Shown here piece by piece: positions 1 to 43,065 of a DNA stretch of 43,065 nt (position 1 is the stretch's first letter; every line of letters starts with the position of its first letter). Under the pieces are notes generated by a model that worked only from the letters and a program-made list of their open reading frames with translations, searched no databases and had not been told where the DNA came from. A program made the translations under genes and the position numbers. This stretch comes from an uncultured Aquimarina sp. (lineage in GTDB: Bacteria; Bacteroidota; Bacteroidia; Flavobacteriales; Flavobacteriaceae), in contig CALFUO010000199.1 in NCBI GenBank assembly GCA_937929895.1, positions 1-43,065 on the forward strand, in the 5' to 3' direction.

Positions 1-1
1 T

Positions 2-913
2 GCAGAGTTTAGAGATCTATCTATTGGGGTTAATGGAATAGGATTGGCTAGCAAGCGTAAATTCAAAACACCTAATGATATCGACATTGTTAAGAGAAAT
101 GCACATACGGTTTTAAATACCGCCTATAATGGGATTGACGATCGTTTTCGTGCAATTTCTCCTAAGATAGCTCCTATGTTCTGGGACAATCGTGTAACTA
201 GTCTAGAAGCTCAGGCTTTAGAACCGATAAAATCTTTAGAAGAAATGCGAGGTCATAGTATCTCTAAAGAATCTATATTGGATAGTGTTGTGATTCGTCT
301 TAAAAACACTCCTGAATACAAAGAACTTTTCCAAAAGGCTTTTCCTAAAGAACCAACAATCTCAAAAGTTACTCTTAGCAAAGCCATTGCTAGTTTCGAA
401 CGTAGTTTAGTGACTCCTAATTCTCGCTTTGATCGCTTTCTAAATGGTGATAAAACAGCTATTTCTATTTCTGAAAAAGAAGGTTTTGAAACCTTTAAAC
501 GTGTGGGTTGTGCAGAATGCCATAGAGGACCTATGCTCTCTGACTTTAAATTACATACTCTTGGAGTCGAGGAAAACAAAAAACTATCTTTTGTAGATTC
601 TGCAAACGGGCATTTTAAATTTAGAACCCCTACCCTACGAAATCTAAGATTTACTGCTCCTTATATGCATAATGGAACCTTACCTAATTTTCAGAAAGTA
701 TTGGAGTTTTATGAAGATGTATCGCGAGGGAAGTCTAAAAATTTAGATATTTTACCGCATCAAATCGATCCTCTAATTCGTAGAATGCGTTTGAAAGAAC
801 ATGACTTTAAACCTATCATGACGTTTTTGAATTGCTTGAGTAGCGAAGACTTCGACAAAAAAATCCCACAACAAGTACCTAGTGGACTTCTTGTGGGAGG
901 GAATATTTATTAG
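2..913 (+). CDS. Cytochrome c peroxidase (MauG/CcpA-like di-heme family), 5' truncated by window edge
   Basis: Frame is open to the left edge (AEFRDLSIGVNGIGLASKRKFKTP...), so the listed start at 44 is not the true start; CAECH heme motif; 'NAHTVLNTAYNG' and 'FRTPTLRNLRFTAPYMHNGTLPNFQKVLEFY' are typical of the family. Confidence 0.93.
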   Translation, partial: AEFRDLSIGVNGIGLASKRKFKTPNDIDIVKRNAHTVLNTAYNGIDDRFRAISPKIAPMFWDNRVTSLEAQALEPIKSLEEMRGHSISKESILDSVVIRLKNTPEYKELFQKAFPKEPTISKVTLSKAIASFERSLVTPNSRFDRFLNGDKTAISISEKEGFETFKRVGCAECHRGPMLSDFKLHTLGVEENKKLSFVDSANGHFKFRTPTLRNLRFTAPYMHNGTLPNFQKVLEFYEDVSRGKSKNLDILPHQIDPLIRRMRLKEHDFKPIMTFLNCLSSEDFDKKIPQQVPSGLLVGGNIY

Positions 914-916
914 ATT

Positions 917-1669
917 TTACCTCTTAACGAACTTTTTCTCTTTTTTCTTTACATAGATCAATTTACCCTTACCTTTTGGGCTATCTCTTCTCTCTACTTC
1001 GAAACTTCCTATAGAGCTTATTAGAGGGGTTAGCTTGTCAAAACCATAGTTTCTAGAGTCAAAATTAGGTCTTTTCTTCTGTAACAAACTCCCTACATCA
1101 CCTAAAAAAGCCCAGCCATCTTCGTCTGATAGATCTGATATTGTATCTGCTATAAGCTTGATATCCTTTGAAGTTATTTTATCGTAATTCTGGTCTACCT
1201 CTTTGATTAAAGCATCTTCTTCATCCTTTTTATTTGACTGATTTCTTATGATTTCAATATAAATAAATCGATCACAAGCCACCATAAAAGGAGTCGGAGT
1301 TTTCTTTTCGCCAATACCGATTACTTGCATTCCTGCTTCTCTTAATCGTGTAGCTAATTTCGTGAAATCACTATCACTGGAAACCAAACAAAAACCTTGT
1401 ACCTTTTGAGAATACAAAATATCCATGGCATCGATAATCATTGCTGAATCTGTCGCATTTTTCCCTGTAGTATAACCATACTGTTGGATAGGAGTAATGG
1501 CATTTTCTAACAGTACGTTTTTCCACTTCGATAAGTGCGGTTTTGTCCAATCCCCATAAATCCTTTTTATTGTAGGGTTTCCGTATTTGGCTACTTCTTC
1601 CATCATTTCCTTTACATGGGCCGAAGGAATGTTGTCTCCATCAATTAATACCGCTAGATTTATGTTCAT
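917..1669 (-). CDS. NYN (PIN-like) domain protein with C-terminal OST-HTH/LOTUS-like domain
   Basis: N-terminus 'NLAVLIDGDNIPSAHVK', 'ATDSAMIIDAMDILYS', 'FCLVSSDSDFTKLATRLREAG' (NYN acidic motifs); C-terminus 'LSDEDGWAFLGDVGSLLQKKRPNFDSRNYGFDKLTPLI' is OST-HTH-like. Confidence 0.9.
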   Translation of the reverse strand: MNINLAVLIDGDNIPSAHVKEMMEEVAKYGNPTIKRIYGDWTKPHLSKWKNVLLENAITPIQQYGYTTGKNATDSAMIIDAMDILYSQKVQGFCLVSSDSDFTKLATRLREAGMQVIGIGEKKTPTPFMVACDRFIYIEIIRNQSNKKDEEDALIKEVDQNYDKITSKDIKLIADTISDLSDEDGWAFLGDVGSLLQKKRPNFDSRNYGFDKLTPLISSIGSFEVERRDSPKGKGKLIYVKKKEKKFVKR

Positions 1670-1687
1670 TTTATCCCTAAGTATTAG

Positions 1688-2164
1688 CTACAATTTGGTA
1701 ATAATATCAAGCGCATTCGATATTTTTTCTAGAATTGGTTCTGCTCCTTTTATCTGATGTCTTTCTTGTAAATACATAGGATCGTTATAGGTAACAAATA
1801 CGCTTTTTCCTTCTTGATAAATTGCGATTTTCTGAGGCAAATCAATTGCTAAACTAGGACTAAGTTGCATTAAAGGAGTTCCTAAATTAGGGTTCCCGAA
1901 AACTAATAACCGAGTAGGTCTTAACGACAATCCTTTTGATACTGCATTTTTGCTATGATCTAGTTCTAATATGATCTTTAAATTAGGGTTATTTTCTAAA
2001 CGCTCCCTTATCAAATCGTATGTACTATTAAATGTCAAAGGACTTTCTTTTACTATTAAACCTTTAGATACCTCCATATTACTATTATTAATTACCGTTT
2101 TCTTACATGATTGTAGTATCATAAACACGAAACCATATAAAATTATTTGAAATTTAAACTTCAT
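1688..2164 (-). CDS. DUF302-like domain lipoprotein
   Basis: Lipobox-like 'MILQSC'; 'SKGLSLRPTRLLVFGNPNLGTPLMQLSPSLAIDLPQKIAIYQ' resembles DUF302. Confidence 0.8.
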   Translation of the reverse strand: MKFKFQIILYGFVFMILQSCKKTVINNSNMEVSKGLIVKESPLTFNSTYDLIRERLENNPNLKIILELDHSKNAVSKGLSLRPTRLLVFGNPNLGTPLMQLSPSLAIDLPQKIAIYQEGKSVFVTYNDPMYLQERHQIKGAEPILEKISNALDIITKL

Positions 2165-2203
2165 GATTTTAATGTCGTTTTATCTAAAGTTGCCTTTCAA
2201 AAT

Positions 2204-3016
2204 TTACTGAATTCTAGCTAAAGTATCTGTAATCTCTTTCTGATTTAAAGGATTAATACGTTTTAACACAAAGTTTCCAAAAGCATCGAAAAAACCTTTT
2301 CCAGATAATGCACCTGCATTGATCTTAAATTGTCCATTTGCCAATTTTGAGGCTGCGCCTAGTTTACCCCCTTCACTAAAGATATCGAAACCGGATAAAG
2401 ACTTTCTAAAATCGTAACGCTTTCCTAAAAACTCAAATGCATAATTGACATTGGTTATATTCTTTATCCTTGACTCTTCTCCTAACCGCGCACTTTCAGC
2501 AGCTTCAATAGCCTCTAATCTTTTTTTAGCTTCTGCAATAATCGCTGCTTTAGATAAACCGCCTTCTTTTGCTTGTACTTTTGTTTCTGCTGCAGATGCT
2601 ATGTATTCGTGACTCTCAATATATGGATCTTCAAAAACTTTGCGAAAAGCTTCGTAATACGACTTCTGAAAATCTTTTTCTCTACTCGCACCTTCAAGAG
2701 TAGTATGTACCGTTCTACCGTAACAATCTATTAAGTCGAAACTGATATAAGTAGTTAAGAAGCCTCTTTTATTCACCGCTACTTTTAATGCCTTACAAGG
2801 ATCAAAACCTTCTGGAGGTAAATCTCCCTCTAACATAGTTTCAAAATCAAACTTCTTGAATGTAGAAGCTACAAGGTTATTCAAATTATACTGTCCTGCT
2901 TCTTTTTGCATCTTAAACTGCTTAGGTACGACGACATATTTATATGCAGATAATTTTTGTGCTTGTGTTCCTAAAAAAGCAAAAGCACAAATTATTAGTA
3001 ATAGTATTTTCTTCAT
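2204..3016 (-). CDS. Secreted hypothetical protein
   Basis: Signal peptide MKKILLLIICAFAFLGTQAQ; 270 aa complete ORF. Confidence 0.75.
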   Translation of the reverse strand: MKKILLLIICAFAFLGTQAQKLSAYKYVVVPKQFKMQKEAGQYNLNNLVASTFKKFDFETMLEGDLPPEGFDPCKALKVAVNKRGFLTTYISFDLIDCYGRTVHTTLEGASREKDFQKSYYEAFRKVFEDPYIESHEYIASAAETKVQAKEGGLSKAAIIAEAKKRLEAIEAAESARLGEESRIKNITNVNYAFEFLGKRYDFRKSLSGFDIFSEGGKLGAASKLANGQFKINAGALSGKGFFDAFGNFVLKRINPLNQKEITDTLARIQ

Positions 3017-3182
3017 AATATTTTATCTCCCAATTACGGGTCAAATTCTCCGAGGCTATCCTCGTTTCATTAAAATTAAATAAATTCTTATATACAACGA
3101 AAATGCAGACAGAACTAAGTCAAAGCTATAAAGCAAATTCTAAATTGAATCTCATTTCGACTTCACTCGATATTCGAAATCA

Positions 3183-4484
3183 TTATTTTAGGTGTAATCT
3201 AACAAAATATTGATACATCTGGTCCCAAAACTTATATTTAGCACTACTCTTATCAAATAAATCATTAGTTAAGTGTATAACTACTTGACCATTCACATTT
3301 TTTACTGTACTTATTAATTTAGACGTAACTTCTTGTGCCTTCGTTGCAGATTTAAAAGATTCGAATTGATTTTCAGATAAACAAAATGGTATTATCCTTA
3401 GAGGTGTTTGTATTTCGTATTCTAAATCATAAAAGAAAAAAGGAAGACTTGTTCCTGCTCTAAAACCAGCATGATTTAAGTACCCCATAGAATAATCACT
3501 GCCTACCTCTTGCTCTATAAGATTACGATATGTTATGGGTAAGCTTAATTTAGCGTATTGGCAAAAACTTCGATTTATTTCTCTATGCGCAATGCTTTCA
3601 AACCTTTTTCGTTCCGTTTTCTGAATAGATTCGTTTTCTAATGCATCTACCGAAAAACGAATCCCAATAGTACAGTAATCGGCTATAGATTTTATAAGAC
3701 GCTGATACGTTTGACTTTGGTAAGTGGTACTTTTTTCGTGTGACGAATAGTTACCCAAACCAAAGAAAAAAGAAATATCTGCACCCGTTCTACGCGCTGT
3801 ATTTATTAAGTAATTGTATACCTGAAAGGGGTCTCTTTCTAGTTTTAGAAGTACTTTTGTTCTTTGTAATATTCTTTTTAATTGAAATTTTTGAAGATCC
3901 CCTAAATATCCTTCTACACTTCTAAACCATCCCTTTTTCCGAAAAGCATAGGCTTCATTTATCTCACAAAATAATTTTACAGTAGTTACCCGATCTACGA
4001 AAAGCAGATCAGGAAATTTGTCTATTAATACTTTTTTCAATTCAGAACACCATAAATCAATTACAGGTAATTGCAAAAACCCATCTTTAAATGCTAAACT
4101 TTCTGTAGCAGGAAAACCATAAGCATCTTTCGGATGAGGAACATATTCTTCGTAACGGCTCAATAAATAAAAACTTGCAGAAAAGACATCAAATGATAAT
4201 GCTGATTTTTCGTTCGGAACCTCAAAAAAATAAGGCATATTTTCTTCGAATGTCACTCTAATGTCTATATCTTCTCTAATACCCCTATCCGATAATAGGC
4301 CATAGGCTTGAAAAAACAACTCGTGCCCTAAAGGTTGTGATCCATAAGAACATTTTGGACCTACATGGGCAACAAACTGAGCTATCTTGTCTGTAAAAAC
4401 TACTTCGATACCTAAAATTCGGTCGAATAGTTGTTTGAATATATATCGAACTCTAGGAGTAACTATAGTATAGACCAGTAACAT
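3183..4484 (-). CDS. DUF7033 / polysaccharide deacetylase-like protein
   Basis: ORF track runs to 4511; the internal Met at 4484 (MLLVYTIVTPRVRYIFKQLF) is likelier and lies just after the radC stop; 'YSMGYLNHAGFRAGTSLPFFFYDLEYE' resembles the C-terminal part of this family. Confidence 0.75.
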   Translation of the reverse strand: MLLVYTIVTPRVRYIFKQLFDRILGIEVVFTDKIAQFVAHVGPKCSYGSQPLGHELFFQAYGLLSDRGIREDIDIRVTFEENMPYFFEVPNEKSALSFDVFSASFYLLSRYEEYVPHPKDAYGFPATESLAFKDGFLQLPVIDLWCSELKKVLIDKFPDLLFVDRVTTVKLFCEINEAYAFRKKGWFRSVEGYLGDLQKFQLKRILQRTKVLLKLERDPFQVYNYLINTARRTGADISFFFGLGNYSSHEKSTTYQSQTYQRLIKSIADYCTIGIRFSVDALENESIQKTERKRFESIAHREINRSFCQYAKLSLPITYRNLIEQEVGSDYSMGYLNHAGFRAGTSLPFFFYDLEYEIQTPLRIIPFCLSENQFESFKSATKAQEVTSKLISTVKNVNGQVVIHLTNDLFDKSSAKYKFWDQMYQYFVRLHLK

Positions 4485-4488
4485 TTCT

Positions 4489-5184
4489 TTACAGCATATT
4501 TGCGTCAGCAAAACTAAAGTACGCTTTTTCAGTTATAATAAGGTGATCTAGTACTTTTAAACTCAATGTTTGTGCACCCGATTTTATTTGGTCAGTTAAG
4601 TGTTTATCAGCTCGACTAGCTTCTAGCTTTCCACTAGGGTGATTGTGTGCTAAAATTAGACTGATCGTATTTTTTTCTAAGGCTTCTTTAAAGATAAGCC
4701 TTACATCTACAGCAGCACTTGTAAACCCTCCGCTTCCGATCATTTTTTTGTAGATAATTTTATTCGAATTATCTAAATACATCACCCAGAATTCTTCGTG
4801 AGACAAATCCCCTAATAAAGGCTGCATATATTTAAAGACATCTTGACTACAAGTAATTTTAGGATGCTTGGGAACATCTTGATGTTGCTGTCTTCGTCCC
4901 AACTCTAAAGCTGCTACAATACTAATCGCTTTGGCTTGTCCTATTCCTTTAAAATTCATTAGTTGGTTTACAGAAAAACGACCCAATGCATTCAAATTAT
5001 TTTCTGCTTTCGCTAAAATGCGTTTACAAAGACTTACCGCAGACTCGTTTCTACTTCCCGAGCTAATTAAAATAGCTAACAATTCGGCATCCGTTAAGGT
5101 TTTCTTTCCTTTAGCCAATAGTTTTTCTCTAGGCCGATCTTCTTCTGACCATGATTTTATCGAGAGGTGTTTTTTATTACTCAT
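4489..5184 (-). CDS. radC: RadC family JAB/MPN domain protein
   Basis: 'IKSWSEEDRPREKLLAKG', 'FKGIGQAKA' HhH, 'HNHPSGKLEASRADKHLTDQIK' JAMM motif. Confidence 0.96.
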   Translation of the reverse strand: MSNKKHLSIKSWSEEDRPREKLLAKGKKTLTDAELLAILISSGSRNESAVSLCKRILAKAENNLNALGRFSVNQLMNFKGIGQAKAISIVAALELGRRQQHQDVPKHPKITCSQDVFKYMQPLLGDLSHEEFWVMYLDNSNKIIYKKMIGSGGFTSAAVDVRLIFKEALEKNTISLILAHNHPSGKLEASRADKHLTDQIKSGAQTLSLKVLDHLIITEKAYFSFADANML

Positions 5185-5239
5185 AAGTATAACGTGTGCT
5201 TAAATTTATTAATTTTAAGAACACTAAAATCAATCTTAA

Positions 5240-5677
5240 ATGAAAACAATTTGGAATTCTGAAGCTAAAGATGAATTACTAAGTCGCGTTGAGCAATTAA
5301 CTGCAGATACGCCTCGTCAATGGGGCAAAATGGATACCGCACAGATGCTATGGCATTGCAAGTACCCTTTGACAGTAGCTATAAAAAATGAAGATAAGGG
5401 TAATGGAAAATGGTATATGAAACTTTTTAAAAAGTCTCTGTACAATGAAAAACCTTTTAAACAAGGCTTACCAACAGCCAAATTTTTAGTAGCTACGGAA
5501 TCTAAAAATTTTGAGGACGAAAAATCTCAACTCATTGATTTAATCCACAAAACTCACGATCTAAAAACTCGTGAATCTTGGAATCCACATCCGTTTTTCG
5601 GGAAATTTACGCACGAACAATGGGGACAATTAGAATACAAACATCTAGATCATCACTTTACTCAATTCGGAGTGTAA
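5240..5677 (+). CDS. DUF1569 domain protein
   Basis: 145 aa; 'PRQWGKMDTAQMLWHCKYPL...HPFFGKFTHEQWGQLEYKHLDHHFTQFG' typical of DUF1569. Confidence 0.85.
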   Translation: MKTIWNSEAKDELLSRVEQLTADTPRQWGKMDTAQMLWHCKYPLTVAIKNEDKGNGKWYMKLFKKSLYNEKPFKQGLPTAKFLVATESKNFEDEKSQLIDLIHKTHDLKTRESWNPHPFFGKFTHEQWGQLEYKHLDHHFTQFGV

Positions 5678-5839
5678 TTCAATTTAAACCATAAAATGCA
5701 ACATATATTAAGTTTACTTTTCTACTTTTTCTTCGTTTCAAAATGAAACCGTAGCTACTGCTATGCTTTAATTTTATGCCTTGAAAAAGCGAAAATTAAT
5801 TCTAAATATTTATGCCGCATTTTAGGGTTAAAATCGTAC
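5677..5839. mobile_element. MITE-like element, full copy A (~163 bp)
   Basis: Near-identical along its length to 21524..21686; left end aatttaaaccataaaatgc and right end gccgcattttagggttaaaatcgta are inverted repeats; begins at the stop codon of the upstream CDS. Confidence 0.75.
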
Positions 5840-5948
5840 AATCTTAATATAAAGTACACAGATTTATTTTTTCTTAAAATGAAGCCGTTTGCTTTTAATC
5901 TAGAGAAGAGAATAAAAAACTATCTCTTTCATTTAATCTTTATACTGA

Positions 5949-7304
5949 TTACTTTGCACTCTGTACAAACACAGAAAAATCCAATCCTCCATAATTCCCA
6001 CTACTCATTAATAGTAAAGCGGTATTCTCTAAAGATTCTGCATAAATAAATTTGTGAAAGTCTTCTGCTTTTGTGAACACCTTTAGGTCTTCTCTTTTAA
6101 AGGCTTCTTTTATTTGAGCTTCGCTCAATGGCTTCATTCCTTTTATTTCTAATGCTTCTGCACTATAGTAAACAACTGCTTCATTAGCCGCTTTTAAAGC
6201 CCCCTCATACTGCACTAAAAACTCTGGGGTCAGACTGCTATAAGTATGCAATTCTAAACAAGCTAATAGTCTTTTGTCTGTATATTGTTCTTTTACAGCT
6301 GCAGTTGTTGCTTTTACCTTACTAGGACTATGTGCGAAATCTTTAAACACTATCGCACTATTTGATTCTGAAATCTTTTCTAATCGTTTTGAAGCCCCTT
6401 TAAAAGAAGAAATTGCTTCGTAGAATTCATCTTCATCGATTCCCATATTCTGGCAAATCCATTTCGCTCCCGCAAGATTGTTCAGGTTATGCTTTCCAAA
6501 AATTTCGAGCGGCATATCTCCTTCTTCTGTTTCGAGATAGGCTACACCATCTTCAACTGTATAGTCTGGTGTTGTGTATGGAATTTTTCGAATCTGGTTT
6601 TCGGATGCTCCTACAATTTCCTTGACAACAGGATCTTCTTCATTATAAATTAAAATTCCCCCTGCTACTACCTGATCTATAAATATCTTGAATTGCTCGA
6701 CATAGTCTTCGAAAGTTTTGAAAACATTAATATGATCCCAAGCAATCCCACTCAACAACGCAATATTCGGTTGATACAAATGGAATTTAGGTCTTAGATC
6801 TATAGGTGAAGAAAGGTATTCATCTCCTTCAAGCACCATAAAATCGTTCTCTTCAGTAAGGTGCACCATGGTTTCGAAACCTTCTAATTGTGCCCCCACC
6901 ATGTAATCTACTTCTTTCTCGTGATAATGTAGTACATGCAAAATCATTGAAGTAATGGTAGTTTTACCATGTGAACCCCCAATTACTACTCGTGATTTTA
7001 ATTTACTCTGTTCGAATAAATACTCTGGGTACGAGTAAATTTTTACTCCTAACTCCTGTGCTTTTAACAATTCTGGATTATCTCCTTTGGCGTGCATTCC
7101 TAAAATTACAGCGTCTAAGTCTGAAGTAATTTTGTCCGCATCCCAACCAAACGTATTTGGTAACAAACCATATTTTTCTAAGCGAGATTTCGAAGGGTCG
7201 AAAATTGCATCGTCACTACCCGTTATTTGATATCCTTTTTTATGAAGAGCAATCGCTAAATTATGCATAGCACTCCCACCAATTGCAATAAAATGTACTT
7301 TCAT
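5949..7304 (-). CDS. mpl: Mur ligase family protein, Mpl-like (UDP-N-acetylmuramate:L-Ala-gamma-D-Glu-meso-DAP ligase)
   Basis: 'MKVHFIAIGGSAMHNLAIALHKKGYQITGSDD', 'GGSHGKTTITSMILHVL', 'KDFAHSPSKVKATTAAV'. Confidence 0.9.
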   Translation of the reverse strand: MKVHFIAIGGSAMHNLAIALHKKGYQITGSDDAIFDPSKSRLEKYGLLPNTFGWDADKITSDLDAVILGMHAKGDNPELLKAQELGVKIYSYPEYLFEQSKLKSRVVIGGSHGKTTITSMILHVLHYHEKEVDYMVGAQLEGFETMVHLTEENDFMVLEGDEYLSSPIDLRPKFHLYQPNIALLSGIAWDHINVFKTFEDYVEQFKIFIDQVVAGGILIYNEEDPVVKEIVGASENQIRKIPYTTPDYTVEDGVAYLETEEGDMPLEIFGKHNLNNLAGAKWICQNMGIDEDEFYEAISSFKGASKRLEKISESNSAIVFKDFAHSPSKVKATTAAVKEQYTDKRLLACLELHTYSSLTPEFLVQYEGALKAANEAVVYYSAEALEIKGMKPLSEAQIKEAFKREDLKVFTKAEDFHKFIYAESLENTALLLMSSGNYGGLDFSVFVQSAK

Positions 7305-7343
7305 AATTACAAATATAAGTTGGTAGTCGGTGGATATTACATT

Positions 7344-8009
7344 TTATTCGAAACTTATTACTCCTTCTACCATATGTATCCTAGTAATATCACTTCGCTT
7401 TAAATCGAAAGAAGGGTAATTGGTATTGTCGGCTCTGCAATTAACATATGCGGTATCACCATCCTTTGGAAATAAACGCCGAAGTAAAATACCTGATTTC
7501 GAACAAATAACAAAAGCTTTACCCCATATGATTTCGGCATCTTCGATAATCTTACAGATAAATAATGATCCGCCTTTATATCGAGGTAATAGACTATCGT
7601 CATTCAATCTAACTAGAAAATTACCTTTCTTAAATGAGAAATCAGGGATACTGTAATAAAGAAATTCGGAGGTATCATCGGTAAGTGTAAAATCCTTAAG
7701 CATGCTCTGAGGTACTAATGGTAATGCCTCTAAATTAGTCACCCCGCTAGTTCTATATTCTTCATTAGATTCTCTTATCCTTAGTTCTAAAAAATCATCT
7801 TCTAATAAAGGGTTTCCCTCCCCTGTAGCAACCCAATGAATATTTACAGGAAAAATTTCCGATATTTTTTCTACCCATTTACTTGAAATATGAGTGTTTT
7901 TAATAAGAGCTTTACGTAAAACACCTTGACTCATCCCCAATTTGCGTTCAAAGTCACTTTGCGTAATCCCTAATAATGCTGGTAATTGTCCTATTCGTTG
8001 TGTAATCAT
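7344..8009 (-). CDS. XRE-type HTH / S24 (LexA/CI-like) transcriptional regulator
   Basis: N-terminal HTH (ITQSDFERKLGMSQGVLRKAL); C-terminal S24-like 'VRLNDDSLLPRYKGGSLFICK...WGKAFVICSKSGILLRRLFP'. Confidence 0.85.
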   Translation of the reverse strand: MITQRIGQLPALLGITQSDFERKLGMSQGVLRKALIKNTHISSKWVEKISEIFPVNIHWVATGEGNPLLEDDFLELRIRESNEEYRTSGVTNLEALPLVPQSMLKDFTLTDDTSEFLYYSIPDFSFKKGNFLVRLNDDSLLPRYKGGSLFICKIIEDAEIIWGKAFVICSKSGILLRRLFPKDGDTAYVNCRADNTNYPSFDLKRSDITRIHMVEGVISFE

Positions 8010-8041
8010 AGTGTTCCCGTTAGAAAAAATTCCATCTTCTA

Positions 8042-8090
8042 TTGTGAGTAGGAAAATTTTCCATTATGTTTGTACTCAGGTAAGTACAAA
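8042..8090 (+). promoter_or_regulatory. Candidate promoter/operator of the small ORF: TAnnTTTG-like -7 (TATGTTTG, 8065-8072) with two palindromes
   Basis: ATTG at 8041-8044 about 20 bp upstream of TATGTTTG; GGAAAATTTTCC palindrome 8051-8062; TTTGTACT-N6-AGTACAAA inverted repeat 8069-8090. Confidence 0.6.
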
Positions 8091-8100
8091 TTTGATTTTA

Positions 8101-8306
8101 TGAACAAAACTAGGCAAAAAAGGAATGATTATGATGCTGAAATCATAAAAATCTTAATAGAGAAATACCAAGTAGGAAAAAATTACATTGAAAAATCTAT
8201 TCGTGGGGATCGAAATGGAAATTTATCCATAACGATTGCAGAAGCTTATAAAAAGTTAAAACAAGATAAAAACAAAGCAATTAAAAAAGCTTCTGAGGAG
8301 CTTTAG
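8101..8306 (+). CDS. Small basic protein (~68 aa), possible HTH-like, divergent from the S24 regulator
   Basis: Track start at 8070 overlaps the promoter; ATG at 8101 gives MNKTRQKRNDYDAEIIKILIEKYQVGKNYIEKSIRGDRNG...; a short helical K/E-rich protein. Confidence 0.65.
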
Positions 8307-8320
8307 TTTACTAAAAATAA

Positions 8321-8456
8321 GAAAACCTTCCTTAATTTCATTCAGCATTAAAATAGGATGATATCATCTATAGAGGTGTAAGGCATCTACCCCCTTTAAG
8401 CTTTCGCCCTTTTATAATTCTCTTCTATTTTAGAATGAAAAAAGGAAGGTGTTTTC
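8321..8456. repeat. 136-nt long imperfect inverted repeat (hairpin), candidate terminator, structured RNA or MITE
   Basis: GAAAACCTTCCTTAATTTCATTC (8321-8343) + TAAAATAG (8349-8356) pair with CTATTTTA (8425-8432) + GAATGAAAAAAGGAAGGTGTTTTC (8433-8456); apex contains the GATGATATCATC palindrome (8357-8368); T-rich tract follows on +. Confidence 0.7.
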
Positions 8457-8531
8457 TTTTAATTTGCTTTTAGTGACAGTCGATAAATGATACAAAAGGC
8501 TGTCACAACAACTCGAAAATAACATAAAAGC

Positions 8532-9077
8532 TTATAATTTCGCTTCTAATAAAGAATACGCCTCTTTCCCCTTTTCTATACTAATCGAAGCTACTTCGTC
8601 AGCATAAAATTTCGCTTTATCATACCCACCACCAAAAGACTTTGGTAATTCCATATAAAGCTCAACCATTACCATACGTGGATCTATATAGGTTTCGTCT
8701 AAATCTGCTGCGATTTGTAAATGTTCTTTAATATCATCTAAAATGAAGATCGCACTCAACTTATTGTTCCTTGCTTTCATCCCTAATGCTCCGGCATATT
8801 TAAAATGATAGGTAGCATTTTTAGTATCGGTCTTCAATAATTTTTTAAAATAAGAAGCAGCGTCTCCCCATTCTTTTTGTTTGAATTTAATATCTCCTAA
8901 ATATTCCAAAGCTGTAGGATCTTGTGGCTGGGTACGCAATACTTTTCTAAAAGAAGATGTCGCCAAAAGGAATTCATTAGCATTAAACTGATTGATCCCT
9001 AACCGCAAAAAATCTTGTCCCTGCATTTGCATTGAAAAAAGAATCATTAAAAAGTGAAACCAATACTTCATTTTCAT
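8532..9077 (-). CDS. TPR repeat protein, secreted
   Basis: Signal-like N-terminus; 'PTALEYLGDIKFKQKEWGDAASYFKKLLKTDTKNATYHFKYAGALG' TPR pattern. Confidence 0.8.
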   Translation of the reverse strand: MKMKYWFHFLMILFSMQMQGQDFLRLGINQFNANEFLLATSSFRKVLRTQPQDPTALEYLGDIKFKQKEWGDAASYFKKLLKTDTKNATYHFKYAGALGMKARNNKLSAIFILDDIKEHLQIAADLDETYIDPRMVMVELYMELPKSFGGGYDKAKFYADEVASISIEKGKEAYSLLEAKL

Positions 9078-9230
9078 AATTTAGGGACAAACCATTTTCT
9101 AAGCAAAAGTCACTGATGCATTTGACTTTATTTTAACGTACTCGAAAACTGGTATTATTTGTGTTACTCAATCATTTGTTAGCAAAGCTAAAAATGCTAA
9201 CCAATACATTAACGAAAAACTAAGGCTTTT

Positions 9231-12200
9231 ATGGCAAAGCAGTCTATAATTCTATCTATAATCTCATTTTTCCTATCATTTTTTATGACACAGGCGCAGC
9301 AAAATTTCGAAAAACAATGGTTAGAAATAGTCCAATTAGAAATTGATAGAAAAGTCACAACGGCGCTAGAAAAAGTAAATTTTGTCTACAAAAAAGCGCT
9401 TGCTAGCAAAAATGATACTCAGCGCCTTAAAGCATTATTATTTCGTTGGAAATTTCAACAAATCGTAGACGAAAAATCACAAGTAGTGATCCTAAAAAAT
9501 GTGGCTTACGAAATCGACCAAGCCGATGCTCCTTCAAAAAACATATTATATATGTATTTGGCTTCTTTCTTAGAAAGCTATTATAACGATAATTATTGGC
9601 GCATTAGCAAACGTACACCAACCGAAGATGCTGACCTAAAAGATTATCGCACTTGGGATGCTAAAACCTTCATCAAACAGATTTCTAATTTTTATGAAAA
9701 AGCATTAGAAAATAGCACCTCTTTAGCATCACAACCCATAGAAAAGTATACAGACTTATTGGTTACGGTTCCTATTTCTCGAAAACTGAAACCTACTTTG
9801 TTTGATCTTATTGCTCACAAAGCTTTGAATTTCTATAAGAATTCAAGAAATACGATTCAACCCAAAGAAGCCTTTATTATAGATAATGAAACCTATTTTG
9901 ACTTACCTGAGGCTTTTTACAGTCAAAACATTACTACTCCCGACGAGAATTCCTTTCCATATCAATCTTTAAAAATTTATCAAAATCTAGAAAGAGTCCA
10001 TAGTCAAAAGAATCATAAAGAAGCTTTAATTTTTACCGTTTCGGAACGTTTTCAATACGTAAAAAGTAATTGGAAAGGAGGGAATACAGACGAAGTTTAT
10101 TTCAACCATTTAAAAAAATTACAACAACAATTCCCAAACACGAGTATCGATATCAAATTGGCGGAAGCGTATCGTACACTTTCTTTTCAAAAGAATGAAG
10201 CAGGAAAGTATGTGTACCCAGACTATAATAATAAAGCGCTAGCGCTAATTTCTAATATCGAAAAGACGTCGAAAGATACTCGAATTCTAATCCCTGTTGA
10301 AAACCTAAAAAGCCAGATCTTACAAAAGAAACTCGAATGGCAAACGCAGTCTTTGTACTTACCTAACAAAAAGCACTTAGCCAAACTAACGTTTGCTAAT
10401 ACGGAAAAAGCTACTTTAAAAGCCTATAAAGTGGATTTTGAATTTGAGCCTAATGAACTGAAGCCTTACCTCGAAAAAGATTCAATACTAAGAAAATATC
10501 TAAAAAAGCAACAACTTCTGTTTACTAAAACCTATGAACTTCCTAAAAGAAAGGATCATAATAGTTATAGTACCGAGGTTATCGTCCCTAAATTACCTCT
10601 TGGTCATTATATCTTTACGTTAAAAGCCGATACTGAAGAAGAGAGCTGGAAATACCACGAACAAACAGTTACTGAAATCGGTTTGAACAAAACCTTACTA
10701 GGTAATAAAACTCGATATCAGATTGTCAATCGATATACTGGTGCTCCAATAGCAGGAACTGAAGTTACCGTTAAACACAAAATAGGCAACTACAGAAATT
10801 ACTCTTGGAAAACGAAACAAGAAACCACTGACCAAGAGGGATTCTTTTATGATTCAAATAGTGATAATAATGGGCATCAAATCATCGTCAAATTACCGCA
10901 GGACACCTTAAAAATATCAGATCGAAACTATCGTAGGAGGGGCGAAATAGATGATGCTAATCAAAACAAAAAGTATCAATCGAAAACTCTTTTATTTTTA
11001 GATCGCGCTATCTATAGACCTGGTCAAAAAGTATATTTTAAAGCCATAGCGATTCAAAAAGTTGATGAAATATCGAATTGCATTGCGGATACAAAAATCA
11101 AAATTGAAGTTAAAGATGTAAATCATCAACTAGTCCATACTCAAACTTTATCCACCAACGAATACGGATCTGTAAATGGAGACTTCGATTTACCTAAAAA
11201 TAGACTGACAGGTAATTTTCATATCTCGGCTTCTATAATTGAACCTAAAGATTCTCGTCGTAATCAAAATGCGAATACTAATTTTTCTGTAGAAGAATAC
11301 AAACGCCCCACATTCGAAGTGACTTTTGAACCTGCTACTGAAATTTTTAGATTAAATGATACTGTCGTGGTTAAAGGAAACGCTAAGGCTTTTTTTGGCG
11401 GAAATATTACCGATGCTAAAGTTAAGTATGTTGTAAAACGAACTGTAAAACCTATGTTTTGGTGGTGGAGAAGCTATCTGAATAATCAGAATGAGAAACA
11501 AATTACTACAGGTGAACTGACCACAGACGAAAATGGAAAATTCGAAATCAATTTTATAGCAGAGACTGGAACTCCAGAAATAGAAAACAAGATTTTCAAT
11601 TATGAAATCACAGCCAAAGTAACTGATGTAAATGGAGAAACACGCGAAGCTTCACAAACGATTAAAGTTGCAGATAAAAACTTACTTAGTAGTATTGACG
11701 TTTCTGAAACTCTACAAAGTAATGTTCTAACTGAAGTTAAAATTAAAACTACCGATGTCAATGATAATCCTATCAAAGCAAACGGAACTTTAACGGTTTA
11801 TAAACTAAAAGCTCCGAATCGATATCTAAATAATCGTCCTTGGGGAGTTCCGGATATTCAGGAAATCGATAAATCTACTTTCGAAAAGACGTTTACACAT
11901 ATACCTTACTCAGATGAAAAAGATCCTAAAAACTGGACAAAAGGAACATCGTTTTGTGAGCATACTTTTGAAAATACATCCGAAGCTATTATTGAATTAG
12001 ACAATATGAAGGATTGGCCAGCAGGGAAGTACTTATTAGTTACGAAGGTTAGTGACCCTATTACCAACACGACCACCGAAAATCAAAAGACGGTAACTTT
12101 AGAACACTCTAAACAAAAAATCCCGGCAGATAATCAAATACTGAATTTTAGCGTAGACTATAACGCTAAAAGTAAAAGTAGGGCTACAATTCACCTTAGT

Positions 12201-15200
12201 ACTTCGGTCGATACATTATACCCAATTGTAGAATTATACGATGGAAATCGTATAATTTACCACAAAGCCATTTCGTTACAAAAGGGTTCTAATTCTTTAA
12301 TTATTTCTTTACCTAAGTTGAATTATGATAAGGTAACAGCTAAAGTATTTTATCACCTTTTCAATACATTATACACCAAACAAGAAGTTTTAGATTATTC
12401 TAAAATTCCTGTAAATCTAGTCATTGAAAAACAACATTTTACAGACAAACTAACCCCTGGAGGAAAAGAGACTTGGAGTTTCAAATTAAAATCTTCTGAT
12501 GGCAACCGAGTTAACGCCGAAGGTTTAGCTAGTATGTACGATGCTTCTTTAGATCAGTTTAAAACACACACTTGGAATACGAATTTCGGATTTAAAGGCT
12601 ATACACCACCAGCTCCTAACACACAAGAATTAAATCGAATTTCCACCTCTAAAGTCTATTACAACCAGCAAATTGATCGTATCCCTTTACCTGAAATTAC
12701 CGTAGAGAAATTGAATTTGTATGGATTTACTTTTAACAGAATCAATTCTTGGGAGTATCGAGAATACTTGAATGATTTAAATTACTTGACTATTCTAGAA
12801 TCAATAAAAACTATAAAAGATTATGGTAAAAGTGGTAAAGCATATGGACAAATCATAGATGGTAGTGTGAATGAGCCTCTTCCTTTTGCTAACGTAAGTA
12901 TTTTCAACTCTAATAAAGTTACAACAACAGACTTTGAAGGAAATTTCTCTTTAGATGCAAAAGTAGGAGAACTTCTAGAAGTATCTTTTGTAGGTTACAA
13001 GACTGTTCTTTTCCCCATAGAAAAAGTAGATCGACCAATAATAATCACTCTTAATACAGGTGCATCTTCACTTAATAGTGTGATTATTTCTAGTGAATCA
13101 TCTAAACGCGTTTCAAAACAACGGATAGCTGCTAAATCCCTTTCTAGTAATATGTCCTTTTCTGATTGGGACAGTACAGAATACGAAACTGATGAAACTC
13201 CTGAAAAAGAAATTCCAAATATAAGTTCTAATAATCAAGACCTTTCATCCCTAAAAGCCATAAAAGCCCGAGAAAACCTAAACGAAACGGCTTTCTTTTT
13301 ACCCAACTTAAAAACCAACAAAAAAGGGGAAATAGAATTTGAGTTTACTTCTCCCGAGGCTTTAACCAAATGGAATCTACAGTTATTAGCCCATACCCAA
13401 AATGCCACTTGGGGAAAATTGGATGCAGAGGCTTTAACCCAAAAGGATTTAAACATTATCCCAAATGCGCCTCGTTTTTTACGAGAAGGAGATCAATTGT
13501 TATTTAGTGCTAAGATTTCGAATCTATCTGATAAAGTTTTAAATGGTACTGCCTTGCTAGAGTGGACAAATCCTATTGACGGAGCAGTAATTACGAAGCA
13601 ATTGAAACAAGCTAACGACACCCAAAACTTCACCATTGCCGCCAACGGAAATACAGAAGTGAGTTGGAAGATTGAAATCCCCGAAGGCTTGGGAGCTATT
13701 CAATATAAAATTGTGGCAAAAGCAGGTAATGCTACCGATGGGCAAACAGCTGCTATACCTGTTTTAACGAATAGGAAATTAGTAACCGAAAGTATTGCTA
13801 TGTGGGTACGCCCTGGAGAAACAGAAACCTATACCTTGAACAATTTTGACACGAATAGTACGACGCAAAAACCGCATCAAATTACGCTAGAGTATACTTC
13901 TAATCCTGCATGGATGGCGATTAAGTCGTTACCCTATTTAATTGAATTTCCACATGAGTGTAGTGAACAGACGTTTTCTAGAATGTATGCCAATAGTATT
14001 GCTTCACACATTATCAATTCGCACCCCAAAATCAAACAAGTATTCGAAAGTTGGGAAGCTAATGGGGTTTTAGAAAGTCCTTTAGAGAAGAATTTAGCAC
14101 TGAAAGAAGTATTGATTGCAGAAAGCCCATGGCTTCGTGACACGCAATCCGAAACAGAACAACAAAAACGCTTAGTGGAATTATTTGACATTCAAAAAAT
14201 GTCTCGTGCTAACGAACGTGCAATACAAAAACTTCAGCAACTTCAGAAAGCTAGTGGAGGTTTTCCTTGGTTTAGCGGTGGACGTGAAAACCCATTTATC
14301 ACTCGCCATATTGTTGCTGGATTTGGTCATTTAGAACGACTAGGAGTTATCGAACAACGTAAGAAAACGGACAACATCCTTCAAAAAGCAATTCAATATT
14401 TAGATCGAGAATTGGAAAATGAGTTTAATGAATTCAAAAATAGAACTCAAAAAGTCGATGATTTCTATAAGCGTATTTCTTTACTGCACTTCGCCTATGC
14501 CAGAAGCTATCATTTAGACCGTTTTCCTATAAAAGGATTAGCCAAAGATATCGTTGAAAAAGCATTAAGTTACCAAAATAAGAACTGGCAACAACGTTCA
14601 CTTTATCAAAAAGGATTATTGGCTTTAACCTTACACCGCTTCGAGACTTCTCCCAAAACAGTTTCTAAGATCATGACTGCCTTAGTAGAAACGGCAGTGC
14701 AATCGAAAGCGAATGGCATGTACTGGAAAGAAAACCAAGCGGGTTGGTACTGGTACCAGTCGATTATTTCTACACAGGCATTATTGATCGAAGCATTTAC
14801 AGAAACGAATCAACCACAGAAATATATTGAAGAACTAAAAGTTTTCTTATTAAAGAACAAACGTACGAATCGATGGGATAATACGATTAGTACAGCTAAT
14901 GCGTGTTATGCTTTATTATTAAGCGGTAATGATTGGCTATCCGTTAAAGATGGTGTAAAATTCAATTTACCTACGGGAAAAACGGGAACACTTTACAACA
15001 AAGTACAGACTGCGATATCGTCTAAAGAAGCTGGAAGTGGGTATTTTAAAACACAATGGAACGCTGATGAAATTGATGCTTCTTTTAAAACTATTGAAGT
15101 TAAAAATACAGGGAATGTAACAAACTATGGCGGGTATTATTGGCAATATTTTGAAGATTTAAATAAGATAAAAGTAGATGACCAAGGCCCTTTATCGATT

Positions 15201-15608
15201 GATAAAGAATTGTATTTAAAAGTGACTACAGATAATGGCACAGAACTGAAAAGAATCACTACAGTCACCCCACTACAACGTGGAGACAAAGTCACTGTTA
15301 GACTACTGATTAAAAGCGAAGATCATTTAGAATATGTACACTTAAAAGATATGCGTGCTAGTGGTTTCGAGCCTACAGAAGTGCTTTCTGGTTACAAATA
15401 CAAAGAAAACCTATGGTATTACCAAAGTACGAAAGATGTTGCCACACATTTCTTTATCGACCGTATGTCTAAAGGTAATTATGTATTGGAATACGATGTT
15501 ATAGCCAATCAAACAGGAGATTTCTCTAATGGTATTACAACACTACAATGTATGTATGCCCCTGAGTTTAGTAATCATTCTAGTGGACAACGTATAGAGA
15601 TTAAGTAA
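9231..15608 (+). CDS. Large alpha-2-macroglobulin family protein (MG2/A2M/TED) with internal CarboxypepD_reg-like insert
   Basis: 2125 aa; signal peptide; 'LFLDRAIYRPGQKVYFKAIAI' (MG2); 'RENLNETAFFLPNLKTNKKGEIEFEFTSPEALTKWNLQLLAHT' (A2M); 'HECSEQTFSRMYA' (thioester-type CxEQ); insert 'GKAYGQIIDGSVNEPLPFANVSIFNSNKVTTTDFEGNFSLDAKVGELLEVSFVGYKT'. Confidence 0.93.
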   Translation: MAKQSIILSIISFFLSFFMTQAQQNFEKQWLEIVQLEIDRKVTTALEKVNFVYKKALASKNDTQRLKALLFRWKFQQIVDEKSQVVILKNVAYEIDQADAPSKNILYMYLASFLESYYNDNYWRISKRTPTEDADLKDYRTWDAKTFIKQISNFYEKALENSTSLASQPIEKYTDLLVTVPISRKLKPTLFDLIAHKALNFYKNSRNTIQPKEAFIIDNETYFDLPEAFYSQNITTPDENSFPYQSLKIYQNLERVHSQKNHKEALIFTVSERFQYVKSNWKGGNTDEVYFNHLKKLQQQFPNTSIDIKLAEAYRTLSFQKNEAGKYVYPDYNNKALALISNIEKTSKDTRILIPVENLKSQILQKKLEWQTQSLYLPNKKHLAKLTFANTEKATLKAYKVDFEFEPNELKPYLEKDSILRKYLKKQQLLFTKTYELPKRKDHNSYSTEVIVPKLPLGHYIFTLKADTEEESWKYHEQTVTEIGLNKTLLGNKTRYQIVNRYTGAPIAGTEVTVKHKIGNYRNYSWKTKQETTDQEGFFYDSNSDNNGHQIIVKLPQDTLKISDRNYRRRGEIDDANQNKKYQSKTLLFLDRAIYRPGQKVYFKAIAIQKVDEISNCIADTKIKIEVKDVNHQLVHTQTLSTNEYGSVNGDFDLPKNRLTGNFHISASIIEPKDSRRNQNANTNFSVEEYKRPTFEVTFEPATEIFRLNDTVVVKGNAKAFFGGNITDAKVKYVVKRTVKPMFWWWRSYLNNQNEKQITTGELTTDENGKFEINFIAETGTPEIENKIFNYEITAKVTDVNGETREASQTIKVADKNLLSSIDVSETLQSNVLTEVKIKTTDVNDNPIKANGTLTVYKLKAPNRYLNNRPWGVPDIQEIDKSTFEKTFTHIPYSDEKDPKNWTKGTSFCEHTFENTSEAIIELDNMKDWPAGKYLLVTKVSDPITNTTTENQKTVTLEHSKQKIPADNQILNFSVDYNAKSKSRATIHLSTSVDTLYPIVELYDGNRIIYHKAISLQKGSNSLIISLPKLNYDKVTAKVFYHLFNTLYTKQEVLDYSKIPVNLVIEKQHFTDKLTPGGKETWSFKLKSSDGNRVNAEGLASMYDASLDQFKTHTWNTNFGFKGYTPPAPNTQELNRISTSKVYYNQQIDRIPLPEITVEKLNLYGFTFNRINSWEYREYLNDLNYLTILESIKTIKDYGKSGKAYGQIIDGSVNEPLPFANVSIFNSNKVTTTDFEGNFSLDAKVGELLEVSFVGYKTVLFPIEKVDRPIIITLNTGASSLNSVIISSESSKRVSKQRIAAKSLSSNMSFSDWDSTEYETDETPEKEIPNISSNNQDLSSLKAIKARENLNETAFFLPNLKTNKKGEIEFEFTSPEALTKWNLQLLAHTQNATWGKLDAEALTQKDLNIIPNAPRFLREGDQLLFSAKISNLSDKVLNGTALLEWTNPIDGAVITKQLKQANDTQNFTIAANGNTEVSWKIEIPEGLGAIQYKIVAKAGNATDGQTAAIPVLTNRKLVTESIAMWVRPGETETYTLNNFDTNSTTQKPHQITLEYTSNPAWMAIKSLPYLIEFPHECSEQTFSRMYANSIASHIINSHPKIKQVFESWEANGVLESPLEKNLALKEVLIAESPWLRDTQSETEQQKRLVELFDIQKMSRANERAIQKLQQLQKASGGFPWFSGGRENPFITRHIVAGFGHLERLGVIEQRKKTDNILQKAIQYLDRELENEFNEFKNRTQKVDDFYKRISLLHFAYARSYHLDRFPIKGLAKDIVEKALSYQNKNWQQRSLYQKGLLALTLHRFETSPKTVSKIMTALVETAVQSKANGMYWKENQAGWYWYQSIISTQALLIEAFTETNQPQKYIEELKVFLLKNKRTNRWDNTISTANACYALLLSGNDWLSVKDGVKFNLPTGKTGTLYNKVQTAISSKEAGSGYFKTQWNADEIDASFKTIEVKNTGNVTNYGGYYWQYFEDLNKIKVDDQGPLSIDKELYLKVTTDNGTELKRITTVTPLQRGDKVTVRLLIKSEDHLEYVHLKDMRASGFEPTEVLSGYKYKENLWYYQSTKDVATHFFIDRMSKGNYVLEYDVIANQTGDFSNGITTLQCMYAPEFSNHSSGQRIEIK

Positions 15609-15734
15609 ATACAAATACCTACAGAAAGAGTTTTGAATTTACGGTATCATACACAAGCTATTAAAAGAAAACTCACTAACACAAGTATCCAAAAGTTTTA
15701 AGCTTTAGAAACAACAATTAACATTAAGTGTCTC

Positions 15735-15850
15735 ATACGATCCTAAACCATAAAATGCAATATATATTAAGTTTATTTTTCTATTCTCTTTCAGTGAAAC
15801 GGTCTATATTCTAAAGTTTCGGATGCTAGTGACTCACTAACTAAAAATAA
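15735..15850. mobile_element. Degenerate/truncated copy of the MITE-like element
   Basis: atacgatcctaaaccataaaatgcaatatatattaagtttatttttcta closely matches the left ~50 bp of 21524..21686, then degenerates; right boundary approximate. Confidence 0.6.
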
Positions 15851-15902
15851 ATTATAGTTTTTAGAATACTTATAGCATCTTTACCTTGTTAAAACTTTAA
15901 AC

Positions 15903-18197
15903 GTGTTACGGTGTATGAAATTGAGAAAAGTAATAAAACTATTATTCCTAGGAATATGTATATACTTGCAAGTCTCAACTGTAAATGCGCAACAGAAAGT
16001 TACAGGGAAAGTACTAGATTCTTTTTCTAACCTCCCATTAGAAAATGTTTCTATTAAAATTAAAAACACAGAACAAGGAACATATTCTGATAAAAATGGG
16101 GTATTTGAATTCTCTAGTTTACCCACCAATACTTATTTAGTGTTTTCTATGATTGGTTATAAGACATTAGAAGTTACAATACAAAAAACAGATGCTACCA
16201 TTTTTTTAACTCCAAAAATCAATATAATTGATGAAGTGGTCTTACGAAGTTTTTCTAGTAGTCAACTAAAAAAGATAGCATCTGACCAAATTTACTTTTC
16301 TAAAGAGGATATTGAAAAACTCCCCTATATTCTAGGAGAAAAAGATGTTATTAAGTTAATACAATATACTCCTGGTGTACAGCAAGCTACAGAAGGACAG
16401 AGCGGCTTGTTAGTCCGAGGTGGAAATGGTAGTATGAATCTATCGCTACTCGATAATATCTATATCCATAATACCGCTCACTTGGGGGGTATATTTTCTG
16501 CAGTAAATGCAGACTTTGTAGAATCCTTAGAATTTTCTAAATCGAGTTTCGATGCTCAATTTGGGGGACGACTTTCTTCAATAACAGATATAAAATCTTT
16601 AAAAACGACTGATAGCACCACCTTTAAAGGAAGTATAGGCCTCCTCACTGCAAAAATTACTGGGAATATAAAGTTGAATAAAAAAAATAGCCTATTACTT
16701 TCGGGGAGAAGAACGTATTTAGAGGCTTTTAAGCCTTTTTTTAAAAACAGTAACTCTATTTTAGGTGCTAAAAAAAACTATTTCCTTTACGATTATTTCG
16801 GAAAACACAGCTTAGAACTTAACCCTAAAAATCGAATAGAGACTTCGGTGTATCTAACCAAAGATAACTTTACCGATAATACTAAAGGGCGTAATAGAAA
16901 ATTAAACTGGGGAAATTTACTTGTAGGAAGCACTTATTATCATGATTTTTCGAAACACTTAAAAAGTACTACATCTATCTCTAATAGTTTTTATAAACTA
17001 TCATTTAGTGACAATGACTTCCCTTTCGATTATGATGTCAAAAGCACTTTTAATAAATTCAATATTGATCATAATTTCGTCTGGAAACGAGATAACGGCT
17101 TAAAATTAAAAATAGGTGCTAATTATAGTTTTAATATTACATTACCCAAACGGGTTAAAGCAAGTATAAACGATTCTCCGATAGCATTTTCGAATCAAGA
17201 GACTTTTAAATATCATGAAATCAGTGGCTTCTCTGATTTAGAATTTACCGTAAGTAAACACATTAAAGCAAAAACAGGTATTCGCTTAACATCTTTTCAA
17301 ACTAAAGAAAATGCTCTTGTACCTTCCGAAAATTTTCTAGCAATAGAGCCAAGACTAAGTTTAAAATACATGTTGCAAAAAAGAGCTGCTTTCAAACTTA
17401 GCTATCAAAGATTAAACCAATTTATACACCAAGCTTCAGTTACAGGTTTAAGCCTGCCTATTGATTTTGTTGTAGTGAGTACTAATCAATTTAAACCCCA
17501 AATAGCAAATCAATATAGTATTGGATATAGTTATGAACCTCATGGATTTCAATTAAATAGCGCACTTTATTACAAGAGAGTTTCTAATTATACTGAATTC
17601 GTGAATGGTGCTGTAAATAACTTATTTAGAAATAATATATATGAGGATATTACTGTTGGCAAACTCAATTCTTACGGAGTGGAATTAAGTATACAGAAAA
17701 AAACTAAAAAAATAACTATCCAAAGTTCACTTACAATTTCTAGAACTATTGCACGGTTTAATGATATTAATCAAGGAAATTATTTTCCTGCAACCTTCGA
17801 CAGACCTGTTAATTTAAATACTATTCTTCAATATCAATTGAATAAACGTTGGGAAATAGGAGCTCTATTTCTTTTTACTAGTGGACAGAATTTTACAAAA
17901 CCCAAAGACATTCGAATCATTAATGAGGAAGCTATTATAAATTTTGAATCTAAAAATGCTTCTCGCTACCCTAATTATCATCGTTTAGATCTATCCTGTA
18001 CATATAATTTTAAACCAAAGAACAGATGGCAATCTAAATTGAATCTAACCATATACAATAGCTACAATAATAAAAATCCCTTTAATATTTACTACAAAAC
18101 AAACGGGGGGGCTAGCGACAACACTATAACTATTGAAGAAGTAAGAGAGAATCTCTTTCCTATACTACCAACATTAAACTGGATTTTCTCTTTTTAA
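15903..18197 (+). CDS. TonB-dependent receptor with N-terminal CarboxypepD_reg-like domain
   Basis: 'GKVLDSFSNLPLENVSIKIKNTEQGTYSDKNGVFEFSSLP...MIGYKTLEV'; plug 'VIKLIQYTPGVQQATEGQSGLLVRGGNGSMNLSLLDNIYIHN'; beta-barrel C-terminus ending in F. Confidence 0.95.
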   Translation: MLRCMKLRKVIKLLFLGICIYLQVSTVNAQQKVTGKVLDSFSNLPLENVSIKIKNTEQGTYSDKNGVFEFSSLPTNTYLVFSMIGYKTLEVTIQKTDATIFLTPKINIIDEVVLRSFSSSQLKKIASDQIYFSKEDIEKLPYILGEKDVIKLIQYTPGVQQATEGQSGLLVRGGNGSMNLSLLDNIYIHNTAHLGGIFSAVNADFVESLEFSKSSFDAQFGGRLSSITDIKSLKTTDSTTFKGSIGLLTAKITGNIKLNKKNSLLLSGRRTYLEAFKPFFKNSNSILGAKKNYFLYDYFGKHSLELNPKNRIETSVYLTKDNFTDNTKGRNRKLNWGNLLVGSTYYHDFSKHLKSTTSISNSFYKLSFSDNDFPFDYDVKSTFNKFNIDHNFVWKRDNGLKLKIGANYSFNITLPKRVKASINDSPIAFSNQETFKYHEISGFSDLEFTVSKHIKAKTGIRLTSFQTKENALVPSENFLAIEPRLSLKYMLQKRAAFKLSYQRLNQFIHQASVTGLSLPIDFVVVSTNQFKPQIANQYSIGYSYEPHGFQLNSALYYKRVSNYTEFVNGAVNNLFRNNIYEDITVGKLNSYGVELSIQKKTKKITIQSSLTISRTIARFNDINQGNYFPATFDRPVNLNTILQYQLNKRWEIGALFLFTSGQNFTKPKDIRIINEEAIINFESKNASRYPNYHRLDLSCTYNFKPKNRWQSKLNLTIYNSYNNKNPFNIYYKTNGGASDNTITIEEVRENLFPILPTLNWIFSF

Positions 18198-18208
18198 AAC
18201 TTAACACT

Positions 18209-19051
18209 ATGAAGAAAATAGCACTACTTATCGTAATTGTTTTAACTAGCTGTGCTATTGAAGATACGATAGCTCGTAAAGATGACCCGCTAAGTATAGA
18301 GGCAAATATAAAAGAAGGGAAATTCGCAGAAGTAAGACTTACAAACAGTATTAATTTCTCTGGAATAATAGATTCGCTTGAAATAGCGAAAAGTGTTGAA
18401 TCCAAAGCAAAAGTTAGCATTTCGGATGGGACAAACTCCGAAATATTAACTTTAAAAAAAGACGAAAACAGATTTCCTTTTTTCTTTTACCAAGGAACGG
18501 TAATTAAAGGGGAGATTGGTAAGTTATATAACCTATCGATTACTATTAATAATAATACATATCATTCTACAACCAGTATCCCTAATCAACCCGAAATTAT
18601 AAATATTGATTTTGTTACAGCTAACGAAGAAGGAAATCCTACACCTGATTTTAAAGACATTATATTAACTATAAAAAACGATATTAACACCACGAACTAC
18701 TTCAAAATACTGATAAAAAATGAAAACGACTCAAAATTTAGGGATGCTACCCCTTTTCTATTTAACACAGAAAACATAAACACAGCTGAATTTCCAATAG
18801 TAGTTTCTTACAGTAAATTCGAAAATGACACAAAGATCAACTTACTAGAAACAAATGCTACTTTCGAACTTCAACTTATCCAAATAACAAAAGAGCAATT
18901 CTCTTTTTGGAAGTCTATTAAAGATGATGAAACTATATTATTAAGTGGAGCTTCTCTAACAAACGAAGTAAATTCTAACATAAGTAATAATGCGTTTGGT
19001 TATTGGTCTGGTGAAAATCCTACTGCTATCAAATTTATTGTGCCCGAATAA
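18209..19051 (+). CDS. DUF4249-like lipoprotein
   Basis: Lipobox 'VIVLTSCAIED'; 'ISIEANIKEGKFAEVRLTNS'-type start; immediately downstream of the TonB-dependent receptor, the usual DUF4249 context. Confidence 0.85.
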   Translation: MKKIALLIVIVLTSCAIEDTIARKDDPLSIEANIKEGKFAEVRLTNSINFSGIIDSLEIAKSVESKAKVSISDGTNSEILTLKKDENRFPFFFYQGTVIKGEIGKLYNLSITINNNTYHSTTSIPNQPEIINIDFVTANEEGNPTPDFKDIILTIKNDINTTNYFKILIKNENDSKFRDATPFLFNTENINTAEFPIVVSYSKFENDTKINLLETNATFELQLIQITKEQFSFWKSIKDDETILLSGASLTNEVNSNISNNAFGYWSGENPTAIKFIVPE

Positions 19052-19071
19052 AAATTATTATGAAAAAATAG

Positions 19072-19275
19072 TAGTGTCCGATAAAGATTCAAGATCGCTT
19101 CGCTTCAAGAAACAGGAATCAAGATTGTGCCCATAACACACTGAAAACAGCTGATTTTTATTGTTTGTTTTTGAAACACAAACATGATTTCTTTGATATA
19201 ATACGATTTAAACCATCTTAAAGTCAGTGTTTAAAAGCATTGTCAGATTTTTATAAAATTTTTAGTCGGACACCA
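19072..19275. mobile_element. Candidate IS/MITE remnant with GTGTCCGA terminal inverted repeats
   Basis: TAGTGTCCGATAAAGATT (19072-19089) versus reverse complement of the right end TGGTGTCCGACTAAAAATT (19275 leftwards); ~200 bp interior without intact ORF. Confidence 0.5.
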
Positions 19276-19283
19276 ATGATAAA

Positions 19284-19318
19284 AAAAATGTCCAGAAATA
19301 ATATTTCTGGACATTTTT
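19284..19318. terminator. Bidirectional Rho-independent terminator
   Basis: Perfect 17-bp stem AAAAATGTCCAGAAATA / TATTTCTGGACATTTTT with 1-nt centre, between convergent genes. Confidence 0.85.
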
Positions 19319-19365
19319 AGCTTTTACTTTCAGAAAGCTTTAATATTATACACTTTTGGTTTTAT

Positions 19366-20679
19366 TTAGTTTCTTTCAGCTGGTGCTTCAACCTCTTGTT
19401 CGGTGGTAGGTGTTGCAGGATAGTAATATTCATCATCATCCTCACCTAAATCAATATTTTCAAACAGAATTTCATATGCATCAAACACAGCATTAAACTT
19501 GTTTTCCAATGCAGTAAAAGACCCATTTACATAGGTATCAAAATCAGCACTAGTCCCATCACTAAACAAGAATCTTGCGTTTATGATATCCTGTTCTTTT
19601 TCTACGTAATCTCCATAATTTTTATTAGGGTCATATACATATGTCCAGTACGTATCTTTATCCTTGTAAAATTGACTTTTAGCTATAGAATAATTATTAA
19701 TACTTAATTCTGCAGTAACATTACTATTCAACAACGCAATTTCTTCATCGATAGTTAAGTCTTTTTCAGAATTTAAACTATTATCATTAGCAGTCATAAA
19801 TACAACTGCATCTAAGAATGAAAAAGATACTTTAATATCATCTACTACATCTTCTACTGTCCCTGCGTTAGAATTAAAATTACCATTTGCAGCACTATCA
19901 AAACCAATCACTTTCTCTCCGTTTAGATTAAATGACATAGATTGAATGATTTTTCTATTATCTTGATTTGAATAGCTCGTATTTATTGACAAAGCTCCCA
20001 TTGTCGTAGTATTACTTAAAGTTACTGGAGCTATCTGACCCTCTTGGAAAGATGCAGAAAATTGTTGGCTAAATAAAGTCGTACCACCAATCTTTAATGT
20101 TGCATTAGCTAAAGTTGGTAATTCTTCTCCTTCAACTAAAGTACTATCAAAATCAGTTATACTAAAAACAGCCGTTTTTCCATCGTAATTAATATTATAG
20201 ATTTGATCATCACTATTTCCTGTCTTATCGAAGTCTTCTTTTACAGAATTCCATGTATAAATACCTTTACCTTCTGTAAAATCTGCCTTTAATGACAATG
20301 ATGCTAAATCAGCTGCTTGTGCAGCATTAAAGGCTATAATATCTCTATCGTTTGTTTTTACATCTGCAATGTTAGAAATTGTTTTAAGAGCTATATTCGA
20401 ATTCTTAACTTCTGTGTCGTCATCAGGTTGTAAAAACTCTGCTAGTTTAACTATTTCATTTAAAGAGGTATCATTTTTAAAAGCATCAACTTTATTTAAA
20501 AGTGCAATACTATTGTCTTCTAATTATTTTTTTCCATCCTGAACATTAAGTACACCTTTAAGAGTTGGAGCTTGAGGTTCTGTTAAAGTAGGATTGGGAG
20601 AGCTACCTCCATCATCATCACTTCCGCAAGAAGCTAATAATAAAGAAGAGCAAATAAAGATAGTTAGGGTCTTTTTCAT
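19366..20679 (-). pseudogene. Secreted lipoprotein gene interrupted by an in-frame nonsense codon
   Basis: ATG at 20679 gives MKKTLTIFICSSLLLASCGSDDDGGSSPNPTLTEPQAPTLKGVLNVQDGKK*LEDNSIALLNKVDAFKND..., continuing in the same frame into the 310-aa ORF ending at 19366; TAA is codon 52 (20524-20526). Confidence 0.85.
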
Positions 20680-20779
20680 ATTAAAATCATTTTATCGACT
20701 AAAATACTATTTTTAAATATAACAGTTACATTTAATCTGTAAATTACGTAAAAAAACGTTAAAAATCATTTTACAAAAA

Positions 20780-20808
20780 ACCGATAAGTTGAAGATTAAC
20801 TTATCGGT
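20780..20808 (-). terminator. Rho-independent terminator
   Basis: ACCGATAAGTT / AACTTATCGGT 11-bp stem, 7-nt loop, followed by a T-tract on the minus strand. Confidence 0.8.
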
Positions 20809-20845
20809 TCGAAAAACATTTTTGGGGAGAAATGCTTGCCTTTAG

Positions 20846-21288
20846 TTATTCTATAGTAATCGTGTTTCTTGGGGTTGCTACACGTTTGTAATTTCTTTCT
20901 ACTTGACCAGAGTCCTCATTGGTACGAATCGTTAACAAGTTTTGGTTTATAAAAACTTCCCCTTGTTGACTATTGCCTTCGGGTAAATCGATCGTAACTG
21001 TATTTCCTACAAAAGAGAATTTACCAATGACTTCTGCATTAGGTTCACACTGCAAAGTAGTTTCGTTTACTGAACTAGAATTGTTGTAGAAATTTCCACT
21101 TAACGCAAAAGTGATTCGATTTTGAAGATCACAAGAACTTAATGCTTGTCCTTGACTATTGATTTCTTTACTTAGTAACTCCCAGTTACCTGCGCTTCTT
21201 TATCGTACCGAATTTGGTTTTTGTCCTCCTGCTCGCAACTGCATAGCGAGACGAGTGCTATTAAAAGCACTAAAAACTTGGTTTTCAT
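20846..21288 (-). pseudogene. Lipocalin-like small lipoprotein gene disrupted by a frameshift
   Basis: ATG at 21288 gives MKTKFLVLLIALVSLCSCEQEDKNQIRYDKEAQVTGSY*; another frame continues GNWELLSKEINSQGQALSSCDLQNRITFALSGNFYNNSSSVNETTLQCEPNAEVIGKFSFVGNTVTIDL... to 20846. Confidence 0.8.
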
Positions 21289-21523
21289 AGTAATTTGTTT
21301 GTTTTGGAGTTCCAAATATAGCTGTCAACCTAATATTTAAAGGAGTTGTTCGACGAACTACACAGAAGATCATAAATGATCGACTCTCAAAAAATTGAAA
21401 CACAAATGAAATAAAAAATACTGTTTTGAAATGTTAAAATTTGAGTTAAGGCTCAATTTGAACGTCAAATATTAGTTATCAGATAGATAAAAATTGAAGA
21501 ACGAAACTGGTCTTTTTTAACTA

Positions 21524-21686
21524 ATACGATCTAAACCATAAAATGCAACATATATTAAGTTTACTTTTCTACTTTTTCTTCGTTTCAAAATGAAATCGTG
21601 GCTAGTGCTATGCTTTAATTTTACGCCTTGAAAAAGCGAAAATTAATTCTAAATATTTATGCCGCATTTTATGGTTTAAATCGTAT
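21524..21686. mobile_element. MITE-like element, full copy B (163 bp)
   Basis: TIRs atacgatctaaaccataaaatgc / gcattttatggtttaaatcgtat (23 bp, 1 mismatch); interior near-identical to copy A; no coding capacity. Confidence 0.8.
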
Positions 21687-21710
21687 AACTGATACATTGA
21701 AACTAACAAT

Positions 21711-22661
21711 TCAGAGATTTAAAAAGTCGATATTTCGTTTTAAACCTGAAAATTTAGTGCGTTTTACAGCAGACTTTTTAAACACTTTTCTAAAAACATC
21801 TTCTGTAATTTCTTGCCAATCTTGATAAGTCATTTCTAAAAGATCTGGATGCGGATTAAATAGAGGCTCATTATGAGATTTTGACATTCGATTCCAAGGA
21901 CATACATCCTGACAAACATCACAACCAAACATCCAATTATCAAATTTCCCCTGCATACTAGGCGGAAGGTTGTCTTTTAACTCAATTGTAAAATAGGAAA
22001 TACATTTACTTCCATCTACAACATAAGGTTCTACTATCGCCTGTGTAGGACAAGCATCCAAACAAGCAGTACAAGTTCCGCAATGATCTGTAGTTGCATG
22101 ATCGTATTCTAATTCGATATCTAAGATAAGTTCGGCTATAAAGAAAAAAGAACCAGCTCTTTTTTGTATTAAATTAGAGTTTTTCCCTGTCCATCCTAAA
22201 CCACTTTTAGCAGCCCACGCCTTATCCAAAACAGGTGCCGAATCTACAAATACACGTCCCGAAACCTCACCAATTTCTTGGTTTATAAATGCATGTAGTT
22301 CTCTTAGTTTCTTTTTGATGATATCGTGGTAATCCTGACCGTAAGCATATTTCGAAATCTTTGGTGCATTCGGATCGATTTGCTTTTCCTCTGTATAATA
22401 ATTTAAGAGTAATGATATTACACTTTTCGAACCTTCGACAAGCTTGGTAGGGTCTAAACGCTTATCAAAGTGATTTGCCATATAGCTCATTTGCCCATGA
22501 CAATTTTCCTGTAACCACTTTTCTAATCGAGGAGCTTCTTCTTCTAAAAATCCTGCCTTACTTATACCACATGACATAAAACCAATACGCTTGGCTTCTT
22601 CCTTAATCATTAAGGACCATTTAGAAGCATTGATCGTTTTATTCTGATGGGATTGTAGCAT
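21711..22661 (-). CDS. queG: Epoxyqueuosine reductase QueG
   Basis: Two 4Fe-4S motifs ([27 protein letters not shown]); '[30 protein letters not shown]'. Confidence 0.97.
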
Positions 22662-22693
22662 GAAATTATGAGATAATTATGATGTATAAATAA

Positions 22694-24022
22694 CTAGCAC
22701 TCTCTTGCTTCAAAACGCAAAAACAAATCCACGGGTCGTAATGTAATCAATGGTTCGTATTTGATTTCTTTTGCTACTGTAGTTACTTTAAAACGCTTTA
22801 TGATTTCTGTAATCACAACTAACATTTCGTACATCGCAAAGTTACTACCTACGCACATTCTAGGTCCTCCTCCGAAAGGAAAATAATTTCCAGAATAGGC
22901 TTTTACCCTCTCCTTTTCAAATCGATCTGGCAAGAATTCTGTTGACTTTTCCCAAAAATTAGAATTCCTATGGATTTCAAAAAAAGATATCAACAACTGT
23001 TCGCCCTTTTTAAATGTTAGATCTTTGTAGTAATCGTCTTCTATAGCTACTCTATCCGAAAAATAAGCAGGTGGATACAAACGCATAGATTCATCAATAC
23101 ATTGCTTTACAAAAGAAGCTTCTTCAAAAAGTCCCATAAGTGACTGTGACGCTGTAGAAAATGCACTTATTTCTTTCAATACTTTTTCTTGGACATCTTG
23201 GTTTTGCCCCAATAAACCTAATGTAAATGCCAATGCATTGGCTGTGGTCTCGTGCCCCGCAATAAAGAGTATAAGGATTTCATCTACCAGTTGTTCGGTA
23301 GTCATCTTCGTACCACCTTCGTAGGTACAATTCAAAAGGATATCTAGTAGGTTGTCAAATTCTCCTTGGGTCAATCTTCTTGCTTCAACCAATTCACCTA
23401 TAATCGATTGTAACTCTAAAGATAAATTTTTAGTATGCTTCCTTTTTCCCGAAACCTGACGCCACCAACGTAAGAAAGGAAAACGCAATTCAAAAATAAA
23501 ATCTTTTTGAACCTTTTCCATAATATGCTGAATACGATCGATGGTTTGGGTATCACAGGCATAGCCAAACAAAGATTCTGCAACAATTTTAAAGGCTAAA
23601 CTCGATGTTATTAGGTGGATATCAGCTTCCTTATCTGCTTCAATTTTTTCTATTTCACGAATAGCAACTTCTTTTATGATATTAGCAACAGTATTTAATT
23701 TCTTTTTGTAAAACGAAGGTTGAATTAATTTCCGTTGCTTTTTCCAATACGTTCCCGAAGAGGTAAGTAACCCATTACCAAGATAAAAAGCTAATCTATC
23801 AGTTTGATATGCGGATTTATGATATTTTTTTTCAGAAGTTTGAAGTACATACTTCACCAAATCTGCATCTCTTGTAAAAAGAGAACTTTGGTCGAAGCTA
23901 GTATGAATTCTAAACGTATCACCTGATCTTTCAAACCATTTATTATGATATTTTAAAGGATTTTTCATGATCTTAGGAGCATTCCACAATACTTCTAAAA
24001 AACGTACTTCTTTAATATCCAT
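22694..24022 (-). CDS. Cytochrome P450
   Basis: 'AGHETTANAL' I-helix, 'ESMRLYPPAY' ExxR, heme loop 'FPFGGGPRMCVGSNFAMYEM'. Confidence 0.97.
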   Translation of the reverse strand: MDIKEVRFLEVLWNAPKIMKNPLKYHNKWFERSGDTFRIHTSFDQSSLFTRDADLVKYVLQTSEKKYHKSAYQTDRLAFYLGNGLLTSSGTYWKKQRKLIQPSFYKKKLNTVANIIKEVAIREIEKIEADKEADIHLITSSLAFKIVAESLFGYACDTQTIDRIQHIMEKVQKDFIFELRFPFLRWWRQVSGKRKHTKNLSLELQSIIGELVEARRLTQGEFDNLLDILLNCTYEGGTKMTTEQLVDEILILFIAGHETTANALAFTLGLLGQNQDVQEKVLKEISAFSTASQSLMGLFEEASFVKQCIDESMRLYPPAYFSDRVAIEDDYYKDLTFKKGEQLLISFFEIHRNSNFWEKSTEFLPDRFEKERVKAYSGNYFPFGGGPRMCVGSNFAMYEMLVVITEIIKRFKVTTVAKEIKYEPLITLRPVDLFLRFEAREC

Positions 24023-24126
24023 TTCAATGTTATATCTATTACCCCAAGTTAAGTATTAAAGTATAGAGCCAAAACTACTTTTATGAAAAGCAAAACAATC
24101 CTTTAAAATTCAGTCCACAATGCGGA

Positions 24127-25149
24127 TTAAAATAGTTGTCCTTGTTCTGGCCCTTTAGTCTTCCCTAAATGACGATAAGCTAACTCTGTAACTTCACGAC
24201 CTCTAGGTGTTCTCATAATAAAACCCTGTTGGATTAAGAAAGGCTCATATACTTCCTCTATAGTCTCTGCACTTTCACTAACCGCTGTTGCTAAAGTAGT
24301 TAAACCGACTGGACCCCCTTTAAACTTTTCGATAATCGTAGTTAAAATCTTATTATCCATCTCATCTAAACCGAAAGCGTCAACATTTAAGGCTTTTAAG
24401 GAGAATCTTGCAATTTCTAGATCAATAGATCCGTTTCCTTTTATTTGTGCAAAATCTCGTACCCTACGCAATAAGGCATTCGCTATACGAGGGGTACCTC
24501 TACTTCTTCCTGCTATTTCAATAGCAGCTCTTTCGTCGATAGGTACTTGCAGAATTGCCGCACTACGTTGGATAATTGACGACAATAATTCTGTGGAATA
24601 GTATTGTAATCGAGATTGAATTCCGAAACGTGCACGCATAGGTGCTGTCAATAGCCCAGAACGTGTTGTTGCCCCTATCAAAGTAAATTCGTCCAAATGA
24701 ATTTGTACCGTTCTAGCATTTGGACCACTTTCGATCATGATATCGATTTTAAAGTCCTCCATAGCCGAATACAAGTATTCCTCTACTATAGGGCTCAATC
24801 GATGAATCTCATCGATAAAAAGCACATCTCTTGGCTCCAAATTGGTTAATAATCCCGCTAAGTCACCTGGCTTATCTAAAACAGGGCCTGAAGTGATCTT
24901 AATCCCTACTCCAAGCTCGTTAGCAACGATATTGGCCAAGGTCGTTTTACCCAAACCTGGAGGGCCGTGAAACAAGGTATGATCTAGTGCTTCACCTCTC
25001 ATATTTGCAGCTTTCACGAAAATCCCAAGATTTTCTAGCACCTGTTCTTGCCCAGCAAAATCATCGAAACTTAATGGTCTTAACGCCTTTTCGACATCGT
25101 GATCCTGTGGTGTGTAATTTTCGCTTGTAGGGTCTAAGTTTGAATTCAA
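24127..25149 (-). CDS. ruvB: Holliday junction branch migration DNA helicase RuvB
   Basis: '[12 protein letters not shown]', '[20 protein letters not shown]', '[23 protein letters not shown]'. Confidence 0.98.
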
Positions 25150-25204
25150 ATTAAATACTTTTTAGATCCCGTTTATCAATAATAAAAGACACCTATTTAA
25201 TAAG

Positions 25205-25228
25205 ATTCCCACCTACGTGGGAATGACG
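25205..25228. repeat. Short dispersed-type hairpin ATTCCCAC-CTAC-GTGGGAAT + GACG
   Basis: Perfect 8-bp inverted repeat in the intergenic region; resembles 'ATTCC..GGAATGACG' intergenic repeats common in Bacteroidota. Confidence 0.6.
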
Positions 25229-25298
25229 TGGCGATAGAAATACTATCAAATAATAGTGTTCGCTAATAACAAAAATAAGACTATCCCTAAAAATAAAA

Positions 25299-25318
25299 AA
25301 GCCCTCAAACGAGGGCTT
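25299..25318 (-). terminator. Rho-independent terminator of the act-cox operon
   Basis: AAGCCCTC-AAAC-GAGGGCTT stem-loop followed by a T-tract on the minus strand. Confidence 0.9.
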
Positions 25319-25348
25319 CTTAGTATAATAGTTTAGTCAATAGACTAA

Positions 25349-27133
25349 TTAGTGAGTCAATTCTTCTTCTCCTTCTTGTACAGGAGTTGTTTGTGGTGTA
25401 TAATCTTGTCCTTCTATTACATACTCACCGTTCTCTTTTGTCTTACTATAATCATAAGCCCAACGTTGAACAGTAGGTAATTCTGCTGGCCAGTTACCGT
25501 GAATGTGCTCTACCGGTGTAGTCCACTCTAAGGTATTAGATTTCCATGGATTTTGTTCAGCTTTCTTACCATAAAAGATAGAATAGATGAAGTTGTATAA
25601 GAACACTAACTGAGCCGCTGCTGTGATTAATGCAAACACTGTAATTAATACTTGTGTATCTGCTAAATCATCGAAGTAAGGAAAGTTAGTATACGTATAA
25701 TAACGTCTTGGTAAACCTGCCATACCTACAAAATGCATCGGGAAGAAAACCCCGTACGCACCAACTGCAGTTACCCAAAAGTGAACATATCCTAAATTCT
25801 TATTCATCATTTTCCCATACATCTTAGGGAACCAGTGGTACACCCCAGCAAATAAACCGTATAATGCAGAGATACCCATTACTAAGTGAAAGTGAGCTAC
25901 TACGAAATACGTATCATGTACATTAATATCTAATGTACTATCTCCTAAGATAATCCCTGTCAAACCACCAGTGATAAATGTAGATACTAACCCAATAGAA
26001 AATAACATTCCTGGGTTGAACTGTAAATTACCTTTCCAAAGTGTAGTAATGTAGTTAAATGACTTTACTGCGGATGGAATTGCAATTAATAATGTTGTAA
26101 ACGTAAATACCGATCCCAAAAATGGATTCATACCCGACACGAACATGTGGTGACCCCATACAATTGTAGATAAAAATGCAATTGCAATAATAGATCCAAC
26201 CATCGCACGGTAACCAAAAATTGGTTTACGAGCATTTGTTGCGATAATCTCTGAAGTGATCCCTAATGCTGGTAATAATACGATATATACCTCAGGGTGT
26301 CCTAAGAACCAGAATAAGTGCTCGAATAATACTGGAGAACCCCCTTGATTATGTAAAACTTCGCCTTGAATAAAGATATCACTTAAGTAAAATGAGGTAC
26401 CAAAACTTCTATCCATTATTAACAATAACGCTGCTGATAATAATACTGGGAAAGAAATAACCCCAATAACAGCCGTTACAAAGAAAGCCCAGATAGTCAA
26501 TGGAAGACGTGTCATAGACATTCCTTTAGTTCTTAAATTAATTACTGTTACAACGTAGTTTAAAGAACCTAATAAAGAGGATGCAATAAAGATCGCCATT
26601 GCTACTAACCAAAGTGTCATACCTAATCCAGAACCTGGCATTGCTTGTGGTAAAGCACTTAAAGGAGGATAAATAGTCCATCCTGCTGCTGCTGGTCCTG
26701 CTTCGATGAACAAAGAAAATACCATAATGATTGAACTTAAAAAGAACAACCAATAAGATACCATGTTCATGAATCCTGAAGCCATATCACGAGCTCCAAT
26801 CTGCAATGGAATTAATAAGTTACTAAACGTACCTGATAAACCTGCAGTTAATACGAAGAATACCATAATAGTACCATGAATGGTAACTAAAGCTAAATAA
26901 ACATTAGGATCCATAACCCCCTCTGGAGCCCATTTTCCTAACAATACTTCGAAAACCTGAAACGATTGTTCTGGCCATGCTAATTGCATACGGAATAATA
27001 ACGACATTCCGATTCCGATAATACCCATTAACAAACCAGTAATTAAGTACTGTTTTGAGATCATATGGTGATCTTCACTAAAGATATACTTAGTGATAAA
27101 AGTGTCTTTGTGGTGTCCGTGATCTGCTGACAT
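25349..27133 (-). CDS. Cytochrome c oxidase subunit I
   Basis: 'FWFLGHPEVYIVLLPALGITSEI', 'TIVWGHHMFVSGMNP', 'VHDTYFVVAHFHLVMGISALYG'. Confidence 0.98.
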   Translation of the reverse strand: MSADHGHHKDTFITKYIFSEDHHMISKQYLITGLLMGIIGIGMSLLFRMQLAWPEQSFQVFEVLLGKWAPEGVMDPNVYLALVTIHGTIMVFFVLTAGLSGTFSNLLIPLQIGARDMASGFMNMVSYWLFFLSSIIMVFSLFIEAGPAAAGWTIYPPLSALPQAMPGSGLGMTLWLVAMAIFIASSLLGSLNYVVTVINLRTKGMSMTRLPLTIWAFFVTAVIGVISFPVLLSAALLLIMDRSFGTSFYLSDIFIQGEVLHNQGGSPVLFEHLFWFLGHPEVYIVLLPALGITSEIIATNARKPIFGYRAMVGSIIAIAFLSTIVWGHHMFVSGMNPFLGSVFTFTTLLIAIPSAVKSFNYITTLWKGNLQFNPGMLFSIGLVSTFITGGLTGIILGDSTLDINVHDTYFVVAHFHLVMGISALYGLFAGVYHWFPKMYGKMMNKNLGYVHFWVTAVGAYGVFFPMHFVGMAGLPRRYYTYTNFPYFDDLADTQVLITVFALITAAAQLVFLYNFIYSIFYGKKAEQNPWKSNTLEWTTPVEHIHGNWPAELPTVQRWAYDYSKTKENGEYVIEGQDYTPQTTPVQEGEEELTH

Positions 27134-27167
27134 ATCCTCTATCTCTTTTTAATAAAATTATTAAATA

Positions 27168-28229
27168 TTATTTAGACACTACTTGTCTGAAAGTCTTTTG
27201 TTCGGCTAACCAATTGTTAAAATCTTCTTCAGATTCTACAACAATTTTCATTTGCATATTGTAATGAGAAGCACCACAAATCTTATTACATAATAAATAG
27301 TAATCAAATTCGTATGGTTCTAAAGCTTCTTCTCCCTTAGCAATCAATTTTTGGCTATTCTCTCTACGAACGTTGTTGATTGTCTCAACTTTTTCTAACA
27401 TAAAGTCTGTCTGACGCATTTCTTCAGTCGTCTTAATTGGCGTGTACGCAAATTCAGTAATCATACCAGGTACTACGTTCATTTGTGCTCTAAAGAAAGG
27501 CATGTAGGCTGAATGTAATACATCTTGAGAACGCAATTTGAAAATTACCTTTTTATTTACTGGTAAGTGCAGTTCGTTAGTGATGATATCATCTTGACCG
27601 TAATTATCAGACTCGTCAACCCCTAAAGTATTTACTCCTTCAATGAAACGTACATTAGCTTTTCCTAATTCGTTATCTGCTCCCGCATACCTTGCTCTCC
27701 AGGCAAACTGATAAGCGTATAATTCAACTACCATAGCATCCTCCTCTTCATCAATATGCATGATATCAACCCAAGTATATAAACCGTAGATGATCAAACC
27801 TGCAAGTGTAATAATTGGAATACCTGTCCAAATTAACTCTAACGTGTGGCTATCTGCGAAGAATAAAGCCTTTTGGTCTTTTTTTCCTCTATACTTATAA
27901 GCGAAGAAGTGTAATAAAAACTGTGTACAAATTTGAACAAACATAATTAGTACTACTGAAATCTTCATTAACATATCATAGCCCTTACCGTGCTCAGAAG
28001 CAGTTTCTGGTAAGAAATAAGAATTATAGCTGATAAAGCAGTATGCCATTAATCCGTATAGGAAAATCACGAAAGCCAACATTAACTTTCCTTGTGTCTG
28101 GTTGTCTTTATCGTTTGCTATTTCTGAAGTATCTGAATCTCCTCCTAGAGTAAACTTGTAAATCTTTGAAAGTTGCCATACAGAAACTCCCAAAAGGGCT
28201 ACAATTAGTAAGATTAAAAATATCGTCAT
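27168..28229 (-). CDS. Cytochrome c oxidase subunit II
   Basis: 'AYQFAWRARYAG', 'DVLHSAYMPFFRAQMNVVPGM', 'YYLLCNKICGASHYNMQMKIVVE' CuA motif. Confidence 0.97.
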   Translation of the reverse strand: MTIFLILLIVALLGVSVWQLSKIYKFTLGGDSDTSEIANDKDNQTQGKLMLAFVIFLYGLMAYCFISYNSYFLPETASEHGKGYDMLMKISVVLIMFVQICTQFLLHFFAYKYRGKKDQKALFFADSHTLELIWTGIPIITLAGLIIYGLYTWVDIMHIDEEEDAMVVELYAYQFAWRARYAGADNELGKANVRFIEGVNTLGVDESDNYGQDDIITNELHLPVNKKVIFKLRSQDVLHSAYMPFFRAQMNVVPGMITEFAYTPIKTTEEMRQTDFMLEKVETINNVRRENSQKLIAKGEEALEPYEFDYYLLCNKICGASHYNMQMKIVVESEEDFNNWLAEQKTFRQVVSK

Positions 28230-28263
28230 TGCTCGTTATCTTATAATTAAATACTTCTTTTTA

Positions 28264-29670
28264 TTAATAATGGAAATGTTTACTCTCTTCTAAGTAAGGA
28301 TTTCCTGATGGTTCTAAATCAGCTTTAGTAAGTGCTTTTGTTACAACAAAGATGAATAATCCTAAGAACAACGCTACTGCACTAATTTCTGGTAAACCTA
28401 TTGACCATGATACCCCTACTGTTGCAGGCATTACCATGTTATAAATATCAATGTAGTGACCTATTAAGATGACAATACCAACAGTTACGATAATAAAGTT
28501 GATACGTTTGAAATCAGAGTTCATTAACACCAACAATGGGAACACTAAGTTTAATGCTACCATACCGAAGAATGGTAATGTATAATCGTTAATACGCGTT
28601 ACGAAATAAGTAACCTCTTCTGGAATATCGGAATACCAAATCAACATGAATTGAGAGAACCATAAGTAGGTCCAGAAAATGCTAATACCAAACATAAACT
28701 TTGCTAAATCGTGTAAATGGCTATTATTCACTTTAGCTAAGTATCCCTTAGACTTTAAGAAAATTGTAGTTAATGCTATTACAGTGATTCCACTTACAAA
28801 CATACTAGCAAACACATACCATCCAAATAAGGTACTAAACCAGTGCGGATCGAAACTCATAATCCAGTCCCAAGACATCATAGATTCAGAGTAAATAAAT
28901 ACTACTAAAAATACTGCTGCTGCTTTAAAACTTTTCTTATACCATACATTTCCTGCAGGTTCCTCATCTTGTTTTCTAGAAAACTTAACTGCGAAATGTC
29001 TATATACATTCCAAGCAATTAAATACAATGCTGCACGGATTAAGAATGCTGGTACGTTTAACCAACCTTGTTTTCCTTGAAGTAATTCGTCGTGAGCAAC
29101 TACTTCAGAATCCATCCACACAAATAAGTGATTTAAATGGAAACCTGATAATGCCAAAATGATAAACACGATTATTCCTCCAGGAAGTAAGTAAGCAGTA
29201 ATTGCTTCCATCACTCTGAACAATAATGGTGACCATCCTGCTTGAGCCGCAAATTGAATTGCATAAAACACTAACACTCCCAACGCAATCATAAAGAAAA
29301 AGAATGCTGCAACATATAACGCTGCCCAAGGCTTGTTTTGTAATTGGTGTAGAACGTGATGTAAATGTTTTTCGTGTTCAGTATGCGCCTCATCTTGAAC
29401 AGTTACTTCATGAGTATTATGTCCATGTGCATCTTCTCCATGCGCTGCGTGATGACTCTCCGCTTTATGAGCATCTCCGTGGCTATCATGATCAGCAGCA
29501 TGCGCATCTCCGTGCGATGCTCCATGTCCGCCATGATGCTGACTAGCTAAAATTTGCTCTACTTCTTCTGTTGAACTCGGTGCACTTGAAAAGCTAATTG
29601 CCAAACCAATGATTCCTAAAACCATTAGCACAAGTGGTAATATCTTTATATTATTTTTGAATGTGTTCAT
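28264..29670 (-). CDS. actF: Alternative complex III quinol:cytochrome c oxidoreductase membrane subunit ActF, His-rich N-terminal segment
   Basis: Multi-TM protein at the actF position of the operon; His/Asp-rich segment after TM1. Confidence 0.87.
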   Translation of the reverse strand: MNTFKNNIKILPLVLMVLGIIGLAISFSSAPSSTEEVEQILASQHHGGHGASHGDAHAADHDSHGDAHKAESHHAAHGEDAHGHNTHEVTVQDEAHTEHEKHLHHVLHQLQNKPWAALYVAAFFFFMIALGVLVFYAIQFAAQAGWSPLLFRVMEAITAYLLPGGIIVFIILALSGFHLNHLFVWMDSEVVAHDELLQGKQGWLNVPAFLIRAALYLIAWNVYRHFAVKFSRKQDEEPAGNVWYKKSFKAAAVFLVVFIYSESMMSWDWIMSFDPHWFSTLFGWYVFASMFVSGITVIALTTIFLKSKGYLAKVNNSHLHDLAKFMFGISIFWTYLWFSQFMLIWYSDIPEEVTYFVTRINDYTLPFFGMVALNLVFPLLVLMNSDFKRINFIIVTVGIVILIGHYIDIYNMVMPATVGVSWSIGLPEISAVALFLGLFIFVVTKALTKADLEPSGNPYLEESKHFHY

Positions 29671-29692
29671 AACTTTAAACCAGAGTCCTTAA

Positions 29693-30517
29693 TTATTTTA
29701 ATCCTGCTTCTTTATGCGAATGATGAGACTTTCCACCTATTAAAGGCTTTTTAGAATGACTCTTCGCTTCTTGAATTGTACTTTCTACTTGCTCTAAAGA
29801 ATGCTGATTTGCATGAGCATCCTCTTCCCCTTCTAAACCAACTGTACCCAGAGATACAGCTTCAACTTTAGGAGCCTTCGCTGTAACACTGTTTTCATAT
29901 CCGAATAAGTATACTTGATTGCTCTTAGGATTTGAAATGTTATCGATCCTAGATTCTTTACCTTCAAGTTTTGCTTTCAATTGCTCTACATACTGAGCAA
30001 TTAACCAACGCTCTTCGGTACTGGTTTGCGCAGCATAAGAACCCATGGAGTTAATTCCATAATAAATCACGTGATAAATACTTCCCTCTGTAATCGCACG
30101 TCCAGCATCATCATAACTAGGTACCCCAAGAATTTTTTCTCTTTTAACTAAAGTACCTTTACCGTTACCCTTTGCTCCGTGACAAATCGCACAATAGATA
30201 TCATAAAGTGCTTTTCCCTTTTCTGTATTTTCCTTTGTGTAAGGCAATGGATTTTTAGAACCTTCCTTAGCTGCTAAATAACCAGCACGGTCGTTAGCAT
30301 AATCGTAAGGCAACCATCCTCTTTTTACAGTACCATCAACAGGAGTTAAAGCTTCTGAAGTGAAATTCTTAGCAAAAACCTCATGAGAACTATAAGCTTC
30401 ATAGCCTAATGACTCGTACATATTAGGGAAATATTGATAGTTTGGTTTTTTCTTGTTTTGACAAGAAACCGCAACCAATGCTACTGCAACTAATCCTATT
30501 TTAAAAACTGCTCTCAT
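29693..30517 (-). CDS. actE: Alternative complex III cytochrome c subunit ActE
   Basis: Lipobox 'VAVSC'; 'YDIYCAICHGAKGNGKG' heme motif; operon position. Confidence 0.9.
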   Translation of the reverse strand: MRAVFKIGLVAVALVAVSCQNKKKPNYQYFPNMYESLGYEAYSSHEVFAKNFTSEALTPVDGTVKRGWLPYDYANDRAGYLAAKEGSKNPLPYTKENTEKGKALYDIYCAICHGAKGNGKGTLVKREKILGVPSYDDAGRAITEGSIYHVIYYGINSMGSYAAQTSTEERWLIAQYVEQLKAKLEGKESRIDNISNPKSNQVYLFGYENSVTAKAPKVEAVSLGTVGLEGEEDAHANQHSLEQVESTIQEAKSHSKKPLIGGKSHHSHKEAGLK

Positions 30518-30521
30518 CGAC

Positions 30522-31046
30522 TTATTGGTTTTTAAAATTAACTTCCTCTGCTCCTGTTAATTTTAAGAAAGCGTCTAATTCACTTTCTTCAACATGTGAA
30601 GCATCTAACTCGATACAGAATAAATCGTCTGTAGTTCTTTCGTTGGGATTTTCTGCTTTCTTAAAAGGCCATAATTTACTTCTCATATAAAAAGTAATAA
30701 CCATTAAGTGGGCTGCAAAAAACACCGTTAATTCGAACATAATAGGAATGAAAGAAGGTAAGTTTTCGATATAACTAAAACTTGGTTTTCCTCCAATGTT
30801 TTGTGGCCAGTCTTCGATCATGATGAAATTCATCATAGTCGTAGCTACTGTCAAACCGATCAATCCGTAAATAAATGCGCAAATCGCAAGACGTGTATGA
30901 GGTAAACCTAATACTTTATCTAACCCATGTACTGGGAAAGGCGTATAAACGTCCTCGATATGATAGTGCTTTTTCTTACACGCTTTTACAGCGTCCATTA
31001 AAACCTCGTCATCGAGATAATAAGCATGAGCAACTTTTGAAGCCAT
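30522..31046 (-). CDS. actD: Alternative complex III subunit ActD (DUF3341)
   Basis: 'DVYTPFPVHGLDKVLGLPHTRLAICAFIYGLIGL...NIGGKPSFSYIENLPSFIPIMFELTVFFAAH'. Confidence 0.95.
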   Translation of the reverse strand: MASKVAHAYYLDDEVLMDAVKACKKKHYHIEDVYTPFPVHGLDKVLGLPHTRLAICAFIYGLIGLTVATTMMNFIMIEDWPQNIGGKPSFSYIENLPSFIPIMFELTVFFAAHLMVITFYMRSKLWPFKKAENPNERTTDDLFCIELDASHVEESELDAFLKLTGAEEVNFKNQ

Positions 31047-31065
31047 ACAATACTTAATTTATATA

Positions 31066-32514
31066 TTAATGGTGATCGTCGTGATCATCACCTAATAGTT
31101 CAACAATACCTTCAGCTCTTTCGTAAGTTGGTTTTCCCGCATCACGCAATTTTTTATATTTTTCTCCTGAAGCTTTCATAATTGACTTCACCTCTGCTTG
31201 CGCAATTACAGGGAAGCTACGTGCGTATAATAAGAATAATACAAAGAAGAAACCTATGGTCCCTATATAAATTCCTATATCTACAAATGTTGGTGAAAAC
31301 ATTGTCCATGATGATGGTAAGTAATCACGGTGTAACGATGTTACAATAATTACAAAACGCTCAAACCACATTCCTATGTTTACAATAAGTGAGATGAAGA
31401 AAGAAAACATAATACTTCTTCTCAACTTAGGAATCCACATAAACTGAGGAGAGAATACGTTACAAGTCATCATTGACCAGTATGCCCACCAGTATGGTCC
31501 TGTTGCACGATTTAAGAATGCATATTGTTCGTATTCTACACCTGAGTACCATGCTACGAAAAGCTCTGTAATATAGGCTACCCCCACAATAGAACCCGTA
31601 ATCATAATTACCAAGTTCATTAATTCAATATGTTGAAGTGTAATATAGTTTTCCATATTACATACTTTACGCATGATGATCAATAATGTATTCACCATTG
31701 CGAATCCTGAGAAGATTGCCCCTGCTACAAAGTATGGAGGGAAAATCGTCGTATGCCATCCTGGAATTACAGAGGTTGCAAAGTCAAAAGATACTATCGT
31801 ATGAACCGAAAGTACTAATGGTGTTGCTAAACCAGCTAACACTAAAGACACCTCTTCAAAACGTTGCCAATCTTTTACTCTTCCTGACCATCCAAAAGAT
31901 AAGATTCCATAAATCTTTTTTGTAAATGGTGTTACCGCACGGTCACGAATCATCGCAAAGTCAGGTAACAAACCAGTCCACCAGAATACTAATGAAACCG
32001 ATAAATATGTTGAAATAGCGAATACATCCCAAAGTAATGGGGAATTAAAGTTAACCCATAACGATCCAAATTGGTTAGGTATTGGCAATACCCAGTAAGC
32101 TAACCATGGACGTCCCATATGAATGATCGGAAACAAACCTGCTTGTACAACGGCGAAAATTGTCATCGCCTCTGCAGAACGGTTAATCGCCATACGCCAT
32201 TTCTGACGAAACAGTAATAATACCGCCGATATCAGGGTTCCTGCGTGCCCGATACCTACCCACCATACGAAGTTCGTGATATCCCACGCCCATCCTACAG
32301 TTTTATTTAAACCCCATGTACCGATCCCGGTTGACACGGTGTATACAATACATCCTAATCCCCACGCAAAGGCAATTAAAGCGATAGAAAATGCAATCCA
32401 CCAGTGCTTATTTGCTCTACCTTCTACAGGTGCTACCACATCTAAAGTGATATCGTGGTAAGACTTATCACCTGTTACAAGAGGCGTTCTTATGGGTGCT
32501 TCGTAATGAGACAT
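31066..32514 (-). CDS. actC: Alternative complex III NrfD-like subunit ActC
   Basis: NrfD/PsrC-like multi-TM; 'WWVGIGHAGTLISAVLLLFRQKWR', 'SVHTIVSFDFATSVIPGWHTTIFPPYFVAGAIFSGFAMV'. Confidence 0.96.
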   Translation of the reverse strand: MSHYEAPIRTPLVTGDKSYHDITLDVVAPVEGRANKHWWIAFSIALIAFAWGLGCIVYTVSTGIGTWGLNKTVGWAWDITNFVWWVGIGHAGTLISAVLLLFRQKWRMAINRSAEAMTIFAVVQAGLFPIIHMGRPWLAYWVLPIPNQFGSLWVNFNSPLLWDVFAISTYLSVSLVFWWTGLLPDFAMIRDRAVTPFTKKIYGILSFGWSGRVKDWQRFEEVSLVLAGLATPLVLSVHTIVSFDFATSVIPGWHTTIFPPYFVAGAIFSGFAMVNTLLIIMRKVCNMENYITLQHIELMNLVIMITGSIVGVAYITELFVAWYSGVEYEQYAFLNRATGPYWWAYWSMMTCNVFSPQFMWIPKLRRSIMFSFFISLIVNIGMWFERFVIIVTSLHRDYLPSSWTMFSPTFVDIGIYIGTIGFFFVLFLLYARSFPVIAQAEVKSIMKASGEKYKKLRDAGKPTYERAEGIVELLGDDHDDHH

Positions 32515-32543
32515 AATTTATTCTTGTTTAAGTCTTTTAATAA

Positions 32544-35500
32544 TTAAGCTTTCGTGTTACGTACCTTTAATTGATACTGAACATTCGGTTTTACTCCAAT
32601 ATGCTCTAATAAGTGATACATACGGTCACTTTCTTTAGATTTAGCTACACCACTTTCTTTGTCATTAATATCACCGAAAGCAATTGCACCTGTAGTACAA
32701 GCATTAGAACATGCCGTTTGGAATTCTCCTTCTCTAACCGGACGTCCTTCGCGCTTCGCATCAAGAATTGTTTTCTGCGTCATTTGCATACACATAGAAC
32801 ATTTCTCCATAACACCTCTAGAACGTGCTGTAACATCTGGATTCACAACCATACGACCTAAATCGTTATTCATATGGAAATCGAATTCATCGTTTCCATT
32901 ATACAAGAACCAGTTGAAACGACGTACTTTATAAGGACAGTTATTTGCACAATAACGCGTACCTACACAACGGTTATATGCCATATGGTTTTGACCTTGA
33001 CGACCGTGTGAAGTTGCAGCTACTGGACATACTGTTTCACATGGAGCATGGTTACAGTGCTGACACATTACTGGCTGGAATACTACCTGAGGATTCTCTG
33101 AAGGATCTTCGATACTTCCAAATCCAGATAAGTTTTCACCTAAACCACTAAATCCTTCTTTTTTCTCTACATCTCCTGCAAAGGTCTCTTCAGAAGAATA
33201 GTATCTATCGATACGTAACCAGTGCATATCACGTGATCTACGTACTTCAGACTTCCCTACAACGGGCACATTGTTTTCTGCATGACATGCAATTACACAA
33301 GTACCACAACCTGTACAAGAGTTCAAGTCGATAGATAAGTTAAAATGATGCCCTATAGAACGATCAAACTCTTCCCATAAGTCAGCATCCGGAGACGTAA
33401 CTTCGATTTCTTCGTGATCTAAAGATACTTTAGGTACTGCATTGTAGTACTCTTTATCTTTAGTATTAAAGATCTCTAATGTAGTTTCCTTAACGATATC
33501 TCCACGTCCCATCAATGTTTTATGTAACTGAACACATGCAAACTCATGCTCTCCAGAAACTTTCTCGATAGTTACGTTTTGAACCTTTCCAAAACCTTGA
33601 TATAATGAGTAGGCATTAACACCTACTTGCATTTCTTCTTTTAATCCTTCTGTACGACCATAACCTAAAGCTAAACCTACTGTTCCTTTAGCTTGACCTG
33701 GCTGAATGTAAACTGGCACATTTTCTAAAGTAACACCTCCAACGGTTACTTTAACTAAACTACCATTTAACGCTCCGTTAGCTACATTCCAGTTTTCTAA
33801 CCCTAATGCTTCTGCATCAGCCTTAGAAACGGTTAAGTAGTTATCCCAAGAAGTCCTTGTTAATGGATCTGGAAATTCTTGTAACCATGGGTTGTTAGCC
33901 TGTTGACCATCACCCATTCCTGTTTTTGTATACAATACTAACTCTAATCCTGATGGCTTAGCACCGCTTAAACTAGAAGCATTAATATTGAAACTTGGAG
34001 CAGATGCTACACTAGCACTTGTAGTAAAGAACCCATCATGTAATGCTTTATTAAAAGACTTACCTCCTAATATTTCTGCACTCCAAACTTGCTTTAAATA
34101 TTGATCGAAAGCAACAGGGTTACCTACTAGTTTCAACAATGTATCTTGGAATTGACGCGTATCAAATAGTGGGCGGATTGTTGGCTGTGTTAAACCAAAC
34201 TTCCCTTTCACTAATTCTACATCACCCCAAGACTCTAAGAAATGTGGAGTAGTCGCCACGAATTCACTTACAGAAGCTGTTTCATCTGGAGTAGAAGAGA
34301 AAGACACAACTACATCAACATTCTTCTTTAAGCTTTCTGCAAAAGCCTCTCCTTTTGGCAAGGTATATACTGGATTAGATCCTATCGTAAATAAAGCACC
34401 TACTTTACCTGAATTTACATCAGCTATTAATTGCTCTACCTTAGCAGAATCACCAACAAATGCAGTTTTAGGCTGCTTAGCAGAAAATGCTTTACTATGT
34501 AATTTCTCATTAATTGCTAAAGCAATTAATTGAGCATTTTTATCTTCAACACCTGTTAAAACAACAGCATTACTCCCTGCTTCCTTAATTTCAGCCGCAG
34601 TTTTAACAACTACTTGCTTTAAATTCTTAGGAAGATTAGCAGAAACTCCAGCTCCAGTAATTAAGCTGTATAATTCTAGCAGCACTTGTTTTAACTCGTA
34701 ATTAGTTGCCGCAATACGCTTATCTGCATTAGCACCAGCTAATGACATATTAGATTCGAATTGGATGTGTCGAGACATTTTCCCATGCTTAGGAACACGT
34801 CCTTTAGCATATCCAGACTCATAACCACCACCTTGCCAATCTCCTAAAAAGTCAGCACCAACACCAACAATTACGTCAGCTTTTTCTAAATCGTATCCCG
34901 CTAACGCTCTTTCTCCATAAGTGGCTTCGAAAGCATCTAACGCCGTAGTATGAGAAACAGAATCGTAACTAACTTGCTTTACATTTGGAAATTTAGAAGC
35001 AAACTCAGCAATTACCTTTTTTGTTGCAGGACCAGAAAAACTCTGAGTCAACAACACGATATCACCTTTTACATTCCCTAAACGCTTTGCAAGTTCTGCA
35101 TCAAACTTCTCCCACGTTACAGGCTTCCCTGCAATATGTGGTTTTTTCAACCTCGAAGTATCGTACATCGAAAGAACAGACGCATGCATACGACCATTAG
35201 CATCACCAGTAGCTCCCGCTAATGCATTACTTTCAACTTTTATCGGACGACCTTCTCTAGTTTTGATAAGTATGTTTGCAAAATCGAATCCATCTGCAAT
35301 AGTTGTCGCATAATAATTAGCAACACCAGGAACAATCTGTTCTGGTTGCACTACATAAGGAATTGATTTCACCACTGGACCCTCACAAGCTGCTAACGTA
35401 GCTGCAGCTGTACTAAATCCAACATATTTTAAGAAATCTCTACGTGATGTCGATGAACTCTCTAGCGACGACTCGTCTTCTAAGAAACCATTAATTGGCA

Positions 35501-35594
35501 ATTCTTCAGAAAACTCATTTTGCTTAAGTGCCTCAATCATCGAGCTATCTTTTAGCTCCTCAACACTTTTCCAGTATTTCTTGTTTGATGACAT
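32544..35594 (-). CDS. actB: Alternative complex III Fe-S / molybdopterin-like subunit ActB
   Basis: Tat-like 'SRRDFLKYVGFSTAAATLAACEG'; Fe-S motifs 'CTGCGTCVIACHAEN', 'CQHCNHAPCETVCPVAAT', 'CSMCMQMTQ'. Confidence 0.96.
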   Translation of the reverse strand: MSSNKKYWKSVEELKDSSMIEALKQNEFSEELPINGFLEDESSLESSSTSRRDFLKYVGFSTAAATLAACEGPVVKSIPYVVQPEQIVPGVANYYATTIADGFDFANILIKTREGRPIKVESNALAGATGDANGRMHASVLSMYDTSRLKKPHIAGKPVTWEKFDAELAKRLGNVKGDIVLLTQSFSGPATKKVIAEFASKFPNVKQVSYDSVSHTTALDAFEATYGERALAGYDLEKADVIVGVGADFLGDWQGGGYESGYAKGRVPKHGKMSRHIQFESNMSLAGANADKRIAATNYELKQVLLELYSLITGAGVSANLPKNLKQVVVKTAAEIKEAGSNAVVLTGVEDKNAQLIALAINEKLHSKAFSAKQPKTAFVGDSAKVEQLIADVNSGKVGALFTIGSNPVYTLPKGEAFAESLKKNVDVVVSFSSTPDETASVSEFVATTPHFLESWGDVELVKGKFGLTQPTIRPLFDTRQFQDTLLKLVGNPVAFDQYLKQVWSAEILGGKSFNKALHDGFFTTSASVASAPSFNINASSLSGAKPSGLELVLYTKTGMGDGQQANNPWLQEFPDPLTRTSWDNYLTVSKADAEALGLENWNVANGALNGSLVKVTVGGVTLENVPVYIQPGQAKGTVGLALGYGRTEGLKEEMQVGVNAYSLYQGFGKVQNVTIEKVSGEHEFACVQLHKTLMGRGDIVKETTLEIFNTKDKEYYNAVPKVSLDHEEIEVTSPDADLWEEFDRSIGHHFNLSIDLNSCTGCGTCVIACHAENNVPVVGKSEVRRSRDMHWLRIDRYYSSEETFAGDVEKKEGFSGLGENLSGFGSIEDPSENPQVVFQPVMCQHCNHAPCETVCPVAATSHGRQGQNHMAYNRCVGTRYCANNCPYKVRRFNWFLYNGNDEFDFHMNNDLGRMVVNPDVTARSRGVMEKCSMCMQMTQKTILDAKREGRPVREGEFQTACSNACTTGAIAFGDINDKESGVAKSKESDRMYHLLEHIGVKPNVQYQLKVRNTKA

Positions 35595-35643
35595 ATATTA
35601 AACTTGTTTGCTTCTTAATGATAATTTTTAGATAAACCCTGTA

Positions 35644-36942
35644 TTAGTAGTGACATTTACCACATTCTAACGCTCCCATTTGAGCTGCAGTCAATTTATC
35701 TACACCATACTTCTTAGATAATTCTTCGTGGATTTTCTCGTAGTATGCATTCCCTTCAACCTTCACATTTGTTTCTCTGTGACAATTAATACACCACCCC
35801 ATAGTTAATGGAGCATGTTGACGCATAATTTCCATTTCTTCTACTGGTCCGTGACACTTTTGACACTGAACACCAGCGACCATTACGTGTTGTGAGTGAT
35901 TGAAGTATGCAAAGTCTGGCAAGTTATGAATACGAACCCACTTTACAGGAGAAGACTCGCCCGTATAAGCCTGTTTCGACGGATCCCAACCAGTTGCTTT
36001 GTATAATTTTTGAATTTGCTTATTGTAATCTACACCGTACTTCGCTAAACCTTCAGCTTGCGTTTCTTCTGCCACTTCACCGATTGACTTATGACAATTC
36101 ATACAAACATTTAAAGAAGGAATACCCGAGTGTTTAGACACACGTGCAGAAGAGTGACAATACTTACAGTCTATCTTGTTATCGCCTGCATGGATTCTGT
36201 GAGAGTAGTGAATTGGCTGTATTGGCTCGTAACCTTTATCAACACCAACTTGCATTAAAAATCCATACACAAAGTATGCACTTACCAATAGTAAAAACAC
36301 TACTGACACCAATACTAAAAATTGATTCTCTATAAATGCTTTCCAGATTGGAGTTCCTTTCTCTTTTTCAGGAATAGCCACACCATTATTCTCTGCATAT
36401 GTCTTTAATGTCTTGCTTACCATAAACAACACACCAATCAACAACAACAATACTAATACCAACAACCCTAAAACTATGTTCTGAGTCACCGAAGAGTCTC
36501 CTCCTGCGTTTTCAGTACCAGTACTTGCTGAGGCAACCGCTTTAGGAGCCACCTTTTTAGGTTCCATCACATAAGCAATGATATTATCAATATCCGCATT
36601 TGACAATTGAGGAAAAGCATTCATCGCTACTTTATTATACTCCTCATAAATAGCAACAGCTTCAGCATCTCCTGATGCAATTAATGCAGTACTGTTTTTC
36701 ACCCATTTATAAATCCACTCCATATCGTGACGCTCTGTCACCCCATATAAAGCAGGACCTGTAGCCTTCTTGTATCTTTTATGACATGCTGCACACAAAG
36801 AATTAAACAACTCTTTACCTTTTACAGCATCACCTGCCGGAGCATCTTGTGCATAAGAAATAACTGGAGATAGACTTAATAGAAAAGTAACGACCAATAA
36901 GGTCAATTTTTGAATAAGACTTCCGTTTGCCACTTTTTTCAT
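35644..36942 (-). CDS. actA: Alternative complex III multiheme cytochrome c subunit ActA, fused to an N-terminal monoheme c domain
   Basis: Six CXXCH motifs (CAACH, CKYCH, CMNCH, CQKCH, CINCH, CGKCH); ORF track extends to 36972, likely Met (MKKVANGSLIQKLTLL) at 36942. Confidence 0.93.
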   Translation of the reverse strand: MKKVANGSLIQKLTLLVVTFLLSLSPVISYAQDAPAGDAVKGKELFNSLCAACHKRYKKATGPALYGVTERHDMEWIYKWVKNSTALIASGDAEAVAIYEEYNKVAMNAFPQLSNADIDNIIAYVMEPKKVAPKAVASASTGTENAGGDSSVTQNIVLGLLVLVLLLLIGVLFMVSKTLKTYAENNGVAIPEKEKGTPIWKAFIENQFLVLVSVVFLLLVSAYFVYGFLMQVGVDKGYEPIQPIHYSHRIHAGDNKIDCKYCHSSARVSKHSGIPSLNVCMNCHKSIGEVAEETQAEGLAKYGVDYNKQIQKLYKATGWDPSKQAYTGESSPVKWVRIHNLPDFAYFNHSQHVMVAGVQCQKCHGPVEEMEIMRQHAPLTMGWCINCHRETNVKVEGNAYYEKIHEELSKKYGVDKLTAAQMGALECGKCHY

Positions 36943-37107
36943 AGATTCAATGTAGAATTTCAAACTTTGCAAATAAAAGACCCCAATAGTTAATTAAGTG
37001 TAAAATTGGGCTTTTTATGCCTCGCAAAAGTACTACACAAATTCTTTATGAGAAATGGCCTTACAGGCTTAAAAGTAATTTATAAAAATTCTAAATAAAG
37101 AAAAGTA

Positions 37108-37135
37108 CTTGTATATTTATTATATTATAACTTTG
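37108..37135 (+). promoter_or_regulatory. Candidate Bacteroidota-type promoter for the SPOR gene
   Basis: TAACTTTG (37128-37135) matches TAnnTTTG, with CTTG upstream at 37108. Confidence 0.45.
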
Positions 37136-37152
37136 TCAAAAATTAAAAGTCA

Positions 37153-37521
37153 ATGCGATTATTCTTTGCTTTCTTATTTGTTGTATTTGTTTCTAATCTC
37201 TCTATCGCACAAAACGAAGTTGCTGCTAGTCACATCGAGGTTTCGGAAGCTATTGAAAAGATTACAGCAACAAAATTCAAAATAGAAAACAATGATTCTT
37301 ACAAAATTCAATTGTTTTATGGGAATCTAAAAGAAGCCCACAAAGTATTGGCGAGTTTTAAAACCACTTACGGTGGTACATGGAGCAGTAAGATAAAGTT
37401 CGAAACACCTAATTACAAAGTTTGGGTAGGTAACTATAGAAACAGATTAGAAGCTGATCGTGCTTTAATGCGTATTCAGAAGAAGTTTCCTAGTGCATTT
37501 ATTTTTAAGCCAAAGAAATAA
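37153..37521 (+). CDS. SPOR domain protein, secreted
   Basis: Signal peptide; 'YKIQLFYGNLKEAHKVLASFKTTYGGTWSSKIKFETPNYKVWVGNYRNRLEADRALMRIQKKFPSAFIFKPKK'. Confidence 0.92.
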   Translation: MRLFFAFLFVVFVSNLSIAQNEVAASHIEVSEAIEKITATKFKIENNDSYKIQLFYGNLKEAHKVLASFKTTYGGTWSSKIKFETPNYKVWVGNYRNRLEADRALMRIQKKFPSAFIFKPKK

Positions 37522-37587
37522 TAAGAGAATATAGAGCAGAGAAAAGAGACTTTATATTTTAAGTTTATGGTGGATCGTCTTAAATAA

Positions 37588-37679
37588 TGGCGTGCCCTTT
37601 CAGGTCAGGCTTTCATTCATACTCCTCACTCCGTTTCACTACGCTGTGGGGTAACCATTCAATCCCTCACGCGATTGTG
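37588..37679. repeat. Bacteroidota-type intergenic repeat (GGCGTGCCC...GGTCAGGCTTTC...CAATCCCTCACGCG)
   Basis: ggcgtgccctttcaggtcaggctttc...gtggggtaaccattcaatccctcacgcg resembles the GGTCGGGCTTTC/ATCCCTMACGCG dispersed intergenic repeat type recalled from flavobacterial genomes. Confidence 0.6.
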
Positions 37680-37774
37680 ACTTTATATTGAAAGCAACCT
37701 TGAATCTTAAGAAAAGTAATCTTATATTCCTAAAAGTTGATTTTTCCTTTGTGCATTTAAACCAATTCAAATCA

Positions 37775-37858
37775 CGTCATGCTGAATTTATTTCAGCATC
37801 TTATCTAATTTTACACATCATAAGCACTTAATAAGCCTCTGAAACGATCAGGGTGACG
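37775..37858. repeat. Cruciform-like intergenic repeat: outer CGTCA/TGACG enclosing two hairpins
   Basis: ATGCTGAA-N5-TTCAGCAT (37779-37799) and CTGA-N5-TCAG (37839-37851), closed by CGTCA (37775) and TGACG (37854). Confidence 0.6.
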
Positions 37859-37920
37859 AACCTCTTTCGAAAGAACCTCTTTCTCTTCTCTTTTATCTAT
37901 GTTCTCTTTTCCACAAATTA

Positions 37921-38481
37921 CTAATTATAGAAAAACGGAAACAATCCTTTAAAGTTTCCTATCACCTCATAGAAATAAAGCCCTACAAATACAAGACTCA
38001 TAATAAACTTCATAAAACTTGAAGCTAAAAAGCCTACAAAAGCCCCCCAAGCTGCTTTTGCAGCTACTTTAGAGTTTTGTTGATATAACATTTCCCCTAC
38101 ATAAGCTCCTACAAATGGTCCGATTACAAATCCTAATGGAGGAAAAAACATTCCCGCAATTAACCCCAAAGTTGTTCCGTAGACTCCATATTTACTACCA
38201 CCGAACTTTTTAGTTCCCATTGCTGGTATTATATAATCGAGTAGTAATATAATCACAGCTACAGCCAACCATATCCCTAAAAAGGTATAATTAATAGACA
38301 CAACCGATGTTAAATGCACAAACAAAAGCCCTAACCAGCTTATTGGCAATCCAGGTAAAACAGGAAGAAAGCTCCCTAAAATCCCTACTAATACACACAA
38401 TAAACCTATTACTACTAAAAAGATATCCATATTTAAAATTTTAGCTAAACCCTTGAACCTATTAAAATTCAAGATATTCAT
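37921..38481 (-). CDS. DUF456 domain membrane protein
   Basis: 'VVIGLLCVLVGILGSFLPVLPGLPISWLGLLFVH', 'GGSKYGVYGTTLGLIAGMFFPPLGFVIGPFVGAYVGEM'. Confidence 0.93.
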   Translation of the reverse strand: MNILNFNRFKGLAKILNMDIFLVVIGLLCVLVGILGSFLPVLPGLPISWLGLLFVHLTSVVSINYTFLGIWLAVAVIILLLDYIIPAMGTKKFGGSKYGVYGTTLGLIAGMFFPPLGFVIGPFVGAYVGEMLYQQNSKVAAKAAWGAFVGFLASSFMKFIMSLVFVGLYFYEVIGNFKGLFPFFYN

Positions 38482-38547
38482 ACTTTTGCTAAGAGGTACA
38501 CAAAAACTATACCTCTAAAATTACACTGACAAAACATCCGATTTATC

Positions 38548-39006
38548 ATGCTCAGATATTTGCTTTACGGAATTCTGATACCTTCAATTTGCATTGGGTG
38601 TCAATCGAAAGTTTCTAGAAAACAACAACTTCAAGAAATAGTAAATTTACAATTAGAGCAATTAGAACTAGAATCGTATCCTGAAATCGAACCTTGTAAG
38701 GAAACATCCGAACAATGTTTTAATCAACAACTTTTAGATATTCTAGAACTCAGTATACCTGAAAGCATTACCGAAGACAAAGAGCAAATAAACGATACTC
38801 TATGGATTCGTGTAATTGTTAAAAAAGACGGTTATTTAAAAACCGTGTTTTCCCAAAAAACTTCTTTAACTAAAAAAATACAACAACGTATCGATAGTTC
38901 TCTAGTAGAAATCAACCCAATTAAACCTGGACATGTAAGAGGGATACCTGTAACTTGCAATTTTAAGCTTCCACTTATTTTAAACAAAGATTTGAATATT
39001 GAATAG
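38548..39006 (+). CDS. Lipoprotein with TonB C-terminal-like segment, overlaps ruvC start
   Basis: Lipobox 'PSICIGC'; 'IRVIVKKDGYLKTVFSQKTSLTKKIQQRIDSSLVEINPIKPGHVRGIPVTCNFKLPL'. Confidence 0.7.
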   Translation: MLRYLLYGILIPSICIGCQSKVSRKQQLQEIVNLQLEQLELESYPEIEPCKETSEQCFNQQLLDILELSIPESITEDKEQINDTLWIRVIVKKDGYLKTVFSQKTSLTKKIQQRIDSSLVEINPIKPGHVRGIPVTCNFKLPLILNKDLNIE

Positions 39007-39556
39007 TGATAGAATTATATTAGGAATTGATCCCGGAACCACGATTATGGGTTTTGGTGTGATTAAGGTCATAAACAGAAAAATGGAATTTGTTCAGCTA
39101 AATGAATTGAATCTTACCAAATACACTGATCACTACCTAAAACTTAAAAAAATATTCGAACGTACTGTTGAATTGATCGACACACACAATCCCGACGAAA
39201 TAGCTATTGAAGCTCCTTTCTTTGGAAAAAATGTACAATCTATGTTAAAACTTGGGCGTGCACAGGGTGTAGCTATGGCTGCTGGTTTAAGCCGTGAAAT
39301 ACCTATTACAGAATATTTACCAAAAAAGATAAAGATGGCAGTTACTGGTAACGGAAATGCCAGTAAAGAACAAGTTGCCAAAATGTTACAGCAAATTTTA
39401 GGACTAAAAACCTTACCTAAAAATCTAGATTCTACCGATGGGCTTGCTGCAGCCGTTTGTCATTTTTACAATTCGAATTCTAAACTAGGAAACACGAAAA
39501 GTTACTCTGGCTGGGATGCTTTTGTTAAGCAGAATGAGCACCGAGTAAAGAAATAA
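38999..39556 (+). CDS. ruvC: Crossover junction endodeoxyribonuclease RuvC
   Basis: 'ILGIDPGTTIMGFGVIKV', 'IAIEAPFFGKNVQSMLKLGRAQG', 'STDGLAAAVCHF'; apparent TTG start overlapping the upstream stop. Confidence 0.96.
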   Translation: MNSDRIILGIDPGTTIMGFGVIKVINRKMEFVQLNELNLTKYTDHYLKLKKIFERTVELIDTHNPDEIAIEAPFFGKNVQSMLKLGRAQGVAMAAGLSREIPITEYLPKKIKMAVTGNGNASKEQVAKMLQQILGLKTLPKNLDSTDGLAAAVCHFYNSNSKLGNTKSYSGWDAFVKQNEHRVKK

Positions 39557-39563
39557 TATTTCT

Positions 39564-39641
39564 AGAATCAAGATTAAAAAGAAACAGGAACCAAGACGTA
39601 ATCCTGATTCCTATTTTCTGAAACGAAGTGATCTTGTTTCT
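39564..39641. repeat. Long imperfect-hairpin intergenic element (related to 19086..19128 in inverted orientation)
   Basis: agaatcaagatt...aagaaacaggaaccaag / cctgattcctattttctg...gatcttgtttct fold back along most of the length. Confidence 0.65.
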
Positions 39642-39645
39642 ATAT

Positions 39646-40485
39646 TTATTCCGAAACTATCATCGAAAAGAACTTGTCTAAATTTGGCATAATTACAATT
39701 CTTGTTCTTCGATTTAAAGCTCTACTTTTTCTTGTATTATTTTCTGCTATCGGAGCGTATTGTCCTCTACCCGCTGCAATCAATTGCTTTGGATTCACAT
39801 TGTATCGCCATTGCAATAAACGGATAATAGACGTCGCTCTTTTTACACTTAAATCCCAATTATCTTCTAAGATCTCTTTTTTAAATGCTTGTGAGTCTGA
39901 GTGCCCTTCAACCATAACCTCTACACTAGGTTCTGACTTAATCAACTCTGCTAATTTCTTTAACAATGGAAGCCCCGCTCTACTTACTCGAAAACTTCCT
40001 GAACTGAATAATAAATCATCCGAAACATTAATCATTACCACAGCGTCATCTACTTGCACATCTAATCCTTCGAAGTGACCTAGTTTCCCATTTACATTAG
40101 ATTTAAAAAAATAATTGATAGAATCATTTAGGGTTTTTGCCCCTTCTAATAATGCTGGGTCTACTTGTGACAACTGCTTTCTTAATTCTGCAAGTGCCCC
40201 ATCAGACATTGGGATTCCCTCTGTCTTAGAAAAGTTTAACTTCTTTGCACTTTTTTCTGCAAGTGATTTATTCACATCTTTTAGACCTTCTATCTTTCTA
40301 TTGAACACCTCTACCCGGTCTTCGATTTCCTGATATTTATCTTTAAACTCATTTCTTTCTACTTCGGTTTCCGAAAGTTTTGTTTCCGTATTTTTTAGAT
40401 TATTTTCTAGCTCTGTAAATTTCTTTTTAGAAACGCACGAGCTTATTAACACTAATAACGAAGTAATAATAAATAGCTTTTTCAT
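39646..40485 (-). CDS. OmpA family lipoprotein (paralog 1)
   Basis: MKKLFIITSLLVLISSCVSKKKF; coiled coil; OmpA C-terminal 'VEGHSDSQAFKKEILEDNWDLSVKRATSIIRLLQ...NRRTRIVIMP'; track start 40515 is probably 10 codons too long. Confidence 0.93.
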   Translation of the reverse strand: MKKLFIITSLLVLISSCVSKKKFTELENNLKNTETKLSETEVERNEFKDKYQEIEDRVEVFNRKIEGLKDVNKSLAEKSAKKLNFSKTEGIPMSDGALAELRKQLSQVDPALLEGAKTLNDSINYFFKSNVNGKLGHFEGLDVQVDDAVVMINVSDDLLFSSGSFRVSRAGLPLLKKLAELIKSEPSVEVMVEGHSDSQAFKKEILEDNWDLSVKRATSIIRLLQWRYNVNPKQLIAAGRGQYAPIAENNTRKSRALNRRTRIVIMPNLDKFFSMIVSE

Positions 40486-40610
40486 ACATTCATAGTTTAT
40501 AGTTGGTGTTAACAAAAATGAGGGTTTCCTTAAGAAATTAACAGTTTTATTGCAATTAATTTTTCCTCAGAAAACCATGATACTATAAATCAGATTATTA
40601 GACAAAATAA

Positions 40611-40643
40611 AAAAGGAGATGTTTTTTGTAAACATCTCCTTTT
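40611..40643. terminator. Rho-independent terminator between the tandem OmpA paralogs
   Basis: AAAAGGAGATGTTT-TTTGT-AAACATCTCCTTTT perfect 14-bp stem. Confidence 0.85.
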
Positions 40644-40671
40644 TACATACAAATATGTATGTATTGCTGAT

Positions 40672-41511
40672 TTAGTTAGTCACTATCATCGATAAGAACT
40701 TATCTAAATTTGGCATGATTACCACTCGTGTTCTACGATTCAATGCTCTATTTTCTTTAGAAGTATTCTCTACTAATGGAGCATAACAACTACGCCCTGA
40801 TGCTATCAGTTGTGCTGGTGCCACTTTAAATTTATTTTGAAGTAATCTAACGATTGAAGTTGCTCTTTTTACACTTAAATCCCAATTATCTTCTAAAACA
40901 CCTGTTTTAATAGTTCTTGAATCTGTATGGCCTTCTATAATCACTTCTACACTAGGTTCCGATTTAATTACTTCTGATAATTTCTCTAATAAAGGATGTG
41001 CTTTAGAACTTACACGATAACTCCCTGTATTAAATAGTAAGTCATCTGAGATATTAATCATAACCACAGTTTCGTCAACCTGAACATTAATACCTTCAGA
41101 GTTTTCTAACCCTTTAGTTAACTTCTTATTCAGTACTAAATTAATCGAATCATTTAGTGTCCTTGCCTTTGCTACTTCTGCTTGATCCATAGAGGCTAAC
41201 TGCTGATTAATTTGTTCTAAATTCACTGCAGAAATCGGCGCTTTACTTCCTGATAACAAACTCAGTTTACTATTGCTTTCTTGGGTTAAAGCATCATTGG
41301 TCGATTTCAATGAATTTACTTTCTCGTTGAATTCAGCCACTCTGGCTTCTATTTTACCATACTTATTTTGTAGCTCTTCTTTTTCTAGTAATGTCTTAGC
41401 AAGAGAACTTTGCGTTTTGTTGTGTTGATCTTGTAACGCGACGAATTTCTTTTTAGAAACACAAGAGGTTAGTGTTACTAGAACCCCTAGAGATATTACA
41501 ATTTTCTTCAT
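40672..41511 (-). CDS. OmpA family lipoprotein (paralog 2)
   Basis: MKKIVISLGVLVTLTSCVSKKKFVALQDQ; same architecture as the neighbour; track start 41601 is probably 30 codons too long. Confidence 0.93.
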   Translation of the reverse strand: MKKIVISLGVLVTLTSCVSKKKFVALQDQHNKTQSSLAKTLLEKEELQNKYGKIEARVAEFNEKVNSLKSTNDALTQESNSKLSLLSGSKAPISAVNLEQINQQLASMDQAEVAKARTLNDSINLVLNKKLTKGLENSEGINVQVDETVVMINISDDLLFNTGSYRVSSKAHPLLEKLSEVIKSEPSVEVIIEGHTDSRTIKTGVLEDNWDLSVKRATSIVRLLQNKFKVAPAQLIASGRSCYAPLVENTSKENRALNRRTRVVIMPNLDKFLSMIVTN

Positions 41512-41702
41512 GATGATTGATTTATTTGTTTGCTTCAAGGAGAACCCTATGATAAAATAAATATTGTGGTATTGGGAAAACTTTAGCATTCTTAACCTCA
41601 ATAAAGGTTATTCTTAACACTTTTAACAATCTTTAGAAACACTTGTTTCGCTGTAAAACCCACTATATTTGCCAAAAAAATTAGATTTTGGATACTATTG
41701 AT

Positions 41703-43065
41703 TTGATAAAACAGCTTAAAAAATCTGCGCTTCAAACCCAACTTAATTCAGCTTTACAAGCTTCTAAAAACGCACACACCATAAAAATGGTAGGTTCTGG
41801 GCTTTCTTTTGCGATTTCCGAAAGTTTTTCAAGTCTTTCCCATTCCCAAATTCTAATCTGTAACGACAAAGAGGAAGCTGCTTATTACTTCAATGATTTA
41901 CAGCGTATTCTTGGAGAAAAAGAAGTGCTGTTTTTCCCAACAAGTTATCGCAGACCTTATCAAATTGAAGAAATTGATAATGCGAATGTATTATTACGAG
42001 CAGAAGTGTTAAATAACATTAGCAAAGCTACTTCGAAACAATTAATCGTTACCTATCCCGATGCTCTTTTCGAAAAAGTAGTGTCACAAAAAACTATAGA
42101 AGAGAAAACCTTAAATATTAAAATAGGGGATTTACTTAGTCTCGATTTTGTAAATGAGGTATTGTTCGAATACGAATTTCAACGCGTGGACTTTGTTACC
42201 GAACCTGGCGAGTTTTCGGTACGTGGTGGGATCATCGATATCTTTTCTTTCAGTAACGATAACCCTTATCGGATTGAATTTTTCGGGGACGAAGTAGATA
42301 GTATTCGAACTTTTGACATCGAATCTCAACTTTCGGTAGAAAAGGTTAAGCAAATTAGTATCATCCCTAATATCGAACAAAAATCTACTACAGAGAGCCG
42401 CATTTCTTTTTTTCAAACTATACCTAAAGAAAGTATACTTTGGTTACAGCACACCGACTTATTATTGGGAAGTTTAGACAAGCTTTTCGAAAAAGCAACT
42501 GCTGCGTTCGAAAAATTGGATAGTGAAGTGAAACGTGGAACCCCAGAAGATTTGTTCATCAACGGGATTGTTGCAAAAGATCATTTGTTTGCATTTCAAC
42601 AAGTACAATTAAATAATACTTATTTTAAAACGAATGATCGTGATATAGTTGAACTCAATTTCAACCAAAAACCACAACCTTCTTTCAATAAACAATTTGA
42701 ATTATTGATAGAAGACCTCAACAAAAATCACGAACAAGGATACACCAATGTGATTTGTTGCGTAAGCGAACAACAAGCGCAACGTTTTCATGATATTTTC
42801 GAGGATATGGAAACGGGAGAAATTCACTATCAAACGGTAGTACTTTCTTTATACCAAGGTTTTATTGATCAGGAAACGAAATTGATTTGTTACACGGATC
42901 ACCAAATCTTTGAACGTTACCATAAATTTCAACTAAAAAGTGGTTATGCTAAAAAGCAAGCCATTACTCTAAAGGAATTAACCAATCTTGATGTTGGGGA
43001 TTATATTACCCATATCGATCATGGGATTGGAAAGTTTGCTGGTCTTAAAAAGATCGATGTTGAAG
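41703..43065 (+). CDS. mfd: Transcription-repair coupling factor Mfd, 3' truncated by window edge
   Basis: Open frame from about 41685 to the window end: LIKQLKKSALQTQL...ILICNDKEEAAYYFNDLQRILGEKEVLFFPTSYRRPYQ...FVTEPGEFSVRGGIIDIFSFSNDNPYRIEFFGDEVDSIRTFD...YITHIDHGIGKFAGLKKIDVE; no ATG at the 5' end, TTG start assumed. Confidence 0.93.
   Translation, partial: MIKQLKKSALQTQLNSALQASKNAHTIKMVGSGLSFAISESFSSLSHSQILICNDKEEAAYYFNDLQRILGEKEVLFFPTSYRRPYQIEEIDNANVLLRAEVLNNISKATSKQLIVTYPDALFEKVVSQKTIEEKTLNIKIGDLLSLDFVNEVLFEYEFQRVDFVTEPGEFSVRGGIIDIFSFSNDNPYRIEFFGDEVDSIRTFDIESQLSVEKVKQISIIPNIEQKSTTESRISFFQTIPKESILWLQHTDLLLGSLDKLFEKATAAFEKLDSEVKRGTPEDLFINGIVAKDHLFAFQQVQLNNTYFKTNDRDIVELNFNQKPQPSFNKQFELLIEDLNKNHEQGYTNVICCVSEQQAQRFHDIFEDMETGEIHYQTVVLSLYQGFIDQETKLICYTDHQIFERYHKFQLKSGYAKKQAITLKELTNLDVGDYITHIDHGIGKFAGLKKIDVE

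Follow-up and report, generated by a model that had tools for sequence, protein, structure and literature searches.

The window analysed here, a 43,065-nucleotide stretch of the genome of an uncultured Aquimarina species, carries two near-identical intergenic copies of a 161-bp palindromic element that is almost certainly a genuine, mobile, non-autonomous transposon of the MITE type. Taken as a whole, the evidence is probably best explained by an element that inserts at TNA targets, is moved by an IS630-type transposase, and carries a hairpin that has been selected as a single strand.

Element boundaries and copies in the window

The element runs from TACGAT to ATCGTA, and the 163-bp unit proposed in the sequence-only reading consists of this 161-bp unit plus one flanking base on each side. 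Copy A (positions 5678-5838) and copy B (21525-21685), both given in the plus orientation, lie where that reading had placed them and align without a gap across the whole unit. In both copies the minus strand folds better and would be the putative RNA strand. The bounding inverted repeats are also as described, measuring 22 bp; in copy B they read TACGATCTAAACCATAAAATGC on the left (21525-21546) and GCATTTTATGGTTTAAATCGTA on the right (21664-21685) of the plus strand. The hairpin apex of this copy occupies positions 21594-21615 of the same strand, for which the family consensus is AACCGTAGC-TAAG-GCTATGCTT.

Both copies lie close to gene ends, as had been recognized from the sequence. Copy A directly adjoins the stop codon of a DUF1569 gene (5240-5677), and this TAA codon (5675-5677, plus strand) doubles as the left target duplication, with CAA as the right flank (5839-5841). 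Copy B is flanked by TAA on both sides (21522-21524 and 21686-21688) and 25 bp separate it from the 3' end of queG (21711-22661, minus strand). A third, truncated copy in the window consists of the first 48 bp of the element (15736-15783, plus strand). Another locus (L032, 454-569) holds a 116-bp version with an internal deletion and both ends intact.

Copy number and insertion at TNA targets

The proposal that the element is a MITE-like mobile repeat is borne out by several independent observations. It is short and non-coding, has terminal inverted repeats and a target-site duplication, and occurs in many copies: a BLAST search of the source genome, a fragmented assembly (2.68 Mb in 245 contigs, 81% complete), returned 25 copies, each 150 bp or longer and with 91-98% identity, plus fragments, a repetition far beyond chance. 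Empty sites are likewise available for comparison. Both window sites are syntenic in a sister genome (G036, ~77% nucleotide identity to the source genome), and the element is absent from both; at the site of copy B, matched blocks are ~145 bp apart in the sister genome and 301 bp apart in the window.

Two nested insertions define the target. At L021, a copy of the element lies within a repeat, R2, whose element-free copies (window 19069-19286, plus strand; L007; L035) read ACAAACA-TGA-TTTC where L021 reads ACAAACA-TAA-element-TAA-TTTC. At L005, a copy lies within a second repeat, R3, and GGTA-TAA-AAG has become GGTA-CAA-element-TAA-AAG. From these nested empty sites it follows that the terminal TA is part of the element and that the target duplication is TNA. 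Both repeat families are scattered in the source genome (R3 lies at 15780-15831 in the window), and at L031 (2218-2377) the R3 sequence, 160 bp long, is a relative of the element in its own right.

Flanking sequences throughout the family agree with a 3-bp duplication. The count for the source genome excludes flanks close to contig ends, since contigs are in places interrupted at the repeat and the start of L011 duplicates the end of the DUF1569 gene. Among the 19 remaining copies, ten have equal 3-bp flanks (4.9 expected, p 0.004); the flank pairs of the other nine disagree, at least one by point mutation and others perhaps through recombination or misassembly. Equal flanks occur in nine of nine related Aquimarina copies. 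Among 80 further copies from seven other genomes, identical flanks of exactly 3 bp were found in 68, compared with an average of 31 and a maximum of 47 when flanks were shuffled within genomes. Flank matches of 2 bp and 4 bp were found in none and one of these copies, respectively, and 151 of the 160 flank sides are TNA. Duplications of TA or of 5 bp are ruled out by the empty sites together with the 2-, 3- and 4-bp counts. Given that the flanks are unrelated and carry target duplications, the copies arose by insertion rather than by gene conversion, and of the two histories suggested from the sequence, spread is the one upheld.

The assembly itself shows traces of the repeat. The first 117 bases of L011 duplicate the DUF1569 end of the window, and the first 129 bases of L012 likewise duplicate sequence from another contig. 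Such duplicated contig ends beside element copies indicate that the assembly broke or was misjoined at the repeat.

Distribution across Bacteroidota

The element is one family within a widespread group of ~160-bp non-autonomous transposons. Related families with ~72% identity are present in other genomes of the genus Aquimarina, and a covariance model built from 15 sequences detected relatives in 34 genera of the same taxonomic family, out of 151 sampled with one genome each. A second covariance model found relatives in 16 of 247 genomes of the class; in the class-wide sample they occur in 10 of 136 genera, other families included. Nearly all relatives are 158-161 bp long, and an alignment of 25 sequences, drawn from about two dozen genera, is almost gap-free. 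Copy numbers in seven genomes range from 10 to 106, with at least 106 in one of them. The ends of the wider family are mostly TACCATTT or TACCAATT. In another order, a Chitinophagales metagenome-assembled genome (CALBCY01) carries 161-bp palindromes with an identical 20-bp end on ~15 contigs, often at contig ends (L133-L136, L138-L141, L143-L148, L152 and L153). No match to the element was found in a plasmid collection or in a single tip-motif scan of IMG/VR.

Some covariance-model matches have the same hairpin tip between unrelated ends. Examples are L204 (1501-1665), L207 (1501-1665), L196 (1501-1664) and L210 (1501-1670), in which the tip lies within unrelated terminal repeats such as GAGACTGTTTTGAAATATGT, as though different transposons had taken up the hairpin core.

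A hairpin conserved on one strand

The suggestion that the whole unit could form one long hairpin is supported by folding predictions, in which it pairs from end to end as RNA on either strand (plus strand, -47.2 kcal/mol, z -7.7; minus strand, -53.0 kcal/mol, z -9.7). In the alignment of 25 sequences in plus orientation, double changes occur at 33 of 51 pairs, in 127 cells versus 39 after shuffling, and on the minus strand they occur at 41 of 51 pairs, noting that the genera used in these covariation and strand tests are not independent samples. When the pairing partner is slid by one base, no more than 50% of cells remain paired, compared with 85% in register. The element ends pair in 25 genera, and the tip is the best conserved part of the element across genera even though the ends differ. 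This pattern of covariation shows compensatory changes maintaining the hairpin along its entire length and, unexpectedly, the mismatches show that it is maintained as a single strand.

Compensatory changes specific to one strand are a criterion for structured RNA, and such changes are present here. Read in window orientation, the mismatches number 82 C-A cells and 15 G-T cells; they are distributed across ~30 pairs, and two tip pairs were not counted. Base composition alone predicts ~57% C-A, and the bias retains a p value of about 7e-9 after composition is taken into account. The C-A mismatches of the plus strand are G-U pairs on the minus strand, which has the lower folding energy in all 25 sequences (mean -44.5 vs -29.8). 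Consensus folding yields -36.9 kcal/mol for the minus strand and -3.2 kcal/mol for the plus strand. The minus strand also folds better in 20 of 20 copies from the source genome and in 80 of 80 copies from the seven other genomes. Two exceptions were encountered: a Chitinophagales copy, whose orientation is uncertain, folds better on the opposite strand in the orientation chosen, and copy L037 of the sister species shows little difference between strands (-50.7 vs -48.4).

Neither base composition alone nor strand-specific mutation accounts for this bias. Composition is responsible for roughly half of the energy gap between strands, but all 25 sequences show an excess over composition-matched shuffles in the same direction. 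Strand-specific mutation is rejected by recent changes among copies within one genome, which are symmetric (per base, G>A 0.36 and C>T 0.30; T>C 0.105 and A>G 0.106). Recent mutation that is symmetric between strands, together with a fold that favours one of them, argues for selection on an RNA or on single-stranded DNA. On these comparisons, long-term selection acting on a single strand seems very likely.

An ordinary MITE with a functionless hairpin would offer another account, in which the arms stay complementary only through copying or conversion of the two ends onto each other (palindrome repair) or through the needs of the transposase. Transposases do in general require terminal repeats, palindromes can be homogenized, and recent copies of this element are near-identical. 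However, arm-to-arm conversion re-establishes Watson-Crick pairing on the two strands alike and cannot produce the 82:15 preference for G-U pairs on one of them. Nor would this account anticipate an inner stem and tip that stay conserved between genera with different ends, or a minus strand that folds better in every one of the 80 copies. We therefore consider it unlikely.

The selected strand could instead be DNA, with one of the two DNA strands forming a hairpin when the element is replicated or transposed. In DNA, too, G-T is the more favourable mismatch, and the minus-strand bias is intrinsic to the element, with no orientation bias relative to genes. Against this, target duplications and terminal inverted repeats fit double-strand cut-and-paste by a DDE transposase rather than single-strand transposition, and random insertion places either strand as the lagging template. 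We regard selection on single-stranded DNA as improbable, and the strand under selection is probably RNA. An RNA read from the minus strand in window orientation would be a nearly fully paired hairpin of ~160 nucleotides with a conserved tip.

Position relative to host genes

It had also been proposed that the element acts at the 3' ends of genes, possibly in termination, and on this point the support is partial. In the source genome, the 3' ends of flanking genes face the element 27:7 (p 0.0008), with ten convergent sites, seven tandem sites and no divergent ones. Convergent gaps are likewise enriched in the seven other genomes (33/76 vs 7/45, p 0.002); simple ORF calls served as gene calls for these orientation counts. 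However, no T-run terminator was seen at the element, and in the tandem cases of the seven other genomes the structured strand is sense in 17 and antisense in 17. With sense and antisense equally frequent, a role as host-gene terminator fails to explain the strand-specific fold, and host-gene orientation is rejected as the cause of the strand bias.

One could still imagine that the host has adopted the element as a bidirectional terminator or mRNA stabilizer, selected at gene ends, and both the 27:7 ratio and the enrichment of convergent gaps would favour such a function. However, both orthologous sites in the sister species lack the element, and a bias towards 3' ends is also expected if insertions that harm promoters are lost, so we give this explanation little weight. 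Insertion near 3' ends probably reflects the survival of harmless insertions, and an insertion at a TNA target can also restore a TAA stop codon, of which copy A is an example. Given the random orientation between tandem neighbours, the putative RNA more likely serves the element itself, either as its own transcript or by protecting or insulating transcripts that cross it, than any one host gene.

The likely transposase

The sequence-only reading called for a search for an insertion sequence with matching ends. IS630-family elements of the genus, 1,115-1,122 bp long, have ends of the type TACNATTT, and three of five have equal 3-bp flanks (TAA/TAA, TTA/TTA and TTA/TTA); no autonomous element with the exact 22-bp ends of the window family was found. 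In the source genome, such an IS630 element lies on C163 (TACCATTTAATC...), and the ends of further elements of the genus read TACCATTTAGAC..., TACCATTTCTTT..., TACCAATTTACT... and TACGATTTACGG.... The first 8 bp are common to the IS630 ends and the element ends. Compared with shuffles, the match past these 8 bp is clear for one end of L158 and both ends of L161, marginal for some others, and not apparent for the rest.

The C163 copy is identified as IS630 by Pfam and NCBIfam (DDE_3) and is frameshifted, its catalytic half scoring just below the NCBIfam cut-off; no active autonomous source was found in the source genome. This two-frame copy (L031, ~2493-3612) has TAA flanks and lies within a fragment of the element, followed by a fragment of an ISAs1-type transposase gene. 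Among 14 element-bearing genomes, IS630 ends from the same genome are mostly decayed, absent or of another IS630 type, with one related end (L246).

Given the TACNATTT ends and the TNA flanks, the mover is likely an IS630-type transposase. An enzyme of this family (DDE_3, Tc1/mariner-like) would act in trans by cut-and-paste. That the element inserts between genes at TNA, duplicates those 3 bp and retains its full-length hairpin is shown by the sequences themselves. The IS5/IS1031-type (PIF/Harbinger-like) group is known for 3-bp TNA duplications, and IS5-family genes are present in the source genome, but an IS5-type mover is doubtful, since none of the DDE_Tnp_1 loci examined in the source genome and four relatives, whether IS5-type or other, has TACGATTTA ends of its own, and since related ends with TNA flanks were found on IS630 elements instead. 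Studied IS630 elements such as ISY100 insert at and duplicate TA (PMC2170065), the 2-bp duplication of IS630/Tc1-mariner elements, whereas the element described here duplicates exactly 3 bp.

An IS4-family transposase gene beside half an element in the sister genome was also rejected as parent; its insertion sequence is bounded by distinct ends (TCAATGTCATTAAGTTAA) and lies within the palindrome loop, which makes it a passenger. IS4-family insertion sequences with these ends occupy the tips of related palindromes at three places: L059 (~370-1804) and L071 (~1190-2623) in the sister genome, and L050 (~1586-1649) in genome G005. The insertion at L071 has an 8-bp duplication (ACTTAGGC), and that at L059 joins halves of two subfamilies. 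REP sequences are also targets of insertion sequences, including the IS4-family ISRm22 (PMC1525189), which the insertions into the hairpin tip parallel.

Relation to known systems and implications

MITEs are a known kind of element; what is new here is the combination of a TNA target with IS630-like ends, a fixed length and a strand-specific hairpin. Bacterial MITEs of the IS630/Tc1-mariner type include RUP and the Correia elements. They are likewise short, non-coding and intergenic, have terminal inverted repeats, and are mobilized in trans by the transposase of an element whose ends match theirs, but they duplicate TA, whereas the present element duplicates TNA, has a strand-specific hairpin along its full length, and is nearly fixed in length across genera. 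ISY100 and other IS630 elements (PMC2170065) are comparable through the genus IS630-type elements with related ends and TNA flanks, although the element here has no transposase gene. REP and BIME sequences (GTAG-tagged REPs, PMC3733652) are also many-copy intergenic palindromes, but REPs are 20-40 bp long and lack terminal repeats and target duplications; at 161 bp and with a TNA duplication, the element does not fit a REP/RAYT system. MITECca01 of Cardinium (PMC9769881) is an IS-derived MITE from the same phylum, but at ~240 bp, and derived from the IS982-family ISCca4, it is unlike this element.

Among RNA families, Rfam Flavo-1 (RF01705) is similar in being a covariation-supported hairpin in Flavobacteria. 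No Rfam family exceeded its gathering score on the element, either in the window or at eight loci tested. A Flavo-1 match at L188 (2338-2480, minus strand, 51 bits, with ~71 bases in a loop) lies 678 bp away from the element and was rejected as the element RNA. No description of the element family was found in the open-access literature, which was the scope of the search, subscription papers and ISfinder lying outside it.

The element also provides a marker for the genomes that carry it and a warning of misassembly in them. A bolder proposal, which we offer tentatively and consider possible rather than probable, is that these elements are transposable structured RNAs. In this proposal, a one-strand hairpin of ~160 nucleotides with a conserved tip would be needed for the spread or persistence of the element, its core would be packaged between different transposon ends, and IS630-type transposases using TNA targets would move it. 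MITEs are usually viewed as transposon debris defined by their ends. In this group the ends vary by lineage, whereas many genera retain the tip, the length and the strand-specific fold, as a functional RNA would. If true, a 3-bp TNA target would be added to what is known of IS630-like movers, and the Bacteroidota would have a class of mobile non-coding RNAs that is directly testable by RNA-seq.
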